From: Archaeoglobi archaeon
Lineage (GTDB): Archaea; Halobacteriota; Archaeoglobi; Archaeoglobales; Archaeoglobaceae
NCBI GenBank assembly: GCA_029259345.1
Contig: JAPDIX010000012.1
Location: 1 to 59,932, forward strand
DNA length: 59,932 nucleotides
Reading direction: 5' to 3'
The notes beneath the pieces are model-generated. The model had not been told where the DNA came from and made no database searches. It was given only the letters and a program-made list of their open reading frames with translations. A program made the translations under genes and the position numbers. Of the stretch, positions 1 to 59,932 are shown in pieces. Numbering within the stretch: the stretch's first letter is position 1; each line of letters opens with the position of its first letter.

Positions 1-2
1 CA

Positions 3-230
3 AGAAACCTCGCCAGTTACGGTGGGGGATACATCCTGACCGCCCAGAAATTTTACAGATGGCCAAAAATTACACTCAGTGACCATCTTGACTACAAGGG
101 GTTGCTGGAAATGATACACCACTGCAATCCAGAGACGGTAATCTTCTACCACGGAAACCCTTCAAAGGCGCTGAAAAGACATCTTGAATCTGAGAGAATC
201 AAATGTTGGACGTTAAATGAAATAAAATAA
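3..230 (+). CDS. C-terminal end of a metallo-beta-lactamase/beta-CASP-like protein (5' truncated by window edge)
   Basis: Open frame from the window edge ending TAA at 228-230: ...LSDHLDYKGLLEMIHHCNPETVIFYHGNPSKALKRHLE...; resembles the SDHADY...P..V..vHG tail of MBL/beta-CASP enzymes. Confidence 0.5.
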   Translation, partial: RNLASYGGGYILTAQKFYRWPKITLSDHLDYKGLLEMIHHCNPETVIFYHGNPSKALKRHLESERIKCWTLNEIK

Positions 231-232
231 AA

Positions 233-1255
233 TTAGGGTGGGATGTGCTCGGGAGGTCTTACAACTTTCATCTTTATCGCTTCCTGCTCACAGCCGACAA
301 CGCAAACACCGCATCCAAAGCATTTCTCCTCATCAACTCTCGCCACGTCATCCAACTCAATGGCATTAAACTGGCAGCGATCCTCACAATCCCCACATGC
401 TATACAGGAGTCCTCATCAACATAGGCAACATACCTGCTTTTTTCCAGCATCGTTTCCATTGGCACATTTCCGTATTTTGAAGAAAGGAAAAACTCACAG
501 CAGTCTTCACAGCAGTTGCAGTTAACAGTAACTCTTCTATCCACTATTTTCCCGGTATTTGGCCATGTATGAACTAAACCGTCCTCTTCTGCCTTCATTA
601 TTATCTCCAATGCCTCATCAACCGATATCTCCTTTCCAGAACCCCTCGTTATAACGTATTCAGCACCTCTGCCAAACTGGATACAGTGCCACAAAGCCAT
701 CTCATCGGTGTAATTGCAGCCCTGCCCGACAAGGTAAGTGACGTTTCTGCACGAGCAAGGAACGACTGCAATCTTCTCCTGAGCCTTAATCATCTCCACT
801 ATATTCTCCTGTGGCAGCACATCTGGCAAGTCCTTTATCGCACCGTAAGCAGGAACAACTCTCCACACTTTGAAGTCAGCCAATGATAAAAGCTGTCCCA
901 TTTTCGCATGAGCTTCCTTCTCGCCAAACTCTTTCCACATCTTTGCGTATTCGGGATCTTTCATGTGAACAGATGCGAGAGTTGCATCGTGAAGCTGAAC
1001 CAAATCTTTCGCAAACCTGTAGTAGTTCCTGTTCTGGAAGTCCTTGGGAAAGACTACACCCTTGAAGAAGAGGTCTTCGAGGATGTTTTTCACCCTATCA
1101 ACATCCATTCCCAGTTTCTCAGCAACCTCCTCAGGAGATCCCGGCAGCGCTGCAGCAACTTTCGCCTCCTCCTCATTCATCAGGTATTCCAGAATTTTCC
1201 TCAGCCGTTCCGAGTCCGGAAATCCCAATCTCATCATCAAAGTTTCGTAGCTCAT
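233..1255 (-). CDS. 4Fe-4S ferredoxin-domain protein with N-terminal winged-helix-like region
   Basis: Two CxxCxxCxxxC clusters (CIACGDCEDRC, CFGCGVCVVGC) plus a Cys-rich NCNCCEDCC segment; paralog of 45917-47027. Confidence 0.85.
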   Translation of the reverse strand: MSYETLMMRLGFPDSERLRKILEYLMNEEEAKVAAALPGSPEEVAEKLGMDVDRVKNILEDLFFKGVVFPKDFQNRNYYRFAKDLVQLHDATLASVHMKDPEYAKMWKEFGEKEAHAKMGQLLSLADFKVWRVVPAYGAIKDLPDVLPQENIVEMIKAQEKIAVVPCSCRNVTYLVGQGCNYTDEMALWHCIQFGRGAEYVITRGSGKEISVDEALEIIMKAEEDGLVHTWPNTGKIVDRRVTVNCNCCEDCCEFFLSSKYGNVPMETMLEKSRYVAYVDEDSCIACGDCEDRCQFNAIELDDVARVDEEKCFGCGVCVVGCEQEAIKMKVVRPPEHIPP

Positions 1256-1287
1256 GAAAAAAATTAGTCAGGTTTTACTATTTAAAT

Positions 1288-2268
1288 CTAATCCAGAAGG
1301 GATGCAACTTCGTTAGCAAACTCCATTGTTGTAAGATTTCCTCCCAAATCTGGGGTTACCTTACCACTTTCAAGAGTCCTTTCAACAGCCTCTTCGACCT
1401 TTTTCGCTTCATCCAAGTATCCAAAATGACGGAGCATCATGCATGCGGTTAGGATCATTGCTGTAGGGTTGGCAATTCCTTTGCCAGCTATGTCAAATGC
1501 TGCTCCATGAACAGGTTCAAAAATTGCGTGCTTCTCCCCAACATTGGCGGAGGGTGCCAAACCAAGCCCACCTACAAGTCCTGCCGCTAAATCTGAAACA
1601 ATGTCCCCGAACATGTTCGTGGTAACTATGACATCAAACCTAAAAGGATCCATAACGAGGTACATACACGCCGCATCAATGTAGTAGTCGTTGAACTCAA
1701 TATCAGAATATTCTACAGCAATTTCCCTGCAAACGTCCCTGAACAGCCCACATGTCTTCTTCATCACATTCGCCTTATGCAGCGCTGTTACCTTTTTCCT
1801 TCCTTCCCTTCTTGCAAGCTCAAAGGCGTATCTTGCTATTCTCTCTGATGCCTGCCTCGTTATTATTCTAACCGCCTCACTCACACCATCAAATTCAAAC
1901 TCAAAGCCTCTATACAGGCATTCCGTATTCTCCCTTACAACCACAATATTGAGGCCGGGATAAAGGCACTTTATCCCTCTTAAAGCCTTTGCGGGTCTTA
2001 TGTTGGCAAAAGTGTTCAGCTCCTGTCTCAGTCTTACTATAACATCCGCTGCAGTTTCTCCGGCAGCACCAAAGAGCACAGCATCACTCTTTTTGCATGC
2101 TTCAAGTGTCTCATCCGGCAATGCTTTGCCGTACTTTTCCTGAGCAGCATCACCGGCTTCGTAAAAGCTGTATGAGAAGGGTAAGTTCAGTTTTTCCAGC
2201 ACGTGCATCGTCGCGTCCATGACCTCTTTTCCTATACCATCGCCCGGAATTACTGCAATCCTCTTCAT
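1288..2268 (-). CDS. leuB: 3-isopropylmalate dehydrogenase (LeuB-type isopropylmalate/isocitrate dehydrogenase family)
   Basis: MKRIAVIPGDGIGKEV start, NMFGDIVSDLAAGLVGGLGLAPSAN motif; the 364-aa ORF N-terminus is an extension, start reassigned to 2268. Confidence 0.9.
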   Translation of the reverse strand: MKRIAVIPGDGIGKEVMDATMHVLEKLNLPFSYSFYEAGDAAQEKYGKALPDETLEACKKSDAVLFGAAGETAADVIVRLRQELNTFANIRPAKALRGIKCLYPGLNIVVVRENTECLYRGFEFEFDGVSEAVRIITRQASERIARYAFELARREGRKKVTALHKANVMKKTCGLFRDVCREIAVEYSDIEFNDYYIDAACMYLVMDPFRFDVIVTTNMFGDIVSDLAAGLVGGLGLAPSANVGEKHAIFEPVHGAAFDIAGKGIANPTAMILTACMMLRHFGYLDEAKKVEEAVERTLESGKVTPDLGGNLTTMEFANEVASLLD

Positions 2269-2750
2269 GCCCTCTCCCTCAGCTCTCTTGCGTAATTTAC
2301 TAGTCCTCCCTTGTCCAGGATTTCTCTCAGAAATTCCGGTATTGGGCTGATTCTGTACTCCTCCCCTTTCGTTTTGTTGCAAATCACACCCTTCCCGTAA
2401 TCCACTTCAAGCTCATCTCTATCATCAATTCTATCAGCATCTTTGCACTCAACGACCTTCAGACCGATGTTTATCGCGTTTCTGAAGAATATTCTGGCGA
2501 ATGACTTGGCTATGACTGCCTCAATACCTGTAGCCTTTAAAGCAAGTGGCGCGTGCTCTCTGCTGCTCCCACACCCGAAATTTTCGCCAGCAACAACAAA
2601 ATCGCCTTTTTTTACCCCTTTAACAAATTCGGGCCTCAAATTCTCAAAAACATGCTTGGCAAGCTCCCCAGCATCGTTGATGACCAAGTACTTCCCCTGA
2701 ATTATAACGTCCGTGTCAATGTCATCTCCAAACTTCCACGCTCTTCCCAT
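2265..2750 (-). CDS. leuD: 3-isopropylmalate dehydratase small subunit
   Basis: GRAWKFGDDIDTDVI...GENFGCGSSREHAP signature; overlaps the leuB start by 4 nt. Confidence 0.93.
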   Translation of the reverse strand: MGRAWKFGDDIDTDVIIQGKYLVINDAGELAKHVFENLRPEFVKGVKKGDFVVAGENFGCGSSREHAPLALKATGIEAVIAKSFARIFFRNAINIGLKVVECKDADRIDDRDELEVDYGKGVICNKTKGEEYRISPIPEFLREILDKGGLVNYARELRERA

Positions 2751-2781
2751 GTGCTAAGTTGGGGAATAATTAAAAAAGTTT

Positions 2782-3375
2782 TCAGATGAAGTGACTCGGG
2801 CTAAGGATAGTTACGAGTAAAGCTGTCAGGATGCCTGCCAGCAGCATTCTAAATCCGCTCAATACAATATTAAATTTTGCAAGCCGTCCCATTATCGACC
2901 CAACAACGAAAAGACTTGCAAAACCAAGGGATACAGCTACAGTAAATGCCTCTTCTATGGGAAGAAAAACGTAGGGAAGAAGGGGTATGAATGCGGCTAT
3001 AATTGGGGATATTCCATGAATTATTGAAGAAACGTAAGTCGCAAATTGATGTGCTCTGTCAATAGAGCACTCTTTGGAGTTTATTAGCAGAGCCCTTTCC
3101 TTTCTATCTTTCATTATTTTTTGCTCTATCCTTTCAGCCTCAAAAGCACCCCATGAACTTGAAATCCCAAGAGCTAAGGCGGTTGCAACACCTGCTGAGA
3201 GAATCAACCTTGAACTCGCCTCACCAGCCATGTGTGCTCCTATGATCATGCCAAGAATTGTTAGAACTCCATCAAAGAAGCCTATAACAAAATACCTTCG
3301 AGAAATTGAGGTTATATCTGTCATTCTACTATAGAGCTCCAAATCGTCTTTGAACTTCTTTATTCTGTCTCTCAT
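2782..3375 (-). CDS. VIT1/CCC1-family membrane protein
   Basis: FVIGFFDGVLTILGMIIGAHMAG plus repeated TM segments typical of CCC1/VIT1-like proteins. Confidence 0.7.
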   Translation of the reverse strand: MRDRIKKFKDDLELYSRMTDITSISRRYFVIGFFDGVLTILGMIIGAHMAGEASSRLILSAGVATALALGISSSWGAFEAERIEQKIMKDRKERALLINSKECSIDRAHQFATYVSSIIHGISPIIAAFIPLLPYVFLPIEEAFTVAVSLGFASLFVVGSIMGRLAKFNIVLSGFRMLLAGILTALLVTILSPSHFI

Positions 3376-3788
3376 CGCAGTATATCGAGAATTTCCTCAA
3401 TTTCGAAGTTCATCTTGGATAGCTTCTTTTTAGCGTTTGAATACGCTATAGGCTTAAATTCTTTGTTTTGCGCCTTATTCAAAAGGGCTTCAAATTCCGA
3501 ACCTGTCAAAATTTGTTTGAGGTAATTCATGAACTCGTATCGTCCAAGAACCTCAACATCCTGTCTCGTTTCAAAGTTATAGGAATTGAAAATTATAGCT
3601 TCGTTCTTCCAGCATTTTTCACATTCACAAACAAGAATTTTTTTGTTATCGCTTTCAATCCATAGCTTTTGAATCATTAATCCTCCACAACTGCAGAACC
3701 CACCAAAGAACTCATCTTCAACCTCTTCACCGGAATAAACAGTGTCTTCTAAAATAACCTTTTTTAAAGGCTCTACAAGCCTGATCAT
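3372..3788 (-). CDS. Conserved hypothetical protein with putative zinc-binding cysteines
   Basis: 138-aa ORF, CSC/CECEKC cysteine pairs, overlaps 3375 by 4 nt. Confidence 0.6.
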   Translation of the reverse strand: MIRLVEPLKKVILEDTVYSGEEVEDEFFGGFCSCGGLMIQKLWIESDNKKILVCECEKCWKNEAIIFNSYNFETRQDVEVLGRYEFMNYLKQILTGSEFEALLNKAQNKEFKPIAYSNAKKKLSKMNFEIEEILDILR

Positions 3789-3789
3789 A

Positions 3790-4023
3790 TTACACTGGAA
3801 CTATTTTCTTCACTTCAGGAACCTTAGATCGCAGATATCTTTCCACGAAGGATGTGAGGGTAATCATTGACATCGGGCATCCACCGCATGCACCGAGAAG
3901 CTGAACCTTAACAGTTCCAGAACCCTCATCAACGTCAACTACCGCTATATTACCCCCATCCCTCATCAAAGCGGGTCTTATATCTTTTTCAATAACCTCT
4001 TCAACCTTCTCTCTAAGTGACAT
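3790..4023 (-). CDS. NifU C-terminal-domain (Nfu-type) Fe-S scaffold
   Basis: IRPALMRDGGNIAVVDVD...LLGACGGCPMS: CxxC of the NifU_C domain. Confidence 0.92.
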   Translation of the reverse strand: MSLREKVEEVIEKDIRPALMRDGGNIAVVDVDEGSGTVKVQLLGACGGCPMSMITLTSFVERYLRSKVPEVKKIVPV

Positions 4024-4129
4024 GTCCTACTCTCTTTTTGGGGGAATAATAAGTTTTTGGTCTACTCGATTTATTTAGGAGAATTACATTATTTGGAAAA
4101 GGATTTTATAATTTAAAATTGTTAAATAA

Positions 4130-4363
4130 GTGATGAAAACAGAAATAGTTTTTGGTGACAGATGGATTGGCGTTGAGTTTCCCGACACAGCCGAGTTCGT
4201 AAGTCCAGGTTACGGTTTGGCGAAGCTTGAAGCTGAGGAAAATCAGGAAAAAGCAGTTGAGAATGCTGTAAAGAACCCGCTCGATATTAAACCAATCAGT
4301 GATTTTGTCCGCAAGAGCTGGAGAATAACGATAGCTTCTGATGGTCCTACCGATGATGGTTGA
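4130..4363 (+). pseudogene. Remnant of a LarA-like (lactate racemase/DUF2088) protein, N-terminal part only
   Basis: 77-aa ORF resembles the LarA N-terminus (VEFPD...AVENAVKNPLDIKPISDFVRKSWRITIASDGPT), ends at the point where LarA continues (xxSDxTRP). Confidence 0.55.
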
Positions 4364-4513
4364 TAGGCAGTTTTCTTTATTGAGTCGTTATTTTTCATGT
4401 GTGCCTAAGATATCCTATTTGCTTTAGAATTACAAAGCGAAATAATTTTTGAAACAATTTAAAAGGAATTTAGAAATTCAGAGCCTTCAACACCTAAGCT
4501 TAAGTTTCAAACC

Positions 4514-5573
4514 TTAGAACTTCCAATTCAACTTTCCTGCATTAAGCATCTTAACAAGCTTCTCCCTTTTACTTAGCGCTATTTTTCCCTCTTTTTAGCT
4601 CCTCGCAATTCTAACGATTTCATCATAAACATCTTCAACTGTCTTCTTATTACAAGCTTTCAGAATCTTACTTACTTTAATTCCAGTATCATCCCTCTGA
4701 ACATTCAACAAATAGTTGAGAATCCCTTCAATGTCTCCCTTTTTCGCATATCCTTCCACAATCCTCTTGAGCTTATTTGCTGATGCTGTGACCATGCCGG
4801 AGTATTTTTCCTTTGACAACCCAATCAATTTTGGATGCTTCATAAGCTCCTTGAACGATCTCATCTACTATTTTCACTATTCTCTCAATTCTGTCATCTT
4901 TTGTTAGTCTTTCAACATCTGACGCATCTGAATAGAGTTCCTTCCGTGTATATCTAAGATAGTTGAGTTCATCAATAAGTTTGGTTAAGTACACACTGGC
5001 TTTTTCTATTATTGCTTTCTCAGCTTCATCCATATCTAAACTGTTCTCATTTGCATACTCCCTTACAAAATCCAAAATCTCTTCTCTTACTTTCTTCAAA
5101 AAAATCAAATAGTTTTCATCATCTGCCCTAGTAATTCCATAATTTCTTCTGATAGTGTCATCCCACATTACGATTAACTTTGGTAATAGCAAGTGAAGTG
5201 CTTTAGATGCTCCAGTAGCCCCAAAAGTCTCGGAAAATCTCCTGTAGAGTGTTTTTATGGAGCTATTAATGAATATGTCGTCTAAATCCACTTTTGTTAG
5301 TGAGTAGTTCTCTAATTCCTCAAGAATGGATTTAGTAGAGTTTATCAACTCATAAATGCTCGATACGTGCCTTTCAAGGTCATTAAATGCTTTTTTACCT
5401 TCTTCAGAGTTTGTATACCAAACTTTGTTGAAATACAAGAGAAACGCCACAATAGAGACTGTTTTTTCCTCTATACCACCCCTCTGGCATGATTCGATAG
5501 ACAATCTGTAGAATTTGTTTCCATAATTGCTTTCGTATAATGCATGAGCCCTAAATAGCTCAGTGTAATTCAT
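4514..5573 (-). pseudogene. Degrading or split lineage-specific gene (266-aa ORF, overlapping 89-aa ORF, in-frame tail after a stop)
   Basis: ORFs 4773-5573 and 4595-4864 overlap by 92 nt in different frames; after the TAA at 4595 the same frame continues KEGKIALSKREKLVKMLNAGKLNWKF* to 4514. Confidence 0.4.
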
Positions 5574-5789
5574 AAGCTCATTTTTGTCATTAACAAATAA
5601 AATTTTTATGGGTGTTCTATCAAGTGTTTAACCCCTATTCAGATACTTCATAACTTCTAAAGCATATAGCTAAACATATAATAATGTAGTTTACTGATTT
5701 TTCGCCAACAATTTATTGTCAAACGCTGCTTAACCGTTATGGAGATGTGCCTTGAAATAAAATTTTGAGTAGAGAAGAAATTTAAAAAG

Positions 5790-8700
5790 TCAGGACATCC
5801 TTTTTATCCCGATCTTCACCTTCTTCCCTTCAATATCCCACACCTTTACATATCCTTCAGCTTTACCGAAAATCAGCTTCTCTGACCTCGTTTCACTCTT
5901 TATGTAATCCTCCCATCCTTCAACGAGCTCTGGATCCATCTCCACTGTCGTTCCAATGAACTCCTCAACATCCAGATCAAGCTCCTTCCTCATCTCCTGA
6001 ATTCTCCTGATCAGCTCCCTCGCATACGCCTCTCTTATCAGCTCATCGTCGAGTTCCTTGTAGATGTAAACAAAACCTCCGGGAAAGTCTGCGTACTCAT
6101 ATCCTTCAGGAAGCTTATAATCCACAACCAATGCCTCTCTGCTATCAATCTCCTCTCCCTCAAATTCAATCTTTTCTGGAATCTCCTTCAGATTTGAGAC
6201 GTAATCAGCAAATTTTCCAGCTTTGTCCTTGAGCAACGGCCCGATAACCTTATAGTTGGGCTTGATTACAACTTCCTTCTCAAAAGAGGTTACAACTCTA
6301 ACATTCTTAACATTACACTGATACCTTATTATCTCCTCAAGCAACTCTACCGCCTTCCTTACCTTTTCATTCTCGCTCTCAACAACAAGCTCTCTCAGAG
6401 GCCACCTTAGCTTCCTTTTCGCCTTGTTTCTCGCATTGCTTGCTGCCTCAACAACATCCTTTGCAACCTTCATTGCCTCCTCAAGCTCCGAGTTAATGAG
6501 CTCAATCTCAGGTTCAGGATAGCTCTCTAAGAATATGGACTCCTTACCATCCCTAAATCTCTTAATGACATGCTGGTAGAACCATTCAGAGATGAAGGGT
6601 GCAAAGGGGGCGATTATCCTCATTGTCCTGTCAATAACCCTAAACATCGTGTAATATGCGGCGATCTTAGACGGAGAATCTCTCTCCTCCCACACTCTTG
6701 GCCTTATGAGCTGGATATACCATCTGCTAAAGTCCTCCACAAAGAATTCGAAGAATGCTCTCACAACTCTGTGTATCTGGTAGCCCTCCATTGCGTCATT
6801 TGCTTCCTTACAGAAGCTTTCAAGCCTCGATAGAATCCATCTGTCCTCTATCTTCAGCTCTCCCATCTCACCGTCAAACCTGTAGTTGTCGAGATTCATG
6901 TATGTGTAGGCAAACCTTACGGCATTCCAGACGATGTTGAGCATCCTGTTTACGTTCCTTGCCTCCTCCCAGCTAAATCGCAAATCTTCCCAGGGGGCTG
7001 AATAGAGCACATAAAGTCTGAAGCCGTCAGCACCAATCTGACCAACAACTTCTTCGGGTTCGACAACGTTACCGAGGCTCTTGCTCATTTTCCTTCCCTG
7101 CTCGTCGAGGGTGAAGCCATGCATCAGAACGGCTTTGTAGGGGGCTTTATCAAAGCAAATCACCGAAGTGCCGAGCTGGGAGTAGAACCAGCCCCTTGTC
7201 TGGTCATGTCCCTCTGTGATGAAGTCTGCTGGCCAGAGCTCCTCGAACTTCTCCTTCCTGAGTGGGTAGGCTATACTGCCCCAGCTCGCAACTCCGCTGT
7301 CGAACCATACATCAAAAACATCTGGAACCCTTTTCATCTTCCCTCCACACTCGCAGTCGAATATGACGGCGTCAATCTTCGGTCTGTGAAGGTCGAGGTC
7401 ACTCTCCCAAGGAACTTCTTCTATGCTGCCAACAACTCTGATTTTGCCACACTCCTCGCAAATCCATATCGGCAATGGAATGCCCCAGTAACGCTGTCTG
7501 CTTATGCACCAGTCCTTGGCGTTGCTCACCCATTCCTTGAACCTCGCACTTCCCGCCCACTCCGGAATCCACTGAACCATGTCTATCTCTCTGATCATCT
7601 CATCCTTCAGTTCGGTTATCTTTATGAACCACTGCTCGGTGGCTCTGTAGATTATAGGAGTCTTACAGCGCCAGCAGTGTCCATATCTGTGAACGACCCT
7701 CCCCTCAACAAGCAGCAAATCCTTGCGGTACAGGTCGTCAATTATCTCATCATTTGCCTCCTTCACGTGCTTTCCAGCATACTTCCCCGCTTCCTCTGTG
7801 TAAATCCCTCTGTCATCAACCGGATTGAACACTTCAAGCCCCTTCTCCGCTCCGAGTTCGTAGTCCTCAACACCGTGGCCTGGAGCTATGTGAACACAGC
7901 CGGTGTTCTCTGCTGTGACAAAATCAGCGAAGAAAACCTGATGCCTCCATTTTTTCTGGATGGGCACCTCATCTGCCAAAGGATGCTCGTATTCCAGCCC
8001 TTCCAGATCCTCTCCAAGGTAAGTTTCAACAACTTCCCAAGTATCGTAATCTCCCTTGCCGAGAACAGAGTCGGCAAGTTCTTTTGCAAGAATTAGATAT
8101 TCTACCTCCCCATTTTTCACCGCTCTGATCTTTGCATACTCAAGTGAGGGATGGATGGCAACGGCCATGTTGGCAGGAAGAGTCCAGGGTGTGGTTGTCC
8201 AGATGACGATGTAGGTGTTGTTTTCCCCCTTTACGGGAAACTTGACGTAAATGGACGGGTCTTCTTCATCCCAGTACTCAACCTCTGCATCTGCCAACGC
8301 TGTCTCACAGCGGTAGCACCAGTTAACAACCCTCTTCTTCCTCTCAAGCAGCCCTCTTTCGTAAGCTCTCTTTATCGCAAACCACGCTGCATTCATGTAT
8401 TCAGCCTTTATCGTCATGTACGGCCTCTCCCAGTCCATCCATACACCCAGCATCTTGAACTGCTCGGTCATCGCATCCTTATTGGCTAAAGCGTAATTCA
8501 TGCACTTCTCAATGAACTTGTCAATTCCAAAGCTCTCTATATCCCTCTTCGTCCTGAATCCAAGCTCCTGTTCCACCTTGACCTCGATTGGCAGTCCATG
8601 CATGTCCCAGCCGGGTGTATCTGTCGGGGTATAACCCATCATCCTCTTGTATCTCAAAATTGTATCTTTAATTACCTTGTTCCACGCTGTTCCGAGGTGT

Positions 8701-8846
8701 ATTCTGCCTGTTGTGTAAGGGGGGCCGTCAACAAAGTAGAATTTTCTACCCCCTTTTTCCTTTACCTTTCTGTAAACGTCATTATCTTTCCAGAACCTGA
8801 AAATCTCGGATTCCACATTCTTAGGTGAGTATTTAGCGGGAAGCAT
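5790..8846 (-). CDS. ileS: Isoleucyl-tRNA synthetase
   Basis: 1018 aa; VDGPPYTTGRIHLGTAWNKVIKD (HIGH region) and GRKMSKSLGNVVEPEE (KMSKS). Confidence 0.97.
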   Translation of the reverse strand: MLPAKYSPKNVESEIFRFWKDNDVYRKVKEKGGRKFYFVDGPPYTTGRIHLGTAWNKVIKDTILRYKRMMGYTPTDTPGWDMHGLPIEVKVEQELGFRTKRDIESFGIDKFIEKCMNYALANKDAMTEQFKMLGVWMDWERPYMTIKAEYMNAAWFAIKRAYERGLLERKKRVVNWCYRCETALADAEVEYWDEEDPSIYVKFPVKGENNTYIVIWTTTPWTLPANMAVAIHPSLEYAKIRAVKNGEVEYLILAKELADSVLGKGDYDTWEVVETYLGEDLEGLEYEHPLADEVPIQKKWRHQVFFADFVTAENTGCVHIAPGHGVEDYELGAEKGLEVFNPVDDRGIYTEEAGKYAGKHVKEANDEIIDDLYRKDLLLVEGRVVHRYGHCWRCKTPIIYRATEQWFIKITELKDEMIREIDMVQWIPEWAGSARFKEWVSNAKDWCISRQRYWGIPLPIWICEECGKIRVVGSIEEVPWESDLDLHRPKIDAVIFDCECGGKMKRVPDVFDVWFDSGVASWGSIAYPLRKEKFEELWPADFITEGHDQTRGWFYSQLGTSVICFDKAPYKAVLMHGFTLDEQGRKMSKSLGNVVEPEEVVGQIGADGFRLYVLYSAPWEDLRFSWEEARNVNRMLNIVWNAVRFAYTYMNLDNYRFDGEMGELKIEDRWILSRLESFCKEANDAMEGYQIHRVVRAFFEFFVEDFSRWYIQLIRPRVWEERDSPSKIAAYYTMFRVIDRTMRIIAPFAPFISEWFYQHVIKRFRDGKESIFLESYPEPEIELINSELEEAMKVAKDVVEAASNARNKAKRKLRWPLRELVVESENEKVRKAVELLEEIIRYQCNVKNVRVVTSFEKEVVIKPNYKVIGPLLKDKAGKFADYVSNLKEIPEKIEFEGEEIDSREALVVDYKLPEGYEYADFPGGFVYIYKELDDELIREAYARELIRRIQEMRKELDLDVEEFIGTTVEMDPELVEGWEDYIKSETRSEKLIFGKAEGYVKVWDIEGKKVKIGIKRMS

Positions 8847-9080
8847 GAAACCACAACTCCTCGTAGATTAAAAAAGTTACTTGAAAGCCTTAACATCTTC
8901 CTTCACAATTTACTTTGTAGATGCATCTATGGATCCGGTCTGATCAAAAGGGCTATTGCCGGGTTTGTAGAATGTTTTGGTTGGAACCAACATAAACCCC
9001 GAATTTCTGCTCGACACTCTTGTAGTCTGCCAACCTCTGTAAAGCTTTCTTTTCCCTGACTCTCGGGAGATTGCTATATA

Positions 9081-10577
9081 CTACATGCTTTCTAATTTTG
9101 TATTCGAACCACTTACTCTTCTCAGATGCTCCTCACCACTGAGAAACAGCACAATAACGATGAGACTGACAATTGGAATCCACAGAACCGATTGGAACAC
9201 GTAATGAAGGCTCTCGATGAAGGAGTCCGACATCAATACGAGTGGGGCAGGATTGCCCATTAAAGCATAAAACTTCAACATCCCCATCGTCCCCGGATCA
9301 GGGAGCTGATTACCGTAACCCGGAATGAGATCTTTCATTTTCTCCGTAAACAGCACTCCTCCAATCGCAACTCCAAGAGCTTGAGCAAGAGTGTTTATTG
9401 TCCTCACCGCGCCATTAGCCATTCCTGCCTTTTGGGGTGGCACTGATGCCATGATGACGTTAAAGGCTGGAGGCATCAAAAGACCGATTCCAATTCCGAG
9501 TGTCGTCAGTTTCGGAAAAAGTTCCCAGTAATCAGTATCATACTCAATCGTTGATAGGAAATACAGGCCAATGAAGAAAAAGATTGGGCCTACGGTCATC
9601 ATGTATTTCGGATTCATCCTGTCACTGAGTCTTCCGGCAACTGGTGCTACTACGGCATTTGTCAGAGGTATGGCGACGAGCCAGTAACCAGCATCCTCTG
9701 CTGTCAACCCCTTAATACCCTGAAGAAAGAAGGGCAAGATGAAAAGACTGGCTGAAAGACCAAGGAAGAGGATAGATAAGGCCGTTATCCCTACAGTGAA
9801 ATTCCTTACTTTAAACAAGCTCACATCGAGTAACGGATATGGACATGTGATTTCCCTGACTACGAATGCCAGCAGATATGGGAAGGCGACGATAAAGCAT
9901 GCGAGCGTTTTCTGATTCCACCACCCCCAGTCCTGTCCTTTGATTATACCCAGCGTTAATGCACCAAGACCGACAGACAGCAAAATCAGTCCAGCAAAAT
10001 CAATTGGTTCTTTGGTTCTTGCCGGCATTGGAGGCAGGAAAATCCACGCCATCGCCACAGCAGCCATACTGACGGGAACGTTGATGTAAAAAACCCAGTG
10101 CCAGCTTAAATTTGTTGTCAACCAACCACCAATTATCGGACCGAGTGAGAATGCAGATGCAGTTAAAATTGCATTCAGACCCATTGCAGCCCCTCTTTTA
10201 CCCGGTGGAAACAGCTCCACCATAATTGCAAGAATATTACCGCTGAGCATAGCCCCTCCAAAAGCCTGTAAAACTCTAAAAGCGATGAGAGATCCAACAT
10301 CCCACGATTCTGCGCAGAGGTAACTGCTTATACCAAACAAAATCATTCCGGCCATGTAATAATAATCTCTCCTCACCATGTCGCCGAGCTTACCTGCAAG
10401 AACAAGCAAAACAACCATCGTGATTGTGTAAGCATTGAGTATCCACTGCACATCTGACGCTTTTGCATTGAAATCCTCCGCAATTCTCGGCAATGCAACG
10501 TTTAGAACGCTTACATCGAGAAGAACCATGAACAGACCGAGACCGACTGGGATCAATGCAAACCAGTTACTTCGCAT
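9081..10577 (-). CDS. MFS transporter, DHA2 (14-TM drug:H+ antiporter) family
   Basis: 498 aa; FMVLLDVSVLNVALPRIAEDF...WILNAYTI and GPIIGGWLTTNLSWHWVFYINVP motifs. Confidence 0.9.
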   Translation of the reverse strand: MRSNWFALIPVGLGLFMVLLDVSVLNVALPRIAEDFNAKASDVQWILNAYTITMVVLLVLAGKLGDMVRRDYYYMAGMILFGISSYLCAESWDVGSLIAFRVLQAFGGAMLSGNILAIMVELFPPGKRGAAMGLNAILTASAFSLGPIIGGWLTTNLSWHWVFYINVPVSMAAVAMAWIFLPPMPARTKEPIDFAGLILLSVGLGALTLGIIKGQDWGWWNQKTLACFIVAFPYLLAFVVREITCPYPLLDVSLFKVRNFTVGITALSILFLGLSASLFILPFFLQGIKGLTAEDAGYWLVAIPLTNAVVAPVAGRLSDRMNPKYMMTVGPIFFFIGLYFLSTIEYDTDYWELFPKLTTLGIGIGLLMPPAFNVIMASVPPQKAGMANGAVRTINTLAQALGVAIGGVLFTEKMKDLIPGYGNQLPDPGTMGMLKFYALMGNPAPLVLMSDSFIESLHYVFQSVLWIPIVSLIVIVLFLSGEEHLRRVSGSNTKLESM

Positions 10578-10648
10578 GATTCTCGAATTTACTGAAGATA
10601 AGTTAAGCTTTTTGTCAAATGAAATAAAGTCAGATGAATGTTAAACAT

Positions 10649-11359
10649 CTACTTTCTGCCGTATAGATCAAAGCTCCTGTACAGCTCTCCCCTGAGTTCG
10701 GCAAATTCCTGCGAAGCCCTATCCCTCGGCTTTGGTAAGCCAACTTCAACAGTTCTGACAACTCTGGCCGGGCGTGGCGAAAATATCACAATCCTGTCCG
10801 CAAGAAACAGAGCTTCATCTATGCTGTGAGTGACAAAAACAACAGTTTTTCCCCCAACAATCCTCAAAAGTTCCTCTTGCATTCTTTCTCTCGTCCTCGC
10901 ATCAAGGCTGGCGAAGGGCTCATCCATTAGCAATAAATCCGGCTGAACTGCCAGTGCCCTTGCAATTCCAACCCTCTGCCTCATTCCCCCACTGAGCTGT
11001 TTTGGATAGTAGTCCTCAAATCCTGAAAGACCGACGAGGTCTATTATCTCTCTCACCGCTTGAGTATTCACTTCAAGCCCCGTAGCCTTTACCGCAAACA
11101 TCACGTTTTCGTAAACAGTCTTCCATGGAAGGAGCCTGTCATCCTGAAAAACGAACCCTATCCTGCCTTCAGAATCAAAAACGATTCTTCCACTGTCTGC
11201 TTTTTCAATCCCGGCCATTATTTTGAGTATTGTGGTCTTGCCACATCCACTCTCTCCGATTATGCACAAGAACTCTCCTTCATCAACGCTGAAGGTAACT
11301 CCATCAAGAACTTTCAGACTTCCGTAGCTTTTTTTAAGCCCCTCAACTATCAGCGCCAT
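10649..11359 (-). CDS. ABC transporter ATP-binding protein (nitrate/sulfonate/taurine type)
   Basis: Walker A GESGCGKTT, signature LSGGMRQRVGIARAL, Walker B LLLMDEPFASLD. Confidence 0.93.
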   Translation of the reverse strand: MALIVEGLKKSYGSLKVLDGVTFSVDEGEFLCIIGESGCGKTTILKIMAGIEKADSGRIVFDSEGRIGFVFQDDRLLPWKTVYENVMFAVKATGLEVNTQAVREIIDLVGLSGFEDYYPKQLSGGMRQRVGIARALAVQPDLLLMDEPFASLDARTRERMQEELLRIVGGKTVVFVTHSIDEALFLADRIVIFSPRPARVVRTVEVGLPKPRDRASQEFAELRGELYRSFDLYGRK

Positions 11360-12096
11360 GGCATCACCAGTCTTTCAGCTTTTAGCAGCAGCCAATTCAT
11401 GATATACCCAACCACTCCGATCATGGCCATCCCTGCTACAATCTCCGCAACCCTCCCACCAACCTGATACATCGTCATGATGAAGTATCCAAGCCCCTCA
11501 CCGGATGTTGCAATCATCTCGGCAGCAATTATGCTCATCCACCCCACGCCAAGCCCTATCCTTATTCCTGTCATTATGCCCTGCAAAGAGTGGGGGACGA
11601 TAATACTCTTCAAAATGAGCGAATCACTGGCTCTGAACACCTTTGCCATCTCAAGGAACTCCCCAGGGACGTTTCTTGCATAGTCAAAGACCGATATCAA
11701 ACAGGGAAAGAAGGCCCCGACAAAGACGATGAAAATTTGTGAAACCTGAACAGTGTTAGGGAAAGGTGCAAAGATAATGTAAGCAAGTGGAATCCACGCC
11801 AGAGGTGGGATTGGGCGAATAGCCTCGATTGCAGGCATTAATATCTCTCCTAAACTCCTGTTCCAGCCTGCCAGAATGGCGAGCGGGATGGCAATGCTGA
11901 ACGCTACCAATGATGCAAAAATGACTCTCAGTAGACTTGCCCAAGCATGTTCAAGGAGTGTTTTTCCCAGAACGGGTTCAGGAGTGAAAAGGAGATAAAA
12001 GAACTTCTCAGCCACCTCGTGAGGGTGAGGTAGCTCAGTAAAGAAGGCCACCACATACCATAGAAAGACAAAGAGGGCAGCACTTTTCAGTCTCAT
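11350..12096 (-). CDS. ABC transporter permease (SsuC/TauC type)
   Basis: BPD-type EAA region (EMAKVFRASDSLILKSIIVPHSLQGIMTGIRIGLGVGWMSIIAAEMI). Confidence 0.9.
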   Translation of the reverse strand: MRLKSAALFVFLWYVVAFFTELPHPHEVAEKFFYLLFTPEPVLGKTLLEHAWASLLRVIFASLVAFSIAIPLAILAGWNRSLGEILMPAIEAIRPIPPLAWIPLAYIIFAPFPNTVQVSQIFIVFVGAFFPCLISVFDYARNVPGEFLEMAKVFRASDSLILKSIIVPHSLQGIMTGIRIGLGVGWMSIIAAEMIATSGEGLGYFIMTMYQVGGRVAEIVAGMAMIGVVGYIMNWLLLKAERLVMPWR

Positions 12097-13106
12097 GTGC
12101 CTGTCTCCAAACCTGCCTTTTCAGCAGCAATCCTTAGCAAGAAATCCTGCACAGTGCCAAACCCTGGTATTGCGACTTTCTTTCCTGCTAGTTCCTCCAA
12201 GCTCTTTGCATCCTTCGCCACTATTGCCGAACCCTCATTGTTCGCCCCCGCAATGATTTTGATCCTGATATCATCGTTAACCCTCTTCAGAGTTGCCGGA
12301 GCACCACCAAGATATCCTGCGTCAATCTCTCTGTTCTTAAATCCCTCCATCTCCATCACACCATTCGCAAACTCCTTTGCCTCAACCTGCAATCCAACCT
12401 GCTTATAGTAACTCTCTTTCATTGCCACATAAATGGCAAGCTGGTGCAGGTCGGCTGTCAAGTATCCCACCCTAACTTTTTTGTTTACCTTCTCGGGCAC
12501 CCAGCTCTCGTTCTCCTTCAACCTTTCCAAGACGTAGTCGTAAAACTCGCTGTAGAGGAAGTCCTTCAAAAACTCATCTTCACTGTCATATCCAAGATCT
12601 CCCGGCTTTTTGGTCAGATAACCTCCCCTTTCGAGTTCCTGATAGTATTTAACGAACTCCTCTTTGTCTGGATACTCAACAAACTTTATCCTCTTCAGAG
12701 CTTCTTCTACAACCTCCCTATTTTTGCCCGTGAATTCAGAAGCATATTCAAGAACTTTTTCTCTGTTCTCCTCTGAATTTATGAATCTCGTCGCCTTAAC
12801 ATGTGCCCAGACAAGGGCAACGGCAACATCCCTGTCTAATTTGTCTGATGTCGCGACAACGCAGCATGGGTGATTCGGCCAGATGTCTGCAGAAGTTGCT
12901 ATGATTTTACCGTACCCATTCACAACAGCCTCGCTTACGAATGGCTCCCACGCAACGAAGGCGTCAATCTCACCAAGTTTAAGCTGCTCCACCATATCAC
13001 GGGGAGACATTTTAACAACCCTGATCTTCCCCTTCTCCACCTCTGCTTGCTGACACCCAGCCAAGAATATCGCAAGTATCACTGCAAGGGCAATCAACCT
13101 TTTCAT
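12093..13106 (-). CDS. ABC transporter substrate-binding lipoprotein (NMT1/SsuA-like) with apparently circularly permuted lobes
   Basis: Lipobox LAGC; C-terminal-lobe sequence (VVKMSPRDMVEQLKLGEIDAFVAWEPFVSEAV) precedes N-terminal-lobe sequence (VRVGYLTADLHQLAIYVA...GANNEGSAIVAK...GKKVAIPGFGTVQDFLLR); ATGA overlap with the permease. Confidence 0.88.
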   Translation of the reverse strand: MKRLIALAVILAIFLAGCQQAEVEKGKIRVVKMSPRDMVEQLKLGEIDAFVAWEPFVSEAVVNGYGKIIATSADIWPNHPCCVVATSDKLDRDVAVALVWAHVKATRFINSEENREKVLEYASEFTGKNREVVEEALKRIKFVEYPDKEEFVKYYQELERGGYLTKKPGDLGYDSEDEFLKDFLYSEFYDYVLERLKENESWVPEKVNKKVRVGYLTADLHQLAIYVAMKESYYKQVGLQVEAKEFANGVMEMEGFKNREIDAGYLGGAPATLKRVNDDIRIKIIAGANNEGSAIVAKDAKSLEELAGKKVAIPGFGTVQDFLLRIAAEKAGLETGT

Positions 13107-13201
13107 GGTTTAACATAACTCCACCCAATTATAATTTTTCTCATTTGGCTGAAATCTTCCCAAATCAGAAAAATTTTATTAACTAATGTTCTATTCTGGT
13201 C

Positions 13202-13672
13202 ATGATATCGAGACTTGCGGAGTGCATAGCGAGGGGGGAGGACTTTGGCAGATGCCTTGAAAGGGTGCTTGTTGAAAAGGGCCTGAAACCTGCAGAATTC
13301 GCGAGAAAAGCTAATATCCCTCAATCAACGCTTTACAAGATTCTAAGAGGTTACAAGCCGAGATACGATACGCTTGCTAAAATTTTTTCCGCTCTGCATG
13401 AGGAAAAGGAGTTCGCTGCCCTGATCGCTGCGAGATATGTTTTGGAAGACAAGAGGTTTGATGAGAGAGTTAGGGTTTATCCTGCTACCACACTCGAAGA
13501 TGCGATAGTTGCGGTTGTGAGAGCTGAGAAAGATGGGGCAAGGGCGATTATCTGTGCCCCGGTAATCAGCAGTCTCGCCGAGAAGATAGTTGACGTGCCA
13601 GTGATAACCATAAAGCCGGAAAAAAGTGTTGAAAGGGCAGTAAAGACGGCAATTGAAAAATTCAACCTTTGA
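13202..13672 (+). CDS. HTH (XRE-like) transcriptional regulator
   Basis: KPAEFARKANIPQSTLYKILRGYKPRYDTLAKI helix-turn-helix plus C-terminal alpha/beta domain. Confidence 0.8.
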   Translation: MISRLAECIARGEDFGRCLERVLVEKGLKPAEFARKANIPQSTLYKILRGYKPRYDTLAKIFSALHEEKEFAALIAARYVLEDKRFDERVRVYPATTLEDAIVAVVRAEKDGARAIICAPVISSLAEKIVDVPVITIKPEKSVERAVKTAIEKFNL

Positions 13673-13925
13673 GAGTTTCTTTTACGTACATCCTCACACA
13701 TGCTCTGTTCTCGATGACGTGGAGGATAATGAGGATCGCTGCCGTAAGGGCGAGGTAGGTATGGATGTCCTCCCAGACCTGCTTTTGAAGGCCGAAAATT
13801 ATTAACTGCCCCGCCTTAGGGCCGTGTGGCCAGAAATACAGGATAAAACCAGTTATTGCTGTAATAATTCCGGTGACAATCATCGAGTAAAACAGAACGA
13901 TCCTTCTCGCTTTTCTCCAACTCAT
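13662..13925 (-). CDS. Small membrane protein, DUF4405/cytochrome b-like
   Basis: 87 aa, TM segments with WEDIHTYLALTAAILIILHVIEN (His pair). Confidence 0.6.
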   Translation of the reverse strand: MSWRKARRIVLFYSMIVTGIITAITGFILYFWPHGPKAGQLIIFGLQKQVWEDIHTYLALTAAILIILHVIENRACVRMYVKETLKG

Positions 13926-14007
13926 ACCAATACTAGATTAGAAGATTTAATAACATAATGGGAAAAGTTTAAATTTACACAAAAGAAAGCAGCAAAGGGG
14001 GTTGAGT

Positions 14008-14394
14008 ATGAGAGAGCAAGTTGAGGTTAGGCAGCTCAGAGAAGGAGGATACGTGGTCATTGACGATGAGCCTTGTGAAATTATCAGTATGTCCGTCAGC
14101 AAACCCGGAAAGCACGGCGCTGCAAAGGCAAGAATTGATGCTATCGGCATCTTCGACTCGCAGAAGAGGAGTATAGTTCAGCCAGTAACAGCCAAAATCT
14201 ACGTGCCGATTGTAGAGAGGAAAAGGGCGCAGGTAATCAGTGTTACGGGTAATATAGCCCAGCTAATGGATATGGAAACCTACGAGACATTTGAACTTGA
14301 GATCCCAGAAGAACTCAAGAACAAAATAGAACCCGGAAAAGAAGTGATGTATCTTGAATCTCTCGGAAAGAGAAAAATTGAGAGAATGGCGTAA
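14008..14394 (+). CDS. Translation initiation factor 5A
   Basis: MREQVEVRQLREGGYVVIDDEPCEIISMSVSKPGKHGAAKARIDAIGIF; KPGKHGAAK hypusination loop. Confidence 0.96.
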   Translation: MREQVEVRQLREGGYVVIDDEPCEIISMSVSKPGKHGAAKARIDAIGIFDSQKRSIVQPVTAKIYVPIVERKRAQVISVTGNIAQLMDMETYETFELEIPEELKNKIEPGKEVMYLESLGKRKIERMA

Positions 14395-15215
14395 TGCACA
14401 TTGACTCCTATTTCTCAATTTCCAATTCGAATTTAGAAGATGCTGAATACGTTATATTTGGAATACCATACGATGCTACACAATCTTTCAAATCAGGTTC
14501 GAGATTCGCCCCAAATGCTGTAAGGGAGGCAAGCTGGAATCTTGAAAGTTATTCCAATCTTTTTGATGTCGAGCTGAGTTTGGTTAAGGTGTGCGATGCA
14601 GGAAATGTCAACTGCGATGGCACCTTTGAGAATATAATGGAGAGGGTTAACAAATTCACATCCGAAATTGGGGCTTTTACAATTGCAATCGGTGGTGAGC
14701 ACACCGTTAGCGTTGCAGCATCACAAAAGTTCGAGGATGCCTGTTATGTGGTTTTCGATGCCCACTTCGATCTGAGAGATGAGTTTGATGGTAGCAGATA
14801 TAACCACGCATGCACAGCAAGAAGGATTCTGGAGAGCGGTAGGGATGTGATAATTCTTGGAGTGAGAAGCGGGACAAAGGAGGAAAGGGAGTTTGCTAAA
14901 GATAACGTGAAATGGGTTTACTCTTGGGAATACGATATTGGGGTGGCGCTGAAACTTTTGGATGAATATAACAGAATATACCTTTCCTTGGATATGGATG
15001 TCTTTGACCCATCCTTTGCTCCCGGAGTATCAACTCCTGAACCCTTTGGCTTAGCTCCTTTGGACTTTTTATATCTAGTTGAAAGGATTGCTGACAGAGT
15101 TGTCGGTTTTGATGTGTGTGAGGTTGTTCCAGACCAGAATAAAATCACCCAAACCTTAACTGCCAAAATTATTTTTGAGCTGATAGCGGCGAGAGTTGCA
15201 AGCGGGATGAGCTAA
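14394..15215 (+). CDS. speB: Agmatinase/arginase-family ureohydrolase
   Basis: GGEHTVS, FDAHFDLRDEFDG, SLDMDVFDPSFAPGVSTPEP metal-binding motifs; ATG overlaps eIF5A stop. Confidence 0.9.
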   Translation: MHIDSYFSISNSNLEDAEYVIFGIPYDATQSFKSGSRFAPNAVREASWNLESYSNLFDVELSLVKVCDAGNVNCDGTFENIMERVNKFTSEIGAFTIAIGGEHTVSVAASQKFEDACYVVFDAHFDLRDEFDGSRYNHACTARRILESGRDVIILGVRSGTKEEREFAKDNVKWVYSWEYDIGVALKLLDEYNRIYLSLDMDVFDPSFAPGVSTPEPFGLAPLDFLYLVERIADRVVGFDVCEVVPDQNKITQTLTAKIIFELIAARVASGMS

Positions 15216-15228
15216 AATTATATGAAGT

Positions 15229-15591
15229 GTGAATGAGTTAAAACCCATGAAGGTTGAGCACTATTCCTTCGGCAGAATAAGGATTGATGGAAAAGAATAC
15301 ACTTCTGATGTTATAGTGGGTTCAGGCTATCTGAAGGACGGATGGTGGAGAAAGGAGGGGCATCGAGTTCAGCTTGAGGATGTTGCCGACATACTCGATC
15401 TCGATTTTGAGGTTATAATTTTCGGCACAGGAGCGAATGGAAGGGTTAGAGTTGATGATGACGTGATAAAGGCTTTTAAAGAGAGGGGAAAGGAGGTTAA
15501 AGTGGCGGCGACAGGTGAGGCGATCAAACTTTACAACGAATTGCTGAAAAAGAATAGAAAGGTGATTTTGGCAGCCCACCTAACCTGCTGA
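15229..15591 (+). CDS. MTH938/DUF498-family protein
   Basis: Y.FG.I.I.GK.Y..DVI..........WW...GH and IFGTGANGRVRV. Confidence 0.75.
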   Translation: MNELKPMKVEHYSFGRIRIDGKEYTSDVIVGSGYLKDGWWRKEGHRVQLEDVADILDLDFEVIIFGTGANGRVRVDDDVIKAFKERGKEVKVAATGEAIKLYNELLKKNRKVILAAHLTC

Positions 15592-15592
15592 A

Positions 15593-17404
15593 TCACTCAA
15601 GAGTCATAATCTCTGCACCGCTTAGAATATCCTTTTCCACACCCTCAACAAGCGGTTTTCTGTTGAGTATTCTACCCCGGAGAGAGTATTTCAGCTCGAC
15701 CACCTCATCGGGCTTTAGCGATACAATCCACGAGACTGTTGTATATCCGGAGGACGTTATTTTCGCCCCATCGGCCTTTACCTCCCCAGAGCACATTTCA
15801 AAAACCTTTAACTCTTTCTTGGACTTTGTGAAGTTCGAGACTCTCAGAACGACCTCTTTGGCTCCGTTCTTCTCCACCACATCCCTCTCGATGTGCAGAT
15901 ACCCCATAATCCTCGCGACTATCTTATCCACCTCGATGGGATCTTTCTCCAGAACCTCGCAGACTTTACGTGCTATGAGTGGTAAAACCTTGCTTATCAT
16001 CTCCTCCTTCTTTTTCTTCTTCTGCTGTCTGCTCCTTCTATCTATATACTCTTTAAGCCTCCTCCCTGCTTCCTGCAGAGCTAAACGTGTTTCGTCAATT
16101 ATCTCCGGGATCGTCGCTACAGCCTCCTTCGACTCTGACGTGTACGGAATGTTCGTCGAGGCAACATGGACGAGGATGACAGCAGGGGCTGAAGGCAACT
16201 CTCCTTTATTCTGCATCAAACCATAAGTCTTCCAGTTCACATTCTCAACTGCTTTTGTCAAAGCGCATCCTCCCTGCTGGTATAGCAAAGGAATTTTGTT
16301 CGCATACCTCAGCAGCATCACTTTCTCTGTCTTTATCTCTCCCCCGTATGCAATTCCAACCTCCACGAGGAACGGATGGCCAGAGTAAACTCTCGGCTTC
16401 CTTGTCACGGCATAAACGAATTCCGGAGAATACTGCGCCATCAGGCTCTTTGAAATCATCTTCTCCCCAATTGGAGATAGACAATCAGTCGGAGGCGGCA
16501 AGAAATCCGTGCCGCGGAAGGCTTCGAGAAGCTTAGCAGCTTCATCTCTTCCCATTTCCTGTGGTTTCTCAGTTCCGCTAAAACCTGCCTTTCTAAGAAC
16601 ATCTTCCGCTATCTTGTCTCCAACCCTCACGAACTCCTCCTTAAGGAATTTTTTAAGTGTATTCGCCTTTGTTGCCTTGAGCATGTTCATAAGGGTTCCA
16701 AGCTCTATACCATGAGGGTGGGGCTTGATTGACTTTGGAGAGGGTGGAATTTCGTCGGTAACCCTGTCAAATTCGTGTATAGCTCCATCTGGCTCTACAA
16801 AAGTTATTTTTGCGTGTGGATTTATAACCGCAGTTTCTCTCAGGTATTCAAGAACGCTCTGCTTCCTTTCTCTTACATAATTTCCGGCAACTTCAAGCTC
16901 AATTTTCGTCCCGCTTGGAAGATACCAGTCCTCTTCACTCTCTTCAACAATTTCTGGCTCGTTTTTCTTCGTATTGATATATAGCACCATCCTAGTTGCT
17001 CTCTCATCATTGGCCGTTTTCGATATCACAACTGCTGGCTTTCCGGTTGTTAGTTGAGCATATAGTACCGCAGCGGATATTCCTATCCCCTGCTGACCTC
17101 TGCTCTGCCTTATTTCGTGAAATCTCGATCCGTATAATAACTTCCCGAAAACTTTGGGTATCTGTTTCTTCTCAATTCCCGGCCCATTATCCTCAACGAC
17201 TACTCTAAAGTGATCGTCAACCTTTGATATTCTGACAAAGATGTCAGGCAGTATTCCTGCCTCCTCACACGCATCGAGGGCGTTATCAACAGCCTCCTTG
17301 ACGACGGTGATGATAGCCTTAGCGGGATTGGAGTAGCCGAGTATGTGCTTGTTCTTCTCGAAGAACTCCGCAACGCTAATTTCCCTGTGCTTGCTCTCCG
17401 TCAT
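15593..17404 (-). CDS. top6B: DNA topoisomerase VI subunit B
   Basis: GHKL motifs [30 protein letters not shown]; 603 aa. Confidence 0.96.
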
Positions 17405-17631
17405 ATCTCCGCTCCAACAACGGTTTGGGTTTTTGTAACGCCCTCAATTCCCCGTATCTCATCAACAAGTCTGTTCAAGTCTGACAAACTTTGAGCGTCA
17501 ATGATCACAACAAAGTCAAATTCCCCAAAGACGTGGTAGACCTCCCTTACATCTTTCTTTTTTTTAATCTCAAGATAAACTTCTTTCTCCTTTCCAGGAG
17601 CCACATTTACCATTGTCACTCCAATTACCAT
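17401..17631 (-). CDS. Stand-alone Lrp/AsnC ligand-binding (RAM) domain protein
   Basis: 76 aa; [40 protein letters not shown]; no HTH. Confidence 0.8.
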
Positions 17632-17697
17632 GATATCTGGTGGATTTTATGATTTAATACTTTTTCCCGCAACAACCAAAACAATCAAATAAACTAA

Positions 17698-19134
17698 ATG
17701 ACATTCTTTAACATGGAATATATATTTGAGGAAGTCAGGATTACGGAAATAAATTCCCCGAAATTCACACTGGAAGGAGAAGAAATTGATATCTGGAGCG
17801 AAGAATATGTAAACTACCACTCAAAGAGCGTATCGGAGTATATCCGGGACAAGCTAATTGAGTTCGAGAAAAAAGGTATAGACCCATTTGCAGAAATCGT
17901 TGGGAAAGAGATCGAAAAAGATATGGTCAAGACTGCTCTGATGAGCGGCTCAAATATACTGTTTAAGGGAAAGAAGGGATACGGAAAAACGACCTTTTCC
18001 AAGACCATCTCTAAACTTCTGCCGGAAAAAATACTGGCGATTAAAGGTTGCAGAATCCATGACGACCCCACACAGCCCACCTGTTTTTCATGCAAGAAAA
18101 AGCTGCTGGAGGAAGATGAGGTTGAGCTCACATTCATACCCAAAAAGTGGATAAGAGTGGCGGGAGACCCGATGATGACAACAAGGCAACTAATAGGTGG
18201 AATCAGTCTACAGAAGATAAAGGAAGGCTACGATTTGGATCATCCAGAAGTTTTCACTCCCGGTAGAGTGCTTAAGGCTCATCGAGGTATTGCCTACTTC
18301 GACGAACTTGGCTCCATTCCGTCGTCTCTGCAGACATTACTTCACGAGCTGCTGGAAGAGAAGCAGATTACAACGCCAGAGGGTGATATAATCCCGATGA
18401 AAATAGATACTCTCGTTATAGCCTCTACCAATCCAGCAAACTACAGGGGAGTGTCTGACATCAAGGAGCCGCTGCTCGACAGAATGGAGCAGATTGATAT
18501 AGGCCCACCAGAGACGCTTGAAGAAGAAATAAAGATTGGAATTAAGAACATGGCACTTAAGAAGGACATTATTCCGGAATGGCATCTCAAGATTCTTGCT
18601 GGCGCTGTAAGATGTATGAGGAGTAGAAATTGCAGATACTCGGCAAGGATAGAAGTTGAGCCGAGCTGCAGGGCTACAATCAAAGCCTTCGACCATGTAG
18701 CAGCATCAGCTCTGAGAAACGGAAGAGAAGCTGTAATGTTCGCAGATTACGGCAAAAATTACTCCAATGTAAGGCTGGCTTTAAAGAGCAGATTTGAAGT
18801 TGACTACGAGGATGAAGTTAGCAAGGATGACGTGATTGTCGGAGTTGTCAACGATTCGATTGACACAGTTTGCGGAGAAATTTACTCCGAAATTCCAAGA
18901 AACATCTTTGGCGGTTTGATGGAGGAGCTTTCCGAGATGGGAGAGATCGACGTCTATGCTGAGAATGGGATTAAAAGTTACAGAAACCTCTGGACTTTCC
19001 TGTCATCAATCTGCAGAAAAAGTAGCGAAGTAAATTCGGCATTCGAAATAACTCTCGAAGCTATTGCGAGATGCACGGGTTTGGTTGAGAGAGTGTCAGA
19101 TGGTGTTTATGTCTACACTGCCTACGACAGATAA
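17698..19134 (+). CDS. AAA+ ATPase, magnesium-chelatase ChlI/MoxR-like, with Cys insert
   Basis: Walker A GKKGYGKTTFSK, Walker B GIAYFDELGSIP, insert CRIHDDPTQPTCFSCKKK. Confidence 0.88.
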   Translation: MTFFNMEYIFEEVRITEINSPKFTLEGEEIDIWSEEYVNYHSKSVSEYIRDKLIEFEKKGIDPFAEIVGKEIEKDMVKTALMSGSNILFKGKKGYGKTTFSKTISKLLPEKILAIKGCRIHDDPTQPTCFSCKKKLLEEDEVELTFIPKKWIRVAGDPMMTTRQLIGGISLQKIKEGYDLDHPEVFTPGRVLKAHRGIAYFDELGSIPSSLQTLLHELLEEKQITTPEGDIIPMKIDTLVIASTNPANYRGVSDIKEPLLDRMEQIDIGPPETLEEEIKIGIKNMALKKDIIPEWHLKILAGAVRCMRSRNCRYSARIEVEPSCRATIKAFDHVAASALRNGREAVMFADYGKNYSNVRLALKSRFEVDYEDEVSKDDVIVGVVNDSIDTVCGEIYSEIPRNIFGGLMEELSEMGEIDVYAENGIKSYRNLWTFLSSICRKSSEVNSAFEITLEAIARCTGLVERVSDGVYVYTAYDR

Positions 19135-20344
19135 ACCCGAATGCGGACTCTGCGAGAGGGCTGAGAGTGGAATAGAGAAGATAGCTGACGACTTACTCTA
19201 CTCCCTTTTCAACCCGTACAACAGAGATCAGGGCGATTTTGATGTTACCGAGTTGATAAAAAAGCACATAAGCGAAGAGATGGTTAAAGACTTCGAGATG
19301 TTCTCATCAACCTTCAAAGAGTTTACAAAGACTTTTGGATACATAAGCAACTACTGGATGGACAAAATTGCCGATCTCAAGGAGGCAAAGCAGAGGGCTT
19401 GGGAGGAACTTAAAGAAATGCTCAGACAGGAAATGCTAAGCAGAGAGCAGTTGAGCATGAGTCAACTCGTTGATAACTTCTTCGACGAAGTCATCGAGGA
19501 GTTACAAGACCTCGGATACATCGAGAAAGTTGAGACCAGATTTCACAGGAAGATAGTAAGTTACACCGCAAAGGCGGAGAAGGTGCTTGGAGAGAAAGTA
19601 TTATCTCTAAGTCTTCAGAATCTTGAAAAGAAGCATTATGGTGAACACGAGACTGAAAAAATTGGTGTTTCAATTTTCTCAAGTGAGAAACTTGTGGAGT
19701 TCGACCCTTACATGCACAGTTTTGACAACCTCGACATTCCTGAGAGCTTGCTTAAGTCAGCAATAAGGGGCGAGATTGAATTTGAGGAGAAAGAAATGGT
19801 TGTAAGACAGCCAAAGCATTCTGAAAAGTGTGTTTACGTCATGCTGATTGACGTTAGTGACTCCATGAGGGGCAGGAAGATAGTCGGGGCGATAGAGGCC
19901 GCAATGTGTCTGAAGAGTGCGGTTAAGAAAGAGGGAAACAATGACGAGTTGAGGGTCGTTGCCTTCAACCACAGAGTCAGAGAAATAAAGGAAGGTGACA
20001 TCCTTAACTTAGAACCGAGGGGCAGGACAGATATTGGCTTGGCTTTGAAAAAGGCAAGGAATATCCTGAAAGAGGGTTCAGGAACAGGAATTGTTTTTCT
20101 CATTTCCGACGGTGAACCTACTTCGAGTTTTAACCCCTATTTAACCCCTTGGAGGTGTGCCCTCAAGGAGGCTGAAAAACTCAGAAATGTGGATGCAAGG
20201 CTGCAGGTAATCATGTTCGGAAAGGAAGGAAGATTCCTTGAGCTTTGCAAGAACATAGCTAAGCTCAGTGGAAAGGCTAATCTATTTCACTTTTCCGACC
20301 CGTTAAACCTCAAGAAATTTGTTGTCAAGAAATTCGTGCGTTAA
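19109..20344 (+). CDS. VWA-domain protein (ChlD/CoxE-like) partner of upstream AAA+
   Basis: MIDAS DVSDSMRG, GRTDIGLAL, ISDGEPT; overlaps the upstream ATPase end. Confidence 0.85.
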   Translation: MSTLPTTDKPECGLCERAESGIEKIADDLLYSLFNPYNRDQGDFDVTELIKKHISEEMVKDFEMFSSTFKEFTKTFGYISNYWMDKIADLKEAKQRAWEELKEMLRQEMLSREQLSMSQLVDNFFDEVIEELQDLGYIEKVETRFHRKIVSYTAKAEKVLGEKVLSLSLQNLEKKHYGEHETEKIGVSIFSSEKLVEFDPYMHSFDNLDIPESLLKSAIRGEIEFEEKEMVVRQPKHSEKCVYVMLIDVSDSMRGRKIVGAIEAAMCLKSAVKKEGNNDELRVVAFNHRVREIKEGDILNLEPRGRTDIGLALKKARNILKEGSGTGIVFLISDGEPTSSFNPYLTPWRCALKEAEKLRNVDARLQVIMFGKEGRFLELCKNIAKLSGKANLFHFSDPLNLKKFVVKKFVR

Positions 20345-21078
20345 GCAAACACTTCTTCCTTCGAATAGACGACTATCCCCTTGTCGGTAATTTCGAAGGG
20401 GTGAATCTTGCTGCTGTGATTCGTTCCCCTCATCTTGAAAATCTCGATGCTTCTCACTCTCGTGTTCTCAATTCTCGTGTAATAAAGCACTACCGTGCCT
20501 TCCACAACGAAATTTTCAACACCAAAACGACTAATCCTATCTCCTCCTCCCTCGACAACCTCGCAGGTAAGGATAGACGTCAATCCAAGAATTTCCATGG
20601 TTGTTGCGACTTTAAGGAGCTCTACCCTGAACTTTGCTGGATCACCAATAGTGAAGCCAATTGAGGTCGTCGAGTCAACAACAGCCCTCCTAGCACCGAT
20701 TTCATCCTGAATTGTTATAATCTGATCAAGCAGTGATCTTGTGTCAAAAGGTCTAACATCAATATACCTCTCATCTGACGGCAATCCAATTTTTGTTGAA
20801 GTTGCATCCACTATTGCAAGCATGTTTTCATCTTCATACTTTTCTAAATCCCAGCCAAATGTGAGGAAATGTTCCCTGAGATGCTGGGGTCTCTCTTCAG
20901 TAGCAACAAATACGCCTGGTTCGTTAAAATTCTCTATCCCGTTAACGAGGAACTGCATGGCGAAAATAGTTTTACCAGAACCAGATGGGCCGGATACGAG
21001 ATAACTTCTATCTCTAAGAAGACCACCCTCACACAATTCATCAAAACCCGGTATCCCAGTAGGTGCACGCTCCAGCAT
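20341..21078 (-). CDS. Single-domain KaiC-like RecA-family ATPase
   Basis: TGIPGFDELCEGGLLRDRSYLVSGPSGSGKTIFAMQFL. Confidence 0.88.
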   Translation of the reverse strand: MLERAPTGIPGFDELCEGGLLRDRSYLVSGPSGSGKTIFAMQFLVNGIENFNEPGVFVATEERPQHLREHFLTFGWDLEKYEDENMLAIVDATSTKIGLPSDERYIDVRPFDTRSLLDQIITIQDEIGARRAVVDSTTSIGFTIGDPAKFRVELLKVATTMEILGLTSILTCEVVEGGGDRISRFGVENFVVEGTVVLYYTRIENTRVRSIEIFKMRGTNHSSKIHPFEITDKGIVVYSKEEVFA

Positions 21079-21141
21079 GGTTATCACGTCTTTCTTTGAT
21101 AAACCTTAAAGTTTAAATTGTTTACGCATCATCATTACCTC

Positions 21142-22254
21142 ATGAGAAAAACAACAGTTTCTCTGATAAAGGCTGACGTTGGCAGTGTTGTTGGACACAC
21201 AACTGTGCCAGATGAGCTGAAGAAGGTTGCAGAGATGAGTCTTCAGGATGCCGTTGATAGCGGATTAATTGTTGATTTTAGGATTTTTAATGCGGGAGAT
21301 GACCTTGAGCTGCTTATGACGCACACAAAAGGTGTTGATAATGAAGAAATCCACAGAGTTGCATGGGAAACTTTCGAAAAAGCTGCTGAAGTTGCGAAGG
21401 GGATGAAACTGTATGGTGCCGGGCAAGATTTGCTAAAGGATGCCTTCTCCGGGAACGTTAGAGGATTGGGGCCAGGTGTGGCAGAGATGGAATTCACGGA
21501 AAGGGGGGCTGAGCCGTTGATAGCATTCATGATGGACAAAACCGAGCCCGGAGCCTTTAACATGCCTATATTCAGAATCTTTGCTGACCCCTTCAACACA
21601 GCAGGACTTGTTATTGATCCTTCGATGCATTCTGGATTTGTATTCGAAATCTGGGACGTAAAGGAGAGCAAGAGAGTGTTTATGAGAGCTCCAGAAGAAA
21701 TGTATGACATCCTCGCGCTGATTGGAGGAAAGAGCAGGTTCGTTATAAAGAGAGTATATCCAAAGGAAGGTGGAAAATTACCTGCCGATGAGCCTGTAGC
21801 AGTCGTGAGCACCGAAAAGCTTTATGAGGTTGCTGGTGAGTACGTCGGAAAAGATGACCCGGTAGCGCTTGTAAGGGCTCAAAGCGGTCTGCCAGCAGTT
21901 GGAGAGATTCTTGAAGCCTTTGCATTCCCGCATCTCGTGAGCGGGTGGATGAGGGGAAGCCACAACGGGCCGATAATGCCAGTTCCCTTCAAGTATTCAA
22001 AGTGCACGAGGTTTGATGGTCCTCCAAGGTGCATTGCTGCGGGATTCCAGATTGCCAACGGAAAGCTCGTGGGGCCGGTGGACATGTTCGACGACCCAGC
22101 CTTTGATTACACAAGAAACAAGGCTCTTGAGATTGCCGAATACATGCGCCGTCATGGGCCATTTGAACCGCACAGATTGCCGAGTGAAGATATGGAATAC
22201 ACAACTCTGCCCAAAGTGCTTGAAAAACTCAAGGGTAGATTCGAAGAGGTCTGA
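21142..22254 (+). CDS. Archaeal bifunctional fructose-1,6-bisphosphate aldolase/phosphatase (type V)
   Basis: TVSLIKADVGSVVGH...GAGQDLLKDAFSGNVRGLGPGVAEMEF...PFEPHRLPSEDMEYTTLP. Confidence 0.95.
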   Translation: MRKTTVSLIKADVGSVVGHTTVPDELKKVAEMSLQDAVDSGLIVDFRIFNAGDDLELLMTHTKGVDNEEIHRVAWETFEKAAEVAKGMKLYGAGQDLLKDAFSGNVRGLGPGVAEMEFTERGAEPLIAFMMDKTEPGAFNMPIFRIFADPFNTAGLVIDPSMHSGFVFEIWDVKESKRVFMRAPEEMYDILALIGGKSRFVIKRVYPKEGGKLPADEPVAVVSTEKLYEVAGEYVGKDDPVALVRAQSGLPAVGEILEAFAFPHLVSGWMRGSHNGPIMPVPFKYSKCTRFDGPPRCIAAGFQIANGKLVGPVDMFDDPAFDYTRNKALEIAEYMRRHGPFEPHRLPSEDMEYTTLPKVLEKLKGRFEEV

Positions 22255-22856
22255 TGAAACACATATTCTGGCACGGAATGGCTGAGGAGGAGAAAATAGA
22301 GTATCTCAGGAAGTTCAGCGTAGCCGTTGTTGGAAGCAGAATGCTGATGGAGATTCTCTGGAGAAGTGGAGTTGGCTGTATCAGATACATATCCGATTAC
22401 GTTTCTCCAGTTGATTCAAGGCTGGACTGCACAATAGACCCGCTTGAGGCGAACAACTATGACATCATTCACCCCATGTCCAGCGATTCGTGTGTGATTT
22501 CCTACTTGTACCCTGAGAGTGAGGCTGAGTTGAAAAAACTGCTGAGAGGAATAGATGTCGTTGTTGCACACAAAAACATCGAATTCATGGCAGAGATAGC
22601 TGAAAAAATCGGTGCCCCCTTTATTCCCGATATAATCACCACTTTTTTACCCGACGGTATCAAATTTTGCGAGGTGGAGTATCCACACGTTAAAAGAGAC
22701 CCGATCGCCTACGCGTTGACTTGCAGCATTCAGGCAGGAGAGGTTATGAGAATATTCACCGGTTATCACCTGCCGACAATTGCCCCCGAAGCCTATATTA
22801 TGGATGTAAGGAGCGAGAATTACCTGAGGAAAATAACTCTGAAGGTGAGACGATAA
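22254..22856 (+). CDS. Degenerate ThiF/E1-like protein
   Basis: VAVVGSRMLMEILWRSGVG... and E1-like tail ALTCSIQAGEVMRIFTGYHLP; no intact GxGxxG. Confidence 0.45.
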   Translation: MKHIFWHGMAEEEKIEYLRKFSVAVVGSRMLMEILWRSGVGCIRYISDYVSPVDSRLDCTIDPLEANNYDIIHPMSSDSCVISYLYPESEAELKKLLRGIDVVVAHKNIEFMAEIAEKIGAPFIPDIITTFLPDGIKFCEVEYPHVKRDPIAYALTCSIQAGEVMRIFTGYHLPTIAPEAYIMDVRSENYLRKITLKVRR

Positions 22857-24701
22857 ATGGTGGATTACAAAGCAGTTGGACTGAAAGTTGGAATTGAAAT
22901 CCACCAGCAGCTTGATTCCAAACACAAGCTTTTCTGCTACTGCCCCACAACTCACAGAGAGATTGAGGAGTCAAACTTCGAGTTCTTCAGATATCTGAGA
23001 CTCAAGAAGAGCGAGATTGGTGAGGAGGACAGAGCGGCAAAAGAGGAGGTTGAAAGGAGCAGGAGGTTTATTTACAAGTATTACGATACAACCTGTCTCG
23101 TTGAGGCTGACGAAGAACCGCCAAGAGAGCTTAATAGAGAGGCTTTGCAGATCGCCATTCAAGTCGCGAAAATGCTGAACATGGAGGTCGTGGATGAAGT
23201 TCATGTAATGAGGAAGATTGTCATTGACGGAAGCAACACTACTGGATTTCAGAGGACGGCTCTGGTAGCTTTAGACGGATTTTTGGAGGTTGAAGGTAAA
23301 AGAGTCGGAGTTGCTACCCTCTGTCTTGAGGAGGAGGCATGCAGAAAAGTGAACGAGGGAGAGGGTTTTGCCGTTTACTCCCTTGACAGGCTCGGCATTC
23401 CGCTTGTGGAGATAGGTACCGAGCCAGATATAGATTCACCAGAGATGGCGAAGAAAGTTGCAGCAAAGCTCGGCATGATTCTGAGATCAACTGGAAAAGT
23501 GAAAAGGGGACTGGGGACGATAAGGCAGGACGTGAACATCAGCATAAGGGATGGAGCGAGAGTCGAAATAAAAGGTGTGCAAGAACTGGACATTCTGGAC
23601 AAGATTGTGGAATATGAGGTAATCAGGCAGCTTAGACTTCTGGAAATCAGAGAAGAGCTTAAAAAGAGGGGAGCGGAGGTTAATGATGAACTATTCGATG
23701 TTACAGAGGTATTCAGAAACACGAAGTCGAAGATAATCAGGAACAAGACTGTTAATGCCATTCTGCTGAAGGGTTTTGCAGGACTTGTTGGAAAAGAAAT
23801 TCAGCCGGGAAGGAGACTTGGAACTGAGTTTGCAGATATAGCCAAGACTTTTGGTCTGGGTGGAATATTTCACACCGACGAACTCCCAGCTTATGGCATA
23901 ACTGAGGAAGAGGTTGAGATGTTGAGGGAGTTTGTCGGAGCTGGTAAAGAAGATGCTGTTGTGATGGCTGCTGGAGATGCCGTTAGGGTTGAAAGAGCGT
24001 TGAGGAGGATAGCTGAGAGGGCAAAATTCTGTCTTGTTGGGGTTCCGGAGGAAACTAGGAAGGCTAATGAGGATGGGACCACTTCATACCTCCGTCCATT
24101 GCCCGGAGCTGCGAGAATGTATCCCGAAACTGACGTTCCTCCGGTTGTTATAACAGAAGAAATGCTGAAAGTGGAGATTCCAGAACTCATCGAAGAAAGG
24201 GCCAAGAGGTACGAGAAGCTGTTACCTCGCGATCTGGCATGGGAGATTGCAAACTCACCCTACTTCAGGCTTTTTGAAGAGTATGTGGAGAAACTGCAGC
24301 CAACTGTTGTGGCAAGGGTTCTTCACACAGCCCCAGCATATCTGAGAAAGGAAGGTATTGATGTTGGAGTGCTGGAAGAGAAACATTTCAGGATGGTTCT
24401 CAGCCTAATCGCTGACGGGAAGATGGCTAAGGAGGGGGCTGAGGAGGCTTTGAAGATGTTGGCTCAGAATCCGGACATGAGTGGGGAGGAAATCATTGAG
24501 AAGCTTGGTAGCAGCAGGGATGTTGACGAATTTATAAAGAAACTCGTGGAGGATAAAGCTGAGCTAATAGCGGAGAGGGGAGATGGAGCGTTCAAGCCTC
24601 TGATGGGTCTCGTGATGAAGGAGTTCAGGGGGAAAATTGATGGGAAGGTTGTTGCGGAGAAGCTGAGAAAGGCGATTGAGGAGAAAATCTCAGATATGTG
24701 A
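22857..24701 (+). CDS. gatE: Glutamyl-tRNA(Gln) amidotransferase subunit E
   Basis: VGLKVGIEIHQQLDSKHKLFCYCPT..., TTGFQRTALVALDG, GLGTIRQDVNISI; 614 aa. Confidence 0.95.
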   Translation: MVDYKAVGLKVGIEIHQQLDSKHKLFCYCPTTHREIEESNFEFFRYLRLKKSEIGEEDRAAKEEVERSRRFIYKYYDTTCLVEADEEPPRELNREALQIAIQVAKMLNMEVVDEVHVMRKIVIDGSNTTGFQRTALVALDGFLEVEGKRVGVATLCLEEEACRKVNEGEGFAVYSLDRLGIPLVEIGTEPDIDSPEMAKKVAAKLGMILRSTGKVKRGLGTIRQDVNISIRDGARVEIKGVQELDILDKIVEYEVIRQLRLLEIREELKKRGAEVNDELFDVTEVFRNTKSKIIRNKTVNAILLKGFAGLVGKEIQPGRRLGTEFADIAKTFGLGGIFHTDELPAYGITEEEVEMLREFVGAGKEDAVVMAAGDAVRVERALRRIAERAKFCLVGVPEETRKANEDGTTSYLRPLPGAARMYPETDVPPVVITEEMLKVEIPELIEERAKRYEKLLPRDLAWEIANSPYFRLFEEYVEKLQPTVVARVLHTAPAYLRKEGIDVGVLEEKHFRMVLSLIADGKMAKEGAEEALKMLAQNPDMSGEEIIEKLGSSRDVDEFIKKLVEDKAELIAERGDGAFKPLMGLVMKEFRGKIDGKVVAEKLRKAIEEKISDM

Positions 24702-24738
24702 ACCCAAAATTTAATAGAGACGAAACAGAATCATATTT

Positions 24739-25854
24739 GTGGCAATATACGCATTTCCGGAATTTGAGAAAGAAGGGGAGAGGGCGAGCAGAATATATGC
24801 GAGTGCGAGATATCCTTCAAAGCAGGAGGGTAATATTTTCTTTGACTCCGATGAGGTGCCAAACTTAAAATACGCTGACGAAATGCCATTAAAACTTAAA
24901 TCCTTTTATTCCATCGTCGCTTTCCGTCCCTCCCATATTTTCCTTTCCCGTGATGTGCTGGGCGGTAAGCCACTCTACTACGGCAGCGATATGAGTGTGT
25001 CCTCTTTCAAATCGTACATAGACGGAGATGTTTATGAGGTGATGCCGGGCGAAGTTGCTAAGCTGGACTACACCGGCGAGGTTCTGGAGAGGAAAAAATA
25101 CACCTTCGAGGACGTATTCAGAGTTGAATACGCTGATGTTAATGAGATGATAGAAGAAATTGAGAGATCTCTTGGCAGCTTGAAGGTCAGGATTGGGTGC
25201 ATTGCATTCTCCGGTGGGGTCGATTCATCATTGCTCGCAGCCCTCTACGATTTACCTCTTGTTTCGGTCACTGCAAGCAACAGAGAGGAGGAATGGGTGA
25301 GAGAGGCGGCAAAAATGCTCGGCAGAGAGGTCGAAATTTTAAGGGTTGATGAGGAGGAGATCAGATATGCGGTAGATGTTGTGAGGAGAACCATAGAAAG
25401 CAGTGACTTCCTCCAGATTTCGATTGCAGTTCCGACTTACCTCACAATGCGTTTCGCAAAATCACTTGGATTTACGGAAATAGTCTTTGGGCAGGGTGCA
25501 GACGAGCTTTTCGGGGGTTACAAGAGATACGAAGGTATGGACAAGTACGAGCTTGAAGATGTTCTGATTAATGACCTGAAAAATATTGGAGACGCAAATC
25601 TTGTAAGGGACAATAAACTGGCTTACAGGAACGAAATAAAGCTCGTAACTCCATATCTCAACTGGAATGTTATCGCTGCAGCCATCAAAATTCCTCCGGA
25701 GTACAAGATAAAGAGGGAGAACGGAAAGGTGATAAGGAAATATGTCCTGAGGAAAATTGCCGAGAAGTATCTTCCGGGTGAGATTGCATGGAGAGAAAAG
25801 AGGGCAATCCAGTACTCGACAGGAATTTCAAAGATTCTGAAGAAGTACATGTGA
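24739..25854 (+). CDS. Asparagine synthetase-like protein with reduced glutaminase domain lacking Cys2
   Basis: FSGGVDSSLLAALYD PP-loop, GQGADELFGGYKRY; N-terminus (V/M)AIYAFPEF instead of MCGI; GTG start. Confidence 0.85.
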   Translation: MAIYAFPEFEKEGERASRIYASARYPSKQEGNIFFDSDEVPNLKYADEMPLKLKSFYSIVAFRPSHIFLSRDVLGGKPLYYGSDMSVSSFKSYIDGDVYEVMPGEVAKLDYTGEVLERKKYTFEDVFRVEYADVNEMIEEIERSLGSLKVRIGCIAFSGGVDSSLLAALYDLPLVSVTASNREEEWVREAAKMLGREVEILRVDEEEIRYAVDVVRRTIESSDFLQISIAVPTYLTMRFAKSLGFTEIVFGQGADELFGGYKRYEGMDKYELEDVLINDLKNIGDANLVRDNKLAYRNEIKLVTPYLNWNVIAAAIKIPPEYKIKRENGKVIRKYVLRKIAEKYLPGEIAWREKRAIQYSTGISKILKKYM

Positions 25855-26228
25855 ATTGCTTGAAAGATGGGAGCTACTGTGGAAAGTGCTGCATCGAGAC
25901 TGAAATGCCGCTCACTGAGGAAGATTTAAGCAGAATCGAGAGTTTGGGTTTTTCAAGAGAGAAATTTTCTGTCAGCGATGGAGATATCTTCAGGTTGAGA
26001 AACGTGGGGGGCAAATGCTATTTCCTTGATGAGAGAAACACGTGCAGAATATACGAACATCGCCCCGAAGGATGCAGGTTGTATCCTGCTGTTTTTGATA
26101 CGGAAAAGGTTATCGTGGATATGATCTGTCCAAGATGGAAAGATGTGAGAGTAAGCGAGAAAGCGAGGAGGAGACTTCTGGGACTGATTGGGAAAATCTA
26201 CCGCAACTTACAAATCTCCGAAAAATAA
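25851..26228 (+). CDS. YkgJ-type CxxCxxCC zinc/iron-chelating domain protein
   Basis: GTG at 25851 overlaps the upstream stop; CGKCCIETEMPLTEEDL...CRIYEHRPEGCRLYP...CPRW. Confidence 0.85.
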   Translation: MNCLKDGSYCGKCCIETEMPLTEEDLSRIESLGFSREKFSVSDGDIFRLRNVGGKCYFLDERNTCRIYEHRPEGCRLYPAVFDTEKVIVDMICPRWKDVRVSEKARRRLLGLIGKIYRNLQISEK

Positions 26229-26238
26229 GCAAATTCTG

Positions 26239-27207
26239 ATGACTGGAAAATTCGGAAAAAAAGGTATTCCGAAAAAGCTTGAAAACAGGAGCATGTTCTT
26301 CACTGACTGGGAAGGTCCATGGATACTCACGGACTTTGCTCTTGAGCTTTCAATGGCAATTTTTAACAATCAGCGTTTTTTCAGGAATCTGAGCAATTAT
26401 GATGATTATTTAGCCTACGAGGTTAAAAGGGATGGATACGAGGCAGGATACACGCTGAAACTCCTTGCACCCTTCCTTGCTGCGGCTGGGGTAAAAAATA
26501 AGGATGTTGAGAGAATAGCAGAGCAGACAGCAAGATTCGTGCCTGATGCGGAGAAAACAATGAAATCTCTTCAAGAGAGCTTTAAACCCGTGGTAATCTC
26601 CACCTCCTACATTCAGTACCTCAAAAAAACGGCAGAAATGATCGGTGTTAAGGGCGAGCTTCACGGCACAGAAGTTGATTTTGATTCAATTGATTTCAAG
26701 GAAAATCTTCTCGAGATGGTGGATTTAATAGCTTCCTTAGACGGAGAGGAGCTTTACAGAACTCTTGACGAGCTTTTTTCGAAGAAAGAGGTGGCAGAAA
26801 TTCTGGATTCTGTGAAGGCTGTTGGTGCGGGTGAGAAGGCGGAAATAGTAAGAGAATACTGCGAGCGCTTTGGAATTGAGTTTCCTGTTGTTGTTGGTGA
26901 CAGCATCTCTGACTACAAGATGTTTGATGTTGCCAGAGAACTTGGAGGGGTGGCTGTTGCCTTCAATGGAAACGAATATGCTCTGAAACACGCTGATGTT
27001 GCCATAGTCAGCTCCACGGCGATGAGTGAGGCTGCTGTTATCGAGCTTTTTCTTACAGAAGGTGACAGAGCGTATTCAAAGCTAAGTAACTTAGCTCTAC
27101 CCGAAACCGAAATATATATCATTGTGAATTCCGATTTCAAGACAGTCCTTGAAAAGTCGAAGAGAATGAGAGTTAAACTCAGGGGCTTGGCAGGAGAGTT
27201 GGGGTGA
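26239..27207 (+). CDS. HAD-superfamily protein (archaeal, EhaR-like)
   Basis: FFTDWEGPW, VISTSYIQYL, VVGDSISDYKMF motifs. Confidence 0.75.
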   Translation: MTGKFGKKGIPKKLENRSMFFTDWEGPWILTDFALELSMAIFNNQRFFRNLSNYDDYLAYEVKRDGYEAGYTLKLLAPFLAAAGVKNKDVERIAEQTARFVPDAEKTMKSLQESFKPVVISTSYIQYLKKTAEMIGVKGELHGTEVDFDSIDFKENLLEMVDLIASLDGEELYRTLDELFSKKEVAEILDSVKAVGAGEKAEIVREYCERFGIEFPVVVGDSISDYKMFDVARELGGVAVAFNGNEYALKHADVAIVSSTAMSEAAVIELFLTEGDRAYSKLSNLALPETEIYIIVNSDFKTVLEKSKRMRVKLRGLAGELG

Positions 27208-27208
27208 T

Positions 27209-27874
27209 GTGTTGAAGGCTTTGGGAATTCTCGGTTCACCGAGAAAATATGGTAATGCCTCAAAAATGCTTGATGCAGCTCTGGGAGAGCTTGAGAATAG
27301 AGGATTCGAAACTGAGAAGGTGTATTTGCAGTCAAAGAAGATTAACTACTGTATAGGCTGTGGTACCTGTCTTGCAAAGGGGAAATGCGTGCAGAGAGAC
27401 GATATGGACGAGCTGAAGACAATGGTTGAGGAGAGCGATGTGATTATTCTCGCCTCACCAGTCTACTACCTCAACGTTACAGCGCAGATGAAGACTTTTA
27501 TAGACCGAATGCTCCCATACGGGCACAGACCAACACTTCGGGGAAAGTATGGGGGGAGTATAGTTGTTTACGCTGGTGTGGGTAGGCCAGAAGAGGTTGC
27601 AGAGTATCTTAACAGGGTTCTGAAGGCATGGGGAGTCGTTCCCGTAGGTTACGCCATTGGATTTGGTGTGATCCCAGGCGATGTTGGTGATAAATATATC
27701 AGCAAAGCACAAGAGCTTGGAGATAAGATAGCCAATGCATTCGAGAAGAAACTGAAAGCTGAAGTAACAGAAGAAGACATAGAACTTCAGAAACAGCTTT
27801 TGACCCTTATCAAAAACTATGGAGAGCTTATGAAAGCTGACTACGAGTTTTGGAAGGAGAAGGGGATGCTTTAA
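27209..27874 (+). CDS. Flavodoxin-like NADPH-dependent FMN reductase / iron-sulfur flavoprotein-like
   Basis: GILGSPRKYGNASKML, CIGCGTCLAKGKC, ASPVYYLNVTAQMKTFIDR; GTG start. Confidence 0.85.
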   Translation: MLKALGILGSPRKYGNASKMLDAALGELENRGFETEKVYLQSKKINYCIGCGTCLAKGKCVQRDDMDELKTMVEESDVIILASPVYYLNVTAQMKTFIDRMLPYGHRPTLRGKYGGSIVVYAGVGRPEEVAEYLNRVLKAWGVVPVGYAIGFGVIPGDVGDKYISKAQELGDKIANAFEKKLKAEVTEEDIELQKQLLTLIKNYGELMKADYEFWKEKGML

Positions 27875-28872
27875 GCCCTCCCTTTAATTTTTATAACTCT
27901 ATTTTTCTCATCAATGTCCACGACTTTGCCAAGGAATTTTTCTATGACATAGGCATTGCTCTTCTGATGCAGCGTAATTTTGCTGGTCGTGTACTCAGTC
28001 AATCCCCTGGCTACAGCGGCAAAGGGCATGACCTGGTCTGCAAGATGAGAATCAAAGACCGACGAGTTCGAGAACTCAACATAGAACTTCTCCGCAGCCT
28101 CTCTACCAACAATTTCTGCTCTTTTCCCCCTCTCTCCAAGACTGCTGCCACCTTTATAGCCGCTCCAGATCGTTATACCGCTGCCCGTAGAGAACCCTCT
28201 GAATGTTTGAACCTCTAACTTCGCATCAATTCCCTTTTCGAGCAGAAACTCTCTTGCTGCCTTCGCCTGCCTCTCAGCAACATGCTCTGGCAAATTCTGG
28301 CAGTGGCTTATCCCCTCAACCCCCTCTATAATCCTCTCAAATTTCTTGCCTCTGAGCCCAGAGGGTGTAACCTCCAACTCTACTCTGCCACCACCCTTGG
28401 GATAATAACCCCTCTCCAGAACTTCAAGATGGCATTCGATTCCCATGCCCTTCAGGGCTTTAAGAGTCACATTTTTGAAATAGTCAATCGTCGGAGACCA
28501 CGCCACATCGGTCCCTCCTGTAACACGCACAACGCTCTCTCTTTCTGCAAAGAGAAGCGGAAGGAGTATAGTCTGGAAAACGAGAGTTACGCTTCCAGCA
28601 GTTCCAATGTTTATGTCCATTTTCCCTCCTCTTACCCTTCCAGGTTTGAAAACAATCTCTGTTGAGCCAATTCTCAGCCCTTTGACTTCAGCATTGCTTA
28701 TTAACTTTGCAGCCTCAATTCCCTTCAGGTGTTGAGCCGCTAATCCGGGCTTCGGTCTATTGGCTCTGATGTTTCTAATCCTAACCTCTTCTCCCGTTAC
28801 ACACGATAGAGCAATCGCAGTCCTAAGTATCTGTCCCCCTCCCTCCCCAAAACTGCCGTCTATCTCGATCAC
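27871..28872 (-). CDS. rtcA: RNA 3'-terminal phosphate cyclase
   Basis: IEIDGSFGEGGGQILRTAIALS, GTAGSVTLVFQTILLPLLFA; proposed GTG start at 28872, ORF extension beyond that overlaps the neighbour. Confidence 0.93.
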   Translation of the reverse strand: MIEIDGSFGEGGGQILRTAIALSCVTGEEVRIRNIRANRPKPGLAAQHLKGIEAAKLISNAEVKGLRIGSTEIVFKPGRVRGGKMDINIGTAGSVTLVFQTILLPLLFAERESVVRVTGGTDVAWSPTIDYFKNVTLKALKGMGIECHLEVLERGYYPKGGGRVELEVTPSGLRGKKFERIIEGVEGISHCQNLPEHVAERQAKAAREFLLEKGIDAKLEVQTFRGFSTGSGITIWSGYKGGSSLGERGKRAEIVGREAAEKFYVEFSNSSVFDSHLADQVMPFAAVARGLTEYTTSKITLHQKSNAYVIEKFLGKVVDIDEKNRVIKIKGRA

Positions 28873-28903
28873 AGGAAAGTGTTTGTAAAAGGGCAAAAAA
28901 GAA

Positions 28904-29521
28904 TTACTCTTCTTCCTCTTCCTTCCCTTCCTTATGCAGCACAAGCTGGGTTATTATTCCTGTCAGAACCAGCGTAAACCACAGAAGGTCAAGGAATATG
29001 TTTCTGGTCATGATGTCAAAAGTGCCCCCTAAGTCCGTGAGGATGTCGTAAATGTGCAACCCGTTCACTGCCATGTGGGTGGCGAGCATTATGGAAGATG
29101 CCCCAAGAACCGCAGTGATAAGAACGGTCAGCGCTCTTTCGAGAAAGAGGTTTGTGAAGGCAAACAAACCCGCAAGAACGTAAGAGTATATAGGATAGTC
29201 GGGTAGAAGATAGAGACCAAGGAAGAAGCCAAAAACAGCACCGGTGACAATAAGTCCAAGCTCGAAAACGAGGCCAAAAACCGCAGCCCCTAAGCTCGCC
29301 GAAATGAGCAGAACAAGGAGAGGATTCTCCTTGAAGTAGTCTATCACAACATATATCCCCACAAATAAGCCAACAAGAAATCCTATTGCTACCGAATAAA
29401 CTCTGAAAATTCTGTATCCTGCGAAACACAACACAAGTCCGATTACAACCATGGACGTCAGAACAACTGCCTGACTTGTCAGAATCTCCGCAATCTCTAT
29501 CGGCTGCATGGTATCAGCCAT
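28904..29521 (-). CDS. Polytopic membrane protein (TMEM198/DUF4203-like)
   Basis: 205 aa with repeated glycine-rich TM segments. Confidence 0.6.
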   Translation of the reverse strand: MADTMQPIEIAEILTSQAVVLTSMVVIGLVLCFAGYRIFRVYSVAIGFLVGLFVGIYVVIDYFKENPLLVLLISASLGAAVFGLVFELGLIVTGAVFGFFLGLYLLPDYPIYSYVLAGLFAFTNLFLERALTVLITAVLGASSIMLATHMAVNGLHIYDILTDLGGTFDIMTRNIFLDLLWFTLVLTGIITQLVLHKEGKEEEEE

Positions 29522-29584
29522 GTTATCAGTAAAATAAATGACATATAAATTTTAGGTCTCAGCAAATACATACCCTTGCAAAAC

Positions 29585-30130
29585 TCACGCTTTCCCCCTA
29601 GATTCACCATGGATGATGGCAGAAGCCACGAGATGAGCAATCCTCACAGACTCTGGCATGTTTCCCTTTATTGTTGCGGCTCTTAAGTAATTCTCAGCTT
29701 CCTCAAAACTCGTCCCCGCGAACTGTATGTAAAGCGTTTTTGTCCTGTAAATCTCACCTGCTCTCTGGACTATACTCTTCCTCACATCCGCGTCACTCAA
29801 ATTTTCGATAGCTGACATAAATTCTTTCATATCCGGCATTCGCCGCATTACAACTACGACTGGAGTGGCAGTTTCATCATAAACTTTCTGGATATCAACG
29901 ACATTAAACCCCCCGAAAGTCAAACCGGGTAAAAAGATACAGCGGAGCTGATCCCTGAACTTTGATTTTTTTACCATTTTTACAACCTTCTCTGTAGCAT
30001 TAAGTCCATCAACCTCTATCTCTTCATACATAAACCCTTCCACATACCCGTCGCAGGTAACACACCCAACTATGCAGCATCTCCTATCGTCAAAGCTGTC
30101 ATCGATTCCAAGAAACCTCCACTTTTTCAT
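29585..30130 (-). CDS. DUF99 (endonuclease V-like) family protein
   Basis: MKKWRFLGIDDSFDDRRCCIVGCVTCDGYVEGFMYEEIEVDGLNAT; start reassigned to 30130. Confidence 0.85.
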   Translation of the reverse strand: MKKWRFLGIDDSFDDRRCCIVGCVTCDGYVEGFMYEEIEVDGLNATEKVVKMVKKSKFRDQLRCIFLPGLTFGGFNVVDIQKVYDETATPVVVVMRRMPDMKEFMSAIENLSDADVRKSIVQRAGEIYRTKTLYIQFAGTSFEEAENYLRAATIKGNMPESVRIAHLVASAIIHGESRGKA

Positions 30131-30163
30131 AAAACTTATTGACTTTAAGACTATTAATAGGAT

Positions 30164-30667
30164 ATGGAAGATATAGTCAAGTTCATCCACGAGGCTGGAT
30201 CGCTAAAACTTCTTCCAAGATCTGGATGGTTGAAGTTCGGAATAAAGTTGCCCGAGAGTGTCGCGGAGCACAGTTTCAGAGCGGCGTTAATAGCTTTTAT
30301 TCTTGCTTTGAAGAATGGTGAAAGCCTTGAGGTTGCATGCAAGGCTGCAACAGCAGCTCTCTTCCACGACTTGCATGAGTCAAGAACCATGGATTTGCAC
30401 AAAATAGCGCAGAAATACGTGATTGCTGATGAGAAAAAAGCCAAAGAAGACCAGCTATCTTGGATGGAGGTCAAGCCAGACTTCTCTGAAGTTGAGGATT
30501 ATGTATATGATGCGGATAAGCTCGAACTTGCCTTTCAGGCTGTGGAGTATTCAGATCAGTCATCTTATGCCTTGAAACTCGCAGAGAATGTTGAGTTGAG
30601 AACAGAGATGGCAAAAGAAATATATCGAGCGATGATGGATAAAAAGAACCCATTATGGTGGAAATGA
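30164..30667 (+). CDS. HD-domain phosphohydrolase (YfbR/HDDC2-like)
   Basis: ESVAEHSFRAALIAF...ATAALFHDLHESR. Confidence 0.88.
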   Translation: MEDIVKFIHEAGSLKLLPRSGWLKFGIKLPESVAEHSFRAALIAFILALKNGESLEVACKAATAALFHDLHESRTMDLHKIAQKYVIADEKKAKEDQLSWMEVKPDFSEVEDYVYDADKLELAFQAVEYSDQSSYALKLAENVELRTEMAKEIYRAMMDKKNPLWWK

Positions 30668-31134
30668 AGTTTCTTACAGATAGGATGCTCGGGAAATTAA
30701 CCACATGGCTCAGAATTTCTGGTTATGACACTGTAAGCATATCTGATTTGAATGTCGAAGGAGATGAGGATGAATTCATGCTGAAAAATCTCAAAGACAG
30801 AATTTTGCTGACGAAGGATAAAGCACTTTATCAAAAATGTGTCAAACAGGGCAGAGATGTTTTTTTGATAGAGTCAAACGATGTGGTGGGGCAGATGAGA
30901 GAGCTGATTAGGAGAGGTGTAGAATTCAGACTGGTCATGGACAGATGCAGTGTGTGCAATTCTGAACTCCGCAAACCTAGCAGGGATGAGGCCTTGGAGG
31001 TTATCCGCAGAGAGGGGCTATCCAAGGACATTTTTGATTTTGAGTTGTGGTATTGTGAGAAATGCAGAAAAATTTACTGGATGGGCGGGCATTGGAGGAA
31101 TATGGCCAGGTTTCTTAGAAGAGTTGAGGACTAA
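30664..31134 (+). CDS. Mut7-C RNase domain protein with zinc ribbon
   Basis: MKFLTDRMLGKLTTWLRISGYDT...RILLTKDKAL...CSVCNSELRK...WYCEKCRKIYWMGGHWRNM. Confidence 0.9.
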   Translation: MKFLTDRMLGKLTTWLRISGYDTVSISDLNVEGDEDEFMLKNLKDRILLTKDKALYQKCVKQGRDVFLIESNDVVGQMRELIRRGVEFRLVMDRCSVCNSELRKPSRDEALEVIRREGLSKDIFDFELWYCEKCRKIYWMGGHWRNMARFLRRVED

Positions 31135-31367
31135 AATTTTGTTTTCATTTATTTTGATTTGCCGCAAAAACTTATTTTATCTAAATCCCTTGCGGACCTC
31201 CGCCAAGTTCTACATTCTATGATTTTGACCTGCTTCGAAATCTAAATTAGTAGAAAACTGCAGAAATATGTGAGACGCTGAAGAAGGTTCGTTTCAAGTA
31301 ATCTAGTTAATCAAGAATCCAACCATTATGCGAAAAATACTTTATTGACACCAGTCAAATTTATTTA

Positions 31368-31754
31368 ATGTCAATTGAAGAAATTGAAGTTCTGAAGGAG
31401 AGGGCTGAAAAATTTTTGAAAAATGCTGCTCAGCTAATTGAGCAGGGCGTGTATGATCTGGCTGCATTCAACATTCAGCAGCACGTTGAGTTGTATTTAA
31501 AATACAAGCTTTTTCTTTTAATTGGCGAATATCCAAAAACACATTCTATAAAGAAGCTTCTAAAAGAGATTGGGATCGCCACAAGCAAAGAAAAAGAAGT
31601 CGTTAGCTTCATGCAAGAGAATATTGACCGGATCTCCAATCTTGAAAATGCGTATATAACATCAAGATACATCCCCTCAGAGTTTGAAAGGAAGGAAGTC
31701 GAAAACATGCTCGAAGTTGCCAAGAAAATAAGGAGACTGGTGGATGGGCTATGA
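31368..31754 (+). CDS. HEPN-domain protein (putative toxin of HEPN/MNT pair)
   Basis: AAQLIEQGVYDLAAFNIQQHVELYLKYKLFLLIGEYPKTHSIKKLL. Confidence 0.85.
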   Translation: MSIEEIEVLKERAEKFLKNAAQLIEQGVYDLAAFNIQQHVELYLKYKLFLLIGEYPKTHSIKKLLKEIGIATSKEKEVVSFMQENIDRISNLENAYITSRYIPSEFERKEVENMLEVAKKIRRLVDGL

Positions 31755-32092
31755 GTTTCGACGTATTCATTAAAATTGCCAGAGAAGAAAGAAAGTACTT
31801 TGAGAACTACATGGAATACGCTAAAAAGATTAAGGAAATAGCAGAAATGCTGCTTGGGGGGGCAGAGGTATTCGTATTCGGTTCTGTTGTAGAGGGCAAA
31901 CACACACCGGCGAGCGACATCGACATTCTTATATGTTCCAAAAACGCCCCAAAGAAAATGGAGGATAAGGCAAAAATCACAGGTAGGATTTTAAGGGAGA
32001 TTGACGTTTTTGCTCCATTCGAAATCCACATCGTCACCCCAGAAGAGTTCGAGTGGTACAGAAGGTTTCTGAGAAAGACTGTTAAAGTTTGA
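31751..32092 (+). CDS. Minimal nucleotidyltransferase (MNT, putative antitoxin)
   Basis: VFVFGSVVEGKHTPASDIDILI; ATGA overlap with the HEPN gene. Confidence 0.87.
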   Translation: MSFDVFIKIAREERKYFENYMEYAKKIKEIAEMLLGGAEVFVFGSVVEGKHTPASDIDILICSKNAPKKMEDKAKITGRILREIDVFAPFEIHIVTPEEFEWYRRFLRKTVKV

Positions 32093-32180
32093 TATATATT
32101 GACAACACAGCTCTACAACTTGAAAGGTCATCCTCTATGACATTATACGACAGTCTGGAATTTTACCAGAGATTTATTAA

Positions 32181-32738
32181 CTAACGGCTTTGAGTTAGAA
32201 ACTTCATTACATCTTGCTTGGTTACAATTCCCACAATTTCGCCATCCTCAACAACCAGAACCGCAGGAGAGTCGAAAAGCAGTTTTGAAATTGTGCTGAG
32301 ACTTTCATCCGGATTTACGGCCGGAAAAGGTTCATTCATAACCTCTCCAACTCTAATGCTTTCAGCGGAAGAACCTTTCTCTACTACAGCCTTCACTACA
32401 TCGTTTTCGGTTATGCTCCCCACAACCCTTTTCTTGGAAATAACCGGAAGCTGTGAAATCTCTTTCTCGATCATAATCTCTGCTGCTTTTTTCAGACTGT
32501 CTTCAGGAGAGACTGTGATTACGGGTGAATTCATAACAGCCTTTGCCTTAATTCTCCCTCCCTCGATCTCCTCCAGAACATTCTGAATTTTCTTTATCAG
32601 AGAGAGCTTGGGATCAAACCTCCCAGACTCTATTCTTGCTATCAGCGGCTGGCTAACCCCAACAAGCTCTGCCAGCTTTTTCTGGCTCACTCCAAGTTTT
32701 TTTCTCTTCCTCCTTATCTCTTCAATTTCTGGAAACAT
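32181..32738 (-). CDS. XRE-type HTH plus paired CBS-domain regulator
   Basis: KLGVSQKKLAELVGVSQPLIARIESGRFDPKLSL followed by two CBS motifs. Confidence 0.9.
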   Translation of the reverse strand: MFPEIEEIRRKRKKLGVSQKKLAELVGVSQPLIARIESGRFDPKLSLIKKIQNVLEEIEGGRIKAKAVMNSPVITVSPEDSLKKAAEIMIEKEISQLPVISKKRVVGSITENDVVKAVVEKGSSAESIRVGEVMNEPFPAVNPDESLSTISKLLFDSPAVLVVEDGEIVGIVTKQDVMKFLTQSR

Positions 32739-32761
32739 TTTGTTTTAATTTAACTTTTAAC

Positions 32762-33634
32762 CTAAAAAACTTTATTACGGTCGTAGAGAAACAGGTAGAA
32801 CAGAATGTCCCTCGAAAACTTTCCAAAGCGGTTATTAGCGACCTCTCTTATTATAGCAGAATCCTGAAGCTCACCGTCGAAGTAAAGCTTTGACACAGCC
32901 CTCCTTATTCCAAGGTCTTCTGCCGGAAAAACGTTCATTCCCAGAGCCATTGACATCACAAGCTCCGCAGTCCATCTTCCGATTCCCTTGAAGGATGTCA
33001 GAAACTCATACACCTCTTCTTCTCCCAAATTTCTGAGTTCCTCAAGCCCATCCGTCTCTGCAATCTCAATTATAAGCTCAGCCTTCCGTCTGCTCAGTCC
33101 ACATTCCCTCAGCTTATCGTGTCCTGCAGCGAGAATAGCTTGCTGGGACGGAAAGCTGTAAAATCTAACCCCTTTCCACTCCACAACGTCCCCAAATTTC
33201 TCAACGATTCTCGCTGTAATCTTCTCCGCTACAGTAAAAGAGATCTGCTGCTGGATTACCGCCTTAACCAATCCCTCGAATACGGACATGGACATCAAAC
33301 CAGCTTTACCAAATCCCCAGAACACTCTCAGCAATTCTCTGAGCTTCTCGTCTCTTTCCATGAATCTGTAAAGCTCTTCAGGATTCTGAAGACCAAAGTA
33401 ATCCACAAGTTTTTTCCTAATTTCCCTCCATTCCCTGTTATCAAAATTCCCCTCAACAATCAGCACTCTCTCACTTTCTGGGTAAACCAGAACTGCTCTG
33501 AGTTCATCATCCAATCTGATTGCTCTCCTCCACCTATCTCCTTCAACAATATCTGGGGTTGGCAGAGTGGGAAGAACAAAGAATTTCATCTTCAAATTCC
33601 AGTTTATCGGGTGTTCAAGCTTTATTTTTCTCAT
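32762..33634 (-). CDS. DNA-3-methyladenine glycosylase (AlkA-like, HhH-GPD)
   Basis: [39 protein letters not shown]. Confidence 0.9.
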
Positions 33635-33675
33635 GCTTTCACAACCTTTTTAATACGCCTTTTAATGCAGCCATT

Positions 33676-35091
33676 ATGGATGAAGTGGTGATAGGGCTTG
33701 AAGTTCATGTCCAGCTTAACAAGCTCAGAACTAAACTTTTCTGCTCGTGCCCTCTTAATTATCATCACAGCCCCCCCAATACTCATGTCTGTCCCGTCTG
33801 CCTTGGCATGCCGGGGGCAATGCCTGTAATAAACAAGGAGGCGGTTAAGTCTGCGATTAAGGTTGCAATAGCTTTGAATGCTGAAGTACAGCCTTTCACA
33901 GTTTTCGACAGGAAGAACTACTTCTATCCCGATTTGCCGAAAGGTTTCCAGATCAGCCAGTATGATCGCCCCTTAGCCCTCGGTGGTTACGTTACGATAG
34001 AATTGGACGGTGAGGAGAAGAGAATACAGCTTAAAAGAATTCATATGGAAGAGGATCCGGGTAAGCTCAGTTACAAGGGCTCGATAACGACTGCAAAGTA
34101 CTCACTGATAGACTACAACAGGAGTGGGGCACCTCTTCTTGAAATCGTCACTGAGCCAGTGATGAACTCTCCCAAAGAGGCGAGACTCTTTCTCAACAAG
34201 CTCAGGATGATTCTCGAATACCTTGATGTATTTGACGGTGATTTGGAGGGTGCTATGAGAGTTGATGCGAACATATCGCTGAAGGGGGGAGGGAGGGTTG
34301 AGGTAAAGAACATTTCGTCATTCAAGGGAGTTGAAAAAGCCTTGAGCTACGAGGTAATGAGGCAGAAAAATCTTCTGCAGAGGGGAAGGGCCGTAACAAG
34401 GGAAACAAGGCACTTTGATGAGGCGAGGAACATAACCGTCACCCTGAGAAGCAAGGAGGAGGAGCAGGACTACCGCTACTTCCCTGAACCCGACCTCGTT
34501 CCAGTTTTGACCGAAGACCTGGTTAAGGAGGTTGAGGGCACTCTACCCGAAATGCCAGAGGAAAAGAGGGAGAGATTCAAGGAGCAATACGGCTTGAGCG
34601 ATAACTACGCCAAGGTTTTGATTCTTGACGTGAAGATGGCAGATTACTTTGAAGATGTTGCAAAACACGTTAATCCAAAGCTTGCAGCAAGCTGGATAGT
34701 TGATGTTCTGAGAGGAGAGCTTAACTACAGAGGATGGAATTTTCTGAAATGCAGAGAGGTTCTCTCTCCCGAAGAATTTGCAAGGCTTATGAAGTATTTT
34801 GAGGAAGAAAAGATTACCGAGAAGGGTGTTGTTGAAGTTATAAGATCAAAGCTCGATAAAGGTGGAGATGTGGAGGATATAATAAACAAGAAGGGTCTAT
34901 TTGCCATACCCAAAGATGAGATCGTCCGATTCTGTAAGGAGGCTATTGAAGAGAATCCAAAGGCTGTGCAGGACTATTTAAGTGGCAAGAAACAGGCTCT
35001 TAACTTCCTCGTTGGGCAGGTCATGAAAAAAACACGTGGAAGAGCAGACCCCGGTGAAACTGCAAAAATGCTCGAAGAGCTTCTCGCATGA
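33676..35091 (+). CDS. gatB: Aspartyl/glutamyl-tRNA amidotransferase subunit B
   Basis: [28 protein letters not shown]...[12 protein letters not shown]...[19 protein letters not shown]; start reassigned to 33676. Confidence 0.96.
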
Positions 35092-36053
35092 AGGTTGCAG
35101 TTATAGTTCCTGTTTCCCCCTTTGAAAGCGAGGAAATCTTGAGGAGAAGTATTAAACACCTGAGAGGCCTCGATTATGCGGATTTTGATGTCCGAATCCT
35201 TTATGTGATAGACAGTGTATCGGATGAGGACAGAAGAAAGGAAGTGGTAGAGGAAATGGGTGCTGAGGTTCTGCTCAGAAACAGTAGAAGAGGTAAGAGA
35301 GCAGGAGCTATAAACGATGCTCTCGATTTTTTGTCTGATTTTAATCCGGATTACATAGCCATTTTCGACGTGGATTCGAGACCTGAGAGAAACTTTGTTG
35401 TGGAGTGTATAAAAGCCCTTGAAAGTTGTCAGAACTGCTATATCGCATCATCAAAGAGGTATATCAACAACGGAGTGAATCTTGTCTCAGAGACGGTTGA
35501 AGCCGAATATTACTTTATCAACTTTCTTCTAAAGAGGAGCAAATTCAAGCAGTTCAACGGGATGATTGGAGTTTTAAAGGGCAATTTGCTGATGAAGAAC
35601 AGGTTGAACGAGGGGGCTGCTGCTGAAGATGCCGACTTTGCAACGAGGATGCACGCTGAGGGATTCAATGGAGTTCTCGTTGAAACAACAAAACTTCACG
35701 AACAAGCCCCTCTGACATGGAAAGACCTTTACAGTCAGAGAAAGAGGTGGTATTACGGGGGAATCCAGCTCTGGCGTTATAGAAGGAGATTGAGAAAGGC
35801 CAGAAGAAGTGTAAGGCTTTCGTGGTATATGGCCCTGACTTTAACATACCTTCCAGCTATGTACATTCCCTTCATAGTCCTCCTCTCACCCATCCTGCTT
35901 CTATACCATTACAAAAGGCTATCAAAGGTTAAGGTGGTTGTGGGATTGGTTGTTCATGCACTGCTGCTTCAAATTGCTGCAGTTAATGCTTTAATTTCCT
36001 ACGTCAGAGGAAGGGATGTGGAATGGGGAGCGATCAAAAGGGTGGTAGATTGA
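35088..36053 (+). CDS. Family 2 glycosyltransferase with C-terminal TM segments
   Basis: [10 protein letters not shown] (DxD), [22 protein letters not shown]. Confidence 0.88.
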
Positions 36054-36886
36054 CATTAAGAGTTGCACTGGTGGTGGTGTTGCTATCTCAGGTTTTGACG
36101 TTTCAGGCTTCGGTATCTCAGGCTTACACTGTAAACATCTCAATTAAAGGCTATGATGGTGAAGCAATGCTTAACGTAACCTCTACGGACTTTACCATGA
36201 GCGGGGAAGTTAAGAATGGTAGTAAAATTGAGCTTTCCGAAGGGTTTTATATTTTCAGACTCTTTGCTCTTAACAAAACCTTCCAAAAAGAGGTTAATTT
36301 AACCAAAAACACAACCTTAACCTTCAACCTGCTTTTCACCAACACCACAGAGAATTTGTCGCTGATCAGGCACATCATAGTATATTCACCAACTCAAATA
36401 TACGAGATTCTTCTGATAATAAACTCAGGAGACAGGAATTTTGAAGGTGACATCAGCGTACCTCTTCCGGATCACAGTAATCTCAATATAGAAGAGTCCA
36501 CTCTGAGTTTTATATCGGTAGATGATATTGGTGAAAGAATTAACTTTTATGACGTCATTGTTCCGGCAAGCGACAGTGGAAGAATAACGTTCTCCTACAG
36601 CTTGAAGTCAAATGTCTTCAAAATAAGCGGTTCAGAGAAACAGCGACTGATGATTCTTTCTGCATTGCCAGTTGAAGAATACACGAACTTAAGCTACAAA
36701 GGATTACAGGAGTTTGGTGGGCGGAAGTATATGGTTTTTGAAGGTAACGTAACAAAGTGCTCTCTGGTCTTTGGAGGAGAAGGCAGAGTTAAAATAGATG
36801 CAGTGGCTCTCATCGGAATCTTAATAATTTCAGCCTCACTTTTCTTCTACCTGAGAAGCAGATCGGGCAAACGGGAGGAAGAGTGA
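36023..36886 (+). CDS. Exported/membrane-anchored hypothetical protein
   Basis: N-terminal signal/TM, Asn-rich beta-like body (many N-x-S/T), C-terminal TM; between two envelope glycosyltransferases. Confidence 0.65.
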   Translation: MGSDQKGGRLTLRVALVVVLLSQVLTFQASVSQAYTVNISIKGYDGEAMLNVTSTDFTMSGEVKNGSKIELSEGFYIFRLFALNKTFQKEVNLTKNTTLTFNLLFTNTTENLSLIRHIIVYSPTQIYEILLIINSGDRNFEGDISVPLPDHSNLNIEESTLSFISVDDIGERINFYDVIVPASDSGRITFSYSLKSNVFKISGSEKQRLMILSALPVEEYTNLSYKGLQEFGGRKYMVFEGNVTKCSLVFGGEGRVKIDAVALIGILIISASLFFYLRSRSGKREEE

Positions 36887-38349
36887 TGAAAAAAGAAGTT
36901 TTTGTAATTCTGCTTGTTGCAGCAGTAACAAGGTTACTATTGCTGGATGCAAGACCTGTAGACTTCGATGAGAGTGTTCACGGCTGGATAGCACTAAAAT
37001 CCGTGCTTGAGAGTCAGAATTACGTTTACAATCCCGCATATCATGGGCCTTTTCAGTATTTTGTCCTTGCATCTCTTTTCAAGGTTATTGGCGATAGTGA
37101 TTTCTCCCTGAGATTACCAGCAGCGATTTTCAGCATTCTTGGTGTGCTTGCAGCCGTCTCGCTAAGAAGATGGATTGGATTTGCTGCCTACATCTTTGCG
37201 TTCTTCATTCTGTTCTCGCCATCAATCCTCTACTACTCACGATATGCGAGAAATGATATAATCGTCCTATCCTCCTTTCTGCTCGTCCTCTACTTTTACC
37301 TGAAGTATAGAGATGAGGGCAAAATCCAGCATGCTCTCTTGGCTGCAACTTTTCTTGCAGTAATCTTCACATCAAAAGAGAACTGGATTGAATACATCCC
37401 GATGTTCCTCGTGTTCATCCCTTTATACAGCTACTACTCCAAGCGTAGTTTCAGAGGTCTGATTACCAAGAAAAATCTGGCAGCAATTGCTCCAGGGACT
37501 ATAATCTTTACAGCCATTGCATCCTTTCTTTACTCCTCCTCCTTTGTCTATCTTTTAGGATCAGGTGATGGTGCAGAGCAGGATGCACTTAAAAATGCCT
37601 TTAACGCCCTTCTAAGTGCTGAGTGGGTGAAGCACTACTCCAACGTTTCAATGTCCTACTGGCTTTCCAACTCTCTGCCCTTTGGGGGAGAGAAGGCTCA
37701 CTTCCATCCCATCTGGTATTACCTGAGCATCTTTCTCAAATACGAGTTCCTCGCCTTGGGGATGGTATTCGCCAGTTTGCCGTACCTGAGGAGAAAGGCA
37801 AAAAGTCTCAGCTTTATCGAGGCTTTTTCGGTTTTCTGGCTGATTACGGCAGTCCTTTTTTACCATGCCATGGGCTACAAAACGCCGTGGCTCGTTGTTC
37901 ATTTGGTCGCTCCATTATCCCTATTTGGCTCGGTCTTTGCCGGAAGGGAGCTTTTTGATGAGGAAAAGGAAGCTTTCAGACTCGCTTTCGTCTTCCTTTC
38001 TTTCATCACCGTCCTTCTGTCCGTCCATCTGAGCTTCGTGGACTACAACGACGCTGCTGGTGAGGCCATCATCTACATTCAAACGCAGCCTGAAGGTGTC
38101 GAACTGGCAACAAGGATAGAAGAACTTGTTCAAGATGGGAAGAAAGTATTAGTTTACGTTCCAGGAAACTACTACTGGCCTCTCCCTTGGATGTTACGGC
38201 ATGAGAATGTTCCCTTTACAGGAGATAGGTGTCTGCCGGGATTTGACTATGTTTTCACCAGTGCAAAAGAGGAGTGCGAAAAACTTGATTATCATCCGCT
38301 CAGAAATTACGAGATGAGGGTTGGTTTTCACATCTGGGAAATGAGGTAA
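36883..38349 (+). CDS. GT39/PMT-like membrane glycosyltransferase (TIGR03663-like)
   Basis: RPVDFDESVHGWIALKSV, YHGPFQYFVLA, YSRYARNDIIV, polytopic. Confidence 0.85.
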   Translation: MMKKEVFVILLVAAVTRLLLLDARPVDFDESVHGWIALKSVLESQNYVYNPAYHGPFQYFVLASLFKVIGDSDFSLRLPAAIFSILGVLAAVSLRRWIGFAAYIFAFFILFSPSILYYSRYARNDIIVLSSFLLVLYFYLKYRDEGKIQHALLAATFLAVIFTSKENWIEYIPMFLVFIPLYSYYSKRSFRGLITKKNLAAIAPGTIIFTAIASFLYSSSFVYLLGSGDGAEQDALKNAFNALLSAEWVKHYSNVSMSYWLSNSLPFGGEKAHFHPIWYYLSIFLKYEFLALGMVFASLPYLRRKAKSLSFIEAFSVFWLITAVLFYHAMGYKTPWLVVHLVAPLSLFGSVFAGRELFDEEKEAFRLAFVFLSFITVLLSVHLSFVDYNDAAGEAIIYIQTQPEGVELATRIEELVQDGKKVLVYVPGNYYWPLPWMLRHENVPFTGDRCLPGFDYVFTSAKEECEKLDYHPLRNYEMRVGFHIWEMR

Positions 38350-38372
38350 ACTTTTTTAATTAGTAGCAAATC

Positions 38373-38687
38373 TTGGATATGGTCTCAATTAAAGAACATC
38401 TCGAGGAGCTTTTAGAATCGTTCGATTACAGTGGGGATGTGGAGGAAAGAATAAGGCTTCTGAGGGCGGCCATTGGCAGAGTTTCGAACATATTTTACGG
38501 AACTGAATCTGAAGAAATTTACGCTGATCAGATTAGGAGGATAAAGCTCAGACTCAGAGAACTCAGGGAGAGGCTCACGAACTGTGAAGACGATAAAGCA
38601 TGCTGGAGGGAACTGATGGATAATCTTGAGGAGTTGAGAGATCAGATTGAGAGACTTGCAATAAGAGGAGATATAATCGAAAAATGA
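38373..38687 (+). CDS. Small coiled-coil hypothetical protein
   Basis: 104-aa charged helical ORF overlapping the next CDS start. Confidence 0.6.
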   Translation: MDMVSIKEHLEELLESFDYSGDVEERIRLLRAAIGRVSNIFYGTESEEIYADQIRRIKLRLRELRERLTNCEDDKACWRELMDNLEELRDQIERLAIRGDIIEK

Positions 38688-39628
38688 AGGTTGATGACAT
38701 AGGCAGCTTTCCCATACCGAAAGGGGTCAGCAGAGAGTGGATCACCAGAAATTTGGAAAGCAAGGAGTATGAGGAGATGGTTCAGAGGGCATTTCTGATG
38801 AAAGCCAAGTATCTCGACTGTCCGAACTACCCCCAGTTCAGGGACATGATAGAGATGTTCATGGAGCCGATAAAGACCTACCAGGAGGATGCCTATCTGA
38901 TTGAGAGAAGTAAGGCTGTAATACCGGAACTCGAATATGTTCAGAAAATGGATGTTGACAGTGTTAGAGTCTGTATCACAGGCCCCTTTGAGCTTTACTA
39001 CAGGGAATTTGGCGGTGTAATCTACGATGACATTCTCCTTAACCTCGCTGAATCCGTGAGAAGGTTCGCTGAGAACGCCTGCAAGTTTGAGAATGTTAGA
39101 TGTGTAAGCATTGACGAGCCGAGCTTAGGACTTGCTCCTGACTTGCATCCAGAAGATGAATTGCTTGAAAAAGCCTTCGAGTACAATTTTAAAGCTGACG
39201 TGCAGATTCACCTCCACGAACCGCTTTTTTACGAAAAAATCCTCGAGACTGGCATTGACGTCATCGGGATTGAATGCGCCAAAAAGCCTGAGAACATGGA
39301 CTTCGTAGATGCTGAAGTCGTGGAATCTGCTGATAAAAAGATCAGAATTGGGGTAGCAAGAAGTGATATAGACGGAATTATAGCCGAGTTCAATACTGCT
39401 AACAACGTAAATGCTTGGGAGAACGATGAGCTTATTTCTCTTGCAATTGATGAAATTGAGGCGGTAGATAAGATTGCAGAGAGGATTGAGAGAGCAAAGG
39501 AGAAATTTGGCGACCTAATTGCCTATGTTGGACCGGACTGTGGATTGTTCTCCTTCCCAACTCAAGAACTTGCGTTGCAGCTTCTGAGGAATTTGGGGAG
39601 AGCTGTTGAGAGTGTGATGGAAGAATGA
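38684..39628 (+). CDS. Core-MetE-like (cobalamin-independent methionine synthase family) protein
   Basis: MKVDDIGSFPIP, ITGPFELYYREFGG, DVQIHLHEPL, IGIECAKK, VGPDCGLFSFP zinc-ligand pattern. Confidence 0.82.
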   Translation: MKVDDIGSFPIPKGVSREWITRNLESKEYEEMVQRAFLMKAKYLDCPNYPQFRDMIEMFMEPIKTYQEDAYLIERSKAVIPELEYVQKMDVDSVRVCITGPFELYYREFGGVIYDDILLNLAESVRRFAENACKFENVRCVSIDEPSLGLAPDLHPEDELLEKAFEYNFKADVQIHLHEPLFYEKILETGIDVIGIECAKKPENMDFVDAEVVESADKKIRIGVARSDIDGIIAEFNTANNVNAWENDELISLAIDEIEAVDKIAERIERAKEKFGDLIAYVGPDCGLFSFPTQELALQLLRNLGRAVESVMEE

Positions 39629-40266
39629 TGGATTACTACATCGGATACTTTCTGACCTGCTTTACCACCTTTTTTGTGATAATAGACCCACCCGGTAACC
39701 TTCCGATATTTATAGCTCTCACGGAGAGATTCAGTGATGAAGTAAGGGAGAGAATTTCCAAGAGGGCAACACTGATTGCTGCGTTAATCCTGATTTTGAC
39801 GATGGTCACAGGTGGAGGGATTCTCGACTTCTTTGGGGTGTCCATTAACAGCTTGAGGGTAGCCGGAGGAATTCTACTCTTCATAGCTTCAATTGACATT
39901 TTACTGGGTGGCACAAGGAAGGAGACTTATAGAAAGAGGGCTGAAGAAAGTATTGATGTTGATTCGATTGCAGTTTTTCCCCTTGCCCTTCCCCTCTACA
40001 CAGGGCCGGGTGCAATTACTGCAGGAATCGTTGTTTACTCACAGGCGACAGATTTGTTCATGAAAGCTATTGCGATCCTAAGCGCAGTCATCGTTTATGG
40101 CATAGTCAGGGTTAGCCATATTTACAGCACCCCAATAATCAGATTGCTTGGCAGAAGTGGAGCAGATATAATTGCAAGAATACTTGCCGTATTCCTCGCT
40201 GCGATAGCAATAGAGTTCGTCTTTGATGGTCTTTACGGATGGCTTTCTGAAACGGGGTTGATTTAG
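39628..40266 (+). CDS. MarC-family integral membrane protein
   Basis: FVIIDPPGNLPIFIALT...AGGILLFIASIDILLG...PLALPLYTGPGAIT. Confidence 0.93.
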   Translation: MDYYIGYFLTCFTTFFVIIDPPGNLPIFIALTERFSDEVRERISKRATLIAALILILTMVTGGGILDFFGVSINSLRVAGGILLFIASIDILLGGTRKETYRKRAEESIDVDSIAVFPLALPLYTGPGAITAGIVVYSQATDLFMKAIAILSAVIVYGIVRVSHIYSTPIIRLLGRSGADIIARILAVFLAAIAIEFVFDGLYGWLSETGLI

Positions 40267-40269
40267 AGC

Positions 40270-40941
40270 ATGCTCGTCGGAACGCTGATTAATGCTGGAA
40301 CAATCGTAATTGCATCAATTGCTGGGATTCTTGTTGGTTCGAGAATAAAGGATGAAGTCAGAAAGGCGTTAATGAACGTTCTCGGACTTCCTGTGTTGTT
40401 GATAGGGATAAGCATGGGGTTGAAGACTGAGAACGTTCTCATACCGACTTTGAGTATTGTTGCGGGAACGATTGCTGGAGAACTCATCGGAATTGAAAGG
40501 TGGTTGGAGAATTTTGGTGAAAGAGTTGAGAGGAGATTTGGTAGAGGAAAGTTCTCGGAAGGATTTATTGGGGCAACACTGCTTTACTGTGTCGGTCCTA
40601 TGGCGATACTTGGTCCAATTCAGGAGGGGTTGAGTGGTGATATATCAGTGTTGCTCGCCAAATCAATGCTCGATGGAGTTGCATCCATTGCACTTGCTTC
40701 AGCTCTCGGGATAGGCGTTGCTTTCTCCAGCGTGAGTGTTCTCCTGTATCAGGGACTTTTCGCAATTCTCGCTTCTGAACTCAGCAGAGTTGTTACGGAG
40801 AGCATGATAAACGAGCTGACTGCTACGGGCGGGTTGCTGATTATGGGCATCGGAATAAATCTGCTTGAGCTAAAAAAGCTCAGGGTTGGAAACATGCTAC
40901 CGGCTCTGGTCATTGCACCCCTAATCGTTTATTTTGTTTAA
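40270..40941 (+). CDS. DUF554-family membrane protein
   Basis: GTLINAGTIVIASIAGILVGSRI...LLYCVGPMAILGPIQEGLSGD. Confidence 0.92.
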   Translation: MLVGTLINAGTIVIASIAGILVGSRIKDEVRKALMNVLGLPVLLIGISMGLKTENVLIPTLSIVAGTIAGELIGIERWLENFGERVERRFGRGKFSEGFIGATLLYCVGPMAILGPIQEGLSGDISVLLAKSMLDGVASIALASALGIGVAFSSVSVLLYQGLFAILASELSRVVTESMINELTATGGLLIMGIGINLLELKKLRVGNMLPALVIAPLIVYFV

Positions 40942-42193
40942 TTTTCCCGATGAGGTAGTTGAACCTGTAATCCACTATCTCAACTTCCGTGAACTGTCCG
41001 AGAGCGCCTTCTGTTACAACTGCCCTGTAGGAATCTGTTCTCGCCAGAACAGTATCTCCCTTACCCCTTCTCGTCACTAACACTTTGAGCCTTCTTCCGG
41101 CAAACCTCGAATTGTTCTCGAGCCCAACCTTCCTCATGAGTTCGGTAAGCTTTCTTGACCTCTCCTTTTTTATCCATCCCGGAATGTCTCTGTATTTTGC
41201 AGCTAAAGTTCCTTTTCTTGGTGAGAATCGCGTTATGTTTACTATATCCGGCTTTGTCTCCTTTACAAGCTCGTAACTTTTCCAGAAAGATTCCTCATTC
41301 TCTGTTGGGAAGCCAACGATTATGTCGGTCGAAACCAGAACATCGTCGAAGTTCTTCCTGAAGGTCTCGACAACCTCGATATAATCCTCTACCGTATGCC
41401 CTCTCCTCATGTCCTCTAAAACCCTGTTGTCCCCGCTCTGAACCGGAATGTGTATGAACTTGTAAATCTTCTCGCTGCTGAAAGCAGAAACAAGGTCGTC
41501 AAGAATTCTCACGGCATGCTGGGGGTTCATCATCCCAACTCTAACTCTAAAATCTCCTTCAATTTTTGAAATGCGGTTCAGCAGATCGGGGAGCATTTCT
41601 TTTCCTTTGTCAAGCCCGTATGCTCCTGAATCCTGAGATGTGAGTTGAATTTCTTTAAAACCTTCTTTCACGACTCGCTCAATTTCTCTGATTATTCCAT
41701 CCATCGAGAAACTCCTCAGTCTTCCCCTTGCCATTTTCGTAGCGCAGAAACTGCAAGAACCCAAGCAACCTTCAGATATCGAGACTATTGCTATTGTGCT
41801 GTCCCTGCACCTCTCTTTGAAGTCACAAAGCTCCGATTTATCCACATTTCTCCTCTCTACCAAAATTTTCTTACCATTTCTTGCTGAGAGAATAGCATCA
41901 ACAATGCTCGCCACATTTTCAGGTGAGATGGCAGAGTCAGAGAGATTTAATGCCGTATCACTTATCCTCGTCAGACAGCCAGCAAGAACGATCTTCTTGC
42001 CCGAGGCCTTTAGCTCTTTGATCCTCCTTATTATTTTCCTCTCAGTGTAATCCACAACACCACATGAATTTATCACAACAACATCCGCATCCTCGACTGG
42101 TGACAGCTCAAAGTGCTTTGAGATTAAACCTCTCATTATGTCCGAATCTGCCTGATTCATTGTACAACCGTAGGTTTCAATCGCCACTCTCAA
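40910..42193 (-). CDS. tRNA t6A37 methylthiotransferase (archaeal MiaB/CDKAL1-like radical SAM)
   Basis: VAIETYGCTMNQADSDIM, CLGSCSFCATKMARG (CxxxCxxC), C-terminal TRAM region. Confidence 0.93.
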   Translation of the reverse strand: MRVAIETYGCTMNQADSDIMRGLISKHFELSPVEDADVVVINSCGVVDYTERKIIRRIKELKASGKKIVLAGCLTRISDTALNLSDSAISPENVASIVDAILSARNGKKILVERRNVDKSELCDFKERCRDSTIAIVSISEGCLGSCSFCATKMARGRLRSFSMDGIIREIERVVKEGFKEIQLTSQDSGAYGLDKGKEMLPDLLNRISKIEGDFRVRVGMMNPQHAVRILDDLVSAFSSEKIYKFIHIPVQSGDNRVLEDMRRGHTVEDYIEVVETFRKNFDDVLVSTDIIVGFPTENEESFWKSYELVKETKPDIVNITRFSPRKGTLAAKYRDIPGWIKKERSRKLTELMRKVGLENNSRFAGRRLKVLVTRRGKGDTVLARTDSYRAVVTEGALGQFTEVEIVDYRFNYLIGKIKQNKRLGVQ

Positions 42194-42293
42194 CCTGGTT
42201 TTATTGGAGGACTGGTTTAATAAGGCTTTACTTCAAAATCCAATCCCTGAACTGAGTCAAAAAGGTTATCAATCACCTAAAATAATTAACTTT

Positions 42294-43165
42294 ATGAGGA
42301 GAAGCGAAAAGGTTGTGGGAGGGCCTTTGAGAGTGGGTCATCGGGCTTTGCTGAGATGTGCCGGTTTAACCGATGAAGATTTTCAGAAGCCAATTGTTGC
42401 CATCGTTAATTCATGGAATGAAGTTGTTCCGGGACTCATGCATTTGAAGCAACTTGCCCACCACGTTAAGATGGGAATAAGAGAGAAGGGAGGAGTACCT
42501 CTTGAGTTCAATACGATAGCAATCTGCGATGGGGTTGCAATGGGACATGAAGGGACGAGAGCACCTCTGCCAAGTAGAGAAACCATAGCGGACTCTATAG
42601 AGCTTATGACTGAAGCTCACGGTTTTGACCCAATGGTTTGCATCTGCACCTGCGACAAGATTGTGCCCGGAATGCTGATGGCAGCTGCAAGACTCGACAT
42701 ACCAACTGTTTTTGTTCTGGGTGGAGGAATGCTGCCATTCAAACCCTCTTACGGGAGGTTTAAAGGAAGGGAAATGACAGCCATAGATGTCGCTGAGATT
42801 TTTGAACTGATGCAGAGGGGCGAGATTGACGCAGAATACGCTAAGTATGTGGAGGAAAACATCTGCACAACAGCAGGTGCATGTGCTGGAATGTTCACCG
42901 CAAACACCATGCAGTGCCTTACCGAAGTTGTGGGTCTGACAATTCCGATGATGGCAACGACACCTGCAGCTTACTCTGCAAAGCTCAGGCTGGCTCTTGA
43001 AGCAGTAGAGCAGTTATGGATGCCTACAGGCAGGAAATCAAGCCAAGTGACGTCCTGACTGAGGAGACATTCGAAAATGCCATAATAGCAGATATGGCAC
43101 TTGGTGGCTCCACAAACACAGTTCTGCACCTCCCAGCTATTGCTAACGAACTCGGGATGAAAATC
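42294..43165 (+). pseudogene. ilvD: Dihydroxy-acid dehydratase, frameshifted and 3'-truncated
   Basis: MRRSEKVVGGPLRVGHRALLRCAGLTDEDF... to about 43004, then +1 frame continues [54 protein letters not shown] before homology stops. Confidence 0.88.
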
Positions 43166-43198
43166 CCGCAGTCGGGGGTTCAAATCCCTCCCGGCCCG
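43162..43198 (+). tRNA. 3' half of a tRNA gene (partial): anticodon-stem 3' strand, T-arm, acceptor 3' strand, discriminator G
   Basis: ...cccgcagtc GGGGG TTCAAAT CCCTC CCGGCCC G; 5-bp T-stem with 7-nt T-loop; no 5' half upstream (ilvD codons are there instead). Confidence 0.8.
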
Positions 43199-43431
43199 CT
43201 TCTTAGCTTTTCTCAACAAGATACTGGAGAAGTTACTGCGTGGAAATCTTCATAAGCTGAATAATCGCTAGGATTCCCCATGTTAAATGGGGTGAACGGG
43301 AAGATCTGGACTTTCTCTGCTTTGTAGTCTGCAGACTTTGTTTTGAACGGAGATGTGATTTTTCGCTTTAAGTTCTTGAGCATGAATGATAGGGAAAGTT
43401 AGACTTATTAAAGAACGGGTTACTTTGGTTC

Positions 43432-43788
43432 ATGAAACTGTGGCTGAAATTGACAATCGCCGGAGCGGTGATAATAATATCTGCAACCACTCTTTATATT
43501 CTTCCTGCCCCACTATACCCACTATATCTAATCCCTCAAATCGTCGTAGCTATTGCAGTTGTATTTTGTCTTTGGAAAAATCTTCAGAAAATTGTAAAAG
43601 AATATATTAAAGCAGTTGTTGCAGGAGTCTCAGGAGGATTATTCTTTTCTCTCATAAGTGAAGTATCAACTCCAAATGCAAATTTAGGTATAACATTAGG
43701 TCACCTCGGCTTAGGCATAAGCATATTGGTATTCTTTATGTTACTTTATCTCGCTGTTGAGGAGTTTACTGAAGAAGAAAGTGATTAA
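43432..43788 (+). CDS. Small membrane protein, unknown
   Basis: 118 aa with about 3-4 predicted TM segments, AT-richer than neighbours; inside the putative element scar. Confidence 0.55.
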   Translation: MKLWLKLTIAGAVIIISATTLYILPAPLYPLYLIPQIVVAIAVVFCLWKNLQKIVKEYIKAVVAGVSGGLFFSLISEVSTPNANLGITLGHLGLGISILVFFMLLYLAVEEFTEEESD

Positions 43789-43794
43789 AAGCGA

Positions 43795-44120
43795 GAAACA
43801 CCGAGGCTGATGTAACCGCCGGATGTCTTCTCTGCAGCCCAGACTGCTAAAGCATTCATCGTGGGAATCCCTGCCTGGCCTCCATCTTAATGCCAGTTCT
43901 CGTCAGCGGGTATTCGAAGAACTGCAGCCCCTTGATGAGATCCTCAATATAGGGATACCTGACCTCGCCGTTTTCGATTACAGCCTGCAGTCTTTGAATC
44001 AGCTAGACCTTGGACTTGGATGTGAACACGCAGCCCTCCGCTCCGATGTTAGTTAAGTCTTCCAGCACGGGATCTCCAACTCCCGACGAGTCGATCAGAA
44101 CTTTGGTAGAGTGGTGATGT
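43795..44120 (-). pseudogene. Degraded phage/virus terminase large-subunit C-terminal (nuclease domain) remnant
   Basis: Minus-strand translation: VLIDSSGVGDPVLEDLTNIGAEGCVFTSKSKV*LIQRLQAVIENGEVRYPYIEDLIKGLQFFEYPLTRTGIK, then (frameshift) ALAVWAAEK; matches the VLIDSTGVGDP...GY.FT..SK..LI..L..AIE.GEIR.P...L..EL..FEYE...HDD..IALALA pattern. Confidence 0.72.
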
Positions 44121-44351
44121 GGGGAGAACCATATCAAGGTAATGTGCAATCTCGGCTTATTTCGCTTTATTTTCTATTTAGAGGCTTTTGAGGATGATTT
44201 ATTTTGTCCGGACACATGGGCTTCTGTCCGCATAATTTTACTTTAAAATCCCCAAGATGTCCTATCATTGGGAACAACGTCAAAGCGGTGGAAAACTACA
44301 AAAACTTAAGATTTGAAATGTTACAGTAGTAATTTGATAGGAGGTGTTAAG

Positions 44352-45047
44352 ATGAAAATAACATGGTTGGGACATGCGGCCTTTCTGCTGGAGGGCAGCA
44401 TGAAGGTTTTGATTGACCCGTTCCTCACAGGAAACCCAAACGCTCCGGTAAAGCCAGAAGACGTGGAGGCAGATTACATCGTGGTGACGCATGGCCATGG
44501 AGACCATCTCGGAGATGCAGTAGAGATAGCAAAGAAGAATGAGGCTCCAGTTGTGTGCATTCACGAACTTTCAAGAATTCTTGCAAAAAAGGATGTAGAA
44601 GCTGTTGGTATGAATATGGGTGGCACCTTGAGAACTGGCAGTATTGCTGTCACAATGGTTCCTGCGTGGCACTCTGCAGACGTTGAGGATGAGCAGGGGA
44701 ATATCATCAGTGCTGGCATGTCCGCTGGCGTTATCGTTTCAATGGATGGTGTTAGAGTGTACCATACGGGCGACACTGACGTGTTTCTGGATATGCAGCT
44801 AATCGGTGAGCTCCACAAGCCCGATGTGATGCTCGTGCCAATAGGCGACTACTATACAATGGGTATAGCCGGAGCGGTGAAGGCTTTAGAACTTGTCAGG
44901 CCCAAGGTGGCAATTCCAATGCACTATAACACGTTTCCGCTAATCGAAAAAGACCCGGAGGATTTCAGGAAGGCTGTTAAGGCTAAAGGACTTAATGTGG
45001 AAGTAGTAATACTCAACCCGGGAGAGAGCTACGAGTTTAGCAGGTAA
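44352..45047 (+). CDS. UPF0173-family metal-dependent hydrolase (MBL fold)
   Basis: MKITWLGHAAFLLEG...VVTHGHGDHLGDAVEIAKK...VYHTGDTDVF...AIPMHYNTFP. Confidence 0.93.
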   Translation: MKITWLGHAAFLLEGSMKVLIDPFLTGNPNAPVKPEDVEADYIVVTHGHGDHLGDAVEIAKKNEAPVVCIHELSRILAKKDVEAVGMNMGGTLRTGSIAVTMVPAWHSADVEDEQGNIISAGMSAGVIVSMDGVRVYHTGDTDVFLDMQLIGELHKPDVMLVPIGDYYTMGIAGAVKALELVRPKVAIPMHYNTFPLIEKDPEDFRKAVKAKGLNVEVVILNPGESYEFSR

Positions 45048-45074
45048 CTAATTTTTATTTCAAATATCAAAACT

Positions 45075-45827
45075 TCAGGCGATCACCTTTTTACCTAAAA
45101 CATCCCCAAGACCAGCCAACTGGTTCAGAACACTCAAGGCAGTGTGCGTAATCACGTATCTTTTTCTCAAACCCTCCTGAGCAATATATCCAGCCTCCAT
45201 CAGGTTCCGCAGGTGGAACTGCAGATGTCCTCCCTTAATCCCAACTGCCCTCTCAAGTTCTGCATAGCTTTTTCCTCCTTTGGCAAGGGTTTTCAGTATT
45301 TTAATTCTTATGGGATTGGACAATGGAGTTAAGAGTTCAGCCAGCATTCCCTCATCCATCTCCTCAATCTTTTTCCATTGCCTTAAAACAGCCCTTCTGC
45401 GCTCTTCAATCTCCATAGACTGCTTGATAAGACTCTCGAGCGTCTCGAAGGTGTCAATGATACTCTCCATACAGTTCCTGTCAGGGCAAACTGCAGAATT
45501 GAGATGTTTCGAAACAGCCCCCTTGTGCTTTTTCAGTTCTTTAAGCGACTCTTCACCGCCCTTCTCTGCATAAATCCTTATAACTCTGGAGGTGGCTTTG
45601 TTCACCCTGCTAAGACAGAGATCCCTGAACTTGCAACTATCGGGGCTTAATTCCCTTATTTTGTAGTACTCGTTTCTTGCGGCAACTTTAAGTTCCGCCA
45701 AGAACTCCTTTTCGCTACTCTTTTCCACAAGAGCTTCAACTGCAGTGCCAAGCACCATTACGCTATCCTGTAGAGCATCAATTTTCCTACTAATCTCCTC
45801 CATCTTCTTGAGCAGCTCTTCCAACAT
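45075..45827 (-). CDS. ArsR-like winged-helix transcriptional regulator
   Basis: LTPLSNPIRIKILKTLAKGGKSYAELERAVGIKGGHLQFHLRNLMEAGYI. Confidence 0.85.
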   Translation of the reverse strand: MLEELLKKMEEISRKIDALQDSVMVLGTAVEALVEKSSEKEFLAELKVAARNEYYKIRELSPDSCKFRDLCLSRVNKATSRVIRIYAEKGGEESLKELKKHKGAVSKHLNSAVCPDRNCMESIIDTFETLESLIKQSMEIEERRRAVLRQWKKIEEMDEGMLAELLTPLSNPIRIKILKTLAKGGKSYAELERAVGIKGGHLQFHLRNLMEAGYIAQEGLRKRYVITHTALSVLNQLAGLGDVLGKKVIA

Positions 45828-45851
45828 TGGACTATACCCAATCTCCCACTA

Positions 45852-45885
45852 TATAAAACTATAGCTTCTGCGATACAGTTATATA
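45852..45885. promoter_or_regulatory. Imperfect inverted repeat in divergent promoter region
   Basis: TATAAAACT...AGTTATATA (8/9 complementary) between the 45075-45827 regulator and the 45917 gene. Confidence 0.45.
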
Positions 45886-45916
45886 ATTCGAACAAAAGAT
45901 TTGAGGAGGTGAAAGA

Positions 45917-47027
45917 ATGCACCATTCCCACCATCTTGAAATTTATGAGAAATTGAGAGAGAAGCTGGATAAAGCACCAGTTGGTCTGCCAAAGACTGTC
46001 AGCGGAGTTGAAAAAGAAATTTTGAGTGTCCTTTTCGATGAGGAGGAGGCCAAGATAGCTCTGCACATGCCCTTCGTAAGGTTCACTGCAGAGATGCTTG
46101 CCGAAAAAACTGGAAAGAGTTTGGATTACATCGAGAAAAATTCTGAACGAGATGACAAAGAAAGGGACTGTATGGAAAGGAGAGAAAGAGGGGAAGGTTT
46201 ACTACAGGCTTTTCCCCGTCATTGTGGGATTGGCTGAGATGCCCTTTTTGCCCGGTCCGGGGAAAGACCCGAGACAGGAGAAGCTTGCCCCTCTGTGGGC
46301 AAAATACCGCAAAGAGGGATTTCTGGATGAGCTCGGAGACAGAGAACACGCAATTTTAAGAGCGCTGCCTGAGAGAGACACAATATCTAAGCAGTCAACA
46401 ATACTGCCCTCCGAGGATGCGGAGAGGCTTGTGAGGGAGAGGGATTATCACGCGGTTGGCTACTGCCCGTGCAGAATAATGGCAAAGCTTGTTGGGGAGG
46501 GATGCAGGCACAGCCTTGAAGTTTGCCTTCATTTCGGTTCTCTCGCCAAATATATGGTCGAACATGGCTATGCGAGAAGGATAACAGTAGATGAAGCTGT
46601 AGAAATCCTGAAGAAATCCAACAGGGAAGGACTTGTGCATGTCACAGAAAGAAGCAAGGGGCCAATAAGCACGATCTGCAACTGCTGCAGCGACTGCTGT
46701 GCTTTCTTCAAAGCGGTTCATGAGGCAAAGCATCCCAACACAATAGCCCACTCAAGCTACTTTGCGAGCGTAGACCATTCGAAGTGCATCGCGTGCGGAA
46801 TCTGCATGCTTCGATGCCCGATGAAGGCCATAAGGGTTAAGGTGAACCGGGAGCCTGCAAATGTTGACGTTCAGAAATGCTTAGGTTGTGGGGTTTGCGT
46901 TCCAACCTGCCCGGTTGAGGCAATAGAGCTTGTTGAAAGGGAAGAGCTGATGGAGTGGCCAGATCATATGACCTACTATCAGGAGCTGCTTGCTGACAGA
47001 GGAAAGGATCCATCAGGGCTGTTCTGA
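45917..47027 (+). pseudogene. 4Fe-4S ferredoxin-domain protein (paralog of 233-1255) interrupted by a single frameshift
   Basis: Frame 1 to ...EKTGKSLDYIEK then frame 2 ILNEMTKKGTVWKGEKEGKVYYRLFP...; shift at the AAAAA run near 46135; CIACGICMLRC and CLGCGVCVPTC intact. Confidence 0.8.
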
Positions 47028-47104
47028 GATGGGGTAATGAAACTTTTGAACCAATAGAGTTTGGCGGAATGAAAGCGAAACCAAATCGTGTTACCAGAGC
47101 CCAC

Positions 47105-47371
47105 TAAGCAGCTTCAAAGGCTGGATTGATAAGTTTCACGTTCTCGCTGGCAAGGGAGCTTGCCCCTGATATCCCGGTTAACGCAATTGCCCCCGGCCCA
47201 ATAAATACCGAAATCATTGACCAGCAAACCAAAGACATGCTTGCAAGGATAATTCCGCTGGGAAGGATAGCAACTCCAGAAGAGATTGCCCATGCAGTGG
47301 TATTTGTGGCTGAGAATGATTATCTGACGGGGAGTGTGATTGATATAAATGGAGGGAGATACATGTGTTAA
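47105..47371 (+). pseudogene. C-terminal fragment of short-chain dehydrogenase (FabG-like)
   Basis: *AASKAGLISFTFSLARELAPDIPVNAIAPGPINTEI...YLTGSVIDINGGRYMC; TAA at the Tyr of YxxxK; no Rossmann N-terminus. Confidence 0.85.
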
Positions 47372-47389
47372 TGCTTAAAATTCAGGAAG

Positions 47390-48106
47390 TCAGACAAAAA
47401 GGCTGACCTCAACCTCTCTGAACTTCCTGTAGTGCTCGACTATCGTTCTACCGTCTATAAACGGAATTCCTTTTTCCTCCGCATACTCCATTGCCTTCTC
47501 TTTCGTCAGTGCTTTTCCGGTCTCAGCATCCAGCATTTCGCATATCGCAACTGCGGGTGCTATGCCTGCCATCTCCGCCAGAGCAACGCTGAGTTCGGTC
47601 TGACCAACTCTCTCATAAGTTAAGCCGTCAGCAGCTCTCAGCAAAGCTACATGCCCCGGACTCCTGAATTCACTGCCAAAGTCAACTTTTTTGCCCATCA
47701 TGACTTCATCAACAACCTCTCCCACTCTCCTGATTGTCAGCGCCCTGTCAACGTCGGTGATGCCTGTGAAGGTATCCCTGTGGTTGACCCAGAGAGAGAA
47801 GGAGCTCCTTGAATCGTATTTTATGTCGTCAGCATCAGCTATTTTCCTTATCTGGGGTATTTTCTCACTTGCAACTCTCAGAACATCGTGCATGAATGGT
47901 AGACCGAGCTTTTCAGCTGCCATCGGATGGATTGCGACACATATCAGCCCTCCACCATCAATTCTCATCATTGCAACCTCATCTCTTCCCACATGGACTG
48001 CAGGAATTGCTATATCCGTCTCCCCCTCCCTGTCATCGAAGTCGTAAATGAGCACAGGGGAGCCATTCCTAAAAGCCTTAAGCGATTCATCAAAATCCAG
48101 TATCAT
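47390..48106 (-). CDS. ribB: 3,4-dihydroxy-2-butanone 4-phosphate synthase
   Basis: VLIYDFDDREGETDIAIPA...FGSEFRSPGHVALLRAADGLTYERVGQTELSVALAEMAG. Confidence 0.93.
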   Translation of the reverse strand: MILDFDESLKAFRNGSPVLIYDFDDREGETDIAIPAVHVGRDEVAMMRIDGGGLICVAIHPMAAEKLGLPFMHDVLRVASEKIPQIRKIADADDIKYDSRSSFSLWVNHRDTFTGITDVDRALTIRRVGEVVDEVMMGKKVDFGSEFRSPGHVALLRAADGLTYERVGQTELSVALAEMAGIAPAVAICEMLDAETGKALTKEKAMEYAEEKGIPFIDGRTIVEHYRKFREVEVSLFV

Positions 48107-48759
48107 ACCAGCACCTCCACTTCAACAATATCTCCGTCTTTCAAGCCGAGTTTCTCTCTCAGCTTTACGGGAGCGATTATCTCAAGGATTTCGGATGGGT
48201 AATGCGTCCTCTTAGGTATAACAACCGCTCCCTCCACACCACCAACCCTGCATTTGAATGCTTTAACCTCTCCAAAGGTTCTGTCCTCGGTTGAGAAACC
48301 CTCAATTAAGATTCCCGACTCCTCGTCAAGTCTCCTCCGGAAATACATCTCTTCCTTGGGGATTTTTAGGTTTAAGGTTCCCGGATAGGGGTCGAAGCCG
48401 AGTTTCTCTTTAAACTGCCTCTTGTATCCGTTTAGAGAGACATAGTATCTGCCCTCTCCAACACCGCTGAAAACCTCTCCCCTAATCTTTATGCTCTCTC
48501 CACCATCGAAAATTTTTTTGTAGTCCACGTATTCTCTATAGAGTGTCTGCTTCCCCTTCTCCGTAATAACGACGAACTGGCCATCTTTGGTCAATGTTCG
48601 GTCTATCAGACCTTCCCCCTCCAGTTCCTTGAGTTTTCTTGCAGCGGTCTGCAAACTCTGACCGATTTTCTCAGCTAACTCCTTTGAGCTTATCTTCACG
48701 ACCTTTCTTGAAGCGTTCATCAAAGCAAGAGACTTCAGAACCTCCAGCATTTCTCTCAA
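48103..48759 (-). CDS. rbkR: HTH plus CTP-dependent riboflavin kinase (RbkR-type)
   Basis: N-terminal wHTH (ELAEKIGQSLQTAARKLKELEGEGLI) + GRYYVSLNGYKRQFKEKLGFDPYPGTLNLK (DUF120 RFK). Confidence 0.9.
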   Translation of the reverse strand: MREMLEVLKSLALMNASRKVVKISSKELAEKIGQSLQTAARKLKELEGEGLIDRTLTKDGQFVVITEKGKQTLYREYVDYKKIFDGGESIKIRGEVFSGVGEGRYYVSLNGYKRQFKEKLGFDPYPGTLNLKIPKEEMYFRRRLDEESGILIEGFSTEDRTFGEVKAFKCRVGGVEGAVVIPKRTHYPSEILEIIAPVKLREKLGLKDGDIVEVEVLV

Positions 48760-48923
48760 ATTTGAGAGGCATCTCAGAAAATATAAAGCTTTTTACGCTG
48801 GGTTAATTGTTATTTTTGTGTACAACAAAAGTGTTAAACAAAAAGCCGTCATTAGGCGATCTAACTTATCAAGCACCATATCAGCTCGAAGTCAAAATTT
48901 AACCCTTTTCCAATGATCTGATT

Positions 48924-50141
48924 TCAACTTGTTCTCTCAAGCCTCTTCTTCACGCTCTCAGCATGAAATCTCAGCCCTTCAGCTTCAGCAATCTTGATTA
49001 TTGCATCTCCAATTCTGTTCATCGTTTCCTCGCTCAGCATTTGAAAAGTGAAGTGCTTCATGAAGCTCTCGACACTCAGTCCACTATACATCCTTGCAAA
49101 GCCCGCTGTTGGTAGAACATGATTCGTCCCGGAAGCATAATCGCCAGCGGCAACCGGAGAGTAATTTCCGAGAGAGACGCTTCCAGCATTTCTGATTTTG
49201 GTCAGCAACTCTTCGGGATTCTCAACGGCAATTGTCAGGTGTTCAGGGGCAAACTTGTTAGATATCTCGATTGCTCTCTCAACACTCTCAACAACTGCTA
49301 TTCTGAAATTCTCAAAGCTGCTATACTTTTCCACCAGTTCTCTAACTCTCTCAGCAAGGTCTCTTGAGGTTACTAACACCACAGCTACAGCCATAGGGTC
49401 GTGTTCAAGCTGAGCCAAGCAGTCGTAAGCTATAAACTCGGCATTTGCAGTGTCATCTGCAATAACCAGAATTTCAGAGGGGCCGGCGGGCATATCAATC
49501 GCCACATCCTTTGCAACCAGCAGTTTCGCTGCGGTGACGTAAATGTTTCCTGGCCCTACTATCTTGTATACTTTCGGTATACTTTCAGTTCCGTAAGCCA
49601 TGGCTGCTATTGCCTGTGCTCCCCCAACTTTGTAAACGGCGTCAAATCCTGCCATGTCGAGAGCAACAAGGGTAAGCGGGTTGACATCTCCGTCCTTATT
49701 GGGTGGTGTGCAGGCTATCAGCTTTTCAACTCCCGCAATCTTTGCGGGGATACCAACCATGAGGGCTGTTGATGGATAGCTCGCTCTTCCACCTGGAATG
49801 TAGGCTCCAACCTTCTCAATTGGCGTGTAAATTTTGCCCATCAAACAGTCTTCGAACTGAATTCTCATATCCCTCTCAACTGCTGTTACGTAATGAAATC
49901 TCTCAATAGTTTCCTTTGCAACTTCTAAGGCGTCAATCAAATCGTCACTTACTTCATCGTATGCTGCATCAATCTCATCTTCGCCAACTTTAATTTCCTT
50001 AAGGTCAATACCATCAAACTCCTTCGTGAACCTTATTACCGCTCTATCCCCCTCTCTTCTTACCGCATCCACCACAGGCTTGACCTTCTCGATGTAATCA
50101 TCAATCTTGAATTCCCTTCTGAGGCTGAGAATTTCGTTCAT
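48924..50141 (-). CDS. hisD: Histidinol dehydrogenase
   Basis: GKIYTPIEKVGAYIPGGRASYPSTALM, KVGGAQAIAAMAYGT, GPGNIYVTAAK, DMPAGPSEI, HDPMA (EHDP). Confidence 0.96.
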   Translation of the reverse strand: MNEILSLRREFKIDDYIEKVKPVVDAVRREGDRAVIRFTKEFDGIDLKEIKVGEDEIDAAYDEVSDDLIDALEVAKETIERFHYVTAVERDMRIQFEDCLMGKIYTPIEKVGAYIPGGRASYPSTALMVGIPAKIAGVEKLIACTPPNKDGDVNPLTLVALDMAGFDAVYKVGGAQAIAAMAYGTESIPKVYKIVGPGNIYVTAAKLLVAKDVAIDMPAGPSEILVIADDTANAEFIAYDCLAQLEHDPMAVAVVLVTSRDLAERVRELVEKYSSFENFRIAVVESVERAIEISNKFAPEHLTIAVENPEELLTKIRNAGSVSLGNYSPVAAGDYASGTNHVLPTAGFARMYSGLSVESFMKHFTFQMLSEETMNRIGDAIIKIAEAEGLRFHAESVKKRLERTS

Positions 50142-50174
50142 GGAAAAAGTTATCGGAGGCTTTAAAATGTTTCA

Positions 50175-50897
50175 TCATTTCGCCAGCAAGCCAAGAAAAA
50201 CCATTTTCTGGAACAGTATTATCAAAGGCAGCTTTATGCTCAACCCAACAATGTCATCGCCGGTTCTGTAAACTCCAAAGGATTCGTATCCATCAGAAAT
50301 GAGCAATATTTCGAATTTATACCTAACTCCATCAATAGCTGTTTCCTCGAATATCGAGGCAAAATCCCCTCGAATCTCCATGACCTCAGCATCCAAATCT
50401 CTGAATTTGCTGGAATTGTCCGTAACAATTACAACTTTCGTCTTATCTCGTTTGACGGCCATAATCCTGTCAACCAAATCCCTCCTTGCTGTGATAACAA
50501 TAAGCTCGTTGCTTCCCTGAACTACAGCCTTTGCCCTATTTCTCACACCGGCAGAACCTCTCACACACCAGACGGGATGCTGCATACGCTGCTCGTACTT
50601 CATGTCTCTGAAAGCTTCAACAACTGTGTTTACAGTGCTAACAAAATCCTGCTTGTAGTCTTCAAGCACCTTTTCGGGATCAATCACCCTGAAAGAGGCT
50701 GGAGAGCTTTTTATTGTTTCCACAAAGCCTTTGGATTCAAGGGATTTCAGAACCTCGTAAACCTTTGGCCTTGGAACACCACTGATTTTGTGAATCTCAC
50801 TCGCCGTAGCCTCACCCTTTACCGCAAGAGCTGCATAAATTCTCGCCTCATAATCCCTGAACCCAAGCCTTCTTAGAGCTTCAACAACATTTTCCAT
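50175..50897 (-). CDS. TrmB-family transcriptional regulator
   Basis: LRRLGFRDYEARIYAALAVKGEATASEIHKISGVPRPKVYEVLKSLESKGFVE. Confidence 0.9.
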   Translation of the reverse strand: MENVVEALRRLGFRDYEARIYAALAVKGEATASEIHKISGVPRPKVYEVLKSLESKGFVETIKSSPASFRVIDPEKVLEDYKQDFVSTVNTVVEAFRDMKYEQRMQHPVWCVRGSAGVRNRAKAVVQGSNELIVITARRDLVDRIMAVKRDKTKVVIVTDNSSKFRDLDAEVMEIRGDFASIFEETAIDGVRYKFEILLISDGYESFGVYRTGDDIVGLSIKLPLIILFQKMVFLGLLAK

Positions 50898-50917
50898 TGT
50901 AACTCTGATGGTTACAA
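50897..50917. promoter_or_regulatory. Perfect 7-bp inverted repeat, likely operator of the TrmB-family regulator
   Basis: TTGTAAC TCTGATG GTTACAA, exact complementarity, abuts the regulator start codon (CAT 50895-50897). Confidence 0.65.
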
Positions 50918-50950
50918 CAAAATTATATACTTTTCCACAGCCAAATCACC

Positions 50951-53020
50951 ATGCGGTTAACTTTACTTCTCATAGTGCTGGTGGTCTTGGCAGCCAGAGT
51001 ATCTGCTGTCAGCTTTGAATCTAACTTCGATTTTCATGCGAGCATTGCTGGAGCAAACGTTCTGCATCCGGGGGATAAGACGCAAGTAACCCTCCTTTTA
51101 TCATGCGAGGTTACAGGTGGAACCATAGAAGATCTTCCAATAAATGAGAACACATCTGATATTCTGCCCATGCTAACAACAGCCAAAGACGTAAGACTGG
51201 AACCTTCTACCTCGGTAATTGAAGTTGAAAGCGAAGAAATTATTGTTGGAGATTTGCTCTGTGGTAGAGCTATCCCGATCTCGATTGTTGTGGATGTTGA
51301 TGAGGGAGCAACAGAGGGAACTCACAGCCTAAGATTTAACATTTACTACACGAAGATAAGGGCTGAGATTGATTCTGGAGGAAGTGTGACGCTGAATTAT
51401 GTTCCAAATCAGGAAGATAGCGTATCTGTTAAAATCAAAATCGAGAAGAAGGATTACGATTTCAGCATTCAGTCCGTAACCTCAAATCTCGTTGCCGGTA
51501 GAGAGGGCGTTGTTACGGTTGAGATAAAAAACACGGGACAAAAGAAGATTTACGATGCAGTATTGATTTTAAACACAACACCCCCCTTAAAACCCAATCC
51601 AAAAGCTATGAGTGTGTATGTGGGAAACATGGAAGAGGGGGATACAGCTTCAGCGTCTTTCAAGGTCTTTGTTCCTGATGGTGTCTTTCTTCAGTCATAT
51701 CCTGCAGAACTCGTCATGATATTCAGGACATCGTCAGGATTGCCTGCCAAGAATTCAAAGCCGCTCGGTCTTGAGATTGAGGATGAGGGCTACTTCAAGG
51801 TTGAGAAAGTCAGCGAGTTTCTGAGTTCGGGTAAGACTGTTAGGGTTGAGCAGAAGATGCAATTGCCATCTTTAAACCTGCCAGCTACACAGCAACAACC
51901 GGTTTCACAGAGTGCGAGCAGTATCATAAACATACCCTCACGTGGTTATCTAACTATCCGGATCACTAACACGGGAGAGACAATCAGAGATGCCTACGCC
52001 TCCCTGATTTTTGATAATCCACTCCTGACATCAACAAGCACACCATATATCGGTGACTTGGAGATGGGTGAGAGCAGCGACATAACCTTCTACATCACCT
52101 CAAACGCTCCTGCGGGGAGCTATCTTGGATACGTGATTGTAAAATACAGGGATGAGTATGGTGACGAGGTTATCAGCCCGAAGATATACGTTAATGTGGA
52201 AGTAAGCGCAAATCCAGCAATCTCTGTTGAAGAGGTTACAACATCAAATTTGGGTGTTGGCCTTGTTGGAGAACTCGAGCTCAGTATGAACAGCGAATTG
52301 GATACCAACAATGTGAAACTCTACCTGATATCGCCCGATCCGACCATAACACCCGTTAGCTCCACATCCTACATTGAAAATGTTGGAGAGAAGGCTAACT
52401 TCAGAGTTGCGGTCAGTGATGATTCGATTGCTGGAAAACATTTGCTGTATCTTGTAGAATCCTTTGACACCCAATATGCAAAAGACCTCGTCAGCGTTGC
52501 AGAATTTCCGATCTACATCGCACCAAAGCTTGCGTCATTCCAAATTCTCTCGATAAAGAGTGATCTCTATCCCGACTCTACGGGTGAGGTGGTGCTTGAA
52601 ATCAAGAACTCCGGGAATGCTGAGATTTACAACACCATAGTAATGCTCGAAGTTTCACCACCCCTGTCTATTGCGGGAACGACCTCTATAGCCAGTTTTA
52701 TTGGCCAGTCACAGCCCGGTAAATACTTTATCGGAACTATGAAACCCGGAGATACTGCAATAGCAAAGTTCAAAGTTGAGGTTGACAAGGATGCAGGAGA
52801 GGGGAGCTATCCAGCCTCTGTAAAGGTCAAGTATTACGACGAAAATGGATACAGCCACATATCCAATTCCATCGTGATATCTCTTGAGGTGAAACAGTCA
52901 CAACCCTATCTGATATACTTAGCACTCTTCTTTGCTTTAATCGCGCTGATAGTTGCAGGAGGATTTGTTAGGAAGAGAGTGAAGGAAAAAGGAGAAGAGA
53001 GAGGGATAGGGAGAGGTTGA
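50951..53020 (+). CDS. Secreted, membrane-anchored COG1361/S-layer-like beta-domain protein
   Basis: N-terminal signal, repeated 'VTVEIKNTGQKKIYDA / GYLTIRITNTGETIRDAY / VVLEIKNSGNAEIYNT' modules, C-terminal TM. Confidence 0.85.
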   Translation: MRLTLLLIVLVVLAARVSAVSFESNFDFHASIAGANVLHPGDKTQVTLLLSCEVTGGTIEDLPINENTSDILPMLTTAKDVRLEPSTSVIEVESEEIIVGDLLCGRAIPISIVVDVDEGATEGTHSLRFNIYYTKIRAEIDSGGSVTLNYVPNQEDSVSVKIKIEKKDYDFSIQSVTSNLVAGREGVVTVEIKNTGQKKIYDAVLILNTTPPLKPNPKAMSVYVGNMEEGDTASASFKVFVPDGVFLQSYPAELVMIFRTSSGLPAKNSKPLGLEIEDEGYFKVEKVSEFLSSGKTVRVEQKMQLPSLNLPATQQQPVSQSASSIINIPSRGYLTIRITNTGETIRDAYASLIFDNPLLTSTSTPYIGDLEMGESSDITFYITSNAPAGSYLGYVIVKYRDEYGDEVISPKIYVNVEVSANPAISVEEVTTSNLGVGLVGELELSMNSELDTNNVKLYLISPDPTITPVSSTSYIENVGEKANFRVAVSDDSIAGKHLLYLVESFDTQYAKDLVSVAEFPIYIAPKLASFQILSIKSDLYPDSTGEVVLEIKNSGNAEIYNTIVMLEVSPPLSIAGTTSIASFIGQSQPGKYFIGTMKPGDTAIAKFKVEVDKDAGEGSYPASVKVKYYDENGYSHISNSIVISLEVKQSQPYLIYLALFFALIALIVAGGFVRKRVKEKGEERGIGRG

Positions 53021-53057
53021 CCCAAAATATTTTAACATTCTCTCTCAAACTCATACT

Positions 53058-53387
53058 ATGCTTCCAATGAATCCCAAGCAAATGAAAAAGATGATGAAGC
53101 AGATGGGCATAGAGATGGAAGAGCTTGATGCAGAAGAAGTGATAATCAGGACAAGTGATGAAGAGCTGATTTTTAGGAATCCGAACGTTTCAAAGATTTC
53201 TGCCAGAGGTGTTGAGACCTTTCAGGTCGTTGGCGAGTATGAGGTTATCAAAAGGGCACCCCAAATCAGCGAAGAAGATGTGAAGTTGATCATGGAGCAG
53301 GCAAATGTTGACGAGGAGACTGCAAGAAAAGCACTCGAAGAGGCAAATGGAGATCTGGCAGAAGCTCTTATGAAGCTTCAGGAATAA
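53058..53387 (+). CDS. nac: Archaeal nascent polypeptide-associated complex protein
   Basis: MNPKQMKKMMKQMGIEMEELDAEEVIIRT + C-terminal UBA (EEDVKLIMEQANVDEETARKALEEANGDLAEALMKL). Confidence 0.95.
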   Translation: MLPMNPKQMKKMMKQMGIEMEELDAEEVIIRTSDEELIFRNPNVSKISARGVETFQVVGEYEVIKRAPQISEEDVKLIMEQANVDEETARKALEEANGDLAEALMKLQE

Positions 53388-53394
53388 AACGAAA

Positions 53395-54138
53395 ATGGAA
53401 CCACCGGTAGTTCTTTCAAGGGGTAAGTACAACTTTCTCGTTGAGAGATTTGAAGGTGTTTTGCACACCCATCACGGAGTAATTAAGCTGGAGGAGCTTA
53501 AGGAGAAGGATTATGGAGATGAAGTAAGAACACATCTCGGTGTCAAATACAGAATTTTACCCTTTAAGCCATCAGACTTTTTCAGATTCTTCAAAAGAGG
53601 TGCTACACCGATAATGCCCAAGGACATAGGGGCTATAATAGCCTACACCGGCTTATCTCCGGATTCGGTCATTTTAGATGCTGGAACTGGCAGCGGGGTT
53701 CTTGCAGCCTACCTTGCCTACTTCAACAAATATGGAGAAGTGGTCACGGTTGAGAAGAGGAGGGATTTCGCCGAGATTGCGAGGAAAAACTTTGAAACTG
53801 CCGGGCTGAGGAACATCCATCAGATTGTTGGAGATGTCCTTTTTGTTGCTGATGGGTTTAAGATTGATTTTGACCTGATTGTGCTTGATATGAAGGATGA
53901 TGTTACTTTTATACCCAAAGCCAAGGAGATTCTGAAGCCCGGAGGATATGTGGTGGTTTACAACCCATACATCGAGGCTGCGAGGGATGTTTATAGGGAG
54001 ATGGAACGACATGATTTTAAGGAAATTGAAGCTTTCGAGCTTTTGAAGGTAGATCTGGACATAAAGCGTGTTGGAACAAGGGCTTCAACCAAAATCTGGC
54101 ATACCGGTTATCTTGTGTTTGGCAGAAAACTTGGATAA
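53395..54138 (+). CDS. trmI: tRNA (adenine-N1) methyltransferase TrmI-like
   Basis: VILDAGTGSGVLAAYLAYF...ILKPGGYVVVYNPYIEA; follows NAC as in many archaea. Confidence 0.9.
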   Translation: MEPPVVLSRGKYNFLVERFEGVLHTHHGVIKLEELKEKDYGDEVRTHLGVKYRILPFKPSDFFRFFKRGATPIMPKDIGAIIAYTGLSPDSVILDAGTGSGVLAAYLAYFNKYGEVVTVEKRRDFAEIARKNFETAGLRNIHQIVGDVLFVADGFKIDFDLIVLDMKDDVTFIPKAKEILKPGGYVVVYNPYIEAARDVYREMERHDFKEIEAFELLKVDLDIKRVGTRASTKIWHTGYLVFGRKLG

Positions 54139-55244
54139 AGGTGTCGGAAAAGGGTTGGAGAAAGCAAACAGGACACTATCGTAAAGGTTACAAGTGCTGT
54201 AGCTTCAACCTCCGTTATAATCCCCGCAGCCAATGCAATTGCCACTCCAGCAACTGTCAAGCTGAGCTTTGTGGACTGCAAAACACCCATTGAAATGGCT
54301 TTTCTAACTCCAAATACTGGAGAGAATACCAGAGATGGAATAATCTTCACCAGCATTGAGACCAAAAGCAGCATGATAACGAGATCGAGTCTTTCAATCC
54401 CCTGAAAGATGTTGAGTTCGCTCCCAGTTTTTATAAAGAATATGGGGATGAAGAAGCCGAAGCCCATGCCGTAAAGCTTATCATAGAGCTTTCTTCCACC
54501 CCTGAAGGTTATGGAAAGGAGAACTCCTGCAAGGAATGCCCCGAGAATTGCCTCAACACCGAGCAGGGAGCTTAAGCCCACAAAGAGGATCATTATCGCC
54601 AGACTTCCTCTCACACCAATTTCTGAAGGTTCATCCGAGAACCACCTTGAAATGAAGTCGGGAAAGTACCAGATTGCGAGTTTGCCAAAGCGAAAGGCAA
54701 CATAGAAGACCAGAATAATCATTAGGGCGAAGGCAATCTGCAAAATGCCGGTGAGAAAGTATATAGAAAGCAGGAACATGGTCGAAAAGTCTGAAACGAA
54801 GGCTGTAACTATGTTTATCTGTCCGAAGTCCTCCTTCTCCAGTCCAACTTCTCTCAGAACAGAGACTACAACACCAACAGCAACGTTTGTGAGAATTATT
54901 GCGTAAAAAAGGTCGAACCCCATCAAAACTGCAAAAGCTACTGCCAGTGAAAGGGAAATTGAAAAGAAGGCAATTACCTGCTTTAATCTTCCACTTCTCA
55001 GAACATTCTCAACCTCGATCTCCAGCCCAGCGAGAAACATGAGAAAGATTAGACCGAAGAGAGACAGGAACGACAGCCACTCAGACTCCTGAATAATGTT
55101 GAGAAAGCTTACTCCAAAAACCATGCCGAGAACTATTTCAAGAACAACCGCAGGAATCTTCACCCTTTCAGCGATTATGGGGGAGATAAAGGCTATAGCG
55201 GAGATTAAGGCAATTGTGGCAAACTCTCCTGCAACTTCAGTCAA
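54108..55244 (-). CDS. Na+/H+ (K+/H+) antiporter, CPA2 family
   Basis: ISPIIAERVKIPAVVLEIVLGMVFG...FLAGLEIEVENVLRSG...EAILGAFLAGVLLS. Confidence 0.9.
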   Translation of the reverse strand: MTEVAGEFATIALISAIAFISPIIAERVKIPAVVLEIVLGMVFGVSFLNIIQESEWLSFLSLFGLIFLMFLAGLEIEVENVLRSGRLKQVIAFFSISLSLAVAFAVLMGFDLFYAIILTNVAVGVVVSVLREVGLEKEDFGQINIVTAFVSDFSTMFLLSIYFLTGILQIAFALMIILVFYVAFRFGKLAIWYFPDFISRWFSDEPSEIGVRGSLAIMILFVGLSSLLGVEAILGAFLAGVLLSITFRGGRKLYDKLYGMGFGFFIPIFFIKTGSELNIFQGIERLDLVIMLLLVSMLVKIIPSLVFSPVFGVRKAISMGVLQSTKLSLTVAGVAIALAAGIITEVEATALVTFTIVSCLLSPTLFRHLYPSFLPNTR

Positions 55245-56410
55245 TCTACCACCAGAACTGACGAACTCTTGTCGAGGATAATCTTCCAGAGTATGTCTCT
55301 GTCAATGTTTCCGATGTTGTTGCTCAGAGAGAGTATTACCAGATCATAACCGCTCTTGAACTCCTTAACGGCATCAACCATTGGATTCCCCTTCGAAACT
55401 TCTACCTCCATCTCAGTTTCGGTGAATTTCGAGAAGTGCTTGAGCTGTTCCTCTTCCAAGAAAAGAACCTTAACCCCACCGAAGTACCTAGAAAAGGCTT
55501 TGGCCATGTTTATTACCCCATCAGGTTTGGATGTGTTCACAAGAGCAAGTATCCTTCTGTAGTTGTCTTTGCCTGTCGGAATTAAAGTTGGAAATTTGGA
55601 GACCAAGTTTTTCAGAATCTTTTCGTTCTTCTCCTTTAATGTCGTCACTATCAAGTCGAGCTCATCACTCCTTTTAAGCATCTCAACAGCCTCATCGAGA
55701 TTAAAACTTTCAGAGTGGCCATCTAAAACACAAGCAAATGCATTTCCAACCTTTTCAAACAGAATAAGATTTGCAGAAAACCTTTCTGCAAGCATTTCTG
55801 CCTCCTTTACCTCATCCTCTCCCATTTCACCTTTTAGCAGTAAAATGTTGTCAAAGGGATTCTTGGTAATTCTGACGTGCTCTCCACAAACCACGCCAAG
55901 CAGATCTCCACTTTTCAGCTCCATTTCGGGAAATGGATGTAAAATCTTACCCTCACGGAATACAGAAACAACCATGCAGTCCTCTCCAGCATCGTATTCA
56001 CTTAAACTCAGACCCTCCATCTCGTCACTAACCGGAACTTCAAGATACCTCGTTTTTCCAAATACTGACGAAATTAAAGACTCGATAGAGCTGCAAACCT
56101 TGCTTATACCTTCAATTTCGTAAATTCTGCACTTTTCCTCATCACTAACAATAGCTAAAACGTCAAAACCGAGAGTTTTTGCAATTTTTGCGACTTTCAG
56201 GTTAAACTCATCCTCATCCGCAAGTATTAGCTTTGACTCACTGTCGAATTTCGAGAGAACTTCAACATTCGAAGCATCGGCATTGAGCACATTAAATCCC
56301 CTAAGCTCAAGATCAATCGCACTTTCGGGATTCCGATCAACAATCAGGCTTTCTGGGAGTTTTGATGCTATCCTACCTGCTTTATCACCGCTTCCAATTA
56401 TGATGTTCAC
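55241..56410 (-). CDS. TrkA-N/TrkA-C domain regulator of the adjacent antiporter
   Basis: VNIIIGSGDKAGRIASKLPESLIVDRNPESAIDLELRGFNVLNADASN; likely GTG start at 56410, the 91-aa extension lacks domain resemblance. Confidence 0.8.
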   Translation of the reverse strand: MNIIIGSGDKAGRIASKLPESLIVDRNPESAIDLELRGFNVLNADASNVEVLSKFDSESKLILADEDEFNLKVAKIAKTLGFDVLAIVSDEEKCRIYEIEGISKVCSSIESLISSVFGKTRYLEVPVSDEMEGLSLSEYDAGEDCMVVSVFREGKILHPFPEMELKSGDLLGVVCGEHVRITKNPFDNILLLKGEMGEDEVKEAEMLAERFSANLILFEKVGNAFACVLDGHSESFNLDEAVEMLKRSDELDLIVTTLKEKNEKILKNLVSKFPTLIPTGKDNYRRILALVNTSKPDGVINMAKAFSRYFGGVKVLFLEEEQLKHFSKFTETEMEVEVSKGNPMVDAVKEFKSGYDLVILSLSNNIGNIDRDILWKIILDKSSSVLVVD

Positions 56411-56638
56411 AAGCTGAATCTGTCTGAGGAAATATTTATACCATTCGTACTTCAAAAATGAAGAACAATTGAGCCCGTAAACTGTGAATTTTGGAGTTTC
56501 AGTGATATCGCCGACCTGCATTGGAGAAGGTTTTGAGCCTTTATCCAATTTTATCGTTTGATTCGCTGTAATCCGGATTGAAGACATTCGGGAATTAACA
56601 TCAATTAAGCTTATTTGATAAGGCATCCACATCTTACC

Positions 56639-57361
56639 GTGGCCAACCCACCTGAAGATAGAGAACTTGAGATAACGGAGCATATAGCCGAGTTGAGAAA
56701 AAGGGTTCTCAGGATCAGCATCGTACTTATCTCTTTAATTTCCGTAATGTTTTACGTTTCTTATAGCCTTCTCTTGAATTTCTGGTATAGTCTCGTTGGA
56801 GATAAACAACTTTACGTCTTCACCCCCATCGAGTGGGTTGTGATAAGGCTAACTTTCTCAGCCCTGCTTTCCCTCGTTATCCTCTACCCCTACATAATCT
56901 ACGAGCTTTACCTTTTCGCCAAACCCGGACTTTACGAACATGAAAGAAAATTCCTGCGGTCTATCCTGATACCAAGCTACCTTATCTTCATTCTCGGCCT
57001 TTTATTCGCCTACGAGTTTGCCGTTCCGTTTCTGTATAAAGTTGCCCTGAGCAATTCAATCGAACCCTATCTTTCAGCGGAAAGAACGATAACTAACGCC
57101 TTCAAACTCCTCCTCACCTTTGGAATTTTCTTCCAGATCCCTCTTGCAATGGTTCTTGCAGATCGCTTCAAAATTGTTGATTACGATACTTTCAGAAGCT
57201 TCAGGATTCCAGTTTACATTATCATTCTTCTGCTTGTTACAAACCTTACAATGGATTTCACCGGGTTAACCCAGTTTGCAAGTCTTGCCTTGTTTGTGGT
57301 CATGTACGAGCTTGGGTTACTAATGTTGAAAATTGTAAGAGGCTTCATAAGAAATGATTAA
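56639..57361 (+). CDS. tatC: Sec-independent translocase TatC
   Basis: EITEHIAELRKRVLRISIVL, LYLFAKPGLYEHERKFL...IFILGLLFAYEFAVPF; GTG start proposed. Confidence 0.92.
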   Translation: MANPPEDRELEITEHIAELRKRVLRISIVLISLISVMFYVSYSLLLNFWYSLVGDKQLYVFTPIEWVVIRLTFSALLSLVILYPYIIYELYLFAKPGLYEHERKFLRSILIPSYLIFILGLLFAYEFAVPFLYKVALSNSIEPYLSAERTITNAFKLLLTFGIFFQIPLAMVLADRFKIVDYDTFRSFRIPVYIIILLLVTNLTMDFTGLTQFASLALFVVMYELGLLMLKIVRGFIRND

Positions 57362-57386
57362 ATATGGGTCAGATGATACATAAAAC

Positions 57387-59039
57387 ATGGATAGACCTTG
57401 GTTTAAAAACTGGCCTCCACTGCTGACAAAAACCCTCGATTATCCGAGAGTTCCACTTTTTGAGTTTGTTGAGACCTCTGCAAGAAGACTTGGAGAAAAA
57501 GCAGCGATAATATACTATGGTAGAGAGATTACGTATTCCGAACTGCTGGATGCAGTTGAGAGGTTTGCTACCTACTTGAGCAAGTCGGGTGTAGAGAAGG
57601 GAGATAGAGTGGCGATTTATGCCCAGAATTCTCCGCAATTTGTTATAGCCTTTTTCGGCACGATGAGAGCCAACGCGGTGGCAGTTCCACTAAACCCGAT
57701 GCTTGTTGAGAGGGAGCTTGAATACGTTCTCAGTGATTCCGGGAGCAAGATGGTGGTTACAACATCAGAACTTGCAAGCAGAATCCTGCCTGTGGCTAAA
57801 AAGCTTGGAATTTCCGTCATCTGTGGTAATCTTTCGGATTACATTCCGGAGCAGCCAGCGCTACCTGTTCCGGACTTTGCAAAGCTCAGGCTGGATGTTG
57901 AGGGGACGGTTAGCTGGAATGAGGTTATGGCAGAGAGAGACCCGCCGGACATTGAGGTGGGAAGCGATGACCTCGCTCTGATTCCATACACGGCAGGAAC
58001 AACAGGGATGCCAAAGGGATGCATGCACACCCATTTTACCGCGATTGCCAACACCCTGAGTTCCGTCCACTGGTTTAATCTCACCCCCGGTGCGATTGGA
58101 TTGGCAACTTTACCATTCTTTCATGTAACTGGGATGGTTCACTCCATGCTCGCTCCAATTTACGCTGGAGCAACGATGGTGCTGATAACAAGGTGGGATA
58201 GAGAGACAGCACTGCAGGCGATTGAGAAGTATCGCTGCACGCACTGGGTAAACATAACCACAATGGTTGTTGACTTGCTCAGTGATCCAAAGATTAGGGA
58301 AAGGGATCTCAGCTCGCTACTCGTTGTTGGTGGTGGAGGAGCGCCAATGCCCAAAGCAGTTGCCGAAAAACTCTTCCAGCTTACGGGTATTAAATATATG
58401 GAAGGCTACGGGCTGACAGAGACAATCTCACAGACGCATATGAACCCTTCACACAATCCAAAACTGCAGTGCCTTGGAATCCCTGACTTTGGTGTGGACG
58501 CCCTTGTAATTGACATTGAGACCGGCAAACCTCTGCCGCCAAATGAAGAAGGTGAGATAGTTGTTTCAGGACCAGAAGTTTTCAAGGGATACTGGAACAA
58601 GCCCAAGGAAACAGAGGAGTCTTTCATCGAGATTAATGGCAGAAAGTATTTCAGAACCGGAGATTTGGGATACATGGATGAGGATGGCTACTTCTTCATC
58701 GTTGACAGAATAAAGAGGATGATAAACCGTTCTGGCTTCAAAGTCTGGCCAGCTGAGGTTGAATCTGTGCTCTACAGGCATCCGGCAGTGAAGGAGGTTT
58801 GCGTTATAGGTATTCCGGATGAGAGGGTTGTTGAAGAGGTCAAGGCATTTATCGTCCTGAACCCTGAATACGAGGGCAAGATTACTGAGAAGGAGATTAT
58901 CGAGTGGGCAAAACAACAGATGGCTGCTTACAAATATCCAAGAGTGGTAGAGTTCGTCAAAGAGCTGCCGAAGAGTGGAGCAGGCAAGATTTTGTGGAGG
59001 TTGTTGCAGGAGAAGGAAAAGGAGAAGAGAGAAGGGTGA
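57387..59039 (+). CDS. AMP-forming acyl-CoA synthetase (long-chain/medium-chain type)
   Basis: IPYTAGTTGMPKGCMHTH (P-loop), YGLTET, YFRTGDLGYMDEDGYFFIVDRIKRMI. Confidence 0.95.
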   Translation: MDRPWFKNWPPLLTKTLDYPRVPLFEFVETSARRLGEKAAIIYYGREITYSELLDAVERFATYLSKSGVEKGDRVAIYAQNSPQFVIAFFGTMRANAVAVPLNPMLVERELEYVLSDSGSKMVVTTSELASRILPVAKKLGISVICGNLSDYIPEQPALPVPDFAKLRLDVEGTVSWNEVMAERDPPDIEVGSDDLALIPYTAGTTGMPKGCMHTHFTAIANTLSSVHWFNLTPGAIGLATLPFFHVTGMVHSMLAPIYAGATMVLITRWDRETALQAIEKYRCTHWVNITTMVVDLLSDPKIRERDLSSLLVVGGGGAPMPKAVAEKLFQLTGIKYMEGYGLTETISQTHMNPSHNPKLQCLGIPDFGVDALVIDIETGKPLPPNEEGEIVVSGPEVFKGYWNKPKETEESFIEINGRKYFRTGDLGYMDEDGYFFIVDRIKRMINRSGFKVWPAEVESVLYRHPAVKEVCVIGIPDERVVEEVKAFIVLNPEYEGKITEKEIIEWAKQQMAAYKYPRVVEFVKELPKSGAGKILWRLLQEKEKEKREG

Positions 59040-59058
59040 GCTTGTAGGAGGTGTGAAT

Positions 59059-59847
59059 ATGTATAAGATAATGCCATTAAAACAGGCTGAAATCAGCGTC
59101 CCTCTTGGAGTTGTCCAGATGATGGGGGACGTGAGGTTCTTAGCCACTGGCCCGGTTTACGTGTGGGTTATAGATGGAGGAGACGAAAAGATAGTTGTGG
59201 ACTCCGGGGTTGAAGAACCGCAGAACGGACTGGTTCATGGGTTTCCGGGTAAGGGTGGTGGAGAGAAAGGCTTGAGAGATGCTCTTGAAAAGGCAAACCT
59301 AAAACCTGAAGATGTGGATAAACTCATCATCACCCATTTGCACTTTGACCATGCTGCCAATGCAAGGCTTTTCACCAACGCGAGAATTTATGTTCAGAAG
59401 AGAGAGTGGAAGTCCGCTTTAAACCCACCACTGCATTACCGTCAGACCTATGATGCGAGCATGATTTTACCCCTCGAGGAGATGGATCTCTGCTTGGTTG
59501 ATGGTGATGTTGAGATTGCTGAAGGTGTTAAAGTCGTTCTGCTACCGGGTCATACGAAAGGGTTGCAGGGTGTGGCGGTGGAGACCGAGAAAGGCACGTA
59601 TCTGCTTGCCGGAGATCATTTCTACACTTACTTCAACTTCTTCCCACCGAAGCAACCCATCCCCATGACAGATTCTACAGGAAATACGATAGAAATCCCG
59701 GCTTCTCCAATTCCTTTCGTCCCGCCCGGCTTGCATGTTGATCTGACCGAGTGGTATGACAGCTGCTATAAAGCTCTGAGTATTGCAAGGAAACAGAACA
59801 TAATTCCCGGACACGATCCCAGCTTGGAGGGCAGAGTTTTTCCCTAA
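59059..59847 (+). CDS. MBL-fold (AHL-lactonase-like) hydrolase
   Basis: DKLIITHLHFDHAANARLF (HxHxDH), LLPGHTKGLQGV, LAGDHFYTYF; start reassigned to 59059. Confidence 0.9.
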   Translation: MYKIMPLKQAEISVPLGVVQMMGDVRFLATGPVYVWVIDGGDEKIVVDSGVEEPQNGLVHGFPGKGGGEKGLRDALEKANLKPEDVDKLIITHLHFDHAANARLFTNARIYVQKREWKSALNPPLHYRQTYDASMILPLEEMDLCLVDGDVEIAEGVKVVLLPGHTKGLQGVAVETEKGTYLLAGDHFYTYFNFFPPKQPIPMTDSTGNTIEIPASPIPFVPPGLHVDLTEWYDSCYKALSIARKQNIIPGHDPSLEGRVFP

Positions 59848-59932
59848 TTTTTATTACTTCTGATTTTTCTCAACTTATTAATCTTTAATAAATAGAAAGA
59901 TTTATCATTATGTCTTCATACGATTTAATATG

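Follow-up and report, generated by a model that had tools for sequence, protein, structure and literature searches.

A naturally circularly permuted NMT1/SsuA-type substrate-binding lipoprotein of an archaeal ABC importer operon, and probable repeated permutation within its family

Does a substrate-binding protein (SBP) gene whose two halves stand in reversed order encode a working protein, or is it the product of misassembly or gene decay? This question is raised by one locus of the window, that is, the whole analysed stretch of 59,932 nucleotides of contig JAPDIX010000012.1 (assembly GCA_029259345.1, Archaeoglobi archaeon). The initial annotation reported here an open reading frame at 12093-13106 with reversed lobe order behind a lipobox signal peptide, and the frame was found at this place on the minus strand with LAGC at residues 15-18 (Table 1). 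The SBP gene forms one operon with genes for a PF00528 permease and a PF00005 ATPase, the three components of an ABC importer; the SBP stop and the permease start share an ATGA at window bases 12093-12096, and the permease and ATPase genes overlap too. The same annotation considered the C-terminus genuine on the basis of the ATGA overlap, which is real; with orthologues that keep the order of the halves in one frame, this order goes far beyond a chance outcome. On the evidence given below the product of the gene is very probably a natural circular permutant that functions as the SBP of this three-gene importer.

Table 1. Features of the permuted SBP gene and its operon in the window
Feature	Coordinates	Strand	Evidence and remarks
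Circularly permuted NMT1/SsuA-type substrate-binding lipoprotein (SBP) gene	12093..13106	-	337 aa + stop; profiles, orthologues, model
Signal peptide, lipobox LAGC and short linker, residues 1-25	13032..13106	-	Sequence; weak PF08139 match under cut-off; model helix 2-16
Lipobox LAGC, residues 15-18	13053-13064	-	Sequence
Former C-terminal half, residues 26-201: lobe 2 core with WPNHPCC, then C-terminal helices	12504..13031	-	C-half HMM 286 bits; TIGR01728 profile 123-247
Junction, residues 202-208, old C-terminus joined to old N-terminus	12483..12503	-	Unstructured in model; preceded by helix 187-198, followed by strand 209-216
Former N-terminal half, residues 209-337: DLHQLA lobe-1 part, GKKVAIPG strand, GTVQDFLLR helix	12096..12482	-	N-half HMM 211 bits; PF09084 profile 6-117
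ABC permease, PF00528	11350..12096	-	Start codon overlaps SBP stop (ATGA)
ABC ATPase, PF00005	10649..11359	-	Closest in NCBIfam: SaoA, taurine and nitrate ATPase models, each under cut-off
Divergent helix-turn-helix regulator	13202..13672	+	Homologues by tblastn in 88 fetched loci

Behind the lipobox signal the chain passes through the half 'VVKMSPRDMVEQLKLGEIDAFVAWEPF...WPNHPCC' and the C-terminal helices and then into the half 'KVRVGYLTADLHQLA...GKKVAIPGFGTVQDFLLRIAAEKAGLETGT', which reads 'VRVGYLTADLHQLA...NNEGSA...GKKVAIPGFGTVQDFLLR' and finishes with EKAGLETGT before the stop codon. Homology of the NMT1/SsuA type extends across both halves according to PF13379, PF09084 and separate N-half and C-half HMMs, and the comparison with the Pfam models proposed in the initial annotation placed the halves on the profiles in swapped order. 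PF13379 (NMT1_2) matched in two stretches with 111 bits (cut-off 24.7), residues 25-120 lying on profile positions 151-249, and PF09084 (NMT1) matched with 31 bits (cut-off 20.5), residues 224-333 lying on positions 6-117. The SsuA_fam model TIGR01728 was likewise matched in two parts, one of which places residues 19-142 at positions 123-247, and gave no full-length match with the N half before the C half, the score of 115.3 bits being under the cut-off of 163.5. In alignment with E. coli TauA (6ssy) query residues 230-324 fall on chain residues 21-117 and query residues 15-73 on chain residues 117-173, and the reversed lobe order is confirmed. The gene thus encodes, in one conserved frame behind a lipobox signal, an NMT1/SsuA/TauA-type SBP with swapped halves, where the old ends are joined, the new ends lie in a loop, and the arrangement is kept in relatives. 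No permuted member of the family was found in the PDB by profile search. The WPNHPCC motif (W76-C82, window 12861-12881) belongs to a W-x-x-H-P-C-C pattern and is a possible ligand or metal contact. Its W, H, P, C, and C do not vary in any of the 22 permuted sequences aligned, and linear relatives show a similar pattern.

The modelling proposed in the initial annotation predicts one ordinary two-lobed SBP fold, in which the old ends are joined by a short linker. The AlphaFold2 model of the window SBP, built on the family alignment, has pLDDT 92.5 and pTM 0.86, the linear relative L116 used as a control has pLDDT 94.2, and the order of structural elements in the permuted model is that of the linear model with two blocks exchanged. 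The cut separates the GTVQDFLLR helix, which follows GFGTVQDF, from the VVKMSP strand, which precedes SPRDMV, and lies in a loop that the known layout of the type II SBP fold places within lobe 2 and in which the former N-terminal half now ends. In structural comparison by Foldseek the linear control matched TauA, SsuA, 3un6, NrtA, and CmpA at E values of ~1e-23 to 1e-19 (best 1.4e-23) and TM of 0.66-0.86 to target, and the best match of the permuted model was OpuAC (E 4.8e-5, TM to target 0.42, 13% identity). Foldseek aligns in sequence order, and weak scores are what such an aligner would be expected to give for a permuted protein. Kinship with OpuAC was set aside in view of the low TM and identity, and no OpuAC family stands among the Pfam or NCBIfam matches of the window SBP, which gives no sign of OpuAC/ProX homology.

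A search for orthologues of the same order had also been advised. A profile built from 22 permuted proteins found near full-length collinear matches in 72 of the 394 genomes sampled from the window's phylum, whereas linear paralogues align to it in two separate pieces of opposite order. The permuted order also occurs in approximately 13 of 243 genomes from a second archaeal phylum. Across Archaeoglobi the orthologues are encoded in single open frames of independent assemblies at 53-90% identity, and the permuted order is carried by the one-contig genomes G004 (2178400 bp) and G017 (2196266 bp) too. Of the fetched frames, 85 were classed as permuted and 46 as linear by the separate HMMs for the N half and the C half, many of these being duplicates of one gene. 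At the chosen thresholds no permuted members were detected in the bacterial genomes searched, 297 from one phylum and 251 from a second, one of these searches having no positive control, and plasmid matches were fragmentary, with query coverage below 80% in every case. Strong purifying selection acts on both halves, with dN/dS of 0.08-0.10 for the C half and 0.04-0.06 for the N half against two relatives; a third comparison, near synonymous saturation, is consistent with strong constraint.

These data bear directly on the less favourable readings of the locus. The genome behind the window is a draft in 88 contigs, in which an ordinary gene might have been rearranged by an assembly or binning error, but since orthologues share the same order in one frame in independent assemblies, one-contig genomes included, the misassembly named in the initial annotation as a refutation is excluded, and we give this reading next to no probability. 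Hardly more credible is a non-functional, decaying fragment in which the tail of one SBP gene became joined to the head of the following one: a deletion between tandem copies would leave precisely this gene content, but dN/dS of 0.04-0.10 across both halves rules out a pseudogene, the frames are intact in more than 70 genomes, and the operon is coupled and the model confident. Such a deletion may well be the origin of the permuted gene, the product having nonetheless been kept. A somewhat better, although still quite improbable, candidate is a domain-swapped dimer, where the C half of one chain would pair with the N half of another into two complementing half-proteins. The junction linker of ~7 residues is short enough to invite it and single-chain modelling is compatible with it; against it stand the pTM of 0.86, the high confidence of the single-chain model across the junction, and the fact that the old N- and C-termini share one lobe in the type II SBP fold.

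In the preferred reading, that of a working permuted SBP folded as a single chain, the lipid anchor, which is carried by lobe 1 in ordinary proteins, would now sit on lobe 2, as the model and the usual fold topology suggest. The protein would still close on its ligand and pass it on to the permease. Given that the operon contains a single gene for it, the permease is probably a homodimer. The permuted gene may have arisen when a tandem duplication within the gene, downstream of the signal peptide (sig-N-C-N-C), was followed by loss of the outer pieces; this fits the relatives, where the domain alone is permuted and signal peptide, C-terminal anchor, and flanking genes are unmoved. The ancestral tandem duplication for which the initial annotation advised a check in relatives did not appear: no N-C-N-C intermediate was found, and the 1170-aa frame L202 and the 819-aa frame L203 hold one N-C copy each. 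In these two cases linear SBP domains lie within far longer open frames.

In comparison with SsuA/TauA/NrtA/CmpA/Thi5-like SBPs (COG0715; PF13379, PF09084, TIGR01728) the window SBP has homologous halves, the same predicted secondary-structure elements, and the same kind of operon, but its halves are reversed and its TIGR01728 score of 115 bits is under the family cut-off of 163.5. Permutation explains such poor scores against family models, and genes of this kind may be misannotated. Natural circular permutation is usually viewed as rare, old, and occurring between distant proteins. In two-lobed SBPs it has been described among glycine betaine-binding proteins, where Bacillus subtilis OpuAC is permuted with respect to ProX (PMC2395249); OpuAC is the best sequential Foldseek match of the window SBP, but belongs to the glycine betaine family and fits poorly. 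The Treponema pallidum lipoprotein Tp0684 (TpMglB-2, "Type Ic / Cluster Bc") is likewise a naturally permuted SBP, which binds its ligand and changes shape (PMC4990184), but it is a sugar-binding cluster B protein of one described family in bacteria. The statement of the initial annotation that no permutation is described in this transporter class holds for NMT1/SsuA/TauA proteins in the open-access literature, with examples in other SBP families, and no report of repeated permutation within one SBP family was found in the same literature.

The recurrence of permutation with different cut sites goes beyond what the initial annotation claimed. Trees were built after the linear order had been restored in silico, and in the 86-row tree the permuted label needs two changes, corresponding to two clades. 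Clade A includes the window SBP, other Archaeoglobi, Thermoplasmatota, and several further families, and its nearest linear proteins are Asgard and then Desulfobacterota-type; clade B, presumably composed of Methanomicrobiales-like families, is sister to linear Methanobacteriaceae proteins with starred support. Since one and the same loop is cut in clades A and B, a single origin can be considered in which the tree was misled by long branches. This appears rather unlikely: one permuted clade is rejected by the AU test in the 86-row tree (p 6e-5) and again in the 119-row tree (p 3e-5), and its position next to linear Methanobacteriaceae proteins also sets clade B apart. The half trees are weaker, with p 0.033 against one clade for the N half and no rejection for the C half (p 0.25), and clade B does stand on a long branch.

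Two further proteins would be separate events even if clades A and B had one origin. L156 (genome G062), compared with linear L046 (G035), aligns by residues 58-259 on 153-355 (69% identity) and 269-361 on 60-152 (85%), and its cut is at the lobe hinge, before DLKGKKIA. Its locus (L179) is syntenic with linear L184, the regulator being 85% identical and the permease and ATPase occupying the same places, while the SBP segments 144-346 and then 46-143 follow a kept signal segment. L157 (G322) aligns with linear L167 by residues 43-256 on 133-347 (65%) and 264-358 on 39-132 (82%) and keeps the C-terminal anchor at its end. The hinge cut was seen only in these two among the sampled relatives, each from one draft genome. 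A third cut is found inside clade A in L178 (G542:C34), which begins with INILAQVNSEGSA and finishes with APPAILRTVNAMA. Taken together, it is probable that archaeal NMT1/SsuA-type SBPs have been permuted at least four separate times, twice by the lobe-2 cut in clades A and B and a further two times at the hinge (L156 and L157), the L178 lineage having been re-cut at a third loop.

If so, the family is a natural permutation series with linear sisters, and placing the anchor or the chain ends on the other lobe is perhaps useful or harmless for archaeal surface SBPs. Permuted and linear versions occur at 65-85% identity and in one case at the same operon position, so that the mechanism of permutation, its sequence cost, and its effect on ligand binding and docking are directly testable in such close pairs. 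This repeated permutation is the part most worth follow-up, and the permuted scaffolds, being heat-stable, are on offer for biosensor work.

The most likely role of the window operon is that of a functional ABC importer of the sulfonate type. The leading guess for its substrate, held tentatively and by analogy, is a sulfonate related to coenzyme M (CoM), because the operons of relatives carry cysteate synthase and sulfopyruvate decarboxylase genes. TIGR03844 and TIGR03845 score above cut-off in loci L010 and L180: in L180, the locus of L157, the two genes stand between the permease and the ATPase, and in L010 they lie a short way upstream of the permuted gene, from which they are separated by an NMT1-like gene that lacks a signal. 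Sulfopyruvate decarboxylase-like genes are also located near several linear relatives, and operon neighbours vary between genomes. The divergent helix-turn-helix regulator accompanies permuted and linear versions alike, the 88 loci with its homologue including both kinds of SBP and some copies of one gene. No CoM biosynthesis genes adjoin the window operon, which is flanked by genes for an MFS transporter, an IleRS-like protein, and the regulator. For M. acetivorans, ssuA/ssuC have been described as a CoM-specific ABC transporter, with levels that go up under CoM starvation (PMC12068725); a further literature search for a CoM transporter gave nothing. This archaeal importer, SsuA-type by its annotation, is likened to the window system, relatives of which adjoin CoM genes.

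Some minor observations concern the neighbouring genes. The signal-less NMT1-like protein of L010 (L010:4037-4915, 292 aa), which adjoins the sulfopyruvate decarboxylase and cysteate synthase genes, has matches also in L055, L056, L058, and L059, and may be a cytosolic protein of the SBP fold that takes part in coenzyme M metabolism. The MFS transporter gene (window 9081-10577) lies on the same strand downstream of the operon, and the matching place is empty of MFS in locus L126, whose genome we take to be A. fulgidus. In that locus a TRAP transporter (DctM) and an NMT1_3 binding protein (L126:1167-4195) are encoded directly downstream of the ABC operon.
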